The notes under the pieces: model-generated
The model's input: only the letters and a program-made list of their open reading frames with translations
Told to the model about the DNA's origin: nothing
The model's database searches: none
Position numbers and translations under genes: made by a program
DNA from: Deltaproteobacteria bacterium
GTDB lineage: Bacteria > Myxococcota > Myxococcia > Myxococcales > 40CM-4-68-19
DNA: 49,635 nucleotides
Assembly: GCA_025358085.1 (NCBI GenBank)
Contig: JANYKT010000155.1
Span: forward strand, 1 to 49,635
Reading direction: 5' to 3'
Shown here: positions 1 through 49,635 of the stretch, one piece after another
Position numbering within the stretch: position 1 is the first letter of the stretch
How the letters are laid out: every line of letters starts with the position of its first letter

Positions 1-1
1 C

Positions 2-61
2 GCGCGCGACTACGAAGAGCCGGACGGCTACGTCATCGAGGTCATCGAGCTCTGGAAGTGA
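2..61 (+). CDS. C-terminal end of a VOC/glyoxalase-like protein (partial)
   Basis: Only the last 19 codons are inside the window, ending at a TGA at 59-61. The visible tail, RDYEEPDGYVIEVIELWK, has the 'D-P/E-D-G-x-x-I-E-hydrophobic' pattern of the final metal-ligand strand in vicinal-oxygen-chelate (glyoxalase/bleomycin-resistance) domains. The Glu in 'VIE' would be the metal ligand. The next gene starts inside this stop codon (GTGA), so the two are probably co-transcribed and translationally coupled. The family call rests on one strand and is tentative. Confidence 0.45.
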   Translation, partial: ARDYEEPDGYVIEVIELWK

Positions 62-291
62 GCCGGGTGCGGCTGGCGTCCTTTCCGAACGTCGCCATCG
101 GCCGCATGGTCTGTGAACTCCTGCGCAACAATGAAATCGACGCGGTGGTGAGCGGGGAGCACTTCGCCGGCGTCGAGCCGCTGCTCAGCGCCGGCGGCTT
201 CTCGGAAGCCATCGTGATGGTGCCTTCCGATCAGCTGGACCGCGCGCGTGAACTCTATGACGCCTACTTCGCCGGCGAGACGGTGCATTAG
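58..291 (+). CDS. DUF2007-like putative signal-transducing protein, 77 aa
   Basis: A small soluble protein of alternating beta-alpha pattern. It opens with RVRLASFPN, continues with a helix 'IGRMVCELLRNNEIDAVV', and ends with a strand-helix 'IVMVPSDQLDRARELYDAY'. This is the layout of the DUF2007 (PF09413, PII-like 'signal transducing') family: a ferredoxin-like fold of about 70 residues with 'V.p.d...A..l'. It starts with GTG at 58, overlapping the previous stop by 4 nt (GTGA), and ends 2 nt before the DNA glycosylase gene. Its ligand and partner are unknown. The family assignment is from pattern only. Confidence 0.6.
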   Translation: MSRVRLASFPNVAIGRMVCELLRNNEIDAVVSGEHFAGVEPLLSAGGFSEAIVMVPSDQLDRARELYDAYFAGETVH

Positions 292-293
292 CA

Positions 294-1226
294 ATGCCGG
301 AGTTGCCGGATATCACCGTCTATATCGAGGCGCTCGTGGCGCGGGTCGTTGGGCAGCCGGTGCAGGCGCTGCGAGTGGCCAGCCCTTTTGTCGTGCGCAG
401 CTTCGATCCGCCACTCAGCGCGATTGTCGGCAAGCAAGTGGTGAAGCTGCACCGCCTTGGAAAGCGCATCGTCTTCGAGTTCGAGGAAGATCTCTTTCTG
501 GTGCTTCACTTGATGATCGCCGGACGGCTCAAGTGGCTGGACCGGGGAGCCAAGGTGCCGGGCAAGCTGGGTCTCGCGGCCTTCGATTTCCCTTCTGGCA
601 CCCTGCTGCTGACCGAGGCGGCCTCCAAGAAGCGCGCCTCACTGCATCTGGTCCGCGGTTTCGAGGCGGCCCGCGCCATGGACCGCGGCGGCATTGACGT
701 ATTGAACTGCTCATTGGCGCGATTCACGGAGCTGCTGGTCTCCGAGAATCATACGCTCAAGCGATCGCTGACCGACCCGCGGCTCTTCTCCGGTATCGGC
801 AATGCCTATTCCGATGAGATCCTGCATCGCGCGCAGTTGTCCCCGGTGCAGCTGACGCAAAAGCTTGATCGCCCGGAGATCGCCCGGCTGCACAAGTCCG
901 TCAAAGGGGTTTTAGTCGAATGGACCGAGCGCCTGCGCGAAGACGCACACGGCGAGTTCCCCGAGAAGGTGACCGCGTTCCGCAAGGAGATGGCGGTGCA
1001 CGGCAAATACAAGCAGCCCTGCCCGGTGTGCGGCACCGCGGTGCAGCGCATCGCGTATGCCGATAACGAAACCAACTACTGCCCGCGCTGCCAGACCGAG
1101 GGCCGCATCCTCTCCGACCGTTCGTTGTCGCGGCTCTTGCACAGCGACTGGCCGAAGAACATCGACGAACTAGAAAACAAGCTGCCCACCCGTGCGCCGA
1201 AGCCGCTCCCGCTCCCGGAGGAATGA
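294..1226 (+). CDS. Fpg/Nei-family DNA glycosylase/AP lyase
   Basis: A base-excision repair enzyme of the formamidopyrimidine-DNA glycosylase/endonuclease VIII family, which excises oxidised bases and cleaves the AP site. After Met removal the chain begins P-E-L-P-D, giving the catalytic N-terminal Pro and Glu of the family. A helix-two-turn-helix region follows around residues 150-230 ('DPRLFSGIGNAYSDEIL', with the conserved GIGNxYxdEIL). A C-terminal zinc finger of the form CPVC-x16-17-CPRC follows (about residues 243-266). A short acidic/Pro-rich tail extends past the finger. At 310 aa it is slightly longer than typical Fpg (about 270). Substrate preference (Fpg or Nei) cannot be decided. 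It sits directly before slyX with no gap. Confidence 0.9.
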   Translation: MPELPDITVYIEALVARVVGQPVQALRVASPFVVRSFDPPLSAIVGKQVVKLHRLGKRIVFEFEEDLFLVLHLMIAGRLKWLDRGAKVPGKLGLAAFDFPSGTLLLTEAASKKRASLHLVRGFEAARAMDRGGIDVLNCSLARFTELLVSENHTLKRSLTDPRLFSGIGNAYSDEILHRAQLSPVQLTQKLDRPEIARLHKSVKGVLVEWTERLREDAHGEFPEKVTAFRKEMAVHGKYKQPCPVCGTAVQRIAYADNETNYCPRCQTEGRILSDRSLSRLLHSDWPKNIDELENKLPTRAPKPLPLPEE

Positions 1227-1415
1227 ATGGAAGAGCGAATCATCGAGTTGGAGCTGCGATCTTCCGAGCAACAGCGGCTGCAAGAAGAGCTGAGCGCGGT
1301 CCTGTACACTCAACAGCAGGAACTCGACAGGCTCCGCGCTGAAGTCGCAGCGCTCCGCTCGCGCCTCGACGACTCGCACTCTGTCGGCCCCGCCGAAAAG
1401 CCTCCGCACTTCTAG
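1227..1415 (+). CDS. slyX: SlyX family protein
   Basis: A 62-aa protein that is almost entirely one heptad-patterned coiled coil: IIELELRSSEQQRLQEEL, then VLYTQQQELDRLRAEVAALRS. It finishes with the 'KPPHF/Y' tail that marks SlyX proteins. The function of the family is unknown. The ATG follows the TGA of the glycosylase without a gap, so translation is probably coupled. A stem-loop lies 10 nt after the stop. Confidence 0.85.
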   Translation: MEERIIELELRSSEQQRLQEELSAVLYTQQQELDRLRAEVAALRSRLDDSHSVGPAEKPPHF

Positions 1416-1425
1416 TCGATCGCTC

Positions 1426-1443
1426 CGCGGCTGGACAGCCGCG
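1426..1443 (+). terminator. GC-rich stem-loop after slyX
   Basis: CGCGGCT-GGAC-AGCCGCG is a perfect 7-bp stem with a 4-nt loop, 10 nt after the slyX stop. There is no T run after it, so it may be a weak or Rho-assisted 3' end rather than a classical intrinsic terminator. Confidence 0.35.
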
Positions 1444-1556
1444 CCGCAGTTCACGGGCCGACAGGACAGGTCCTTGTGCCTTGATCTCCCGGCGTGTCGT
1501 CACCAGCGGTTTGAAAACTCGTTGCACGAGAGAGGTCTCGAATACTCCGATGGGCG

Positions 1557-1715
1557 ATGCTCGCCTTGTTGATCCTTTTTGGACCAGCCACTCCCTCGTT
1601 CGCGAAGGAGGCCAAAAGCCCGGCGGCGACTGCCGATGAGAAAACGCTTCACGACTTCAAGATCACCACAAAGGTGATGAAAAGGCCGGCTCAGGCGCCG
1701 GCCACGGACGGAGCG
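1557..1715 (+). other. Possible relict or spurious ORF with a signal-peptide-like start
   Basis: In the gap between slyX and the convergent ygiQ gene, an ATG at 1557 opens a frame whose first residues read like a signal peptide (MLALLILFGPATPSFA, then KEAK). The frame then runs through the ygiQ terminator and on antisense into ygiQ, so any real protein would have to be truncated. No good ribosome binding site lies at the right distance. It could be the remnant of an exported protein gene cut off by rearrangement, or chance. The rest of 1416-1715 holds only the slyX stem-loop and the ygiQ terminator. Confidence 0.2.
1680..1703 (-). terminator. Rho-independent terminator of the ygiQ-type gene
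   Basis: Read on the minus strand this is GGCCGGC-GCCTGA-GCCGGCC followed at once by TTTT: a perfect 7-bp GC stem, a 6-nt loop and a short U tract. It begins 12 nt past the stop codon of the radical SAM gene. Confidence 0.75.
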
Positions 1716-3638
1716 TCAATCTTCGAAGGCGTCGCTCGGCAAGACGCGCTTTGCAGTCGGGCGCGGGACGCGCTTGCGTTGCGGACGCGGGCCGGCGCCG
1801 GCGAGACGGCGGCCGGTGGCGGCGAGCGCGCGATACTCCGGCAGGTGCGGCTGCAGCAACGCGCGCTGCATCATCTTCTCGTCGGCACCCGCGGGGATAT
1901 GGATGGGCTTGCCGGTATTGGGGTGATAGCCGGAGTAGTACATATCAGTTGCCAGGGTCATCGGCGTGGGCGTGAAGTCCTGCACCTGCTGCGGGCGCCA
2001 GCCGTTCTCCTCGAGGAAATCGGAGAGCTCGACCATGTCCTTCACCTCGCAGCCCGGATGGCCGGAGATGAAATAGGGGACGAGATACTGCTCCTTGCCC
2101 GCCTCATCCGAATACTTCTCGAACAGCTCCTTGAAGCGCATGAACTGGTCCACTTCCGGCTTCTTCATCACGCGAACGACATTGGCACTGATATGCTCGG
2201 GCGCAATCTTCAAGTGCCCGCCGACGTGATTGGCGACCAGCTCGCGGATGTATTCGTCGCCATGCACCGGATCGGCGAAGGCCACGTCGTAGCGCACGCC
2301 CGAAGCAACGAAAGCGCGCTTGACGCCGGGTAGGGCGCGCGCCTTCTGCATCAATTGAATCAAGGGCCCGTGATCGGTCCCGAACTTCTCGCAGACGCTG
2401 GGATAAACGCACGATGCGCGGCGACACTCCTTGTGCCAGGCGTCGTCCGTGCAGACCATGTGCCACATATTGGCGGTGGCCCCGCCGATATCGCTGACGA
2501 TGCCGGTCCAGCCGGGCAGGTCTTTCAATCCCTCGATCTCGCGAAGCACCGATGCCTCGGAGCGACTGACCACGTCGCGTCCCTGGTGTTCGGTGATGCA
2601 GCAAAAGGAGCAGCCGGCTGCGCAGCCGCGCATGATGGTAACGCTGAAGCGGATCTGCTCCCAGGCGGGGATCTTGGCCTCGCCATACATCGGGTGCGGC
2701 AGTCGCGTGAACGGCAGCTCATACTCAAAGTCGATCAGCTCGGTCGACGGCGGCTCGGCGGGCGGATTGATATAGACGATCTGCCCGCCGTGTTTCTGGA
2801 TCAGGATCCGCGCGTTGTCGGGGTTGTGCTCGAGATGATATTGACGCGAAAACTCGGCATAAGCCTTCTTGTCGGCGGTAATCTCTTCATAAGACGGCAG
2901 CCAGATTTCGGCACGGTCCCGCTCGCCGGCGAGCCAGCGCCAGGACTGGTCGATATCATCCCGGTATCTGCGCGCGGTGCCCCGCACATCGGTCAAGCCG
3001 GAGAGGTCTTCGCCGGATACGAGCCGGCGCGCGATCTCGATGATGGGCTGCTCGCCCATTCCATAGACGAGGATATCGGCGGGACAATCGATCAGGATGC
3101 TGTGGCGGACCCGGTCGCTCCAGTAATCATAGTGGGCGAGCCGCCGCAGCGACGCTTCGACGCCGCCGATCACGACCGGAGTATCGGGATACGCCTTCTT
3201 CAATCGGCGCGCATAGACCGCGGTGGCGTAATCGGGGCGCTTGCCGGGCGCGGCGTCCGGGGTGTAGGCGTCGCTCGAACGGCGCCGCTTGCCGGCCGTG
3301 TAATGATTGACCATTGAATCCATGTTGCCGCTCGAGACGCCAAAAAAGAGCCGCGGCTTGCCGCAGGCCTGGTAATCGCCCAGGCCGCTCGCCTCATCCC
3401 AGCGCGGCTGCGAGATGACCCCTACCCGGAATCCGCGGGCCGCCAGCAGCCGGCCGATCAGCGGTACACCGAAGGTGGGGTGATCGACATAGGCGTCGCC
3501 GTTGACGAGCACGATGTCGAGCTCGTCCCAGCCGCGTGCGCGGGCCTGGTCGAGCGTGGTCGGGAGATACGCCTCCGGCCCGGGCCTGGGCGGTTGCTTT
3601 TTTTTGCCGAGCTGGACGATTTGATTCTGGGGAGCCAT
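1716..3638 (-). CDS. YgiQ family radical SAM protein
   Basis: A 640-aa radical SAM enzyme. The cluster-binding triad C-x3-C-x2-C is in 'RGCAAGCSFCCITEHQGR' near the middle. It is preceded by a cobalamin-like N-terminal region ('LVNGDAYVDHPTFGVPLIGRLL', 'VVIGGVEASLRR') and followed by the Arg/Pro-rich C-terminal domain typical of YgiQ ('GKPIHIPAGADEKMMQRALLQ'). The open frame extends about 100 codons upstream, but that stretch reads as non-coding and overlaps the divergent gene. The ATG at 3638 begins 'MAPQNQIVQ' and gives the usual family length. The exact reaction of YgiQ proteins is not established. Transcribed alone, with its own terminator. Confidence 0.9.
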   Translation of the reverse strand: MAPQNQIVQLGKKKQPPRPGPEAYLPTTLDQARARGWDELDIVLVNGDAYVDHPTFGVPLIGRLLAARGFRVGVISQPRWDEASGLGDYQACGKPRLFFGVSSGNMDSMVNHYTAGKRRRSSDAYTPDAAPGKRPDYATAVYARRLKKAYPDTPVVIGGVEASLRRLAHYDYWSDRVRHSILIDCPADILVYGMGEQPIIEIARRLVSGEDLSGLTDVRGTARRYRDDIDQSWRWLAGERDRAEIWLPSYEEITADKKAYAEFSRQYHLEHNPDNARILIQKHGGQIVYINPPAEPPSTELIDFEYELPFTRLPHPMYGEAKIPAWEQIRFSVTIMRGCAAGCSFCCITEHQGRDVVSRSEASVLREIEGLKDLPGWTGIVSDIGGATANMWHMVCTDDAWHKECRRASCVYPSVCEKFGTDHGPLIQLMQKARALPGVKRAFVASGVRYDVAFADPVHGDEYIRELVANHVGGHLKIAPEHISANVVRVMKKPEVDQFMRFKELFEKYSDEAGKEQYLVPYFISGHPGCEVKDMVELSDFLEENGWRPQQVQDFTPTPMTLATDMYYSGYHPNTGKPIHIPAGADEKMMQRALLQPHLPEYRALAATGRRLAGAGPRPQRKRVPRPTAKRVLPSDAFED

Positions 3639-3745
3639 TTTGCGGAGAGCCTTTATAACGTCGGGCGAGGTGCAGGCAATGCCGTGTCCTGACTCGCGGG
3701 GGGCCCTTCTGGTATCTTGCGGCCCTTGAAACGGAGCGCAACCTG

Positions 3746-5590
3746 ATGTCAGAACCAACTGCCGAGACTCGGCCAAGCACGCCCTTCCCTCTCGAGACCG
3801 TCGTTGTGTCGGCGCCGGCCGATCCACTGGACGGCGACTGGTCCGAAGGGCTGCGCGGGCCGGTGCGACCGCTGGGGATCCCGGCCCCGCGGCTGCTGTC
3901 CGCGGCAGGAATTTCGCCGGAGCTCGAGCCGGCAGTGGCAGCAACGGCAGGTGGCACCGTGACCGCCTTTCAGCCAGCTGAAGCCGCGCAGGATGAAATG
4001 GTCGAGGCTCCAGACGCCTGGTCAGTCGCTGGAGATGACCCGTTGCACTCGGTGCCGCCGCCGGTTGCCCAGCACAGGGCCGAAGCTGACGCGAACGGAA
4101 GCACGCTCGCGAACGCCGTCGCGGCGGCCTCCGCGCAGCACCTGGAGGTCAGCGCGCTCGCCGCGCTCTTGCCCGAAGATGGAGTCGTCGAGCCTCCGGG
4201 CTCGCTCGAGTTGCAGGAGGCAGTGGTCGAGCTGCCCGCCTCCGATGCGTTGGCCGGTTCCGACTTCGAGTCGGCTCCGCCGCCAGAAGAGGCCGAACCA
4301 GAGGGCGACACAGAGGGTGCGGCAGCATTGCGCGCGAGCGAGGACGCCGCACACGCAAGCGGGCCAGCCGCGCACCTCCCCCTCGATGCGCACGAGGGTG
4401 TCGTCGAGTTGCCGGCCGCCGAGGCTCTCGACGCGCAAGACGGCGAGCTCGTCGAGGCAGAGCGGCTCCCACCGTTCGAGGAGAGCGCACCGCACGCGGA
4501 GGCGGACGCCTGGGTACAGGCCATCACCGCCCACGCTCCTGCCGAGACGGGCGGCCCTTTCTGGAACAACGTAACTCCGATCTGCCAGACGGCCGAGGGT
4601 ACAAGGGCGCCGGCGGCTCAGGCCTCTCCGGTCTGGTCCGACGCAACCGCAGCCGAGGCACAGCCGGTCTGGCCCGGAGCGGTCCCTGCCGAGGCGCAGC
4701 CGATCTGGTCCGACGCGACCGCAGCCGAGGCGCAGCCGGTCTGGTCCGACGCAACCGGGCCGCATTTGGAGAGCCCAGTCGCCGAGCAGGCTCCCGCGCC
4801 AGCCGCCCCCTCCGGATCGCCCGCGGCGCCGGACTGGAGCGCTGTCTCCTCGGGACCGGACTGGAGCTCGCCGGTTGGCGCACCACCCGCGACTCAAGAC
4901 GGCTGGGGCGCTCCGCCGCCGGTCGCCTCCGAATCCGCCTGGACCCAAGGCGCTCCGATCGCGCCCGCCTCGGACTGGCAGGCCGCCGCGGTTCCGGCGG
5001 CCCAGGTCGCAGCCTCGCCGGGCGTCATGGATCAGCTGCCTGCCGACGAGCCTGAGCCTCCGATGTTGGAGTCGAAGGCAGCTCTGTTCGCACCGCTCGC
5101 GCAGGGCGAGTCGCTGGCGGCGGAAGATTCCGTCGTCATCGACAGCGACCCCGACCTGCCGGTGCCTTTCGAGGAGCCCTTCCGCGAGCCCCTGGCGCAG
5201 ATCGAGACGGTGGGCGGATTGTCAGTTGCAGGCGAGCACCGCGTGGCGGTCCACACGCGCGGAGGGCGCACGCTGCGCGGCTCGGTCCGCGACATCGACT
5301 TGTCGAAGTCACAGTTCCGCCTCCAGCCGCAAGGCGGCGAAGGTCCAGAGGCCGTCTATCACGCGGAGGTAAAGGCCATCTTCTTCATGCTGTCTCCAGG
5401 CGAGAAACCGCACGCAGCCTACGGCAACAAGGTCCGCATCACCTTCGCCGACGGCCGCGCCATCGACGGCACCCGCGATGGTGCCGAAGGCAAGCACGGC
5501 TTCTTCCTGGTACCCGCAGACGCCGCGCGGACCAACACGCGCCGGATCTACGTCGCGCGCGACGCCATCACCGACCTCAAGGACGGCTGA
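3746..5590 (+). CDS. Large disordered Ala/Pro/Trp-rich protein with a conserved C-terminal domain (DUF6982-like)
   Basis: A 614-aa protein. Residues 1 to about 475 are low-complexity and acidic (Ala, Pro, Glu, Asp), with repeated 'VVELP' segments. Three perfect-length 12-residue repeats of the form V/I-W-S-D-A-T-A-A-E-A-Q-P start near residue 296, followed by further Trp-spaced segments. The last about 125 residues are a compact beta-rich domain ('GGRTLRGSVRDIDLSKSQFRL', 'YHAEVKAIFFML', 'GNKVRITFADGRAIDGT', 'GFFLVPADAARTNTRRIYV'). This resembles the domain, listed as DUF6982 as I recall, at the end of many myxobacterial proteins. There is no signal peptide or membrane span. A regulatory or scaffold role is only a guess. 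A GGAG-type RBS precedes the ATG. Confidence 0.75.
   Translation: MSEPTAETRPSTPFPLETVVVSAPADPLDGDWSEGLRGPVRPLGIPAPRLLSAAGISPELEPAVAATAGGTVTAFQPAEAAQDEMVEAPDAWSVAGDDPLHSVPPPVAQHRAEADANGSTLANAVAAASAQHLEVSALAALLPEDGVVEPPGSLELQEAVVELPASDALAGSDFESAPPPEEAEPEGDTEGAAALRASEDAAHASGPAAHLPLDAHEGVVELPAAEALDAQDGELVEAERLPPFEESAPHAEADAWVQAITAHAPAETGGPFWNNVTPICQTAEGTRAPAAQASPVWSDATAAEAQPVWPGAVPAEAQPIWSDATAAEAQPVWSDATGPHLESPVAEQAPAPAAPSGSPAAPDWSAVSSGPDWSSPVGAPPATQDGWGAPPPVASESAWTQGAPIAPASDWQAAAVPAAQVAASPGVMDQLPADEPEPPMLESKAALFAPLAQGESLAAEDSVVIDSDPDLPVPFEEPFREPLAQIETVGGLSVAGEHRVAVHTRGGRTLRGSVRDIDLSKSQFRLQPQGGEGPEAVYHAEVKAIFFMLSPGEKPHAAYGNKVRITFADGRAIDGTRDGAEGKHGFFLVPADAARTNTRRIYVARDAITDLKDG
4631..4759 (+). repeat. 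In-frame 36-bp tandem repeats (3.5 copies)
   Basis: Units at 4631-4666, 4667-4702, 4703-4738 and a partial unit from 4739 encode the 12-residue V/I-W-S-D-A-T-A-A-E-A-Q-P repeat. Units 1, 3 and 4 are nearly identical and unit 2 has diverged, which suggests recent expansion by slippage or unequal recombination. There are no spacers, so this is not a CRISPR array. Confidence 0.85.
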
Positions 5591-5600
5591 CCGCGCGAAG

Positions 5601-6359
5601 CTAGTGAAGATACTTGTCGCTGCCGGTCTTGCCGCGGCGGCCTCTGAACGGATCGTCGCCATCCTCGCGCCGCACCACGCGCAGCTTTCCCCGGCGCAGG
5701 CGGCGGTCCAGCCACCACATTTGCGCGCGCAACAGCAGATGTCGCGAGGAGAGCCCGCCAGCGAAAAGCACGCCCGCGCCCAGCCCGAATAGCTGCGGCA
5801 GGTACGGAACCCAGCCGCGCATGAGCATGAAGAGCACGGTCATGCCGGCCGAGAGAGGCAGCATGAAGCGGGCCCGCACCGGCACTACGTAAAGCAGGAT
5901 CTGCGCGTCGGGCTGCTGGATGGCGAAGGCGGCGATCAGCGCCTCGATGGCCGCCCAGTTGCCGAAGTATTGCGCCCCGCGGACCTGCGGGGAGACCAAG
6001 CCGACCAGCGCGGTGGCGAGCGCCGCGAGCGCCGAAGTGGCGAAGTAAAAGGTGACGAAGCGGCGCGTTCCCCAGCGCTGCTCCAGCGCTGAGCCGATCA
6101 TCCACAGGCCCAGCAGGGCGAAGAGCAGGTTGATCGGGTCGGTGTTGAAGAAGGTGTACGTGAACGGCTGCCAGACCTTGCCGTGAAAGACATCCAGCGG
6201 CGTGAAGAGCAGAAGGCGCGCGAATTGGCCGCGCCATTCCTCGCCCAGCACGAAAGGCAGGACCGAGGCCGCGAGCGTGACCACGCCCAGCCACTTCACG
6301 CCGCGGGTCAGCGGAGGGATCCCGAAACCACCCATAGACTGTCCGCTGCGTGGGCTCAT
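5601..6359 (-). CDS. Rhomboid-fold membrane protein lacking the protease residues
   Basis: A 252-aa integral membrane protein with about six hydrophobic segments in the rhomboid order. It has the 'NLLFALLGLWMIGSALEQRWGTRRF' block that matches the TM2/L2 signature of rhomboids. The catalytic GxSG motif is replaced by G-N-W-A-A (residues 133-137). The helix that should carry the catalytic His reads Q-L-F-G-L-G-A-G (Q189). Both members of the Ser-His dyad are therefore absent, so this is predicted to be a pseudoprotease (iRhom/Derlin-like in principle). The C-terminus is a basic cytosolic tail. A start at the internal Met (6335) is equally possible; neither start has a strong RBS. It converges on the DUF6982-like gene with a 10-nt gap. 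Confidence 0.8.
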   Translation of the reverse strand: MSPRSGQSMGGFGIPPLTRGVKWLGVVTLAASVLPFVLGEEWRGQFARLLLFTPLDVFHGKVWQPFTYTFFNTDPINLLFALLGLWMIGSALEQRWGTRRFVTFYFATSALAALATALVGLVSPQVRGAQYFGNWAAIEALIAAFAIQQPDAQILLYVVPVRARFMLPLSAGMTVLFMLMRGWVPYLPQLFGLGAGVLFAGGLSSRHLLLRAQMWWLDRRLRRGKLRVVRREDGDDPFRGRRGKTGSDKYLH

Positions 6360-6378
6360 CGAAGGGAAGCTTAAGCAG

Positions 6379-6582
6379 CTAAGCCCGCGCGCGCTCGCGG
6401 TAGAACAGCGTGATCGTCAGGCAGTGAAACTCCTTGTCGGAGCTCTGCGTGACGATCTTGTCGACGATTTCAAGCTGCGTGTGGTCGGTGAGCCAGCGCG
6501 TGATGTTGTCGCCCATGGCCTCCCGATCGCGCGCGAGCGTGGTGCTGAAGACTTTCATGCCGGTGAAGATGGGGATGCTCAC
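6379..6582 (-). CDS. Small conserved-looking protein coupled to the LeuA-like gene, 67 aa
   Basis: A GTG start at 6582 overlaps the stop of the LeuA-like synthase by 4 nt (GTGA), which shows translational coupling. The 67-residue product (VSIPIFTGMKVFSTTLARD at the N-terminus, then 'EIVDKIVTQSSDKEFHCLTITLFY') has a beta-alpha-beta-beta pattern with a final amphipathic strand. I do not recognise a family. It could be a small partner or regulatory subunit of the synthase, which lacks the usual C-terminal regulatory domain. That role is inferred from position only. It is followed by the rhomboid-like gene after 19 nt. Confidence 0.65.
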   Translation of the reverse strand: MSIPIFTGMKVFSTTLARDREAMGDNITRWLTDHTQLEIVDKIVTQSSDKEFHCLTITLFYRERARA

Positions 6583-7808
6583 GAGCGGATCTCCTGGCGA
6601 AGCTCGCGCACGATGGACGCGACTTCGCTCTCGGTCAAGGTGCGGGTTGCCGCCTTTGCGCGCGCGAGCACGCCCTTGGCGAGCGGCTCGTCGGCGGGGA
6701 TCTCGTGGCGGGCGAGCCAGTGCTTGACGTTGGAGAGGCCGCTCATGGGGCCCACTTCGATCTGCTGCTCCTTCCCGAACTCGCCCGCGGGGACGCCCGA
6801 GTAAATGCGGTCGGCGAGCCACTTGTCGCCTTTGCGCTGCGCCTTGATGATGGCAGCCGCGTGAACGCCGGTGGCGGTGCGGAATGCGTCTCGACCGACG
6901 ACCGGATAATTGGCCGGCAAGACGTGGCCAGTGCATTCGGCGGCCAGCTCGGTGAAGCGCACCAGGGAGTGCATGTCGCGCGGTCCGTAGACGGGGTGAC
7001 CGAGGAGCTTGAGATTGACCAGCAGCTGATCGGTTGCCGTATTGCCGACGCGCTCGCCGATGCCGCCCGCGCAGCCGTGCAGCCGTGTGGCACCGGCGGC
7101 GCCGGCGGCGAGCGCGTTGGCGAGAGAGAGGCCGCGGTCATTGTGACCGTGCCAGTCGAGGCCGATGTCAGGGCCCGCGACTTCGCGCGCGAAGCGCACC
7201 AGCGCGGCGGCGCCCTCGGGCGTGGCGTGGCCGACGGTGTCGCAGAGGCACAAGCGCCGCGCGCCCGCCTCGATGGCGCTCTTGAAGAGCCGGCGCAGGT
7301 CGTCGGGCTTCGAGCGCGTGGTGTCCTCGGTGACGTAGGTGACCGCGAGGCCCTGCGCGACCGCGAACCGGATAGCGTCGACCGACTGCTTCTCGATGAA
7401 CGCGAGGTCCCACTCCTCGGCGAACTGGCGAATGGGCGAGCTGCCGATGAAGGCGTAGACCTCGAGCGGAACGCCCGTCTCCTGCTGCACCTCGGCGGCC
7501 GGCACGATGTCGGCGATGACCGTGCGGCAGGCGACATTGGCGCGGATGCTCAGCTTCGCATCGCGGATCTCCTCAGCCAGCCGCTTCACCGCCGCGCGCT
7601 GGTGCGGCCCGGCCCCGGGGAGCCCGACGTCGAGCTGGTAGACGCCCAACTCGTCGAGCAGGTGCAGCAGCTCGATCTTTTTGCCGATGGGCGGGTCGAT
7701 TGCGCTCGGGCTCTGGATGCCGTCGCGCAGCGTCTCGTCCAGCACCAGCGTCTGCGAGAGCGCGCTTTTGTCGCTGCCGTTCCAGTCGTGGAAGAGGTCC
7801 GTGGACAC
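6579..7808 (-). CDS. Short 2-isopropylmalate synthase/homocitrate synthase family protein (DRE-TIM metallolyase)
   Basis: A 409-aa enzyme that should condense acetyl-CoA with a 2-oxo acid. The signature DETLRDG is at residues 24-30. The metal-binding HGHND (H220, H222) is followed by the GGIGERVGN loop at 248-256. The catalytic TIM barrel is complete, but the chain stops about 100 residues short of standard LeuA, so the C-terminal allosteric (leucine-feedback) domain is missing. The frame is open upstream, but the GTG at 7808 follows the thiolase stop by 10 nt and gives a sensible N-terminus (VSTDLFHDWNGS). LeuB-like and LeuCD genes lie nearby on the same strand, which supports leucine or a related 2-oxo-acid chain elongation. 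Confidence 0.85.
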   Translation of the reverse strand: MSTDLFHDWNGSDKSALSQTLVLDETLRDGIQSPSAIDPPIGKKIELLHLLDELGVYQLDVGLPGAGPHQRAAVKRLAEEIRDAKLSIRANVACRTVIADIVPAAEVQQETGVPLEVYAFIGSSPIRQFAEEWDLAFIEKQSVDAIRFAVAQGLAVTYVTEDTTRSKPDDLRRLFKSAIEAGARRLCLCDTVGHATPEGAAALVRFAREVAGPDIGLDWHGHNDRGLSLANALAAGAAGATRLHGCAGGIGERVGNTATDQLLVNLKLLGHPVYGPRDMHSLVRFTELAAECTGHVLPANYPVVGRDAFRTATGVHAAAIIKAQRKGDKWLADRIYSGVPAGEFGKEQQIEVGPMSGLSNVKHWLARHEIPADEPLAKGVLARAKAATRTLTESEVASIVRELRQEIRS

Positions 7809-7818
7809 GCGCTTTACT

Positions 7819-9015
7819 CTACGCCGACTCGAGCAGCAGCGCGATGCCTTGCCCGCCGCCGATGCACGCTGAGCCGATGCCGCGCTTCGCGCCGCGCCGC
7901 TTGAGTTCGTAGAGCAGGTGCGCGGTGATGCGGGCGCCCGAGGCTGCGAGCGGGTGGCCCACCGCGAGGGCGCCGCCGTCGACGTTGCTCCGCTCGCGAT
8001 CGAGGCCCAACTCCTTCTCGACGGCGAGAACTTGCGGCGCGAAGGCCTCATTCACCTCGAACAAGTCGAAGTCTTTCAACGATGCCTGGTGCCGGTCGAG
8101 CGCGCGGCGGATGGCCGGCGCGGGGCCGATGCCCATGATCGAGGGGTCGCAGCCCGAGATGCCCCAGCCCGTCAACCGGCCGATGGGGGCGAGGCCGCGC
8201 TTCTCGGCGAACGCGCGCGTCGCGAGAATGAGCGCGCCCGCACCGTCGCAGATCCCCGAGGCCGCGCCCGCGTGGATGACGCCGTCCTTCTTGAAGACCT
8301 TGGGCAGCTTCGCCAGCGACTCGACGGTGGTGTCCGGCCGGTTGTGCTCGTCGCGCGCGAAGTTGACGACGGCGCCGCGCTTTCCGGGCAGCTCGATGGG
8401 CGCGATCTCTTCGGCAAAGCGCCCGCTCTCCTGCGCCGCCGCGAAGCGCTTCTGCGACGAGACCGCATACTCGTCGACCTCGCGCTGGCTGATCCCGTAT
8501 TTGACCGCAAGGTTCTCCGCGGTCATCGCCATCGGCAGGCCGTTGTAGCTGTCGGTGAGCGCCTCCCAGAGCGCATCCTCGAGCTTGGGCGCCTTGCCGA
8601 GCGGCACGCCGAAGCGCAGGCCGCGCGCGACGTGCGGCGCCTGCGACATGTTCTCGCTGCCACCGACAAGTGCGCACTCGGAGTGGCCCGCGAGCATCTC
8701 CAGGGCGGCGTCGATGATGGCCTGGAAGCCCGAGCCGCAGAGGCGATTGACGGTCAGCGCCGGCACCGATTGCGGCAGCCCCGCCTTCAGGCCGACGTGC
8801 CGCGCGAGATAGATGGCGTCGGGGCTGGTCTGCATGACGTTGCCGAAGACCACGTTGTCAACGTCCTCCGGCTTCACGCCCGACTGCTTGAGGGCCGCCT
8901 TGGCCGCGTGCACGGCGAGGTCGGTGGCGCTCTGGTCCTTGAGGGCGCCACCGTAGGTGCCGAAGGGCGTGCGCTTGGCGGCGAGGAAGACGAGGTCGGT
9001 CGGGATGGGCTTCAT
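7819..9015 (-). CDS. Acetyl-CoA C-acyltransferase (thiolase)
   Basis: A 398-aa thiolase that would form or cleave 3-ketoacyl-CoA. All three active-site motifs are intact: nucleophile C93 in NRLCGSGFQ, H354 in GGALAVGHPLAASGAR, and C384 in GSACIGGGQG, plus the NEAF motif at 322-325. The length is normal for the degradative/biosynthetic thiolase superfamily. Sequence alone does not separate an acetoacetyl-CoA thiolase (AtoB/PhaA type) from a beta-oxidation thiolase (FadA type). It heads the minus-strand unit thiolase, LeuA-like, 67-aa protein. Confidence 0.93.
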   Translation of the reverse strand: MKPIPTDLVFLAAKRTPFGTYGGALKDQSATDLAVHAAKAALKQSGVKPEDVDNVVFGNVMQTSPDAIYLARHVGLKAGLPQSVPALTVNRLCGSGFQAIIDAALEMLAGHSECALVGGSENMSQAPHVARGLRFGVPLGKAPKLEDALWEALTDSYNGLPMAMTAENLAVKYGISQREVDEYAVSSQKRFAAAQESGRFAEEIAPIELPGKRGAVVNFARDEHNRPDTTVESLAKLPKVFKKDGVIHAGAASGICDGAGALILATRAFAEKRGLAPIGRLTGWGISGCDPSIMGIGPAPAIRRALDRHQASLKDFDLFEVNEAFAPQVLAVEKELGLDRERSNVDGGALAVGHPLAASGARITAHLLYELKRRGAKRGIGSACIGGGQGIALLLESA

Positions 9016-9234
9016 TCAAGTCTCCGATGCAGGGCGCGGAGTCCTAGTTGCGCCCGCGCGCGGGTCAGGTGGCGAGCTTTTACAGTCTAGGAATGTCGCC
9101 GCACCGGCGCACTCCCGCTCAAGCGCCTTCTGCCACGGATGCGACGGTTGAGAAAGCCCAACAACTCCCGGTCCCCGCGAGCGCGGTAGCTTTCCGCCGA
9201 TGACTGGGCGTCCTGCCCGTCGCAAGGAGACGCA

Positions 9235-9717
9235 ATGAAGATCGCCACCCGAATCGATGCGCTGTGGACCGCACGCTCTTTGCTGCTCGTTGCTGTCTTT
9301 GCGCTGGGGTCCTCGAGCGCGCGCGCGGCCGACCCGGCCGGCAAGGAAGTGGTGGTCGCGCCCGACGCGCCCAAAGCCGTCGGGCCCTACTCGCAAGCGG
9401 TGAAAGCCAACGGCATGGTCTTTGTCGCCGGCCAGCTGCCGCTCGATCCGAAGACAGGTTTGCTGGTGACAGGAGGGATCGAGCAGCAGACCGAGCGCGT
9501 GATGGAAAACGTCAAAGCCATCCTCGCCGCGAGCGGCCTGACGATGCGGAGCGTGGTGATGAGCAGCTGCTTCCTCACCAACATGGACGACTTCGCAAAG
9601 TTCAACGCGGTCTACGCGAAGTACTTCCCTAGCGCGCCACCCGCGCGCGCCACGGTCGGCATCAGCAAGCTCGCCAAGGAGGCGCAGGTCGAAGTCGCGG
9701 TCATCGCCGTCCAGTAG
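9235..9717 (+). CDS. RidA/YjgF/UK114 family protein with a signal peptide
   Basis: A 160-aa protein. Residues 1-32 are a Sec signal peptide (basic start, then SLLLVAVFALGS, cleavage near ARA-AD). A complete RidA domain follows: 'APKAVGPYSQAVKANGMVFVAGQ', 'VMENVKAIL', and 'PPARATVGI' with the substrate-binding Arg of the family. Cytosolic RidA hydrolyses reactive enamine/imine intermediates from PLP enzymes. The exported form here would act in the periplasm, where its substrate is unknown. A perfect AAGGAG RBS lies 7 nt before the ATG. The 219-bp gap to the divergent thiolase gene should hold both promoters, but I see no convincing boxes. Confidence 0.9.
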   Translation: MKIATRIDALWTARSLLLVAVFALGSSSARAADPAGKEVVVAPDAPKAVGPYSQAVKANGMVFVAGQLPLDPKTGLLVTGGIEQQTERVMENVKAILAASGLTMRSVVMSSCFLTNMDDFAKFNAVYAKYFPSAPPARATVGISKLAKEAQVEVAVIAVQ

Positions 9718-9773
9718 TCTCGCCGCGACGCATCGGTAGCCGCTGCCGACGATTTCGGTGGTCGCCTGCCGCG

Positions 9774-10847
9774 CTACCCTTGCAGCCGCGCGAGCAGTTC
9801 CTGGCCGACCTGCTCGGTCGTCGCCGCCGGGCCGCCCAGCTGCGTGACCAGATCGGGAGTGTGCGCTCCCTCGCGGACCTGGGCTTCGACCGCGGCGTTC
9901 AGCTCCCGCGCAGCCGCGCCGTGGCCGAGGTGCTCGAGCATCATCGCGCCGCTCAGCGCCATCGCCAGAGGGTTCGCTTTCCCTTGGCCGGCGATGTCCG
10001 GCGCGCTGCCATGCACCGGCTCGAAGAGCGACACGCGCCCCGGGTGGATGTTTCCCGAAGCCGCGATGCCGAGCCCGCCCGTGAGCGCCGCGCCCAGGTC
10101 GGTGACGATGTCGCCGAACAGGTTGTTGGTGACGATGACCTGGTATTGCTCCGGCGCGCGAATCAGGTCCATGGCCAGCGCGTCGACGTACATCGCCTTG
10201 GCTGCGATTCCGTCATATCTCCTGCTCACCTCGGCGAAGACCCTCCGCCAGAGGCCGTGGCCGTGCAGGAGCACGTTCGCCTTGTCGGCCATGCAGACTT
10301 TCCGCAGGCCCGCGGTCCGCGCGAAGGTAAATGCGGCCTCGATGATGCGCTCCACACCTTTGCGCGTGTTGACCTCGACCTCCTGCGCGACCTCGTCCGG
10401 GGTGCCCTTCTTGAAGGTCCCGCCGGTGCCCGTGTACAGGCCCTCGGTGTTCTCGCGCAGGACGGTGAACTGCAGCTCGCGACGACCCTTGCCCTTCAGC
10501 GGACTCAACCGGTCGTCGAACAGCAGGCACGGGCGCAGGTTGATATAAAGGTCCAGCTCGAAACGCATGGCGAGCAAGATCCCCTTGGCGTGCTCATTCG
10601 ATGGGACCCGCGGATCGCCGACAGCGCCGAAGTAAATGGCCGCATAGTCGCGCCGCAACGTCTCCATGAATCCAGCAGGCAGGATGGTGCCGTCGCGCAG
10701 AAAGCGGTCAGCGCCAAAGTCGAACCACTCGAACGAGAGCCCAAGCCCATGCTTGCTCGCCAGCTTCTCGAGGATGCGGACCCCGACACGAGCGACTTCG
10801 GGACCGATTCCGTCGCCCGGGATTACCGCGATGCGCTGGTTTGTCAT
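9774..10847 (-). CDS. Isocitrate/isopropylmalate dehydrogenase family protein (LeuB-like)
   Basis: A 357-aa beta-decarboxylating dehydrogenase. The N-terminus is IAVIPGDGIGPEV. The substrate-arginine helix reads 'RFELDLYINLRPCLLF', then 'TVLRENTEGLYTGTGG'. Catalytic Lys and Asp are in 'MADKANVL' and 'LFGDIVTDLGAAL', and the NAD-binding loop in 'FEPVHGSAPDIAGQGKANPLA'. The length fits LeuB, and fused LeuCD plus a LeuA-like synthase nearby favour 3-isopropylmalate dehydrogenase. Tartrate or other hydroxy-acid dehydrogenases of the same family cannot be excluded. I chose the ATG at 10847; a TTG lies one codon upstream. Confidence 0.88.
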   Translation of the reverse strand: MTNQRIAVIPGDGIGPEVARVGVRILEKLASKHGLGLSFEWFDFGADRFLRDGTILPAGFMETLRRDYAAIYFGAVGDPRVPSNEHAKGILLAMRFELDLYINLRPCLLFDDRLSPLKGKGRRELQFTVLRENTEGLYTGTGGTFKKGTPDEVAQEVEVNTRKGVERIIEAAFTFARTAGLRKVCMADKANVLLHGHGLWRRVFAEVSRRYDGIAAKAMYVDALAMDLIRAPEQYQVIVTNNLFGDIVTDLGAALTGGLGIAASGNIHPGRVSLFEPVHGSAPDIAGQGKANPLAMALSGAMMLEHLGHGAAARELNAAVEAQVREGAHTPDLVTQLGGPAATTEQVGQELLARLQG

Positions 10848-10953
10848 CAAGGGTGCGGAGACTAGTGTCGTGCAGGGTGCGGGTCAACGTGGCAGGACTT
10901 GACTCGGGCGTGATCGAACTGCTCTCCTCTCAACCCTTCGACGGAGTCCTTTC

Positions 10954-11160
10954 ATGGCCGAAAAAATCATCGTTGCGACTGAAAGCACGAGTTCCCTCAG
11001 CGCCCCGTTCGAAGAGACGCCGTGGCTTCCGCAGGACCGCATTGCTTCTGAGCCGGACGCGACGACCGAGGCTGCATTGCTGCTGCTGAGCGAGGCCGCG
11101 CACCACTCCTTCCGCCTCGAACCGCTTTTCGCGTACGGCATCCGCGTCGGCCGCACTTAG
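10954..11160 (+). CDS. Hypothetical small protein, 68 aa
   Basis: The ATG at 10954 follows a GGAG motif with good spacing, so the start is well placed. The product is acidic, Ser/Glu/Ala-rich and soluble, with one predicted helix ('TTEAALLLLSEAAHHS') and a short hydrophobic C-terminus. No family is recognised. It stands alone between a divergent dehydrogenase gene and the protease gene. A TTGACT hexamer lies about 60 nt upstream but has no good -10 partner. Confidence 0.5.
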   Translation: MAEKIIVATESTSSLSAPFEETPWLPQDRIASEPDATTEAALLLLSEAAHHSFRLEPLFAYGIRVGRT

Positions 11161-11200
11161 GCGACACCCAGGCATCCTCCGGCCTGACCGAAATGCGTGC

Positions 11201-11229
11201 TTGACCCCAGGCGTCCGCCCCGGTTGAAA
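11201..11229 (+). promoter_or_regulatory. Weak promoter candidate for the papain-like protease gene
   Basis: TTGACC at 11201-11206 and TTGAAA at 11224-11229 are separated by 17 nt. The -35 box matches well and the -10 box poorly. The position, about 40 nt before the ATG, is suitable. Confidence 0.25.
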
Positions 11230-11267
11230 TCGAGCGCTCATCACTCGATCCACAGGCGAGGCGCGCA

Positions 11268-12491
11268 ATGAAGCCCGAGGCAAAGGTCGTTCACTGGGAG
11301 CACCCATCAGGTGATGGCCGCAAGGTCAGGGTTGGCGCCTGCAAGCAGGACCCGCAGAATCACGGTCATCCGCACTACGAGGCGACGCAGTGGCAACCTG
11401 ACGAGCTGCCGGCCTTCGTCGATCTGCGCAGCCACCTGACGCCGGTGGAGGACCAGGGAGAGGTCGGCAGCTGCACCGCCAACGCGCTGGCCGGTGCGCT
11501 CGAGTATCTCGAGAAGCGCACCAACGGCGCCGAGGGTCGCGTGTCGCGGCTCTTCATCTACTGGAATGAGCGCGACGTCGAGGGTACCGCCGCCCAGGAT
11601 CACGGCGCCGCGCTGTCCGACGGAATCAAGGTGCTCAAGACCGACGGCGCCTGCTCCGAAGACACCTGGCAGTACGACAAGACGATGGTCTTCGAGCAGC
11701 CCGCCGAGGCGGCGTACGACGAGGCCAAGGGCCACACCATCGACGAGGCGCACAAGGTCAAGGTCGAACTGCACGACATGCGGCACTGCCTGGCCGAAGG
11801 ATATCCGTTCGTCTTCGGGCTGCAGGTCTACGACGCGTTCCAGCAGGACGGGGAGAAGAACAACGGCGTCATTCGCACGCCGGACCCGGCAACGCACGAG
11901 CACGCCGGCGGCCACGCGATGCTCTGCGTCGGCTACTCCGACAAGGACCAGGTGTTTTTGGTGCGCAACTCGTGGGGCCCGGGCTGGGGCGTGCGCGGCT
12001 ATTGCTACATCCCCTACGGCTATCTCGCGAACAGCGACTTCTGCCACGACGCCTGGACCATCCGGGTGGCGCACAACCTGGACTTTACCCAGGGCGCGGG
12101 CGGCGGCGAGCTGCCGCACGGCAACAAGGATTCGTTCCTGGACGACAACGACGATCATACCGTTGCGCTGGCGGATGATACCGACGACACGGACTCGACC
12201 GATACCGACCCGACCGGTGCCGACGATACGAACGACGATTCAGACGACACTGATTCCGGCGACGACGACAACTCCGACGATGCCAACACCGACTCTGACG
12301 ATACCAATGCAGACTCGGATGATACCGATTCCAATGATTCCAATGACGACTCCGACGACTCGAACTCGTCGAGCGACGACGGCAAGAGTGAGGAAGAGCT
12401 CCAGGCCGAGATCCAGAAGCTGGACGCGGAGCTTGCCGAATTGAAGTCCGAGCTGGGCGGCCGCAAGCCAGCGCCGAAGAAGCACCGCTAG
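11268..12491 (+). CDS. Papain-like (C1A) cysteine protease with Asp-rich tail and no signal peptide
   Basis: A 407-aa protein. Residues 45-270 form a peptidase C1A domain: oxyanion Gln63 and catalytic Cys69 in DQGEVGSCTANA, His216 in GGHAMLCVGY, Asn234 in VRNSWGPGWG. The usual 'CWAF' after the Gln is 'CTAN', as in many bacterial C1A relatives. There is no signal peptide and no inhibitory propeptide, only about 45 residues before the domain. Residues about 290-378 are a low-complexity Asp/Ser/Thr/Asn tail of DD-T/S-D units. A short heptad coiled coil (about 378-400) and a basic end (KKHR) follow. Substrate and activation are unknown. The tail could bind divalent cations or mediate assembly. 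Confidence 0.88.
   Translation: MKPEAKVVHWEHPSGDGRKVRVGACKQDPQNHGHPHYEATQWQPDELPAFVDLRSHLTPVEDQGEVGSCTANALAGALEYLEKRTNGAEGRVSRLFIYWNERDVEGTAAQDHGAALSDGIKVLKTDGACSEDTWQYDKTMVFEQPAEAAYDEAKGHTIDEAHKVKVELHDMRHCLAEGYPFVFGLQVYDAFQQDGEKNNGVIRTPDPATHEHAGGHAMLCVGYSDKDQVFLVRNSWGPGWGVRGYCYIPYGYLANSDFCHDAWTIRVAHNLDFTQGAGGGELPHGNKDSFLDDNDDHTVALADDTDDTDSTDTDPTGADDTNDDSDDTDSGDDDNSDDANTDSDDTNADSDDTDSNDSNDDSDDSNSSSDDGKSEEELQAEIQKLDAELAELKSELGGRKPAPKKHR
12150..12385 (+). repeat. Degenerate Asp-rich tandem repeat tract in the protease gene
   Basis: Short units built from GAC/GAT with ACC, TCC, AAT codons recur about every 6-9 nt and encode D-D-T-D-S-type repeats. Unlike the rest of the gene, the tract mixes GAT and GAC freely, so it has lower GC at the third position. 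That fits expansion by slippage. Confidence 0.7.
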
Positions 12492-12800
12492 CGCAAACCA
12501 TCCGGCCGCCGGCCACCACGGCGGCGGCCCGGACGCTGAACAATCCATCGCTGCCGCGGGGGCTTCGGGCGCTCTTGCCGCGGTCCGCGCAGGCGAATCC
12601 TCTTCGCGCTGCTAATGCCGGACGCCTTCATCCAGGCCGCGCGTGGAGTGAGCCCCCCCGCCGTCGTCAGCGTGTACCCGGCCGCGACCACCTGCTCGAG
12701 CGCGGCCTTGTTTTTGTGCAGCAGCCCCTGCCTCCACTGCGCATCCGCGCTCAGCAAAGCGCTCGCTGCAACTACGGCCGCAACACTAGGGCCCCCCCTA
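12492..12800. other. Convergent gap without a supported gene
   Basis: 309 bp between the protease gene and the fused dehydratase gene, which converge here. The minus strand carries an open frame rich in Ala and Arg (containing 'ALEQVVAAGYTLTT') with codon-like GC3, but it has no start with an RBS. It may be a decayed gene end. I see no clear terminator hairpin. Confidence 0.3.
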
Positions 12801-14789
12801 CTAGCCGGTGAGCTTCTCGAAGACCGTGGTGCCGTGGTGCTGGATGGCGGGGACGATGCCGCCCTCGCCATTCAAGGCCTGGATGATCTTCGACGGCTGT
12901 TCGGCAGCGAATTGCTGGCCAGCAACGGTGGCGGTCCCGCGCGCGAGATCAATCAAGATCTCCGCGCCCTCTTTGGCGACCTGATAGAAAGCCGCGTCGC
13001 CAATCACCAGGAACGGCAATGCCTCATTGACCAGGTTCCGCTTGTGAATGAAGGCGTAGGACTTCGCCACGATCGCCTGCACGCCTGCGCCCTTGAGCGC
13101 CAGCACGGCCTGCTCGCGCGAGCTGCCCGAGCCCCAGCCCTCGCCGGCCACCACCACGCTCGCGCCATCGTGCACCCGCTGCGCGAACTCCGGCCGGGTG
13201 AAGTGAAAGGCTTTCGCGCCCAGGTCGGTGAGCGCGGTCAGGTGGCAGAACTGGCCCGGGATGATGGCGTCGGTGTCGATGTTGTCTTCGAATCGCTGGA
13301 TGCGGCTCTGCACTACCCCGGCCGCGCCCTTGTCCGCGCGGGCCGCCGCGGGTGGTGCAGAAACAGCGCCGGCCTTTGCCAGGTGCATCTGGGGCTCGAT
13401 GCCGCGCAGCTCCGGCGTGCGGCGCGGCTTGCGCTCGCCCAGGATGCGCCGGTAGCGGTCCTGATCGACGCGCGCGAGCAGCGGCCGCGGATCGGTGATC
13501 TTCATGGAAGCCGCGCTGGCCGCCACCGTGGCGCCCGCGGCGAGATACGCGAAGCTGCCCTCGCCCATGCGGTTCTCGTAGTTGCGGTTCTGCGAGGAGA
13601 GCCACTTCTCGCCCTTGCCGGCCTTCTCGCTCGCGACGCCGAGGCACATCGAGCAGCCCGGCGGGCCGACGCGGAAGCCGTTCTTCTCGTAGATCTCCCA
13701 GAGCCCCGCGCGCCGCAGGTTCTCCTGGATGTTCAGGTCGCCCGGCACCACCAGTTGGCGAGGCTGCGGCGCGCGCGGCTTTGAGCCCGCCGCCTCGAGG
13801 ACCAGCGCCCCCAGCACCAGCTCTTCCTCGGTGGTGGTGCAGGCCCCGATGAAGAGGCCGTCGAGCGCCAGGCCCGCCACCTCGGTCACGCCGGCGACAT
13901 TGTCCGGCGAAAACGGCTTCGCCACCTGCGGCTCGAGCCTGTCCAGCGCCACCGGATACCGCGCGAGGTAGGGCGCGTCGTCGTCGGCGCGGAAGGCCGA
14001 CAGCGGCTGCAGCGCCAGCGCGTCGTCGGCGTCGATGCGGCCCGCGAGCCACGCCGCCGTCACCTCGTCCGCCTCGAAGATGCCGTTCAGCCCGCCGAAC
14101 TCCGCGGTCATGTTGGCGATGGCAAAGCGCGAATCGGTGGAGAGCTGTTTTACGCCCGACCCGCGATACTCGACCGTGCGCTCCATCGCCACCGTGTTGC
14201 GGCCCAGGAGCGCGAGGGTCTTCAAGATCACTTCCTTGCCGCCCAGCCCGAACGGCAGCGTGCCGGTGTATTCGATGGCGATGGCTTCCGGCACTTCGAG
14301 CCAGGAGCTGCCGAGCACCATCGCCACCACGATGTCCGCGCCGCCGAGGCCAATGGCGACCGCGCCCAGCCCGCCGTGCGAAGACGTGTGCGAGTCGGCG
14401 CCGAGCACGACATCATTGGGCCGCACCAGGTCGCGATAGAACTTGGTGTGAAGGATGGTGTGATTCGCGTCGTAGAAGTGGCGGATCCCGCTCTCGCGCG
14501 CGAAATCCTGCGACAGCTTCACCAGCTTCTGCGCGCGCTTGTCGGTGGCCAGGGTGACGGGATCGACGGTGTGATCGACGGCCAGGAAGAAGCGATCCTT
14601 GTCGTGCAGCTTCGGCCGGCCGAGCATCGAGTAGGTGCGCTCCATGCCGTTCCACGCCAACTCGCTGGCGATGGTCCAGTCCACCCCGACCTGCAGCACG
14701 TCACCCGCCTGCACCCACGGCCGCGGCAGGTTGCGCGCATGGGCCGCGAGGATCTTCTGCGTCAGCGTCATCGGCTTGCGATTCGTCAT
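12801..14789 (-). CDS. Fused LeuC-LeuD type hydro-lyase (3-isopropylmalate dehydratase/homoaconitase family)
   Basis: A single 662-aa chain joins the aconitase-type catalytic domain (residues about 5-440) to a swivel domain (about 495-662) through an Ala/Pro-rich linker. The three [4Fe-4S] ligands are present as C317 (GACTTTEEE) and C379/C382 (GPPGCSMCLG). Substrate-loop features of the swivel domain are clear: 'DNIDTDAIIPGQF', 'GWGSGSSREQA', 'KSYAFIHKRNLVNEALP'. In most bacteria LeuC and LeuD are separate subunits. Proximity to LeuA- and LeuB-like genes favours isopropylmalate dehydratase; homoaconitase or a citramalate-pathway enzyme is possible. The ATG at 14789 is preferred over the GTG one codon before it. 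Confidence 0.87.
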   Translation of the reverse strand: MTNRKPMTLTQKILAAHARNLPRPWVQAGDVLQVGVDWTIASELAWNGMERTYSMLGRPKLHDKDRFFLAVDHTVDPVTLATDKRAQKLVKLSQDFARESGIRHFYDANHTILHTKFYRDLVRPNDVVLGADSHTSSHGGLGAVAIGLGGADIVVAMVLGSSWLEVPEAIAIEYTGTLPFGLGGKEVILKTLALLGRNTVAMERTVEYRGSGVKQLSTDSRFAIANMTAEFGGLNGIFEADEVTAAWLAGRIDADDALALQPLSAFRADDDAPYLARYPVALDRLEPQVAKPFSPDNVAGVTEVAGLALDGLFIGACTTTEEELVLGALVLEAAGSKPRAPQPRQLVVPGDLNIQENLRRAGLWEIYEKNGFRVGPPGCSMCLGVASEKAGKGEKWLSSQNRNYENRMGEGSFAYLAAGATVAASAASMKITDPRPLLARVDQDRYRRILGERKPRRTPELRGIEPQMHLAKAGAVSAPPAAARADKGAAGVVQSRIQRFEDNIDTDAIIPGQFCHLTALTDLGAKAFHFTRPEFAQRVHDGASVVVAGEGWGSGSSREQAVLALKGAGVQAIVAKSYAFIHKRNLVNEALPFLVIGDAAFYQVAKEGAEILIDLARGTATVAGQQFAAEQPSKIIQALNGEGGIVPAIQHHGTTVFEKLTG

Positions 14790-14970
14790 CACGGTCGCTT
14801 TTTGCCTCGATTGTCAGGCTCGCGCAACCGCGCCGCGCGCCCTGCCACCGCTGGGAAGGCAAAAAGGTGACGCTCGTCCGCTGAGCGACTGGGACGGCCT
14901 CGGGCCGGCCGTAGCTCATCAGGGCCGGGTCGCATGCGCAGTTTTCTCGCCTACCCAGGAGAAACAAATC

Positions 14971-15510
14971 ATGAACGCTCCGCTCGCTCGTATTTTGGAA
15001 AACCCGCTCGTCAAAGGCGCGCTGGTCGGTCTCGCAGGCGGCGCCGCGCTCGACGCCCTGAGCACCGCGATTTACGAAAATGAAGACCTCTCGACCCGCA
15101 TCGCCGAGGACGCGACGCGGAAGAACCGGCACGCCTACGAGGTCGCCATCTCGCAGGCCGCGGGCCTGTTCGGCAAGCGCCTGAGCCGCCGCCAGGAGAG
15201 GACGCTGGGCTGGAAGTTCCACCAGGGCTTCGGGCTGCTCGGCGGCATCGGCTACGCCGCTCTGCGCCGCCGCAACAAGTGGGTCGGCGTCGGCATGGGC
15301 CTCGCGTTCGGCGCGGTGTTCTTCCTCGTCATCGATGAGTTGCTGGTGCCGCTGATGGGCTGGACGCCAGGGCCGGGAAAGTTTTCCTGGAAGGTGCACG
15401 CCCGCGGCGCGGTCGCGCACGTCGCCTACGGCGTGGCGGCGGAGGCCACGGCGCGGCTGCTCGATCGCGCGGTCGCAAACACCGCCGGGCGCCCCGTCGC
15501 AACCGCGTAA
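14971..15510 (+). CDS. Putative inner-membrane protein, DUF1440/YagU-like (tentative)
   Basis: A 179-aa protein with an AGGAG RBS 9 nt before the ATG at 14971. It has four hydrophobic segments: 'LVKGALVGLAGGAALDAL', 'FGLLGGIGYAAL', 'GMGLAFGAVFFLVIDELLV', 'AVAHVAYGVAAEATA'. Charged loops separate them, including 'YENEDLSTRIAEDATRKNRH'. The pattern 'KVHARGAVAHVAYGV' near the C-terminus recalls the DUF1440 family of YagU, but this is a memory-based match. It is probably monocistronic; the repeat element at 15521 follows 10 nt after its stop. Confidence 0.6.
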   Translation: MNAPLARILENPLVKGALVGLAGGAALDALSTAIYENEDLSTRIAEDATRKNRHAYEVAISQAAGLFGKRLSRRQERTLGWKFHQGFGLLGGIGYAALRRRNKWVGVGMGLAFGAVFFLVIDELLVPLMGWTPGPGKFSWKVHARGAVAHVAYGVAAEATARLLDRAVANTAGRPVATA

Positions 15511-15520
15511 GCCGCGCAGA

Positions 15521-15630
15521 TTAAACCGGGGACACCATACTCATTTCCCTGGCCGACTTAGCGTCGGCGGGAAATCGATATGGTGTCCCCGTATTTAACG
15601 GCTGGGAAATCAGTATGGCGTCCCCGTATT
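15521..15630. repeat. REP-like GGGGACACC hairpin element with a duplicated right arm
   Basis: The left arm (15521-15549) and right arm (15569-15598) are imperfect inverted repeats of about 30 nt containing GGGGACACCATA and its complement. They enclose a small GCCGAC/GTCGGC hairpin. A second right arm follows at 15604-15630 with GTATGGCGTCCCCGTATT. The core is shared with the element at 41689-41745. Such GGGGACACC palindromes resemble repeats associated with REP-type (Y1, RAYT) transposases in proteobacteria; no such transposase is in this window. The element lies just upstream of the acyltransferase gene. Confidence 0.8.
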
Positions 15631-15690
15631 GGCGGCTCCGCCCAGCAGCGGCCGACGACACGCAAAAGCTCCCGTGCGAAGGTGCGCCGC

Positions 15691-17118
15691 ATGGAAACCT
15701 GGTTCGAGCGGCTCACCGCCCTGGACTCGCTGTTCCTCGAACTCGAGGACCGCACCTCCCACATGCACGTCGGCGCGGTGGCGCTCTTCGAGGGCCCGCC
15801 GCCGCCCTATCAAGATCTTCTGGCGCTGATCGACGCGCGGCTCGAAAGCGTCCCCCGCTACCGGCAGCGCGTGCAGTTCGTGCCCTTCAAACAGGGCCGG
15901 CCTGTCTGGGTGGACGAGTCGCAGTTCGACCTCGAGTACCACCTGCGACGCACCGCTCTGCCTGCTCCGGGCGGCGAGCACGAGCTCAAGAAGCTGAGCG
16001 GCCGGCTTTTGTCGCAGGCCCTCGATCGCGACAAGCCTCTTTGGGAGATGTACCTGGTCGAGGGCTTGGGCTCGGCCGATGGGCCGGAGAGCGGCGGCGA
16101 CCGGTTCGCGATTGTCTCCAAGACGCACCACTGCATGCTCGACGGAGTCGCGGGCGTCGATCTCGCGACCGTCTTGATGGACACCGAGCCGAACAGCGTG
16201 CCGCCGGTCCGGCCCGAGCCGTGGGCACCACGCACGCCGCCCAGCATGCCCGAGCTCTTCGTCAGCTCGATGAAGGACCAGCTCACGCACCCGGTGCAGC
16301 TCGCGCGCGAGGCGCTCGGCTCGGGGACCAATGCGCGGAAGCTCCTGAGCGACGTGGCCGCTGGCGTCTTCGGCGCCCTGCAACGTGGTCTTGCGCCCGC
16401 CTCGGCGCTCAATGTCCCCATCGGCCCGCACCGTCGCTTCGAGATGGTCGAGCTGGGGCTCGACGAGGTGAAACAGGTACGCGCGACACTCGGCGGAACC
16501 GTCAACGATGTCGTTCTTGCCATCGTCGCTGGTGCACTGCGCAGCTGGCTGCTCGCGCGCGGGGAGGTGCTGGGGGCCGACCTGCGCGTGCTAGTGCCGG
16601 TGAGCGTGCGCTCCCTCGACGCACGAGGGACTTTCGGCAATCAGGTCTCGGCGGTGTTTTGTCCGCTGCCGGTGGCGAATCCGAACCCCGTCGAGCGGCT
16701 TCACCGCATCAGCCGGGAGATGAAGGTCGTCAAGGAGAGCGGGCAGGCCATTGGCGCGCAGGCGCTGTCGAGGCTGGGCGACTTCGCCCCGCCCACGCTG
16801 ATGGCGCAGGCTGCCCGGCTGCAGGCGGTCACGCGCATCTTCAACCTGGTGGTCACCAATGTGCCTGGCCCGCAGTTCCCGCTGTATCTGCTCGGGAAGA
16901 AGATGATCGCCTGCTATCCGCAGGTGCCGCTTGCCGCGCAGCAGGCCGTGGGCATCGCGTTGCTCAGCTACGACGGGCGCATCGGAGTGGGGCTGCTCGG
17001 CGACGCGGACGCGGCGAAGGACCTGGCCTCGCTCGCGTCCGGCCTTCGCGCGGCGCTCGACGAGCTGAAGGCTTGCGCGGCAGCACACGCGGAACTCGCC
17101 CGCACGCCCGGCATCTGA
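15691..17118 (+). CDS. WS/DGAT-family wax ester synthase/diacylglycerol O-acyltransferase
   Basis: A 475-aa acyltransferase that would transfer an acyl group from acyl-CoA to a fatty alcohol or diacylglycerol, making neutral storage lipid. The catalytic HHxxxDG motif is HHCMLDG at residues 146-152. It begins with the family's 'LTALDSLFLELED...HMHVGA' block and carries 'GTVNDVVLAIVAGALR' and 'VTNVPGPQFPLYLLG' further on. The length is typical. The ATG at 15691 (METWFERL) follows a GAAGG motif. Upstream in-frame sequence lies in the repeat element and was excluded. The downstream alpha/beta hydrolase gene is only 5 nt away, suggesting a lipid-metabolism operon. Confidence 0.93.
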   Translation: METWFERLTALDSLFLELEDRTSHMHVGAVALFEGPPPPYQDLLALIDARLESVPRYRQRVQFVPFKQGRPVWVDESQFDLEYHLRRTALPAPGGEHELKKLSGRLLSQALDRDKPLWEMYLVEGLGSADGPESGGDRFAIVSKTHHCMLDGVAGVDLATVLMDTEPNSVPPVRPEPWAPRTPPSMPELFVSSMKDQLTHPVQLAREALGSGTNARKLLSDVAAGVFGALQRGLAPASALNVPIGPHRRFEMVELGLDEVKQVRATLGGTVNDVVLAIVAGALRSWLLARGEVLGADLRVLVPVSVRSLDARGTFGNQVSAVFCPLPVANPNPVERLHRISREMKVVKESGQAIGAQALSRLGDFAPPTLMAQAARLQAVTRIFNLVVTNVPGPQFPLYLLGKKMIACYPQVPLAAQQAVGIALLSYDGRIGVGLLGDADAAKDLASLASGLRAALDELKACAAAHAELARTPGI

Positions 17119-17123
17119 AAGGC

Positions 17124-17918
17124 ATGCCGATTACTGCGCGCGGAGGCCATACAATCTATTACGAGACTTACGGCGACCCGGCGTTGCCACCGCTGCTGCT
17201 GATCATGGGGCTGTCGCTCTCGATGCGCGCCTGGGACCGGCTTCCCGAGCTGCTGGCGGCGCACTTCCACGTGCTGGTGTTCGACAACCGCGGCACCGGA
17301 CGCTCGGGCCGCACGGGCTTCGCCTTCCACATGCGCGACCTCGCCGACGACGCCGCGGCGGTGATCGAGGCGGCCGGCCTGAAGTCGGCGCACGTCTTCG
17401 GCATCTCGATGGGCGGCATGATCGCGCAGGAGCTGGCGCTGCGGCATCCCGACCGCGTGCGCGGCCTGGTGCTGGGCGCGACCTTCGCGGGCTGGCTGCG
17501 CAGCACCAAGCCCAGCCTGCGCACGCAGCTCGAACTGCTCTTGCTGAACACCGGCTTCGTTACGCCCGGGCGGATCGGCCGTGTGGTGGTATCGCCAGAA
17601 TGGCACTCGCAAAATCCGGACGGCGCGCTTTCGTGGATCCGCCGCGCCGAGCGCACCACGGTGCGGTTCGTGGTGGCGCAGATGGTGGCCATCGCGCGGC
17701 ACGGGACGGCCAAGCGGCTGGGGCAGATCAAGGCGCCGACGCTGGTGATCACCGGCACCCGCGACGCGCTGGTGCCGCCGCAGAACTCGGCGCTGATCGC
17801 GCGGCTGATTCCCCACGCACGGCTGCTCGAGCTGCAGGGCGCGGGACACGCTTTTCCGCTGGAGCGCGAGCAGGAAACGGTCCGCGCGCTGGTCGACCAC
17901 TTTCGATCGGCGGCCTGA
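17124..17918 (+). CDS. Alpha/beta-fold hydrolase
   Basis: A 264-aa alpha/beta hydrolase with an intact triad: Ser95 in the nucleophile elbow GISMGG, Asp214 in TGTRDALVPP and His242 in GAGHAF. It has an HG-like oxyanion region 'LLIMGLSLSMRAWD' and 'FDNRGTGRS'. There is no signal peptide. It lies 5 nt after the WS/DGAT gene with an AAAGG RBS overlapping that stop, so a lipase/esterase acting on storage lipids or acyl esters is plausible. The substrate is unproven. Confidence 0.88.
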   Translation: MPITARGGHTIYYETYGDPALPPLLLIMGLSLSMRAWDRLPELLAAHFHVLVFDNRGTGRSGRTGFAFHMRDLADDAAAVIEAAGLKSAHVFGISMGGMIAQELALRHPDRVRGLVLGATFAGWLRSTKPSLRTQLELLLLNTGFVTPGRIGRVVVSPEWHSQNPDGALSWIRRAERTTVRFVVAQMVAIARHGTAKRLGQIKAPTLVITGTRDALVPPQNSALIARLIPHARLLELQGAGHAFPLEREQETVRALVDHFRSAA

Positions 17919-18005
17919 CGGCGCAGGACAAGCGCCGGCGTCCGACGTGCATTTGGCTCCAGCTTCGCTGGCGCCAGCGGGCTCGCTGGATTAGCTTCCG
18001 CGGTA

Positions 18006-19424
18006 ATGATGACTCCCGCGGCTGCACCGACGACCGATGCTGCGATCCAGAAAGCCCTCGCGCATTACGAGGCGCATTACCCCGAGTATCTCGAAGAGCT
18101 GAAGAAGCTGGTGCGCATTCCCAGCGTCTCGTTCGACGGGTTCGACAAGGCGCAGGTCCGCAAGTCCGGCGAGGCCACCTGCGACCTGCTCCGGCGCAAG
18201 GGCCTCGAAAACGTGCAGCTGCTGGAGATGCCGGGCGCGCACCCCTATGCCTACGGCGAGTGGAAGCACGCGGCCGGCCGGCCCACGCTGCTGCTCTACG
18301 CGCACCACGACGTCCAGCCGGCGGGTGAAGAGGAGAAGTGGCACACCAAGCCGTTCGAGCCCACCGAGAAGGACGGCCGGCTCTTTGGCCGCGGCGCCGC
18401 CGACGACAAGGCGGGCATCCTGGTCCACGTTGCCGCCATCGACTCCTGGCTCAAGAGCGCGGGCTCGCTGCCGGTGAACGTCAAGATCGTCATTGAAGGT
18501 GAGGAGGAGGCAGGCTCGGGTTCGCTGCCGGCCTTCCTCAAGCAGCACAAGGAAATGCTCCAGGCCGACTGCATCGTGCTGACCGACACCGGCAACTTCG
18601 AGACCGGGCTGCCTTCCATCACCACCGCGTTGCGCGGCATCACCTGCGTCAACGTCGAGGTGAAAGCGCTCAAGCAGCCGGTGCACAGCGGCATGTGGGG
18701 CGGACCGGTGCCGGACCCGACCATGGCGCTCTGCAAGATCCTGGCGCGGCTGGTGAACGACGACGGCACCATCGCGATCCCCGGCATCGAGGATAAAGTC
18801 AAGCCGCTGACTCCGGCCGAGAAGAAGTCGATCGCGAGCCTGCCCACCAGCGACGAGCTGTTCCGCAAGCAGGCCGGGATGCTCGAGGGCGTCACGCTCC
18901 TCGGCAACCGGCCGCCGTGGGAGACCAACTGGCGGCACCCGTCGCTCGCGGTCAACGCCTTCGTCGCCTCGAGCCGCAAGGACGCGCGCAACATCATCTG
19001 CGAGAGCGCCTGGGCACGGCTCGGCATCCGCGTGGTGCCGGACCTCGACCCCAAGGAGGTCACGCGGCTCTTGACCGAGGCGCTCAAGAAGGACCCGCCC
19101 TTCGGGTGCCAGGTAGAGGTTCATTTCGAAGGCGACGGCGGCTGGTGGTACACGGACACCGACGCGCCCGCCTTCAAGGCTGCATTCAAGGCGCTGCGCG
19201 AAGGCTACGGCGCGGAGCCGGTGACCATCGGCTGCGGCGGTTCAATCCCGTTCGTCGACCCGTTCTCGAAGGAACTGGGCGGCGTTCCCGCGCTGCTCAT
19301 CGGCGTCGAGGACCCGTACTCCAACGCGCACTCGGAGAACGAGAGCCTGCACCTGGGCGACTTCCAGAAGGCGACGAAGAGCGCGATCCGCTTCTACGCC
19401 GAGCTGGTCCGCGTCACCGCCTGA
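18006..19424 (+). CDS. M20-family metallopeptidase (dipeptidase type)
   Basis: A 472-aa peptidase of the M20 (ArgE/DapE/CPG2) family. Zinc ligands are in 'LLLYAHHDVQPAG' and 'GRGAADDKAG', with the catalytic and bridging acids in 'VIEGEEEAGSGSL'. The dimerisation ('lid') domain follows with 'QPVHSGMWGG', and a late His ligand is in 'PYSNAHSENES'. The overall pattern is that of cytosolic non-specific dipeptidase/PepV-like M20 members; there is no signal peptide. Two ATGs occur in tandem at 18006 and 18009. The preceding hydrolase gene ends 87 nt upstream, so it may be a separate unit. Confidence 0.92.
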   Translation: MMTPAAAPTTDAAIQKALAHYEAHYPEYLEELKKLVRIPSVSFDGFDKAQVRKSGEATCDLLRRKGLENVQLLEMPGAHPYAYGEWKHAAGRPTLLLYAHHDVQPAGEEEKWHTKPFEPTEKDGRLFGRGAADDKAGILVHVAAIDSWLKSAGSLPVNVKIVIEGEEEAGSGSLPAFLKQHKEMLQADCIVLTDTGNFETGLPSITTALRGITCVNVEVKALKQPVHSGMWGGPVPDPTMALCKILARLVNDDGTIAIPGIEDKVKPLTPAEKKSIASLPTSDELFRKQAGMLEGVTLLGNRPPWETNWRHPSLAVNAFVASSRKDARNIICESAWARLGIRVVPDLDPKEVTRLLTEALKKDPPFGCQVEVHFEGDGGWWYTDTDAPAFKAAFKALREGYGAEPVTIGCGGSIPFVDPFSKELGGVPALLIGVEDPYSNAHSENESLHLGDFQKATKSAIRFYAELVRVTA

Positions 19425-19429
19425 AGTCA

Positions 19430-19482
19430 CAATGCCACTCAGTCAAGGAGGCCTCTCCTCTCGGCAACGAACGCCGCAGGAG
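19430..19482. repeat. Isolated outer arm of the dispersed palindromic repeat family
   Basis: This segment begins CAATGCCACTCAGT, passes through AAGGAGGCCTCTC and ends GCAACGAACGCCGCAGGAG. It matches the reverse complement of 42896-42953 almost base for base apart from a short deletion near AAGGAGG. Beyond 19482 the similarity stops, so this is a truncated copy lying 5 nt after the M20 peptidase stop. 19483-19739 shows nothing further beyond a 5-bp hairpin at 19582-19595. Confidence 0.75.
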
Positions 19483-19739
19483 AAGCTCTTGCGCGACCCG
19501 TCCGCAAGCGCGCATCCGTTCTTTGCCAGGCGACAAAGAATTGGCCCTCTCTCCTTCTTCAGGCTGCGCCGAACGGGTTAGCCCTCGTTCGAGGGAGTTG
19601 GCAACGTGGCCCATCGCCATATCTCGCGCTGGGACGTCATTTGAGATCCTCCCTTTTCCCCGCGATAGGCCAGCCCGCGCGATGGAGACGAAGATCTCCC
19701 GCGCGCTTGCGGGCTAGAACGGGCGCGATCTTCAGCGCG

Positions 19740-19883
19740 TGCAAGCCGCCGGGAGACCGTGGGGGGCGGCGAACGAGTTCGCGACACCCCTTGCAAACAA
19801 CGCCATCAGGGCAACACCGGTCAGGGGTGACGCGCATGTCTGAGGGCGACGACCCCCACGGTCTCCCGGCGGCGTTCCTTGCA
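19740..19883. repeat. Dispersed palindromic element, copy A
   Basis: Outer arms at 19745-19771 and 19847-19873 pair over 25 of 27 positions. The arms are flanked by TGCAAG/CTTGCA. Inside, CGCGACACCCCT and AGGGGTGACGCGC can form a second stem around a loop of about 30 nt. The asymmetric internal blocks CGAACGAGTT and ATGTCTGAGGGCGACG are shared with copies B and C. It lies between convergent genes in a 482-bp gene-free stretch. Confidence 0.85.
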
Positions 19884-19906
19884 GAGAGAACGGCTGATCG
19901 TCAGGG

Positions 19907-20449
19907 TCAGCGGTAAGGGACGACCAGCTCACCCTTGCGGCCTTCCTCGCGCAGCTTGGTGCCTGCCTTCTCGAGGCGCCCCGCCCCCTGCCCGACGTAA
20001 TAGAAGCTGCCCTTCTTCGGCGAACTCTTGCGGTAGCGCGCCTTCATCAAGTCCTGCAGCTCGCGGACGGTCGCGTGGAACTTGGGCGGCTTCTCGCCCA
20101 TGCGCGAGTTGTCGCCGGCCGGCTCATTCTCGGCCCAGAAGTAGCCCGAGCGCAGGTCGCCGTCTTCGTCCAGCGCCGAGCGGAAAAAGTAGACCACTGG
20201 CGAAGCCTTCTCGTCGATCTTCCACTGGCCTTTGCCGGGACCGCGCTTGATTGAATAGCCTTCGACGTCGCCCGCCGCGAAGTAATAGCCGGTGTCGGAA
20301 AGCGTCGCCGCGAGCTCGGCGCTGACCAGCGGCGCGTCGAAATCCGGATCGCTCAGCTCGGGCCAGAGCTGGACCTGCAGCCGCTCGAGGCGCTTGAAGA
20401 GTTCGCGCTCGTCCTCGGGCGCCATGAAAAAGCCGATTTGGAGCGCCAC
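19907..20449 (-). CDS. Conserved-looking hypothetical protein, 180 aa
   Basis: The GTG start shares one base with the stop of the upstream TerB-like gene (TAGTG), so the two are coupled. The protein is soluble, mixed alpha/beta, with 'ALQIGFFMAPEDERELFKRLE', a central beta-rich region 'GYYFAAGDVEGYSIKRG' and 'VVYFFRSALDEDGDLRSGYFW', and a Lys/Gly-rich basic C-terminus. I do not recognise a family. A function linked to its TerB-like partner is possible only by association. Confidence 0.75.
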   Translation of the reverse strand: MALQIGFFMAPEDERELFKRLERLQVQLWPELSDPDFDAPLVSAELAATLSDTGYYFAAGDVEGYSIKRGPGKGQWKIDEKASPVVYFFRSALDEDGDLRSGYFWAENEPAGDNSRMGEKPPKFHATVRELQDLMKARYRKSSPKKGSFYYVGQGAGRLEKAGTKLREEGRKGELVVPYR

Positions 20450-20934
20450 TACCTGGCCTTCGGCGGTGGCGGGACGCTCTGGGTCGGCGGGAAATCGCCA
20501 TGCTCCTGCGCGGTCTCGAACAGGCGCGCGACGTCGGCGTCGCTCAAGTCCAGCATGTCGCTGAGCGCCTTGAGAATGGCGATCTCCGCCGGCGGCGTCT
20601 GGTTGTCGGCGACCGCGACCGAGGCGGCCAGCCCGAACGCGAGCTCGCGCGATTCGCGATCGGGGAGCCGGTCGGCGATGGACGGCAAGATGTGTTCGAG
20701 GCTGTGGGCCTCGGTGACGCGCTTGGCCGCGTGCTCAATGGCCTGCCTGAGATCGTCGGCGTGGATGCCGTGGAACTCGGGGCGCTCGAAGACGCGGCGG
20801 TAGATCTCGTCGATCTCGGAGCGCTGCACGGCGCCGTCGGCCATGGCAGCGAGGATCATGGTTTCGAAGAGCGCGGACTGGCGCGATTTGTCGGAGAAGT
20901 GGATGCGCTTTGAGCTCGGCATGGCGGCGCTCAT
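20449..20934 (-). CDS. TerB-like (TerB/DjlA-N fold) protein
   Basis: A 161-aa all-helical protein. The N-terminal 'ALFETMILAAMADGAVQRSEIDEIYRRVF' and the later 'FGLAASVAVADNQTPPAEIAILKALSDML' are the two repeated metal-site helices of the TerB family (A-D-G-x-x-x-x-E and A-D-x-x-x-x-x-E patterns). The C-terminus is Pro-rich. TerB-domain proteins occur in tellurite/stress-resistance and membrane-associated sensing complexes. No other ter gene is nearby, so the specific role is unknown. It overlaps the downstream 180-aa gene by one base. Confidence 0.75.
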   Translation of the reverse strand: MSAAMPSSKRIHFSDKSRQSALFETMILAAMADGAVQRSEIDEIYRRVFERPEFHGIHADDLRQAIEHAAKRVTEAHSLEHILPSIADRLPDRESRELAFGLAASVAVADNQTPPAEIAILKALSDMLDLSDADVARLFETAQEHGDFPPTQSVPPPPKAR

Positions 20935-20979
20935 TCTCTCAACCGGACGCAGGGAAGTCTACCGTGATAGAGGCCCGCA

Positions 20980-22995
20980 ATGCGTCTGGCCGTCCTGCTT
21001 CTCGCATGCTCCGCGCTTGCTTGCCGCACGGCCCCGAGGGTTCTGCCGCGCGCGTCGCCGCCGCCCTCCCCGGTCGAGTCGCTGCCCGGGCCGTCGAGTG
21101 TTCCGCCGCCCCGCCTGCTCGCGACCGCGGGCGATGTCGCGGTGCTGGCTCTTGACGCGCCTGGGTTTGCCGGCCTGCCTCGGGAGCAACGACTCCTCGC
21201 GTATTGGCTCGCGCAGGCCGCCAATGCCGGCGACTCCATCGCGCTCGATCAGGGCTACCGGCACAACCTGGAGGTCGTGCGGCTCCTGCGCGGCATTCTC
21301 ACGCACCCGCAAGCGGTGCAGCCCGTGCTGCTGCCGCCCCTGCGCGCCTATGCCCGCGCCATCTACCTGAACCACGGCCTGCACGACGCGGAGACCGGGC
21401 AGAAGATCTTGCCCCCGCTCACGCCCGCGGATCTTCGGCAGGCGGCGCTGGCCGCGCAGGCGGCCGGCGCGGAACTGGGTGTTCCGGCCAAGCGCCTCGA
21501 CTTCGAGCTGCGCGCGCTCGAGGCGGCCATCTTCGACCCGAACGTTGATGCGGTCCGCACCAGCCGCGGCGATCCCGATCCGCTGACCTCGAGTTCGGTC
21601 AACCTCTACGATGGCGTGGCGCTGAAAGATCTAGAGAGCTTCCGCGAGCGCTATCCGCTGAATTCAAGGCTGGTGAAGGAGCAGGGCAAGCTGAGTGAGC
21701 TGGTGGCGCGGGCCGGACCGCCCGCGGGGCTGTATGCGGACAAGCTCGCGCGCGTGGTGGCAGCGCTGGACCTGGCGCTGCCGTATGCCACCAGCGCCTC
21801 GCAGCGCGCTAGCCTGGAGCAGCTGGTTTTCTATCTGCGCAGCGGCGACCCCGACCGCTTCCGCGATTCGCAGCGCGAGTGGCTGAAGGCTGCCGCGCCG
21901 GTCGATTACGTCCTGGGCTTCATTGAGACCTATGCCGACCCGCGCGGGCTCAAGGCACTGTTCGAGGGCTTCGTCGGCATCGAGGACAAGCCACGCTCGC
22001 AGGTGCTGCAGCGCCTCTCGCAGAGCGCGCAGTATTTCGAGGAGCGCATGCCCTGGGCCGCCGAGTGGAAGCGCGCGCAGGTCCAGCCGCCGGCGGCCGC
22101 GGCGCTGCAGGTGGTCGCGGCGAGCGGCGAGAATCGTCCGCAATCGTTCTCGGGCGTGAACCTGCCGAATGATCAGGCCGAGCGCGAGCGGCTGGGCTCC
22201 AAAAGCCTGCTCCTGCCCTCGTTCGACGAGGCCGTGGCGGAGGTGCGCGGCAAAGCCCTGGCCCGCGAGTTCAATCCGCCGCCATTGGGTGAGCAGCTCG
22301 CTCGCTGCCTGCCGCAACAGCGGTTCGCGCAGCTCGCGTTTCACGAGATGATCGGCCACGCCAGCGGCAAGGTCTCAGTGGCGCTGCGCGGCGATCCGTC
22401 GGCGGCGCTGGGCGCGAGCTACAACACGCTCGAGGAGGCCCGCGCCGAACTGGTCGCGCATTGGCTGGTTTTCGACCCGCGCACGCGAGAGATCGGGCTC
22501 TTGCCCGACAGTCGCTGCCAGGAGCTGTATGCGCAGTATGCGACCACGCAATGGTTCACCTACGTAGCGCAGGTCGCGGCCGGCGACCGCGTCGAGGAGG
22601 ATCACCAGCGCGCGGACCAGCTGATGATCTGGTGGTTCACCGGCAAGGGCGCCATCGCGGAGAAGATGATTGGGGGCAAGCGCTACCTGCTCGTCACCGA
22701 CCCCGCGCGCTGGCACGCGGCGTCGGGAGAATTGCTGGTCCTGCTGCAGAACATCAAGAGCACCGGGCGCGCCGCGCGGCTGCACGACCTGGTTTCGCTG
22801 CACGCGAGCCGGCTGGACACCCGCTTTCGCGACGAGGTGATCGCACGGCTGAAGGCGCTGGGTGTGCCGCGCCGCGTGGCCGCGCTTGCGCCGGTGCTGC
22901 GTCCGGTGCTGGCAGATGGCAAGGTGGTGGACGCTTCCGCCGAGCCAGTCGCGGACCTCGACTCGCAAATCCTCATCGACTGGTCGAGCTACTGA
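20980..22995 (+). CDS. M49-family (dipeptidyl peptidase III-like) lipoprotein
   Basis: A 671-aa protein. The zinc motif HEMIGH at residues 455-460 is the HExxGH form unique to peptidase family M49, and EEARAE at 485-490 supplies the third ligand. The N-terminus (MRLAVLLLACSALAC) is a short lipoprotein-type signal with Cys at 10 and 15, followed by a Pro/Ser-rich linker, so an envelope location is likely. M49 enzymes remove dipeptides from the N-terminus of short peptides. The length fits. The stop lies next to the convergent PP2C gene. Confidence 0.85.
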   Translation: MRLAVLLLACSALACRTAPRVLPRASPPPSPVESLPGPSSVPPPRLLATAGDVAVLALDAPGFAGLPREQRLLAYWLAQAANAGDSIALDQGYRHNLEVVRLLRGILTHPQAVQPVLLPPLRAYARAIYLNHGLHDAETGQKILPPLTPADLRQAALAAQAAGAELGVPAKRLDFELRALEAAIFDPNVDAVRTSRGDPDPLTSSSVNLYDGVALKDLESFRERYPLNSRLVKEQGKLSELVARAGPPAGLYADKLARVVAALDLALPYATSASQRASLEQLVFYLRSGDPDRFRDSQREWLKAAAPVDYVLGFIETYADPRGLKALFEGFVGIEDKPRSQVLQRLSQSAQYFEERMPWAAEWKRAQVQPPAAAALQVVAASGENRPQSFSGVNLPNDQAERERLGSKSLLLPSFDEAVAEVRGKALAREFNPPPLGEQLARCLPQQRFAQLAFHEMIGHASGKVSVALRGDPSAALGASYNTLEEARAELVAHWLVFDPRTREIGLLPDSRCQELYAQYATTQWFTYVAQVAAGDRVEEDHQRADQLMIWWFTGKGAIAEKMIGGKRYLLVTDPARWHAASGELLVLLQNIKSTGRAARLHDLVSLHASRLDTRFRDEVIARLKALGVPRRVAALAPVLRPVLADGKVVDASAEPVADLDSQILIDWSSY

Positions 22996-22996
22996 A

Positions 22997-23758
22997 TCAC
23001 GGGGTGTAGCGGATCAAGGCGACCGTGATGTTGTCCACGCCGCCGTTGGCGTTGGCCTCGTCGATCAGCTGCTGGGCGGCCTTCTGGAGATCGGTCTCCT
23101 TGGTGAGGATCTCCGCCATGCGCTCGTCGGTGACCATGCCGGTGAGGCCGTCGCAGCAGACCAGGCAGACGTCGCCGGGCTCGAGGTCGAAGGTGTTGAC
23201 GTCAACCTCGGTGGCGTCGGCCATGCCGAGCGCGCGCGTGATGACGTTCTTGTGCTGGAAGTTCGCGATTTCTTCTTCCGAGAGCCGGCCCGTCTTGATC
23301 AGCTCGTTGAGCAGTGAGTGATCGCTCGTGGTCGGCGTGAGCTCGCCGCGGCGCCAGAGGTAGCCGCGGCTGTCGCCGACCCAGCCGAACCAGGCCTTGG
23401 GACCGCGCAGGATGCAGCCGACGAAGGTGGTGCCCATGCCGCGCTTGCGGCCGGACTCCGCTTCGCCCGCCTCGCGGATGCGCTGGTTCGCCCACTGCGC
23501 CGCGACCGAGAGCAGGTTCTGCCCTTCGTCCTTGCTGCGGTCGTAACGAAAGGGCCAGGTGGCCGAAAGATCGGCAGCGATTTCGAAAAAGCGCTTCACC
23601 GTCTCGACGCCGATGCTTGAAGCGACCTCGCCCGCCTCGTGGCCGCCCATGCCGTCGCAGACCACGGCGACGTTGTGGTCGGGCAGCATCAGGAGCGCGT
23701 CCTCGTTGTGGTCCCGCTTGCGGCCCACGTCGGTGGCGCCTGCGAACTCGTAAGCCAT
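22997..23758 (-). CDS. PP2C-family serine/threonine protein phosphatase
   Basis: A soluble PP2C (PPM) phosphatase of about 253 aa. The ordered motifs are present: 'DVGRKRDHNEDA', 'VAVVCDGMGGHEAGEVAS', 'GMGTTFVGCIL', 'GWVGDSRGYLWR', 'DHSLLNELIKTG', 'VITRALGM', 'CCDGLTGMV', 'GGVDNITVALI'. The metal-binding Asp residues in DGMGG, DG and DN are all intact. Such enzymes (Stp/PrpC type) oppose Hanks-type Ser/Thr kinases, which are abundant in myxobacteria; no kinase is in the window. I use the ATG at 23758. A GTG at 23779 would add seven residues, and neither has a strong RBS. Confidence 0.93.
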   Translation of the reverse strand: MAYEFAGATDVGRKRDHNEDALLMLPDHNVAVVCDGMGGHEAGEVASSIGVETVKRFFEIAADLSATWPFRYDRSKDEGQNLLSVAAQWANQRIREAGEAESGRKRGMGTTFVGCILRGPKAWFGWVGDSRGYLWRRGELTPTTSDHSLLNELIKTGRLSEEEIANFQHKNVITRALGMADATEVDVNTFDLEPGDVCLVCCDGLTGMVTDERMAEILTKETDLQKAAQQLIDEANANGGVDNITVALIRYTP

Positions 23759-23925
23759 AGAAAACTGAGCATAGCTCACCCGGCACTCGGCTGAAGGGCG
23801 AAGAGACCCGAAGTCGACAAAAAGAGGGCTGGCGCGGCCTCGGAGCCGTCACACTCACGACGACCAGAAAGCTCAGTTGCGCCGCGCCGCGTTGCAGGCA
23901 AGTGTCCGCATCCCTACTTTCCGGT

Positions 23926-23937
23926 GAACGTTCACTG
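23926..23937. promoter_or_regulatory. Perfect 12-bp palindrome, candidate operator
   Basis: GTGAACGTTCAC lies 15 nt before the ATG of the following operon and just upstream of its GAGGGGAAG RBS. A weak sigma70-type pair (TTGCAG at 23894, TACTTT at 23917, 17-nt spacer) would place the start of transcription inside the palindrome. TGAACGTTCA-type sites are typical of TetR-family repressors; no such regulator is encoded nearby. Confidence 0.5.
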
Positions 23938-23951
23938 ACGAGGGGAAGATC

Positions 23952-24452
23952 ATGTCGAAGATGCCCAGCAAGCGCGGAGCGATCCATTCCAAGGGCGGCA
24001 AGAAAGAGCCGGCCTTCGCGCGCAAGGCGACGCAGCACCAGGACTTCATCGGACAGGCCGCCCCCGAGCGGGCGGAAGCCGAAGTCCGCAAGCAGGAGCG
24101 GGTCGAGCAGGAGCACGAACAGTTCGTCGTGGAGGAGATGTCGAAGGCTCTTTCGGATGTCGTCGAGCAGACCGCTCCGGTGCTGCCGCTGCGCAGGCCG
24201 ACTTCGTTCCGCGACGGCGTTTCCATGCTGAAGGAATTCGCATCGCCCGAGACCCTGGAGAAGCTGCGCGCCAAGGCCGAGGAGCGTCTGGCGGACCTGC
24301 CACCCCCGGTGAAGAAAGCGGTCGAGATGGCTACCCGCGTGACCCAGGTACTGACAGCGCCCGTCAGCGCTGGCCTCCGGCTCATCGGCGCCGTGCTGCG
24401 GACTCCGGCGGCGATGGTGCGGCTGATCGCGCGGCGGCCACGTCAGACGTGA
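23952..24452 (+). CDS. Hypothetical protein, first gene of an overlapping operon, 166 aa
   Basis: The ATG has a strong GAGGGGAAG RBS. The N-terminus is very basic and Lys/Gln/Glu-rich ('SKRGAIHSKGGKKEPAFARK'), followed by a charged helix ('RAEAEVRKQERVEQEHEQFVVEEM'). A C-terminal amphipathic or membrane-associating helix ('TAPVSAGLRLIGAVLRTPAAMV') ends in RRPRQT. No family is recognised. The stop overlaps the GTG start of the phosphatase-superfamily gene by 4 nt (GTGA), so the product is made together with it. Confidence 0.7.
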   Translation: MSKMPSKRGAIHSKGGKKEPAFARKATQHQDFIGQAAPERAEAEVRKQERVEQEHEQFVVEEMSKALSDVVEQTAPVLPLRRPTSFRDGVSMLKEFASPETLEKLRAKAEERLADLPPPVKKAVEMATRVTQVLTAPVSAGLRLIGAVLRTPAAMVRLIARRPRQT

Positions 24453-26206
24453 GCCCGGAGGGCTTCCGCTCGCGGCTGGTGAAGCAGCTGGTGAAGCGGG
24501 TCCTCCGTCCTATCGCGGCGGGAGGGCGGTATCGCGCGCCGCTGCCGTCGGGACGGCGCCTGCTGCTGCTCCACCTCGACGGAGTCGGGCGCCGCCAGCT
24601 CGACTACGCCATGGAGCGCGGCTACACGCCTACGCTGAAGCGGCTGCTCGAGCGCGGCGACCACCGGCTCTCGGCCTGCCGCGCGGGAGCGCCAACGTCC
24701 ACGCCCGCCTTCCAGGCTGGCCTGCTTTACGGAGTGCAGCACGACATTCCCGGCTACAGCTGGCTCGACAAGCGCGCGCGGAAAGAAGTGCGGATGGACC
24801 GCGCCGACGACGCCCGGATGCTCGAGGCGCGGCTGTCTTTGGCCGGGCGGCCGCTGCTCCAGGGGGGCTCGGTCTACTGCTCCATCTTTTCCGGCGGCGC
24901 GCGGCCGCGGCGCTGGGCGCTGTCGGGCTGGGAAGAAAAGCTCTCGGCGGAAGATTTCGGACTCTCGCAGCCGAGCGAGCGTGCGCCCTGGCCCCAGCAG
25001 GCTCGCGATCTCCTGGCAGCGACGCTGGTGCACCTCGCCACCGCGGGCCGTATCACCAGCGATCTGGGGCTCGATCTCGGTTCGGGCGTTGTCGAAACCG
25101 CGCGCTGGGTGCGCGCCATCGGATCGATGCAGCACGAGCCGCAATTCCTTTTCCACCGCGTGCTCACCGAGTGCGTCTTCGCCGAGTTCGCAGCCAACTC
25201 CTGCGTGGTCGATATCGCTCGGGGCACGCCCATCGTCTACGCCTGCTTCATCGGCTACGACGAGTACGCCCACCGGCGCGGCCCGTACTCGAAGATGGCG
25301 CTGCTCAAGCTCTGGGAACTCGACCGCGCGCTGGGCCGCATCATCGCCGCGGCCGACGCGGTGCCCGAGCTTGGGTACGAACTCTACCTTTTTAGCGACC
25401 ACGGCCAGGTGCCGACGCGGCCGGCGGAACAGATTCTGGGGGAATCGCTCGCGGAGCACCTGCTGGGGGACGCACCTGCGCGGCTTCACGCCGTCGAAGG
25501 TGGTGGTTCCGACGGCTCCGAGACAGCGGCGGTGGTCGCCCAGGCGCGGCGGCTGCGCGCGCTCTCCAAGGTGTTGCCGGGCCCGCTCGGCACCGCTGCG
25601 CTCGCGATGGCCCGGCACGCCGCCCAGGCTCTGGACGCCGCGCGGCCCGCCGGGGTCCGCGCCGAGGGGCCGCTGCTGCTGGTCCCCGCGGGAGACATCG
25701 GTCACCTTTATTCGACGCGGTTCCCCGAGCCGCTGCTCGAGCCTGAGCTGCGCGCGCGCCATCCAGGCCTGCTCGAGCGCTGCGCGCATTGCCCCGCCAT
25801 CGGGGTGACGCTGGTGCGCGGCGAGCACGGTCCGGTGGCGTTCCGCGGAGACCGCAGGCTCGAGTTTGATCGCGCTGCCGACGCTCTTGACTTCTCTCGC
25901 GCGCTGGGCCATCCGCTCGCTGCCGTCTACGCGCGCGACCTGCTCTCGATGCGCAGCTCGGGCGATGCCATCCTGCTCGGCACCGGCGCGCCCGGCGGAC
26001 AGACCGTCGCTTTTCCCTGGGAGTTCGGCTCGCACGGAGGGCTGTCGCCAGACCAGCTCGACACCTTCATGGTGCACCCGGCACAGCTGGGCCCGGACGC
26101 GTTCTCGAGCGTGGTGCGGCCCCGGGACCTGCACGCCTTCTTCTGGGAGCGCAGCGGCCGCGGCCTCCTTCACGAGGGCGAGCGGCGCGCGGCGAACGAT
26201 GGATGA
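24449..26206 (+). CDS. Alkaline phosphatase superfamily (type I phosphodiesterase-like) protein
   Basis: A 585-aa protein with the scattered metal ligands of the alkaline phosphatase superfamily: D44 in LHLDGVG, the nucleophile region APTSTPAFQAG (T83 or nearby), D271 and H275 in GYDEYAHRRG, D317/H318 in LFSDHGQ, and H529 in GSHGG. The 'Y-D-E-x-x-H' and 'D-H-G' pattern is closest to nucleotide pyrophosphatase/phosphodiesterase and phosphoglycerol-transferase-like members. There is no cleavable signal peptide, although the basic N-terminus could associate with membrane. It starts with GTG overlapping the previous stop and ends overlapping the next start (ATGA). The substrate is unknown. Confidence 0.82.
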   Translation: MSPEGFRSRLVKQLVKRVLRPIAAGGRYRAPLPSGRRLLLLHLDGVGRRQLDYAMERGYTPTLKRLLERGDHRLSACRAGAPTSTPAFQAGLLYGVQHDIPGYSWLDKRARKEVRMDRADDARMLEARLSLAGRPLLQGGSVYCSIFSGGARPRRWALSGWEEKLSAEDFGLSQPSERAPWPQQARDLLAATLVHLATAGRITSDLGLDLGSGVVETARWVRAIGSMQHEPQFLFHRVLTECVFAEFAANSCVVDIARGTPIVYACFIGYDEYAHRRGPYSKMALLKLWELDRALGRIIAAADAVPELGYELYLFSDHGQVPTRPAEQILGESLAEHLLGDAPARLHAVEGGGSDGSETAAVVAQARRLRALSKVLPGPLGTAALAMARHAAQALDAARPAGVRAEGPLLLVPAGDIGHLYSTRFPEPLLEPELRARHPGLLERCAHCPAIGVTLVRGEHGPVAFRGDRRLEFDRAADALDFSRALGHPLAAVYARDLLSMRSSGDAILLGTGAPGGQTVAFPWEFGSHGGLSPDQLDTFMVHPAQLGPDAFSSVVRPRDLHAFFWERSGRGLLHEGERRAANDG

Positions 26207-26961
26207 AGCTCGTCAGCTGGAACATCCACGGTGGGCTCGGGCGCGACGGCCGTCTCGATCTCGGCCGCATCGCCGCGCTCCTGCGGGAGAACTGCGAGGT
26301 CGCCGCGCTGCAGGAGGTGGGCGACCCGTGGCAGCGCTCAGGTCATGCCGCCGCGGATCAGGCCGCGCAGCTCGGACGCGAGTTGGGCTGGTTCGTCGCC
26401 TATGGTCCAAACCTGGTCATCGCCGGCCGGCCCTATGGCAACGCCATCGTCTCGCGCCACCCCATCGTCCGGGCGCGCAACTACGACCTCTCGGTGGAAG
26501 GCCGTGAGCCCCGCGGCTGCTTGCGCGCGGACCTCCAGCTCCCGGACGGGCAGAGCCTGCATCTGTTCAACCTCCACCTGGGCCTCTCGGGCGATGAGCG
26601 GCGCAAGCAGGCTTCCATGCTGCTCTCGGCAGACCTGCTGCGCGACTCGGCGCTGACGGCTCCGCTGGTGGTTTGCGGCGACTTCAATATGTGGTGGCCG
26701 GCGCCGGGCCCGATCGCGCGGCTGCTGCGCGCCACACTGACCGATGTGGCGCAGGCGACCCGCACGCGCCGGCCGACCTGGCCGTCTTCCTTTCCGTTGC
26801 TGCGGCTCGATCGCGCTTACGTGGACAGCGCCGTGCGAGTCCTCGGCTGTGGCGTGGTGAACGATCCGCGGACGCGGCTCGCGAGCGATCATCTCCCGCT
26901 TTGGATTGAAGTCGAAACGGCTGTCAACACATCAGAGAACAAAGGCCTAGCCGCCCCGTGA
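26203..26961 (+). CDS. Endonuclease/exonuclease/phosphatase (EEP) family protein
   Basis: A 252-aa EEP-fold hydrolase with the full set of motifs: N7 in SWNIHGG, E38 in LQEVG, 'LFNLHLGLSG', 'VVCGDFNMWW', 'RLDRAYVD' and the catalytic 'ASDHLPLW'. This is the arrangement of metal-dependent phosphodiesterases acting on lipids, phosphoinositide-like head groups or nucleic acids. The last about 14 residues are a disordered tail. The ATG overlaps the previous stop by 4 nt. As third gene of the operon it may act after the phosphodiesterase-like enzyme. A shared lipid or polyol phosphate substrate is speculation. Confidence 0.88.
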   Translation: MKLVSWNIHGGLGRDGRLDLGRIAALLRENCEVAALQEVGDPWQRSGHAAADQAAQLGRELGWFVAYGPNLVIAGRPYGNAIVSRHPIVRARNYDLSVEGREPRGCLRADLQLPDGQSLHLFNLHLGLSGDERRKQASMLLSADLLRDSALTAPLVVCGDFNMWWPAPGPIARLLRATLTDVAQATRTRRPTWPSSFPLLRLDRAYVDSAVRVLGCGVVNDPRTRLASDHLPLWIEVETAVNTSENKGLAAP

Positions 26962-27039
26962 CTGGGTGCGTAGGTTGCGGTTCATAAAGGCGCGAACCAC
27001 GGTCGAACTCCCTTTCTCGCGCCACCGGAGGGATCTTCA

Positions 27040-27252
27040 ATGGCAGACGTACAAGGCTCGTCGAAGGGACATAGCGCGGGATTCATGGACAACCTGAACA
27101 TCGACGACGCGTCGCAGGTCATGGAGCAGACTCGCGCGGCGATGGATCAGGCGGTCGAGACCGCAGGTAACTTCATTCGCGAGAAGCCCATCGTGTGCCT
27201 CGCGGGAGCGCTCGCCCTCGGCTACGTCATCGGCAAGATCGTCTCGCGCTAG
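27040..27252 (+). CDS. ElaB/YqjD (DUF883)-like membrane-anchored protein, 70 aa
   Basis: A small protein with a GGAGGG RBS. A Ser/Gly-rich start leads into an amphipathic helix ('ASQVMEQTRAAMDQAVETAGNFI'). It ends in the 'REKPIVCLAGALALGYVIGKIVSR' transmembrane segment, which is the C-terminal signature of the ElaB/YqjD/YgaM family. In E. coli such proteins are membrane-anchored, stationary-phase or stress-associated and bind ribosomes. It is first of three small membrane proteins in tandem. Confidence 0.75.
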   Translation: MADVQGSSKGHSAGFMDNLNIDDASQVMEQTRAAMDQAVETAGNFIREKPIVCLAGALALGYVIGKIVSR

Positions 27253-27268
27253 GCAAAGGACAACGACC

Positions 27269-27628
27269 ATGGCGATCAATACGGGCTACGAAGGCAACAA
27301 CACCGGCGCGGTTCACCACGCCAGCAAAGCGTTCGAGGAGGCGAAGGCATTTACGGACGCGGTCTCCAGCACTGCGACCAACTTCAGCCAGGCCGTCGAC
27401 CTGCGCGGGCGGGTGCAGCGCAACCCCGTCGCGATGGTCTGCGTGGCGGCGGGCATCGGCTACGTTCTGGGCGGCGGCCTCTTCTCGCCCACCACCGCGC
27501 GACTGCTGAAGATCGGCGTGCGGCTGGCGCTCATTCCGTTTGTCAAAAGCCAGCTCTCGAACATGGCGGGCCAAGTCGTGTCTTCGGCCACGCAGGCAGG
27601 GGAGGGATCGCCAGGTTCAACCTTTTAG
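27269..27628 (+). CDS. Small membrane protein related to the DUF883/ElaB type, 119 aa
   Basis: Starts 16 nt after the ElaB-like gene with an AAAGGA-type RBS. Residues 15-45 form an amphipathic helix, then 'VQRNPVAMVCVAAGIGYVLGGGLF' resembles the ElaB-type membrane span. A second hydrophobic stretch ('LLKIGVRLALIPFVKSQL') follows. The C-terminus is Ser/Gly-rich. The family assignment is by analogy with its neighbour. Confidence 0.7.
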   Translation: MAINTGYEGNNTGAVHHASKAFEEAKAFTDAVSSTATNFSQAVDLRGRVQRNPVAMVCVAAGIGYVLGGGLFSPTTARLLKIGVRLALIPFVKSQLSNMAGQVVSSATQAGEGSPGSTF

Positions 27629-27675
27629 GCTTGGTCAGCCGAACGGGCGAGCACCCTTAGCTCAGCATGCGCAGG

Positions 27676-27704
27676 TTGACAGGCGCACCGGACTTCCACT
27701 TTTG
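27676..27704 (+). promoter_or_regulatory. Possible promoter for the YtxH-type gene
   Basis: A consensus TTGACA at 27676-27681 is followed after 17 nt by the poor -10 candidate CTTTTG. It lies 38 nt before the ATG of the YtxH-like gene, which could give that gene its own transcript. Confidence 0.25.
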
Positions 27705-27741
27705 AACGCGCGGCCGTGGGGGCCGCCTAAGGAGAGGCAGA

Positions 27742-28047
27742 ATGTACAACTCGAAAGACATGAAGAAGCAGGGCATCAAGGCCCTCAAGTATCTGCAGGA
27801 CATCGACAGGGACGACGTGCTCGAGGCCGTCGGACTGCAGGATCGCAGCCCCTGGGGCAGCGCGCTCGGCAGCATCGGCATCTTCGCACTGGGCTGCCTG
27901 GTGGGCGCCGGCGTTGGCCTCGCGTTCGCTCCCAAGGCGGGAACCGAATTTCGCAACGACCTTGGCGAGCGCATCCGCAAGAGGGCCGACGAGTTGAAGC
28001 CGGTGGTCGAAGAGTACACGGGCCGCTCGCAGATGCCGGTCACGTAG
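27742..28047 (+). CDS. YtxH domain-containing protein, 101 aa
   Basis: Has a strong AAGGAGAGG RBS. After a charged N-terminal helix comes one membrane span, 'GIFALGCLVGAGVGLAFAPK', whose Gly-rich face and following 'AGTEFRNDLGERIRKRADEL' are the YtxH signature (general-stress, gas-vesicle-protein-like family). It is the third small membrane protein of the cluster. Its role is unknown beyond the stress association of the family. Confidence 0.8.
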   Translation: MYNSKDMKKQGIKALKYLQDIDRDDVLEAVGLQDRSPWGSALGSIGIFALGCLVGAGVGLAFAPKAGTEFRNDLGERIRKRADELKPVVEEYTGRSQMPVT

Positions 28048-28155
28048 CACTCAGACTCTTGTTCGGAAGCGACGCGGAGTTCGCGGACTGCCTGGGTGGC
28101 GGGCCCGTGTACTTCGCGTTCGCATTTGTGCCGCGTGCTTGTGCAGCGGGCCCCG

Positions 28156-28233
28156 TCAGCGGCTGAGGATGGAGGGGTCGAAGAGGTCGGCACCGCCGGC
28201 TTGCTGCTTGTCCCCGGCTTTGAGGACCTTCAT
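28156..28233 (-). CDS. Possible very small ORF, 25 aa
   Basis: On the minus strand, 63 nt after the lipoprotein gene stop, an ATG opens the peptide MKVLKAGDKQQAGGADLFDP plus five residues. The same frame is open and charged for about 15 codons upstream, without a start codon. The composition looks protein-like, but there is no convincing RBS. It may be the 3' remnant of a lost gene. The rest of 28048-28296 shows nothing clear. Confidence 0.25.
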   Translation of the reverse strand: MKVLKAGDKQQAGGADLFDPSILSR

Positions 28234-28296
28234 TTCCCGATCGACCGAATGTTTCCGCGCGCGCCCTGAGCGCTTGGCTCAAGGCATGAAAAGTCG

Positions 28297-28764
28297 CTAG
28301 AGAGAGCCGCGTACCGTGATGGTCAGGCGCAGTCCGCGCGCGCTGACCGGCGTCGGCGAGTAGGTCAGCTTCGCGCTCAGCAGCGAGCCCGCTAGCAGAT
28401 AGGGTCGCAGGTCTTTGCTGGAGTCCACCACCAGGTCGGCGCGCGTGGTGGTCGACGGGGACGGCAGCGTCGCTACCTGGAGGTCGGGCAGATTGTTCCC
28501 GCGCAACGTCAGGGTCGCGCCGGAGATGAAGCCCACGGGCAGCCCGTCGGTCGCGTCGATGCGAGCGGCGCGGATGGTGACCGCCGAGAGTTGCGCGAGA
28601 TCACCTTGCGAGGCCACCAGCGGCGCCGCGACATCGACCTGCGGATCGGAGGGCGCGTTGCCGCCTGCCTGGAAATCCTGCGTGACGTCTACGTCCTTGT
28701 GGACCAGCCCGCAGGAGAACAGCAGCAGGCCCAGCAGGCTCAGGCATCGAGCAGCGCGCGCCAT
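28297..28764 (-). CDS. Lipoprotein, 155 aa
   Basis: The ATG at 28764 has a GGAGGAACT RBS and overlaps the end of engB by 25 bp. A lipoprotein signal (LLGLLLFSC, Cys about residue 18) is followed by a soluble beta-rich domain ('AVTIRAARIDAT', 'GFISGATLTLRGNNLPD', 'LTYSPTPVSARGLRLTITVRGSL'). The 'GATLTLRGNNLP' segment resembles an IPT/TIG-like Ig domain, but it is too short to be sure. The function is unknown. It is probably the last gene of the cytochrome-resB-engB transcript. Confidence 0.75.
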   Translation of the reverse strand: MARAARCLSLLGLLLFSCGLVHKDVDVTQDFQAGGNAPSDPQVDVAAPLVASQGDLAQLSAVTIRAARIDATDGLPVGFISGATLTLRGNNLPDLQVATLPSPSTTTRADLVVDSSKDLRPYLLAGSLLSAKLTYSPTPVSARGLRLTITVRGSL

Positions 28765-29336
28765 AGTTCCTCCACGCCGAAGTGTTCCTTCGCCGAAAAG
28801 CCGATCACTCCCGGGACGCCGAGCTGGACCGAGATCTTGTCCAGCTGCGCGGCCCGCCGCGTCTTCGCGATGCGGTCGAGCTTGGTGGCCGCCACGATGA
28901 TCTTGCGGCCCAGGTTCCGCGCCCAGTCCAGCATCTCTGTGTCGTTGGGCTGCGGACCGATTTCGCCATCGACCAAAACGACCAGGGCGCGCAGCTCGTT
29001 GCGCTCTACCAGGTAGCGGTCGATCATCTTCTTCCACTCTTTGCGGTCATCGCGCGGGCCGGCCGCGAAGCCGTAACCCGGCAGGTCGGCGAAGCGGATC
29101 TCCCACTCGCGCGTGCGCGTCTTCTCGGCGACCTTGAGGTCGAAGAAATTGATCAGCCGCGTGCGGCCCGGCGTGCCCGACACGCGGGCCAGTGCCTTGC
29201 GGTTCGACAATGAATTAAGGCACGAGGACTTGCCCACGTTGCTGCGGCCGCAGAACGCCACCTCGGCGGGACCCGCCGCTGGGTAACCCTCGGGCTCGGT
29301 GGCGGACTTGACGAACTCGGCGGAGAGGACGATCAC
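28740..29336 (-). CDS. engB: Ribosome biogenesis GTP-binding protein EngB/YsxC
   Basis: A 198-aa TRAFAC-class GTPase needed for large-subunit assembly. G1 GRSNVGKSS, G3 DLPGYGFA, G4 TKLD, and the EngB-specific 'SGTPGRTRLINFF' switch I region are all present. The start is the GTG at 29336, which overlaps the resB stop by 4 nt (GTGA). Longer upstream frame lies inside resB and was rejected. Dependence on resB translation is unusual for an essential assembly factor, so an internal promoter is likely. Confidence 0.95.
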   Translation of the reverse strand: MIVLSAEFVKSATEPEGYPAAGPAEVAFCGRSNVGKSSCLNSLSNRKALARVSGTPGRTRLINFFDLKVAEKTRTREWEIRFADLPGYGFAAGPRDDRKEWKKMIDRYLVERNELRALVVLVDGEIGPQPNDTEMLDWARNLGRKIIVAATKLDRIAKTRRAAQLDKISVQLGVPGVIGFSAKEHFGVEELWRALLDA

Positions 29337-30802
29337 GGCGCGGCCTGTGGGACGGGAACGGGTTTGCGCTTCTGGAGCGGGAGGCCCAGCGCCGCGCAGA
29401 GGTCGTCGAACTCCTGCGAGAACGCCTCGGCGTTCCGGTGCGCGGCCCCGCCCAGCGCCAGCCGGCCGTCTTGCGCCTTGGCCCAGATGCGTTTGTGCGA
29501 GGTGTAGAAAGCGATGGCGATACCCGCGAAGAGGAGGAAGCACCCGGTATAGACCACCGGCGTGGACGGGTCGCGCGCGATCTGCAGGCCCGTCGCGTAG
29601 AAAGGCGAGAGCCGCTCGAATTGAAAAGCAAAGCGGTCCTCGCGGTTGTCGCGGTCGAAGTCCGGCGACTTCGCGAACACCCAGAATGAGCTGTCCTTGC
29701 CGTCCTCGGTGCGCAGCACCTGCACCGCCTCCCCCATGGACGCAAAGTCCTCCTGGTGATCGATCAGCTGGTAGGAGAGGCCTTCGGCGGCCTCAACCTT
29801 TTCGCCCGCGCCCACCAGCAATTCGCGCTCGGTCTTCCCTGCCTTGTCGAGCAGCTTGACCTTGGCCTTCATGCCTTCGTCGAGTTGGCGGTAGCTGGCT
29901 TGGTAGAAAGTCAGCCCGGCCCACTTGAGCGGGTGGTTCACGGAGATGGTGTCGCGCTTCAGCTCCCGGCCTGGCGTGCCGTCGGGCTGCTCTTCCAGCA
30001 CGGTCAGGTCGGACTCGAAGGCCTTGGGGCGGCCCGGCTCGAACTCCTTGAGCCGGAAGTCGTCGCAGCGGACCAGGAAGCCAAGCTTGTGCTTGAAGAC
30101 GCTGCCGTCGGGCCGCTTCTCGATGAAGCTGTCGGCAGTGCCGCCGGCTTGCGGAACTTCCGCCACGCCCTCAAATGCAGTGAGCCGGCCGATGATGCCG
30201 CCGCCGAGAATGAGCAGCAGCGAGACGTGCACCACCCAGACGCCGAAGCGCGCGTACCGGCCTTTCTCGGCGAAGACGTCGCTGCCGGTGACCTGGGCCA
30301 GATACCCGTGCGTACGCAGATGCGCCGCGACGGCCTCGGGCTGCAGCAAGGAGGCACTGGCCGGCACCTTGAAACGCAGGCCCGCGACGTGGTCGAGGCG
30401 CCGCTCGGGATAGCGCACCAGGTAATAGATCCGCGGCAGTCGCTCGAAGGAGCAGGCGATCAGGTTGAGCGCCAGCGACGTGAGCATCAGCGTGAACCAC
30501 CAGGAGTGGAACAGGTCGTAGAGCTCGAACCAGCGGTACGCGCCCAGGACCGTGGTGCGACCCGCGAAGGCCTTTTCGATGTTGGTGAGCGAGTCGTTCG
30601 CCGGGTTGACGAAGGTGCCCGCGATCATGGCGAGGAACAGCCCGAGCAGGTTCGCGAGCGTCAGCCGCAGCGAGCAGAAGAAGCGCCAGACCAGCTCGAC
30701 CAGCTGGTGCGACTGCTCTTCGGTGAGCAGCGGAAGCCTCGCGACCTCGCTGACGGCACCGCTTTGCGGACCGACCGAGACCAGTCCTTCGGGGACGCTC
30801 AT
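29333..30802 (-). CDS. resB: ResB-like cytochrome c biogenesis protein
   Basis: A 489-aa membrane protein of the system II cytochrome c maturation complex. Three N-terminal spans ('FFCSLRLTLANLLGLFLAMIAG', 'WFTLMLTSLALNLIACSF', 'GVWVVHVSLLLILGGGIIG') precede a large periplasmic domain with the conserved 'SVNHPLKWAGLTFYQASY'. A fourth span ('VVYTGCFLLFAGIAIAFY') and a cytosolic tail follow. The ATG overlaps the stop of the multiheme cytochrome gene (ATGA). The usual partner ResC/CcsA is not encoded next to it, so it must lie elsewhere. Confidence 0.93.
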   Translation of the reverse strand: MSVPEGLVSVGPQSGAVSEVARLPLLTEEQSHQLVELVWRFFCSLRLTLANLLGLFLAMIAGTFVNPANDSLTNIEKAFAGRTTVLGAYRWFELYDLFHSWWFTLMLTSLALNLIACSFERLPRIYYLVRYPERRLDHVAGLRFKVPASASLLQPEAVAAHLRTHGYLAQVTGSDVFAEKGRYARFGVWVVHVSLLLILGGGIIGRLTAFEGVAEVPQAGGTADSFIEKRPDGSVFKHKLGFLVRCDDFRLKEFEPGRPKAFESDLTVLEEQPDGTPGRELKRDTISVNHPLKWAGLTFYQASYRQLDEGMKAKVKLLDKAGKTERELLVGAGEKVEAAEGLSYQLIDHQEDFASMGEAVQVLRTEDGKDSSFWVFAKSPDFDRDNREDRFAFQFERLSPFYATGLQIARDPSTPVVYTGCFLLFAGIAIAFYTSHKRIWAKAQDGRLALGGAAHRNAEAFSQEFDDLCAALGLPLQKRKPVPVPQAAP

Positions 30803-31374
30803 TTGTTCCCCCCCAGCCAGACCGCGAGCTGCGTGCGGGACGGCTGCGGCCGGGCGCCCTGCGCGCCGACGTGCGGCGATGCGTCGTCCGCGCCCGGTGA
30901 ACGAGTCGACAAGTGCTTCTTGCGCGCGGCGCGGTCGACGGTCCAATGATCGATGCGACCCATCGCCTCCTTGACGTCGAACTTCTGCAGCGAGGGAGTC
31001 TCGCCGCCGTGGCACACCATGCAGCTCTGCGGCGTTGCGTCCGCGAGGCCGAAGGCGCGCGAAAGCTCCTTGTCGCGCATGACCGCGGCTGGCTGGTACC
31101 AGCGGCCGCCGCCGTGACAGGTCTCGCAGGAGACCCCCGAGACGTCGGCCTGCCCTGCCCGCGCCTCGTCGCGCGAATGGCACTGGAGGCAGAGCGGGGT
31201 CCGGCGCTGCTCGGCGGTGAGCGAGACCAGGGCGCGCGCATGGGCGCTGCCGGACCAGATTTTATAGGCCTCGACGTGGCAGGTGCGGCAGGACGCGGGC
31301 CCGACCAGATCGGACGCCAGCACGGCGGGCGCGGACAGCAGGCCGAGAAAAGCAAGAGCGAGGAGCGAGCGCAT
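30799..31374 (-). CDS. Tetraheme c-type cytochrome, periplasmic
   Basis: A 191-aa protein with a signal peptide (MRSLLALAFLGLLSAPAVLA, cleavage about 20/21). It has four CxxCH heme sites: CRTCH 29-33, CLQCH 62-66, CETCH 83-87, CMVCH 118-122. Extra His residues could serve as distal ligands. The arrangement is like cytochrome c554-type electron carriers. The C-terminal about 60 residues are Pro/Arg-rich and heme-free. It is first gene of the minus-strand chain and probably a client of the ResB product. Its redox partner is not visible. Confidence 0.88.
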   Translation of the reverse strand: MRSLLALAFLGLLSAPAVLASDLVGPASCRTCHVEAYKIWSGSAHARALVSLTAEQRRTPLCLQCHSRDEARAGQADVSGVSCETCHGGGRWYQPAAVMRDKELSRAFGLADATPQSCMVCHGGETPSLQKFDVKEAMGRIDHWTVDRAARKKHLSTRSPGADDASPHVGAQGARPQPSRTQLAVWLGGNK

Positions 31375-31430
31375 CGGGTCGCGGACCGTAGCGCGGTCGC
31401 GCGCGCACGGCAACGCGCTAGACTGCCGCA

Positions 31431-32021
31431 GTGCGGATCTACGGTCTGACCGGAAACATCGGTTGCGGCAAGAGCACGGTCGCCCGGCTGCTCGCGCAAT
31501 CCGGCGTGCCGGTGGTCGATGCAGACCAGCTCGCGCGCGAGGTGGTGCTGCCTGGGGAGCCCGCGCTGCTCGAGATCGCGGCGCGATTTCCCGGCGTGGT
31601 GTCAGCGGAGGGTCAGCTTGATCGCAAGGCGCTCGGGGCCAGGGTCTTCGTCGACGAGGGCGAGCGGCGGGCGCTCAACGCCATCGTCCACCCGCGCATC
31701 GCTCAAGCCGCCGCGGCGCGGATGGCGCAGCTGGCGGAAGAAGGGAACGCGCTCGCGGTGTACGAGGCGGCGCTGATTGTCGAGAACGGCATGCAGGGCG
31801 CGCTGACCGGCCTTGTCGTGGTCACCGCGCCGGTGGAGGTGCAACTGCGGCGCCTGCTCGCGCGCGACGGGCTTTCCGAGCCGGAGGCTCGCGCACGCAT
31901 CGCGGCCCAGCTTCCCGCGGAAGAGAAGGTGCGGCTGGCGGACTTCGTCATCGACAACGGTGGCTCGCAAGAGGCATTGGTGCTGCAGGTCGAGGGGCTG
32001 CTGGCAGCGCTCCGCGCGTAA
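31431..32021 (+). CDS. coaE: Dephospho-CoA kinase
   Basis: A 196-aa P-loop kinase catalysing the last step of CoA synthesis. It has Walker A GNIGCGKST, the substrate motif 'VVDADQLAREVV', 'LNAIVHPRI' and the LID arginine region 'RRLLARDGLSEPEARARI', ending with 'DFVIDNGGSQEAL'. It starts with GTG at 31431. The 56-bp gap to the divergent cytochrome gene must hold both promoters. Confidence 0.95.
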   Translation: MRIYGLTGNIGCGKSTVARLLAQSGVPVVDADQLAREVVLPGEPALLEIAARFPGVVSAEGQLDRKALGARVFVDEGERRALNAIVHPRIAQAAAARMAQLAEEGNALAVYEAALIVENGMQGALTGLVVVTAPVEVQLRRLLARDGLSEPEARARIAAQLPAEEKVRLADFVIDNGGSQEALVLQVEGLLAALRA

Positions 32022-32065
32022 GAACTTTCAGTCACAAGTTTCAGTCAGAATTGTCAGGGGAGCTG

Positions 32066-33157
32066 ATGGACGACCGAGCCACGGAAATCGTCGAGCCCCC
32101 GCTCTACCTGGTCACCGGCTATCCCAAGTTCATCGCCAAGCGCGCCGCAGAGGGGATCCTCGCCAGGGATCAGTCGGCGCAAGTTGTCGCGCTGGTGCAG
32201 GAACGACACAGGGCGGAGGCCGAGGCCTGGACCGCGCACCTGGGCGACGCGCGGCTGCGTCTGCTGGAAGGCGATGTCGGAAGCATGCATCTCGGCCTCT
32301 CAACCGGCGAGTACCGCGAGCTGACCAAAGCCTGCACCGACGTGCTCCACGCGGCTGAGTGGAGCTTCCTTGGCTCGCCCCGCGCCGAGCTCGACCGGGT
32401 CAATGTCGAGGGAACCCGCGCGGTGCTGGAGATCGCGACCGACTGCCGCAAGCTGCGCCGCTTCACGCACTTCTCGACAGTGTTCGTCGCTGGGGACCGC
32501 GTCGGCGTGGTGGCCGAGGACGAGCTCTCCTCGGGCCAGACCTTCCGCAACGCTTACGAGGAGACCAAGTTCGAGGCCGAGCTGCTGGTCCGCCGCGCGA
32601 TGGGCCATCTGCCCTGCACGGTGCTGCGCCCGTCCATCGTCATCGGCGATTCGAAGACGGGCGAAATCGATCGCTTTGAAGGCCCGTATGCCATCGCCAT
32701 CCTGCTGGTCACCAGCCCGCTCACGGTCCCGTTGCCGCTCCCGGGGGACGGCGTCGCGCCGCTCAACGTGGTGCCCATCGATTACCTGGTGGCTGCGTCG
32801 CTGGCCATCCACCACGACCCGCGCGCGGTGGGCCGCACCTTTCAAATCGTCGACCCGAATCCTACGTCGTCGCGCCGGATCTACGAGCTGATCGCGCAGC
32901 GGCAGGGCAAGAAGCTGCCCCGACTTTCGCTCGGCTACAAGCTCACCGACGCGCTCCTGAAGCTGCCGGGCCTCGAGCGGCTGACGCGAGAGCAGCGGAT
33001 GGCCATCGCCTATGTCAACCATCTCAGCTTCTTCGGCAGCCGCAATACACTGGAGCTGCTGGATGGCACCGGCATCCGCTGCCCGCCCATCGAGGGCTAC
33101 CTCGACAACCTGATCGAATACGTACGCGACGCTTACCGGAAGAAAAAGGAGAGCTGA
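32066..33157 (+). CDS. Extended SDR oxidoreductase (NAD-binding, thioester-reductase/male-sterility type)
   Basis: A 363-aa Rossmann protein. The N-terminal 'LYLVTGYPKFIAKRAAEGIL' is a divergent glycine-rich loop (TGYPKFIAK instead of TGxxGxxG). It is followed by 'LLEGDVGSMHLGLS', 'VLHAAEWSFLG', 'VNVEGTRAVLEIA' and the catalytic Y-x-x-x-K as 'NAYEETKFEAE'. This layout is shared by the NAD_binding_4 domains of fatty acyl-CoA and carboxylic acid reductases, but here there is no fused adenylation domain. The ATG at 32066 has an AGGGGAG RBS and is preferred to the TTG at 32051. The substrate is unknown. Confidence 0.85.
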   Translation: MDDRATEIVEPPLYLVTGYPKFIAKRAAEGILARDQSAQVVALVQERHRAEAEAWTAHLGDARLRLLEGDVGSMHLGLSTGEYRELTKACTDVLHAAEWSFLGSPRAELDRVNVEGTRAVLEIATDCRKLRRFTHFSTVFVAGDRVGVVAEDELSSGQTFRNAYEETKFEAELLVRRAMGHLPCTVLRPSIVIGDSKTGEIDRFEGPYAIAILLVTSPLTVPLPLPGDGVAPLNVVPIDYLVAASLAIHHDPRAVGRTFQIVDPNPTSSRRIYELIAQRQGKKLPRLSLGYKLTDALLKLPGLERLTREQRMAIAYVNHLSFFGSRNTLELLDGTGIRCPPIEGYLDNLIEYVRDAYRKKKES

Positions 33158-33176
33158 CGCGTTAAGCTCCACGTCC

Positions 33177-34382
33177 ATGAGTAACAACCAGCAGCTCTAC
33201 GACCGGGGGCAAAAGGTCCTCTTCCAGAATTACCGCACCCAGCCCATCGCGCTTTTGCGCGGCGAAGGGACGCAGGTCTGGGACGCGGACGGCAAGCGCT
33301 ATCTGGACTTCATCGGCGGCATCGCCACGGTCAGCGTCGGCCACGCGAATCCACGCGTGCGCGCTGCGCTGGAAGAGCAGGCAAAGCTGCTTTGGCACGC
33401 CTCGAATCTCTACGTCACCGAACCGCAGATCCGGCTGGCCGAGAAGCTGGTGCGCAACACCAAAGAGCTCAAGCGCGTCTTCTTCTGCAACAGCGGCACC
33501 GAGGCGAACGAGGCGATGATCAAGCTCGCGCGCCATTTCCACTACGCGAATGGCCGGAAGGACCGCATCGAGATCCTCTGCTTCCACAATTCGTTCCACG
33601 GCCGGACCATGGGCTCGCTCGCGGCCACCGGCCAGCCCAAATACCAGACCGGCTTCGGCCCGCTGCCCGAGGGTTTTCGCTTCCTCGATTACGGCGACGA
33701 GCAGCAGCTGGAGGCCGCCGTCAACAGCAGCACCTGCGCGGTGCTGGTCGAGCCGGTGCAGGGCGAGGCGGGCGTGCTGGTGCCGAAGCCGAGCTTCCTG
33801 CGCCGGGCGCGCGAACTGACCCGCAAGCATGGCGCGCTGCTCCTCTTCGATGAAGTGCAGACCGGCATGGGCCGCACCGGCAAGCTCTTCGCGCACCAGC
33901 ACTTCGACTTCGAGCCAGACGCGACGAGCCTGGCGAAAGGCATCGCGGGCGGAATGCCGCTCGGGGCGCTCCTTGCCCGCGAGGAGTTGGCGCAGGTCTT
34001 CAAGCCCGGGACGCACGCGAGCACCTTCGGTGGCAATCCGCTCGCCACCGCGGCTGCCAGCGCGGTCATGGATCTGCTCGAGGAGGGGCTGCTCGACCAC
34101 GTCCGGCAGATGGGAGAAATTCTCGGCGCGCGGCTCTCGAGGCTGCCGCACGTGGCGGCCGAGCGCGGAATGGGGTTGCTGCGCGGCCTCGTGCTCGATG
34201 GCGATCTGGCGCCGAAAGTCGTTGCGGCCGCCCGCGACCTGGGGTTGCTGGTGAACGCCATCGGCGAGCGCGTCGTCCGGCTCGCCCCGCCGCTCACCGT
34301 CAGCGAAGTTGAAATCGGCGAGGCGGTTGCACTTTTGCAAATGGCAATCGAGCGCGCCGCAGCGAATGCTTCTGTTGGGTAG
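33177..34382 (+). CDS. argD: Acetylornithine/succinyl-diaminopimelate-type class III aminotransferase
   Basis: A 401-aa PLP enzyme. It has 'DFIGGIATVSVGHANPRV', 'FCNSGTEANEAMIKLAR', 'NSFHGRTMGSLAATGQPKYQ', 'LLLFDEVQTGMGRTGKLFAHQ' and the PLP lysine in 'SLAKGIAGGMPLGALL', followed by 'TFGGNPLATAAA'. These are diagnostic of the ArgD branch of class III aminotransferases. Length and motif order are normal. The function in arginine synthesis is likely, but no other arg gene is in the window. Confidence 0.92.
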   Translation: MSNNQQLYDRGQKVLFQNYRTQPIALLRGEGTQVWDADGKRYLDFIGGIATVSVGHANPRVRAALEEQAKLLWHASNLYVTEPQIRLAEKLVRNTKELKRVFFCNSGTEANEAMIKLARHFHYANGRKDRIEILCFHNSFHGRTMGSLAATGQPKYQTGFGPLPEGFRFLDYGDEQQLEAAVNSSTCAVLVEPVQGEAGVLVPKPSFLRRARELTRKHGALLLFDEVQTGMGRTGKLFAHQHFDFEPDATSLAKGIAGGMPLGALLAREELAQVFKPGTHASTFGGNPLATAAASAVMDLLEEGLLDHVRQMGEILGARLSRLPHVAAERGMGLLRGLVLDGDLAPKVVAAARDLGLLVNAIGERVVRLAPPLTVSEVEIGEAVALLQMAIERAAANASVG

Positions 34383-34392
34383 GAACGTAGGG

Positions 34393-34398
34393 TACAAT
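34393..34398 (+). promoter_or_regulatory. -10-like box TACAAT before the chaperone operon
   Basis: TACAAT matches five of six bases of the sigma70 -10 consensus and lies 53 nt before the TTG start of the J-domain gene. The only -35 candidate at the right distance is TTCTGT, which is weak. No CIRCE-type inverted repeat is present. Confidence 0.35.
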
Positions 34399-34405
34399 CG
34401 AACTG

Positions 34406-34437
34406 CCAGGAGCCCGGCCGCCGCCGAAGCCTCCTGG
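34406..34437 (+). promoter_or_regulatory. Leader hairpin ending at the RBS of the chaperone operon
   Basis: CCAGGAG (34406-34412) and CTCCTGG (34431-34437) form a 7-bp stem with an 18-nt GC-rich loop. The 3' arm abuts the GGAAGGGGA ribosome binding site of the J-domain gene. It could modulate translation of the operon or act as the argD 3' end. There is no U tract. Confidence 0.35.
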
Positions 34438-34450
34438 AAGGGGACCTTTC

Positions 34451-35389
34451 TTGAGCGCCGCCGCACGCAGCGCTGGGGGTGGCATCGACCTTCCGGCTGA
34501 CATTCAACGCGAGCTTCGCGACCTCGAGTCGCGGGGCGACGCGCTCTCGTATTACCGGCTGCTCGGCCTCACCGCCGACGTGGACTCGCCCAGCATTCGC
34601 CGCGCGTATCTCGAGCAATCCAAGCGGTTCCACCCCGACGCATGGTACCGCCGCGACCTGGGCGAGTTCGGGCCGCTCCTGACCAAGTGGTTCCAGCGCA
34701 TGGCCGCCGCTTACGAAGTGCTCTCCGACGAAGAGACGCGCTCCGCCTACGACCGCGAACACCTGAGCGAGCTTTCCGAGACCGACCGCCTCGCCGTCGA
34801 GCAGCGCGCACTTTCGCGCGCCGAGCAGGACCGCCGCGAAGTCGAACGCCGCGCGCGGCTGCTGCGCACCAAGGGCTTCGCCCGCGTCGGTGCGGCCCGC
34901 AGCCTCTACGAGCAGTCGCTCACCTTCGCCCTCAACGGCGAACGCATGCATGCCATCGGCGCGCTGAAGGCGGCGCGGGAGCTGGACCCGAACCGCAAGG
35001 AGATCTCGGCGCGGCTGGTGGAGCTGGAACGTGAGCAGGCCAAGGCGCGCGCGGCCTCCGCGCTCCTCTCCGGCCGCGAACGCGAAGTGCAACAGAATTG
35101 GGCAGGCGCCCAGTCCGCCTATGTCAACGCGTTTCAGCTCGATGCCCGGAACGCCTCCGCTGCACTGGGCGCAGCGCGGTCCGCGTCCGCTGCGGGCGAT
35201 GCGCAGACCGCCGCCACCTGGGCCGCCCGCGCGGTGGAGATCCAGCCTGACGACATCGGCTCGCGGCTGCTGCTGGCAAAACTACTCGCGGCGCAAGCGC
35301 TCAAGACCAGAGCGCGCGCAGAGCTGAAGATCATCCTCGACAAAGTCCCCGATCACAAGGAGGCGAGAGCCCTGCTCAAGGGCCTCTAG
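34451..35389 (+). CDS. J-domain protein with C-terminal TPR-like repeats
   Basis: A 312-aa protein starting at TTG 34451 behind GGAAGGGGA. Residues 32-95 are a J-domain with the catalytic HPD at 61-63 ('SYYRLLGL', 'KRFHPDAW', 'AAYEVLSDEETRSAYDR'). A charged helical linker and at least three tetratricopeptide-like helical pairs follow ('ARSLYEQSLTFALNGERMHAIGALKAA', 'AQSAYVNAFQLDARNASAAL', 'AATWAARAVEIQPDD'). It would recruit and stimulate the Hsp70 encoded 6 nt downstream, with the TPRs choosing clients. There is no Zn-finger or CTD region, so it is not a canonical DnaJ. Confidence 0.88.
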   Translation: MSAAARSAGGGIDLPADIQRELRDLESRGDALSYYRLLGLTADVDSPSIRRAYLEQSKRFHPDAWYRRDLGEFGPLLTKWFQRMAAAYEVLSDEETRSAYDREHLSELSETDRLAVEQRALSRAEQDRREVERRARLLRTKGFARVGAARSLYEQSLTFALNGERMHAIGALKAARELDPNRKEISARLVELEREQAKARAASALLSGREREVQQNWAGAQSAYVNAFQLDARNASAALGAARSASAAGDAQTAATWAARAVEIQPDDIGSRLLLAKLLAAQALKTRARAELKIILDKVPDHKEARALLKGL

Positions 35390-35395
35390 ACCAAC

Positions 35396-37237
35396 GTGGC
35401 TGAGCTCGTCATCGGCATCGATCTGGGCACCACCAACTCCGTCGTGGCTTCGGTCCACGGCGGCAGCCCGACCGTCATTCCCAATCGCAGCGGTTATCGG
35501 CTCACACCCTCCGTGGTGGCTCTGGCCCGCAACGGGAAGCGACTGGTCGGGGCACTCGCGCGTCGGCAGGCGGTGACCAATGCCGAGCGCACGGTGGTGG
35601 CAGTGAAGCGCCTGATGGGTCGCCGCTTCTCCTCGAAGAGTCTGCAGGAATCGCTCTCGCGGCTGCCCTACACCGTGGTGGCGGGCGAACGCGACGACCC
35701 GCGCATCGTACTCGGAGAGCAGCACCTGTCCCCGGCCGAAGTGAGCGCCATGATCCTCACCGAGCTGCGCCTCGATGCCGAGGCGTTCTTCGGCGAGCCC
35801 GTCACCAAGGCAGTCATCACCGTCCCCGCCTACTTCAACGACGGCCAGCGCGCGGCTACCAAGGACGCGGGCCGCATCGCCGGCCTCGACGTCATTCGCA
35901 TCATCAACGAGCCCACCGCGGCGTCACTCGCCTACGGGTTCGGCAAAACCGCCCTGGAGAAGCAGATCGCCATCTTCGATCTGGGCGGCGGCACTTTCGA
36001 CTTCACCGTGCTGCACATGTTCAAGGGCGTCTTCGAAGTCGAAGCCACCGGCGGCGACACGCTGCTCGGCGGCGAGGACTTCGACGCGCGCATCATCGAT
36101 TGGCTGGCCGAGCCATTCAAGGAGAAGCACGGCATCGACCTGCGCACCGACAAGATGGCGCTGCAGCGCCTGCGCGATGCGTCGGAGAAAGCCAAGTGCG
36201 AGCTGTCGTTGCTGAAGCAGGTCGAGATCAACCTGCCCTTCATCAGCGCCACTCCCAAGAGCGGCGCGCTGCATCTCCAGTCTACGCTCACGCGCGACCA
36301 GCTCGAGAAGCTCACCGGCGACCTGATTGAGCGCTGCCTGGGCGTCTGCGCTCAGGTCATGGCGGACGCCAAGGTGCAGGCACCGCAGCTGGGCGACATC
36401 CTGCTGGTGGGCGGCCAGACGCGCATGCCGAAGATCCAGGATGCCGTCAAGACCCTCTTCGCGCGCGAACCTTCCAAGGGCGTGAACCCGGACGAAGCCG
36501 TGGCGCTGGGTGCCGCCATCCAGGGCTCGATGCTGCTGCACGAGGAGAGCGACATGCTCCTCCTGGACGTCACTCCTCATTCATTGGGCATCACCATCGC
36601 CGGCGGCTTCTTCCAGAAGATCATTTCCAAGAACACCACCGTCCCGACCAGCGCGCACCACGTCTTCACCACCGTCAAGGACGACCAGGTCTCCGCCAAG
36701 ATCACCGTGGTCCAGGGGGAGGACGAGGTTGCCGCCAAGAACGAGCTGCTCGGCGAGTTCATGCTCACCGGGCTGCGCAAGGCGCCGCGCGGCGCGGTGG
36801 ACATCGACGTCATCTTCGACATCAGCGCGGACGGCATCGTCTCGGTCTCTGCCATCGACGTGCAGACCGGAGTGCGGCAGAGCATTACCGTTACCGCCTC
36901 GTCCGGGCTCACCGAGGACGAGATCAAGAGCGCTGCCAAGTCGAACGAGGACTGGATGCTGGGGCAGAAGGAAGACCCCGACTTCCAGGATCGCAAGGCC
37001 AAGGCGGAAGAGCTCTTCCGCGAGTTCGAGGCGCTGTGGCCACGGCTCACCCGCGCCGCGCAGAACGGCCTCGGCCAGGAGCCGCTGCAGCGCGCGCAGG
37101 CTGCGCTGTCGGTAGCGCGGCTGCAGGTTGCGCAAAAGGAAAGCGAGGGGCTCGCGGGCTCCATCGACCGCCTCGAACGCATGCTGGGCGCACTCAAGGG
37201 CGCGGTCGAGCGCGGGCTGGGGCAGGAGGGTCGCTGA
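35396..37237 (+). CDS. Hsp70/DnaK paralogue
   Basis: A 613-aa Hsp70. The ATPase domain is complete: '[11 protein letters not shown]', '[22 protein letters not shown]', '[14 protein letters not shown]', '[13 protein letters not shown]', linked by the hydrophobic '[14 protein letters not shown]'. The substrate-binding domain and a short helical lid follow, but the C-terminal disordered Gly/Asn/Asp tail of housekeeping DnaK is missing. It starts with GTG. It sits between a J-TPR gene and a TPR gene rather than next to grpE/dnaJ, so it is a specialised copy. A DnaK homologue, SglK, is needed for social motility in Myxococcus xanthus; equivalence is inference. Confidence 0.93.
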
Positions 37238-37238
37238 A

Positions 37239-38198
37239 GTGAATTCTCCCTCTTCCGGCAAGTTCTCGCAGCTTCTGCTCGAGGGTCTTGACCACTATCG
37301 CAAGGGCAAGATGATGGAGGCCGTGCGGGCCTGGGAGGAGGCCTACCGGCTCGAGCCCACCAACCTGCGCGCGCGCGAGTTCCTGCGTTCGGCGCTCGAG
37401 CGGATCCACGCGCACCTCGGTCTGGCCGCGGCCGCGCCGCCCGGTGCCGCCGCCGCACCTGCCCCTCACCCCTGGCTTCCGCAGCAGCCGGCGCGAGCGC
37501 AGCCGCGACCTCCCACCGAGCCCCTGCCCGCGGGCAGCACCGCAGCCTTCGCGTCTCCCCTCATCCAGCAGGCCGCTCCGGCTCCGGCTCCCGCTCCGGC
37601 TCCCGCTCCCGTCGCGAAGGCCGGGCCGCTCAAGTTCGCGACCGGGCCCTGGGACGACGGTCCCTCAATTGCGCTGCCGGCTGACCCGGAGCAGCAGACG
37701 CAAAGCGCTATCGACGAATCCACCGGCGCTTGGTCCATCCACAAGGACCCGCCGCCTGTCGAAGCCCCCGCCAGCGACGAGGTGGAGGTCTGGCTGAATG
37801 GCGCGCGCGAGTTGATGGGGCTCAACGACTTCAGCGGCGCGCTGGAGTTGACCAACAAGATTCTCGAGCGCAAGCAAGGCGATAAAGAAGCCCTGCAGAT
37901 TCACGAGCTGTGCGAGCACAACTTGACGCAAATGTTCGAAAGCAAGATCGGCTCGATGGAGGCGCGGCCCAGTGTCTCCATGCCGCCGGACGAGATCATC
38001 TGGCTCAACCTCGACCCACGCGCGGGGTTCGTGCTGGCGCAGATCGACGGAGAGGTCTCGTTCGAGGACCTCTACGCCATCTGCGGCCTCCGGCAACTCG
38101 ACACGGCGCGGATCCTTTCGCAGCTGCTCGAGGAGGGCGTAGTTGCTGTCCGCGGCGAGCTACAGGCCATCGGAAAGCGGGCGCTGCACCGGCGCTAG
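37239..38198 (+). CDS. TPR-containing protein with Ala/Pro linker, last gene of the chaperone operon
   Basis: A 319-aa protein. The GTG start overlaps nothing but follows the Hsp70 stop by one base. It has an N-terminal TPR unit ('LLLEGLDHYRKGKMMEAVRAWEEAYRLEP'), a disordered Ala/Pro linker including a run of A-P repeats, and a second TPR-like pair ('WLNGARELMGLNDFSGALELTNKILE'). A C-terminal winged-helix-like segment follows ('VLAQIDGEVSFEDLYAICGL', 'ARILSQLLEEGVV'). It resembles myxobacterial adaptor-type proteins, but I cannot name a family. It probably links the chaperone pair to a client. Confidence 0.75.
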   Translation: MNSPSSGKFSQLLLEGLDHYRKGKMMEAVRAWEEAYRLEPTNLRAREFLRSALERIHAHLGLAAAAPPGAAAAPAPHPWLPQQPARAQPRPPTEPLPAGSTAAFASPLIQQAAPAPAPAPAPAPVAKAGPLKFATGPWDDGPSIALPADPEQQTQSAIDESTGAWSIHKDPPPVEAPASDEVEVWLNGARELMGLNDFSGALELTNKILERKQGDKEALQIHELCEHNLTQMFESKIGSMEARPSVSMPPDEIIWLNLDPRAGFVLAQIDGEVSFEDLYAICGLRQLDTARILSQLLEEGVVAVRGELQAIGKRALHRR

Positions 38199-38564
38199 AT
38201 TTTCTTTGGTGCTCGATTTCTTTGGTGCTCGATACAGGGAGCGCAGGCGTGGACTGCGAGCGCCGCGGCCGGACTGCGTTTGCAACGGAACCCATCCCGT
38301 TCTCCGCCGCGGCCACCGTCTCAATGCATTGAAGCGATCCCGATATCGGCTCGTCTCATTCGCGGTCGCCCGACTGGTCCAGCATGAAGTGCGGGCGCCG
38401 CTCCAATCCAACTCACCGGTAGGCGCAGCAAACCGGCGTCCAGACTGCTCCCGCGGGCCCTGGCGACTGATGAGTCTGATGAACTCAAGGCCCCGATCGC
38501 GAGAGGACTCGACCGGACCGCCATCTGATTCAGCAGACATTGACCGATCTACAAAAAGGAAAGC
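38199..38564. other. Gene-free stretch with a 16-bp tandem duplication
   Basis: From the TPR gene stop to palindromic copy B. TTTCTTTGGTGCTCGA occurs twice in direct tandem at 38201-38216 and 38217-38232. The remainder has no convincing ORF, RBS or terminator on either strand, and I recognise no RNA gene in it. Confidence 0.5.
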
Positions 38565-38692
38565 CAGCAGTGGGGGTCGGCGAACGAGTTGCGGAGCCTC
38601 CCAGCAACAACGTCGATGCGCGCCCCACGTCAGGGGGTGAGCACCTGTCTGAGGGCGACGACCCCCACGCCCCCGGGACGGCGATCGTTGCA
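38565..38692. repeat. Dispersed palindromic element, copy B
   Basis: GTGGGGGTCG (38570-38579) pairs with CGACCCCCAC (38659-38668). The internal blocks CGAACGAGTT and CTGTCTGAGGGCGACGA are conserved with copies A and C. The right end GGCGATCGTTGC resembles the outer arm GGCGTTCGTTGC of the others, while the left outer arm is eroded. It lies between the convergent TPR and hslU genes, 12 bp from the hslU stop. Confidence 0.8.
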
Positions 38693-38703
38693 GTTTACGA
38701 AGA

Positions 38704-40077
38704 TCACAGGATGTAGCGCGAGAGATCTTCGTCCTTGAGGATCGGTTCGAGCCGGGAGCGGACATACGCCGCATCGATGTTGATCCTCTTCTCGCCCAGA
38801 GCTTCCGAAGCATGAAAGGAGAGATCCTCAAGCACCTTCTCGAGCACGGTGTGCAGCCGTCGCGCGCCGATGTTCTGCGTCCGCGTGTTCATCTCCTGCG
38901 CCACTCGCGCCAGCTCCTGCACGCCGCTCTCGTCGAACGACAACGCCAGTCCCTCGGTCTCCAGCAGCGCCACGTACTGCCGGGTGAGCGCGTTGCGCGG
39001 CTCGGTCAGGACGCGAACCAGATCCGTCTGGGTCAGCGAGTCGAGCTCGACCCGGATTGGAAAGCGGCCCTGCAGCTCGGGCAGCAGGTCGCTCACCTTT
39101 GCGACGTGAAATGCGCCCGCCGCGATGAAGAGCACATGATCCGTCTTGACCGGGCCGTACTTGGTGTTGACGGTCGAGCCCTCCACCAGCGGCAGCAGGT
39201 CGCGCTGGACGCCGCCGCGCGAGACGTCGGGCCCGTGGGCGCCGGCGCCGCCCCCCGGTCCCGCCACCTTGTCGATCTCGTCGATGAAGACGATCCCGCT
39301 CGTCTGCACGCGGTCAAGCGCCTCGCGCGCCACCGCGTCGTTGTCGACCAGCTTGGCGGCCTCTTCGGCGACGAGAAGCGCCCGCGCCTCCGGGACCTTG
39401 AGCTTGCGCTTGCGCGTTTTTTTACCGAACGGAAGGTTGCCGAGCATCTCCTGCAGGTTGATGCCGACCTCCTCCAGGCCCTGGCTGCCGAACATCTGCA
39501 TGGTCGGCCGCGCGCTGCCCTCGGCGACCTCCATCTCGATGGTGCGGTCGTCCATGCCGCCCGCGCGCAGCATGCCTCGCAGCTTCTCGCGGGTGGTGTC
39601 GCGGCGGTCGCCGGCCGCGAAGCCAGCGGTGTTCCCGGTCCCCGGCGCCGAGCCCGACGGCAGCAATAGATCCAGCAACCGCTCCTCGGCCAACTCCTCC
39701 GCGCGCGGCTGCACCAGCTTCTGCTGCTCCTCGCGCACCAGCTGCACGCCGTTCTCCATCAGGTCCCGAATCATCGAGTCGACGTCGCGCCCGACGTAGC
39801 CGACCTCGGTGAACTTGGAGGCCTCGACCTTGACGAACGGAGCCTGTGCCAGCCTGGCGAGCCGCCGCGCGATCTCCGTCTTGCCCACGCCGGTAGGTCC
39901 GACCAGGATGATGTTCTTCGGCATCACCTCGTCGCGAAGGTCGGCCGCGACGTGGAAGCGGCGCCAGCGGTTGCGCAGCGCGATGGCGACCGCGCGCTTC
40001 GCTGCCCCCTGACCGACGATGTACTTGTCCAGCTCAGCGACGATCTCGCGCGGTGTAAAGCTCGTGGGCGATCCCAT
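38704..40077 (-). CDS. hslU: HslU, ATPase subunit of the HslUV protease
   Basis: A 457-aa AAA+ unfoldase. '[15 protein letters not shown]' at the N-terminus, Walker [16 protein letters not shown], then '[18 protein letters not shown]', an inserted I domain, Walker B '[10 protein letters not shown]' and the C-terminal '[20 protein letters not shown]' sensor-2 helix. It ends in 'RYIL', where the C-terminus docks onto HslV. The ATG directly abuts the hslV stop. Confidence 0.97.
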
Positions 40078-40608
40078 CTACAGCTCCTCGATGGTCAAGT
40101 GGTCGTTGGTGTAAATGCAGATGCGTCCGGCAATGCGCAGCGCCTCTTCGGTGATTTCGCGCGCGGACAGCTTCGAGTGGTGCAACAGGGCGATCGCCGC
40201 CGCCTGTGCGTACGGCCCGCCCGAGCCGATGGCCGCGACATCGTCGTCCGGTTCAACCACGTCGCCGGTGCCCGAAAGAATGAGCGTCGTATCCTTGTCA
40301 GCGACCACCAGCAGCGCCTCCAGGCGGCGCAGGAAGCGGTCGGTGCGCCAGTCCTTCGCCAGCTCGACGGCGGCACGGGGCAGGTTGCGCGAAAAATCCT
40401 TCAGCTTGCTTTCGAACCGCTCGAAGAGTGTGAAGGCGTCGGCGGTGGCACCCGCGAAGCCTGCCAGGACCTGGCCATCGCCGAGCCTGCGCAGCTTCTT
40501 CGCGCCGTGCTTCAAAACCGTCTTGTCGAGCGTGACCTGGCCGTCGCTGCCCATGGCCACCTTGCCGTCCCTGCGGATGCAGACAACTGTCGTCGAGCGG
40601 ATGCGCAT
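40078..40608 (-). CDS. hslV: HslV, peptidase subunit of the HslUV protease
   Basis: A 176-aa N-terminal nucleophile (proteasome-beta-like) threonine peptidase. Processing after MRIRS exposes the catalytic Thr of [10 protein letters not shown]. 'GSDGQVTL' and '[20 protein letters not shown]' are family marks, as is '[11 protein letters not shown]'. The propeptide is slightly longer than the usual one or two residues. It is transcribed with hslU and divergently from ddl. Confidence 0.97.
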
Positions 40609-40645
40609 GGGCCGATGCTAACAAGGCGGGACCGACCCGGCCTGC

Positions 40646-40651
40646 TATCAT
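40646..40651 (+). promoter_or_regulatory. -10-like TATCAT for ddl
   Basis: TATCAT lies 9 nt before the ddl ATG in the 52-bp hslV/ddl intergenic region. If used, it would give an almost leaderless ddl mRNA, which agrees with the lack of a clear RBS there. The -35 region is weak. Confidence 0.3.
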
Positions 40652-40660
40652 CTCAAATGC

Positions 40661-41686
40661 ATGTCCTCTTCCGACATTGTCATTCTCTTCGGCGGCTCCT
40701 CCAACGAACGCCGCGTCTCGGTCGCCTCCGGGCAGAACGTCGCGTCGGTTTTGACCGAGGCCATGGCCTGGTTCCTCGCTCCGAACGGCGCGGTCCACGA
40801 GGTCACGGCAGACGAACTACAAACTTTCCAGCGGCCCTTCGAGAGCGACTTTCTCCCGCAACAACCGCCCTTCGCAATGAGCATCGGCGACGCGCTCGAT
40901 CCGGCGCGCGTCTTCTTCTTCGCGCTCCACGGCGGCGAGGGCGAGGACGGCACCCTGCAGAAGATCTGCGAGGACCGGCGCATCGCCTTCACCGGCCCGG
41001 GCGCCGCCGCGTCGGCCAAGGCCTTCGACAAGGAAGTGGCCAAGCAGATCGCTTCCGAGGCGGGCGTCCGCATCGCCGAGTCGATCCACCTGCCGCGCCG
41101 GCCCGATCTCGCGCGCAAAGTGCTGCGCGAGCTGCTGGAGGTGCACGGCCGTATCGTCGTCAAGCCGGTCGCGGGCGGCTCCAGCGTAGGCCTGCACCAC
41201 CTGATCCTCGAGACGCAGATCGAAGCGGCGGCAAGCGCCATCGAAGCGACGGGCGAAGCGTACCTGGCGGAAGCGTTCGTCTCGGGAGCCGAGCTGACCA
41301 TCGGCGTCGTCGACTCGGCCCGAGGAACCCGCGCGCTGCCACCGAGCGAGGTCCGCATGGAGGCGGGGCGCGCCTTCGACTTCGAAGGGAAATACCTCGG
41401 CAAGGGCACCCGCGAGATCACGCCGGCGGAGGTCTCTGCGGAGATAACGCGCGCCGCGCAGGAGCTGGCCGTGACCGCCCACCGGGCGCTGGGCTGCGAA
41501 GGTTATTCGCGCACGGACCTCATCGTCGAAAACGGACCGCGCGGGCCGGTCTTCCTCGAGCTGAATACGCTCCCCGGGCTGACCCGCATGTCTTTCATTC
41601 CGCAGCAGCTTGCGGCGGAAGGAACGCTCCTGCGCGACTTTCTCGAAACCCAGCTCGCACTCGCCCGCCTTCGCCGCGACCGCTAG
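40661..41686 (+). CDS. ddl: D-alanine--D-alanine ligase
   Basis: A 341-aa ATP-grasp ligase for the peptidoglycan dipeptide. It has 'ILFGGSSNERRVSVASGQNV', 'FFALHGGEGEDGTLQKICE', 'FTGPGAAASAKAFDKEVAK', 'VVKPVAGGSSVGL', and the C-terminal metal and substrate loop 'GYSRTDLIVENGPRGPVFLELNTLPGLT'. It stands apart from any mur cluster, between the divergent hslV and convergent xerC genes. There is no obvious RBS before the ATG. Confidence 0.93.
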   Translation: MSSSDIVILFGGSSNERRVSVASGQNVASVLTEAMAWFLAPNGAVHEVTADELQTFQRPFESDFLPQQPPFAMSIGDALDPARVFFFALHGGEGEDGTLQKICEDRRIAFTGPGAAASAKAFDKEVAKQIASEAGVRIAESIHLPRRPDLARKVLRELLEVHGRIVVKPVAGGSSVGLHHLILETQIEAAASAIEATGEAYLAEAFVSGAELTIGVVDSARGTRALPPSEVRMEAGRAFDFEGKYLGKGTREITPAEVSAEITRAAQELAVTAHRALGCEGYSRTDLIVENGPRGPVFLELNTLPGLTRMSFIPQQLAAEGTLLRDFLETQLALARLRRDR

Positions 41687-41688
41687 CC

Positions 41689-41745
41689 AATCTGGGGACA
41701 CCAGACGGATTTCCGCGATCGAAATCCGTAGGGTGTCCCCAGATT
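41689..41745. repeat. REP-like GGGGACACC hairpin, probable bidirectional terminator
   Basis: Arms of 25 nt (41689-41713 and 41721-41745) match at 23 positions around a 7-nt loop CGCGATC. The core GGGGACACC...GATTTC is shared with the element at 15521. It fills the gap between convergent ddl and xerC, and the right arm is followed by ATTTT, so it could terminate both. Confidence 0.85.
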
Positions 41746-41757
41746 ATTTTCGCGCCC

Positions 41758-42636
41758 CTAGCGCTTGAGGACGCGCGCCCGCGGGTGCGCGTCTTCGTAG
41801 ACCTGCTGCAGCCGCTCGGACGAGACGTGCGTGTACCGCTGCGTGGTCGAGAGCGAGGCATGGCCCAGCAATTCCTGGATGCCGCGCAAGTCGGCGCCCA
41901 TATCGAGCAGATGCGTCGCGAACGAGTGGCGCAGCGCGTGCGGGTGCACATGCCTGCGCGCGCCCGCCACCAGCGCATAGCGGGCGAGGTGCCGGGCGAC
42001 GCTGCGCGCCGTCAGCCGTCCTCCGCGGCGATTGAGGAGCAAGGCGGTGCCGGCTCCCAACTCGCCCCGTCGCGCGAGATAGAGGCGCAACGCCTCGCGC
42101 GCCTTCGACACCAGCGGCACGATGCGCTCCTTGTTTCCCTTGCCGCGCACTTTCACCGCGCTGTCGCCGTCGATGAAGTCAGTCAAGTCCAGCCCGACGA
42201 GCTCAGAGACGCGCAAGCCGCCGCCGTACAACAATTCGAGCGCGCAGCGGTCGCGCAGGCCCGCCGCGGTGCGCGCGCTTGGCGCGAGCAAGAGCGCGAA
42301 GCAGTCGTCCACCCCGACGACACTGGGCAGCGAGGTGCGCTTCTTCGGCGACAGCAGCCGGCGGGCGGGGCTGTCGGCGAGGTGTCCGCCGCGAACGCGG
42401 TGCTCGTAGAACGCTTTCAGGCTGGCGAGCTTTCGGGCCAGCGTCGCAGGACCATTGCTGCCGAAGCGCGTGGCGAGGAAAGAGCGCAGGTCTTCGCGCG
42501 TCGCCGAGTCGAGGGAGCGCTCGCCGAGGAAGTCCTGCAGCTGGCGCAGGTCGGAGAGATACGCGCGCTGCGTGTGCGCCGACGCGTGCTGGATCTGCTC
42601 GAGGTGATTGTGAAAGTCCTGCAGCGCGTCCGGCAT
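41758..42636 (-). CDS. xerC: Tyrosine recombinase XerC-type
   Basis: A 292-aa site-specific recombinase. The N-terminal SAM-like core-binding domain runs to about residue 95. The catalytic residues are all visible: R142 (GGLRVSEL), K in 'VRGKGNKER', H233/R236 (HPHALRHSFATH), H259 (LGHAS) and Y268 (TTQRYTH). Synteny with trmFO, topA and hslVU is that of the housekeeping XerC that resolves chromosome dimers at dif, rather than a phage integrase. No dif-like site was recognised in the window. Confidence 0.94.
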   Translation of the reverse strand: MPDALQDFHNHLEQIQHASAHTQRAYLSDLRQLQDFLGERSLDSATREDLRSFLATRFGSNGPATLARKLASLKAFYEHRVRGGHLADSPARRLLSPKKRTSLPSVVGVDDCFALLLAPSARTAAGLRDRCALELLYGGGLRVSELVGLDLTDFIDGDSAVKVRGKGNKERIVPLVSKAREALRLYLARRGELGAGTALLLNRRGGRLTARSVARHLARYALVAGARRHVHPHALRHSFATHLLDMGADLRGIQELLGHASLSTTQRYTHVSSERLQQVYEDAHPRARVLKR

Positions 42637-42766
42637 GACGGCATCGTCGGGCAGTCCGGGCGCGGGTCAAGTTTTGGGGCCGGTCTTTGCCGAGGCTGGC
42701 CGGTACTCAAGCCCGGCCAAGCCCGGCTCAACCCAAAGCCGGTCAGTTAGCAGCGCCCTTTCTCTC

Positions 42767-42915
42767 TGCAGGGGACGCCGCCTTAGAGACCGTGGGGGTC
42801 GACGAACGAGTTCGCGACACCCCTACAACCCAACTCCATCCCGCAACACCGGTCAGGGGCGGCGCGAATGTCTGAGGGCGGCGACCCCCACGCTCCTCCT
42901 GCGGCGTTCGTTGCC
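42767..42915. repeat. Dispersed palindromic element, copy C
   Basis: GTGGGGGTCG (42792-42801) pairs perfectly with CGACCCCCAC (42882-42891), and outer arms GACGCCGC/GCGGCGTT extend the stem. The internal blocks CGAACGAGTTCGCGACACCCCT and CAACACCGGTCAGGGG match copy A closely. Beyond the right arm, 42896-42953 matches the isolated arm at 19430-19482 in inverted orientation. Farther out, CCCGGCTCAACCC (near 42722) and GGTCGAGCCTGG (near 42962) are a further imperfect inverted pair. The element therefore fills most of the 340-bp gap 42637-42976. Confidence 0.85.
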
Positions 42916-42976
42916 CAGATGAGAGGCCTCCTTAAATTAACTGAGTGGCATTGCGGCTAAACTTGGTCGAGCCTGG

Positions 42977-44488
42977 CTAGGGAACGTCGGTCACGTACAC
43001 CGAGCCTTTGCCGGCGGTGAGCGTGGCGTAGACGACGCGCAGGCCTTTGGTGTCGGCGAAGCACGAGCTCGCGTCGGCCTCCAGCGCGAACGGCTTGAGA
43101 TGCTGCGGCGGCGCGCCCATGGCGTCGATGACCGCGAGGTCCACCGCGCGGGTCGCGCCCCGGTGCGGCTGCTCGATCAGGATGCGCGTGCCGTCCTGCG
43201 AGAGGTCGAACCCGGCGACGTTCGGCGAGAGAAAGGTCGGCTTGTCCACGCCTGAGACCGGCGCGCGCAACAGCGAACAGCTGCGCGCGGTCCCGGCGCA
43301 GCGCGCCTTCCAGAACAGCGTCGCGCCGTCGTTCGAGAGCTGGTAGCCGTAGACTCCCTCGTCGAGCTTGCGCGGCAGAACCCCCGGACCTTCATCGACG
43401 GACGCGGTCCAGAGCTCGATCTTGTAGTCGCCTTTTTGCGGCGCCTGCACCAGGAAGAGCACGCGCTTTCCCTGCGCGGTGAAGCTCTGCACCTTGCGCG
43501 CCAGCTCGCGCGGCGCCCCGCCCCCGGCCGGCGAGACGGTGAGCGCGCCGGCCCGGGCGCGAAGGTCGTAGTTGGCGAGGAAGAGCAGATCGCCGGACGA
43601 GGTCCAGCGCCAGTCGCTGACCCGCTGGCCGATGACCCGCGGCGTGCCTCCCGCGCGCGACATTCGCGAGAGATCTCCCGTGGCCTCGCCCGGTTTCTTC
43701 GCGGTGGAGAGGAGCGCGAGCTCGCGGCCGTCCGGCGAGAAAGCGAAAGAGGTCGCGCGCGCGAGCTTGACCGGTTCGGCCGCTCCGGGCTCGAGCGTCA
43801 ATAGCTGCCGGTCGCCACCCTGGGGCGCAGGCGGGCCCAGCACGCCCAGCGTCCCGTCCCTGGCGAAGGCGAAATCGGAGGTGGCGGTCGCGACCTCTTT
43901 CTTCGCGCCGCTCCGCGCGTCCACCAAGAAGAGTCGCCCGCCCGCGGCAGCAGCCGCGCGCACGGCCAGGTGCAGTCCGTCGGGCGCCCAGGCCACGCTC
44001 TGAGCGCCGTCGATGGGCACCGCCAGCGTCTCGTGCAGGCCAATCTTGAGGATGCCCACGCGGCCCGGCGCGACAAAGGCCAGCGCGGTCCCCGACGGCG
44101 CCCAGTCGAACGTGCTGGCTTCGGCGGAGATCTTCTGCAGCCCGCCCGCCTGGGTCCAGATCCACAGCTCGCCCTGCCCCGCGCGGAACCGCCACGCGGC
44201 GAGGAATGCCAGCACGTCGCCGCCTGGTGAAAAGCCAAATGCGCCCGCGCTGGTGGGGACGCCCACGCCAGCTCTCTGCGCGGCAGGCTTGGTCAGCGTC
44301 GCGACCCAGAGCTCCCCGGCCAGCAGGTCGTCGGGGACGCTCCGGTCGTCAGGGTGGACGGCGTCGAGCAGGAACGCGGTCGCACCGGGCGCGACGGTGA
44401 TCTGATGCGCAATCCCGTTCGCCAGCCGGGTGCCAGGTGTTTGATCGGAGCAAGCCGCGGCGAGGAGGCAGACGAAGAGGATGCGCAT
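42977..44488 (-). CDS. Beta-propeller (TolB/PD40-like) lipoprotein
   Basis: A 503-aa protein with a lipoprotein signal (MRILFVCLLAAACSD; lipobox AAAC with Cys about 13). It has at least six WD40-like/PD40 repeats: 'GFSPGGDVLAFLA', 'DWAPSGTALAFV', 'AWAPDGLHLAVR', 'AFSPDGRELALL', 'QLSNDGATLFW', 'DLSQDGTRILIE'. Such propellers serve as periplasmic protein-interaction platforms. It starts 4 nt after the trmFO stop, so it is co-transcribed with trmFO; the functional link is unclear. Confidence 0.85.
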   Translation of the reverse strand: MRILFVCLLAAACSDQTPGTRLANGIAHQITVAPGATAFLLDAVHPDDRSVPDDLLAGELWVATLTKPAAQRAGVGVPTSAGAFGFSPGGDVLAFLAAWRFRAGQGELWIWTQAGGLQKISAEASTFDWAPSGTALAFVAPGRVGILKIGLHETLAVPIDGAQSVAWAPDGLHLAVRAAAAAGGRLFLVDARSGAKKEVATATSDFAFARDGTLGVLGPPAPQGGDRQLLTLEPGAAEPVKLARATSFAFSPDGRELALLSTAKKPGEATGDLSRMSRAGGTPRVIGQRVSDWRWTSSGDLLFLANYDLRARAGALTVSPAGGGAPRELARKVQSFTAQGKRVLFLVQAPQKGDYKIELWTASVDEGPGVLPRKLDEGVYGYQLSNDGATLFWKARCAGTARSCSLLRAPVSGVDKPTFLSPNVAGFDLSQDGTRILIEQPHRGATRAVDLAVIDAMGAPPQHLKPFALEADASSCFADTKGLRVVYATLTAGKGSVYVTDVP

Positions 44489-44492
44489 GGCT

Positions 44493-45899
44493 TCAGCGCG
44501 GCAAGCCGGCAGACGCCCTGGGGGCCCGAGGACCCGGGCTCTCCGGTGCCGGCAAGAGCGGAAGGCGCTGCTCCTCTGCCCAGGCGGTCAGATCGCGGCG
44601 CGCGCGCTCCAGCAGCTTCGGCTTGCGCTCCTGCTTGCGGACCCTGCCAGACAGCGGCGGGAAGAGCGCGTAGACGACATTGGTCGGCTGATAATCGTAG
44701 CCCTCCGGGTGCGCCTCGCCGGTGACGTGGCGGAGCAGCGCACCCAGCGCGGTGGTGGCGGGGGGCCGCGCGAAGGTTTCGCCGCGCAGCCGCAAAAGCA
44801 GCGCCCGCGCCGTCAGGTGTCCGGAAGCCGCGCTCTCCACGTAGCCCTCGACGCCAGTGATCTGGCCCGCGCAAAAGACGTGCGGCCGCGCCAGAAGCGA
44901 GCCGTCGCTGGCCATGACTCTGGGGGCGTGCAGGAACGTGTTGCGGTGCACCTGACCCAGCCGGACCCACTCGGCGTTCTGCAAGCCCGGAATGCACTTC
45001 ATGAAGATCCGCTTCTGCTCGGGCCAGGTGAGCCGCGTCTGGAAGCCCACCAGGTTCCAGGCAGTGCCCGCGTGGTCTTCGCGTCGCAGCTGGACGACCG
45101 CATGAGGGCGCTGGCCGGTGCGGGGGTCTTGCAGTCCGACTGGTTTCATCGGTCCGAAGGCGAGCACGTCGCGCCCGCGCCCGGCCATCACCTCGATGGG
45201 GAGGCAGCCTTCGAAATAGCGCGGCTCCTCAAAGGCGTGCGGCTGGACCTTCTCGGCTTTCGATAATTCTTCGATAAACAATTCATACTGCTCGCGCGTC
45301 ATCGGTAAGTTCAGATAGTCGGCGCCGCCGCCCTTGCCGTAACGCGACTGCTCAAAAGCGATGGTGCGGTCGACCGAGTCGCCAAGAACGATGGGGGCGA
45401 GCGCATCGTAGAAGGCCAGAGCCGCGGCGCCGACGGCCTCGCCCAGGCTCCGCGCCAGCGACTCGCCGGTCAAGGGTCCAGTCGCGATCAGGCACAACCC
45501 GGGCCCTTCCGGGAGCTCGAGCACTTCATCGCTTCGCACTTCGATCAATGCATGTTCGCGCACCCGCCGCGTGAGTCCGCCGCTAAAGGCCACGCGATCC
45601 ACCGCGAGAGCATCACCCGCCGCCACGCGCGCACGGTCGGCCTCGGAGAGCACCGGCGAGCCGAGCCGACGCAGCTCTTCGTGCAACAGTCCGATCGCGT
45701 TCTCAGGGTTGTCCGACCGTAGCGAGTTCGAGCAGACCAGCTCCGCGAACCCGTCTTCCTTATGCGCGGGTGAACGCTTGACCGGCTTCTGCTCATGCAG
45801 CACCACGTGCACGCCACCGCCGGCGAGCAGCAGCGCCGCCTCGGTCCCCGCCAGCCCGCCGCCGACGATGTGCACCGTCTCCTGCGTCGCCTCTTGCAT
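44493..45899 (-). CDS. trmFO: Methylenetetrahydrofolate--tRNA-(uracil-5-)-methyltransferase TrmFO
   Basis: A 468-aa FAD enzyme that methylates U54 of tRNA with methylene-THF. It has a dinucleotide-binding '[18 protein letters not shown]', then the family blocks '[13 protein letters not shown]', '[14 protein letters not shown]', '[20 protein letters not shown]', '[28 protein letters not shown]', '[14 protein letters not shown]' and '[19 protein letters not shown]'. Catalytic Cys residues are present. The C-terminus is extended by a Pro/Arg-rich tail. No strong RBS is seen before the ATG. Confidence 0.96.
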
Positions 45900-46123
45900 T
45901 GGAGCGTGTCCCTACACGGCAGCCCGGGTGCGCGCAAGAGTCGGCGCCGCCAGCAGGCGGCTGCCCGCTCGTCCCTTGCGGTCGCAATCAAAAGTTCACA
46001 AGCTCGATGTGGTTCCGCAGCAAGGTCGGTGCTCGCGGTGGGGTTTCGTACCCTTCAGGGCAAAGTGGTGGGCGTTGGCGGTGCGTGGGCTTCAGGACCG
46101 GCCGAGCTGCGGGCTTTTCAGAA
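45900..46123. other. Intergenic region upstream of trmFO
   Basis: 224 bp. The perfect hairpin GCCGCC-AGCA-GGCGGC sits at 45946-45961, about 50 nt before the trmFO start on the minus strand. No supported ORF or clear promoter. Confidence 0.35.
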
Positions 46124-46822
46124 TCAATCATCCCAATCGACGGACGCGCCGCCCGAGGTTGCCACGCGACTCGATGCCTTTCCGAAGACGTGCAGTCCGC
46201 AGCCGCCGGAGAGATGACCGCGCACGATCTCCGTCACGTCGATCTCGCCGGAGCAGCCCCCGCTGCCGTTGACCAGCACCGTGCGCGCGCGCAACTTCTT
46301 GCCCTTCAATCGCGCGCCACCCGAGAAGTCGAGCTTCACTTGATCGGCCACGCCCGCCAGTTCGAGCCGCGCTCCTCCGGAAGCGGATGCGGCCAGCGTG
46401 CCGACATCGAGCCCGCGCGCGACGATGGCGGCTCCTCCGCTGGCTTCCAACGCGAGTTCAGGAGTGGCCCCCAGAGTCGCGTTGATGCTGGAGCCGCTGC
46501 TCGCCTCGAGAGCGGTGAACTTCGGCTGCTGCACCGTCACGTTCACGTCGCCGGCGTTTCAGAAGTTGTGCCTCTTGAAACCGATCGTGAGCTTGCTGTC
46601 TTCGACTTTTGTTTCCACCAAGGGCAGCACGTTGTCGTCCGCTTCGACGAGCACCGCCTGGGTCGGCCCGCTGGTGACGATGACGTGAATGCCGCCACCG
46701 ACCTCGACGCTATCGAAGGGTCCGAGTTCGCGCGATTCCTTCCCGGACTTGCCGCTTCCGCGAACGACATCGGCGTAGCAACCCAGAGACAGCGAAAGCG
46801 CGATCAGCAGAATCCGTGTCAT
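46124..46822 (-). pseudogene. DUF2807-type (GIN domain) lipoprotein interrupted by one in-frame TGA
   Basis: One continuous frame of 233 codons is broken only by a TGA at 46561-46559. The first part has a lipoprotein signal (MTRILLIALSLSLGC) and 'RELGPFDSVEVGGGIHVIVTSG', 'VLVEADDNVLPLVETKVEDSKLTIGFKR'. The second part resumes at once with 'NVTVQQPKFTALEASSGSSINA' and then the repetitive beta-helix pattern 'ASGGARLELAG', 'DFSGGARLKGK', 'NGSGGCSGEI'. Together they make a normal DUF2807 protein (head GIN, putative adhesin-like, cell-surface). No frameshift or other damage is seen, so the TGA is a recent mutation, a sequencing error or a readthrough codon. It lies between topA and trmFO. Confidence 0.8.
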
Positions 46823-46865
46823 GCCGCGGTTTACGCGCCGCAACCCGGATATTTCACTGGCCGTC

Positions 46866-49424
<2,559 letters not shown>

Positions 49425-49500
49425 ACTCTCCTCGGGGCGGCGTAAACAGCCGTCACTCCCTGGTGGACTGCAAACGATGCCGGCGCGTTCTAAACGATGC

Positions 49501-49635
49501 TTACGGCTCCCGACGCAAGAAGTATTTTCCCGGTCGCTGGGTACAGAGACCCTGGAATTCCAGCTCGGCCAGACAGCGCAGCGTCTCCTGCGGGGAGAGC
49601 TGGGCCTTGCCCGCCAGCTCGTCGACATGCAGCGG
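49501..49635 (-). CDS. dprA: C-terminal winged helix of DprA (partial)
   Basis: The last 44 codons of a gene entering from the right edge. 'PLHVDELAGKAQLSPQETLRC', then 'LAELEFQGLCTQRPGKYFLR', is the DprA C-terminal winged-helix (HVDEL...LLELEL.G.v...PGk.y.R). DprA loads RecA on incoming ssDNA during transformation. The position just before topA supports the call. Confidence 0.8.
   Translation of the reverse strand, partial: PLHVDELAGKAQLSPQETLRCLAELEFQGLCTQRPGKYFLRREP

Follow-up and report, generated by a model that had tools for sequence, protein, structure and literature searches.

We found that three palindromes dispersed along a 49,635-nucleotide stretch of DNA (the window, which is the whole of contig 100 of a 217-contig, 5.42 Mb genome, hereafter G000) are parts of a multi-copy family of miniature inverted-repeat transposable elements (MITEs), and that the hairpin they encode recurs, with different stems and a conserved core, in related genomes. 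In the reading that we consider probable, the palindromes form hairpin modules within mobile elements that are non-autonomous, carry IS4-type ends in G000 and are moved there in trans by an IS4 transposase, the hairpin arms being kept complementary mainly at the DNA level. A genome-wide nucleotide search recovered more than 30 copies in G000, so the family is not restricted to the copies in the window; covariance models give about 31 palindromes, and the count with a joint model, which includes opposite-strand echoes, is 41.

A preliminary description of the window had placed palindromic copies at 19740-19883 (copy A), 38565-38692 (copy B) and 42767-42915 (copy C), and all three were found at these positions, together with the blocks reported to be common to them (GTGGGGGTCG[AG]CGAACGAGTT and GTCTGAGGGCG[AG]CGACCCCCAC, each with 3 occurrences in the window and 0 in 100 dinucleotide shuffles). 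The pairing of the copy A outer arms over 25 of 27 positions was reproduced (27 bp at 93%), and an intergenic location with two copies between convergent genes is true for copies A (open reading frames, ORFs, 18006-19424 on the plus strand and 19907-20449 on the minus strand) and B (37128-38198, plus; 38704-40077, minus), copy C being located between the tandem minus-strand ORFs 41758-42636 and 42977-44488. What had been counted as one additional arm beside the three copies is instead the left half of copy A, which starts at 19430 with a terminal inverted repeat. Similarly, the palindromes are real but the extent of about 120-150 bp assigned to them was too small, since the palindrome belongs, as a single module, to an element of 613-618 bp. 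The features of the window are as follows.

19430 to 19891 (end approximate), plus strand: copy A, a one-palindrome element of about 460 bp whose right terminus is lost.
19745 to 19873, plus strand: copy A palindrome, the best match of the genome to the multi-genus covariance model R2.
38570 to 38668, plus strand: copy B, an old remnant consisting of the palindrome only, with terminal repeats no longer recognisable.
38704 to 40077, minus strand: HslU-like AAA+ ATPase ORF, convergent with copy B and outside the element.
41758 to 42636, minus strand: XerC/D-like tyrosine recombinase ORF, adjoining copy C and not considered part of the element.
42724 to 42733, no strand: left target-site duplication of copy C, CGGCTCAACC, identical to the right one at 8 of 10 positions.
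42734 to 42953, plus strand: copy C, a complete minimal IS4-type MITE of 220 bp that has a single palindrome and retains the terminal inverted repeat at each end.
42792 to 42891, plus strand: copy C palindrome (hairpin module), in which the stem GTGGGGGTCG/CGACCCCCAC encloses the conserved asymmetric core.
42954 to 42963, no strand: right target-site duplication of copy C, CGGCTAAACT.

Elsewhere in the window, a papain-type-like peptidase ORF with a long acidic C-terminal tail rich in Asp, Ser and Thr was recognised by eye at 11268-12491.

Sequence conservation among the G000 copies extends past the palindrome edges, and full-length elements on contigs 37, 16 and 136 (618, 615 and 613 bp) each contain two palindromes in inverted orientation, with the outer 190 bp forming inverted repeats of about 75% identity. 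Shorter elements possess one palindrome (359-501 bp or 212-220 bp) or in some cases none, and the copy on contig 84 is an old remnant without ends. Both ends read CAATGCC[AG]NTCAGTTA, a terminal inverted repeat pattern with 73 matches in G000 versus 9 for a reversed control. Target duplications of 10 bp, with CTAG at their centre, flank many of the elements; they are exact in three cases (AATCTAGGCT, CGGCTAGAAC and AGACAAGGCC) and near-exact in others, including copy C. Having terminal inverted repeats and target-site duplications and no internal transposase gene, the elements are MITEs.

In a list of 72 ends that includes spurious ones, 24 have CTAG within 14 bp (versus 0.5% for random 14-mers taken from the window), and 19 lie at a TAG stop codon that closes an ORF of 100 codons or more (versus 1.9%). 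CTAG is rare in G000 and overlaps TAG stop codons, which would account for insertions at gene ends. The data show a MITE whose CTAG target preference places it at TAG stop codons; the G000 elements thereby arrive, by CTAG-targeted insertion, at gene-end sites like those of the hairpins in the related genome G003. An exact 22-mer search of GTDB r220 found no match beyond the species itself.

The window copies are deletion or decay derivatives of the full-length elements. Copy A retains, in order, a terminal inverted repeat of type 1 (starting at 19430, which is 6 bp past the stop codon of an M20 peptidase ORF), the central region and the palindrome, with a loop (CAACGCCATCAGGGCAA) that is also present in relatives. 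Copy C is a hybrid, its left end being of type 2 and its right end of type 1. Deleting in silico the segment between two CGTGGGGGTCG repeats of full-length elements yields a 215-216 bp product that is 87-90% identical to copy C, from which we read copy C as an internal-deletion derivative whose outer arms are mismatched because of that deletion. In single-stranded DNA folding the whole copy A palindrome reaches z = -7.8, and the inner 100 bases of copy C, whose outer arms no longer match, fold weakly (z = -2.2). Hybrids of the copy C kind carry outer arms that do not match, so arm pairing is not needed for persistence, a point against the reading that we favour.

Judged by sequence, the element ends and the duplication of about 10 bp are of the IS4 type. 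The terminal repeats are only a few bases off those of Escherichia coli IS4; in an annotated genome the latter measures 1426 bp, has TAATGCCGATCAGTTAAG and CTTAACTGACTGGCATTA as its ends and is flanked by a 12-bp duplication. IS4-subgroup transposases from genomes of the same order are associated with CAATGCCGATCAGTTAG-type ends and 10-bp CTAG or TTAG duplications, and target duplications of about 10 bp characterise the IS4 family (PMC2266710). The multi-copy state is likewise shared. Like IS-derived MITEs, the G000 element has no transposase of its own, and no meaningful IS4 transposase match was found inside the full-length elements nor, beyond the ends, any clear similarity to the insertion sequence or its transposase. 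It differs in that a structured palindrome of about 130 bp is present in either half of the 613-618 bp element, and in having CTAG at the centre of its target, which often coincides with a stop codon. In another genome of the same order (G074, loci L079-L087) we observed ten identical IS4 copies, several as tandem pairs 1457 bp apart.

A candidate for the mobilising enzyme comes from the end of contig 107 (C107), where a terminus with 91.7% identity to the MITE end over 24 bp is followed by the last 43 residues of an IS4 transposase, a tail that aligns with IS4 transposases of the same order but by itself gave no family or structure match. Mobilisation in trans is therefore plausible on the basis of a 43-residue tail at a contig end. 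Against it, searches of assembled G000 with the E. coli IS4 transposase and with PF13006 found no complete IS4-subgroup transposase (away from C107, PF13006 gave below-cut-off matches only), a result that a repeated insertion sequence breaking the assembly would account for. Seven PF01609 matches in G000 were considered as partners and rejected, as they include IS5, IS1182 and another IS4 group and none is adjoined by an entry in the genome-wide list of MITE-type ends. The C107 insertion itself (locus L051, 1540-1680) disrupts a sensor histidine kinase-like ORF at ..GGGTCTAGGCC, and the contig breaks within it.

Covariance models revealed the palindrome in 4 of 11 other genomes sampled from the family. 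A model built from the G000 copies detected homologues in G011, G007 and G003, for which the joint model gave 7, 15 and 31 matches, respectively (some being opposite-strand echoes), and a model built from G003 gave 12 matches in G006. The hairpin was not found in the other 7 of 11, including G002 and G005 (both at least 97% complete); several of the relatives' genomes are fragmented or incomplete, so that absence there is weak evidence. Outside the family, strict filters left no match at E <= 1e-4 among 147 genomes of the class, and viral, phage and plasmid collections returned no match. The G003-type pattern occurs in GTDB only in MAG Umea1_bin-0479, an uncultured 'delta proteobacterium' that is G003 itself. 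In G003 we found no IS4-type terminal repeats, no Nterm_IS4 transposase and no Y1_Tnp match; the hairpin is thus not confined to the IS4-type MITE and is present without such ends in at least one relative. Paired hairpins with different terminal sequences (GTTCGGACTCGGTGTGACGCC...) were seen in G007 and G011 (loci L110, L112, L113 and L116), two of them directly at CCTAG, and no clear target duplication was found at these four loci. Two G003 loci depart from the standard form: on contig 12 (L137 4910-4966, L104) a partial tandem duplicate of one hairpin's 3' arm lies directly behind the hairpin, and on contig 46 (L245, about 1500-1610) a hairpin shortened to 96 nt has lost part of the apical region and the 3' side of the internal loop, its outer arms still pairing well.

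Across the relatives the asymmetric internal loop is conserved (5' (C/G)AGTTC, 3' GCATGTYYGAG), and an apical ATCAGGGCAA-like stretch is conserved in G000, G007 and G011, while the stems are different sequences that have kept their complementarity. An alignment of 23 copies from 4 genomes shows changes in both partners for 25 of 32 pairs and is 90.3% paired, compared with 40-50% when slid. For 30 G003 copies the figures are 96.2% versus 27-45%, with 155 both-side change cells versus 44 after shuffling. Compensatory changes, the lack of which was among the refuting conditions of the preliminary description, are therefore abundant across genomes. Between G003 copies the first ten stem positions are 42% identical and the inner part 82%. 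Neither of two host origins for the stems was retained: 9-mer matches between stems and flanking sequence were no commoner than in control loci, and no simple hairpins with the same outer arms, as insertion into pre-existing host hairpins would require, exist in 224 kb of G003.

That the window might hold either a MITE or a structured RNA family was the alternative originally posed; MITE and structured hairpin hold together, but RNA is not established, as no RNA-strand signature was seen. In an RNA stem, G-U should outnumber A-C on the strand that is transcribed. The inner twelve stem positions of G003 contain 343 Watson-Crick pairs out of 360 (160 expected after shuffling), and the non-Watson-Crick pairs are 6 G-T versus 5 A-C; a wobble count over the whole arm was set aside because constant mismatches near the loop dominated it. 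That wobble pairs are rare and strand-symmetric favours maintenance at the DNA level, through either a function of folded single-stranded DNA or arm homogenisation by template switching. Selection for a very stable, GC-rich RNA stem could also account for so few wobble pairs. It is possible, if rather doubtful, that the hairpin functions as RNA, either in 3'-UTRs or as a non-coding RNA element, with selection acting on fold and loop and with the MITE as the vehicle of its spread. The conserved unpaired core, the covarying stems and a fixed orientation just behind stop codons in G003 would suit such an RNA, but the scarcity of wobble pairs, with neither strand marked as RNA, argues against it, as do the lack of correlation between stem and core distances among copies and the absence of R2 matches from 8 of 12 family genomes. 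No catalogued relative, which would also have refuted the preliminary description, emerged either: Rfam gave none in the window at gathering score, and in the relatives a relaxed threshold produced sub-threshold matches only, nearly all of them chance microRNA. We found no description of this hairpin family in the literature.

We are equally tentative about a second explanation, in which the arms are complementary only because replication template-switching homogenises long imperfect palindromes and the hairpin is functionless, its core reflecting common ancestry and gene conversion. Strand-symmetric, almost purely Watson-Crick arms are compatible with this, and the zero correlation between core and stem distances suggests that cores are exchanged between copies, as would be expected; template-switch mutation of quasipalindromes is moreover documented in bacteria (PMC7202029). 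Against it, the asymmetric loops have escaped homogenisation throughout, and genera with entirely different stems still have the same core. Because the asymmetric loop is conserved, homogenisation alone is not enough.

The G003 hairpins also show where the module sits when IS4-type ends are lacking. In 24 of 34 hairpins an ORF of 200 codons or more has its stop codon within about 40 bp of the same hairpin end, mostly within 11 bp. Orientation relative to that gene is uniform, and 20 of these stops are TAG and 4 TGA, versus 47 TAG among 129 ORFs (odds ratio 8.7, P = 2e-5). It is conceivable but unlikely that this describes a mobile hairpin family in its own right, with copy-specific, nearly perfectly self-complementary stems, a near-invariant asymmetric core and one orientation behind TAG stops, whose two arms are renewed together (e.g. 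by single-strand foldback copying) and which in G003 moves by neither IS4 nor Y1 transposition. Ordinary intrinsic transcription terminators would likewise be hairpins at gene ends, often between convergent genes, yet we consider them very improbable here, as scans of copies A and C found no T-tract, only 0-3 of 30 G003 copies reach 6 or more T in 15 nt, and a terminator has no need of terminal repeats, target duplications or a conserved asymmetric core.

With respect to known palindromic repeats, the ERIC (IRU) sequences and similar MITE-like repeats of enterobacteria resemble the family by description alone, being imperfect palindromes of about 120-150 bp that are intergenic and probably transcribed; neither IS4-type ends nor copy-specific yet complementary stems are known for ERIC. 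The integron attC core boxes RYYYAAC ... GTTRRRY were not seen at the hairpin ends by eye. REPINs and GTAG REPs have inverted doublets, compensatory stem changes and TAG at their ends (PMC3116915, PMC3733652), and as extragenic palindromes with TAG supplying or adjoining stop codons they share these traits with the present family, which is far larger and has a conserved asymmetric internal loop and, in G000, IS4-type ends. That the palindromes are a giant family of the REP/REPIN kind, with a REP-associated Y1 transposase (RAYT) as the mobilising enzyme, is nonetheless the least credible of the readings and was rejected, for while Y1 transposase genes occur in 11 of 12 family genomes, no Y1_Tnp match exists in G003, the relative richest in hairpins, no Y1_Tnp gene lies within 14 kb of any G000 element on the same contig, the module measures about 130 bp and not 20-40 bp, and the base preceding TAG varies, leaving no fixed GTAG tag. 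Y1/RAYT-like transposase genes are numerous in most family members (15 in G000).

Returning to the favoured reading of hairpin modules carried by non-autonomous elements, we propose that an IS4-family transposase, of which the C-terminal end and terminus at C107 would be a remnant in the assembly, moves the G000 MITEs in trans. The rarity of CTAG and its overlap with TAG would direct insertions to gene ends, where they may do little harm. A putative protein recognising the folded strand might read the asymmetric loop, and the arms would stay complementary mainly at the DNA level, through a hairpin function in single-stranded DNA and/or replication template-switching. At a gene end the hairpin may also serve as a 3' structure limiting read-through.

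These findings extend three odd palindromes to a structured element family that occurs in five genomes, representing three genera of a single Myxococcota-like bacterial family, and for which covariation is very strong and no catalogued relative was found. They also describe a MITE that carries a conserved hairpin module. Because the stems differ between copies within one genome, the hairpin copies are a natural data set with which to separate RNA-level selection from DNA-level arm homogenisation.
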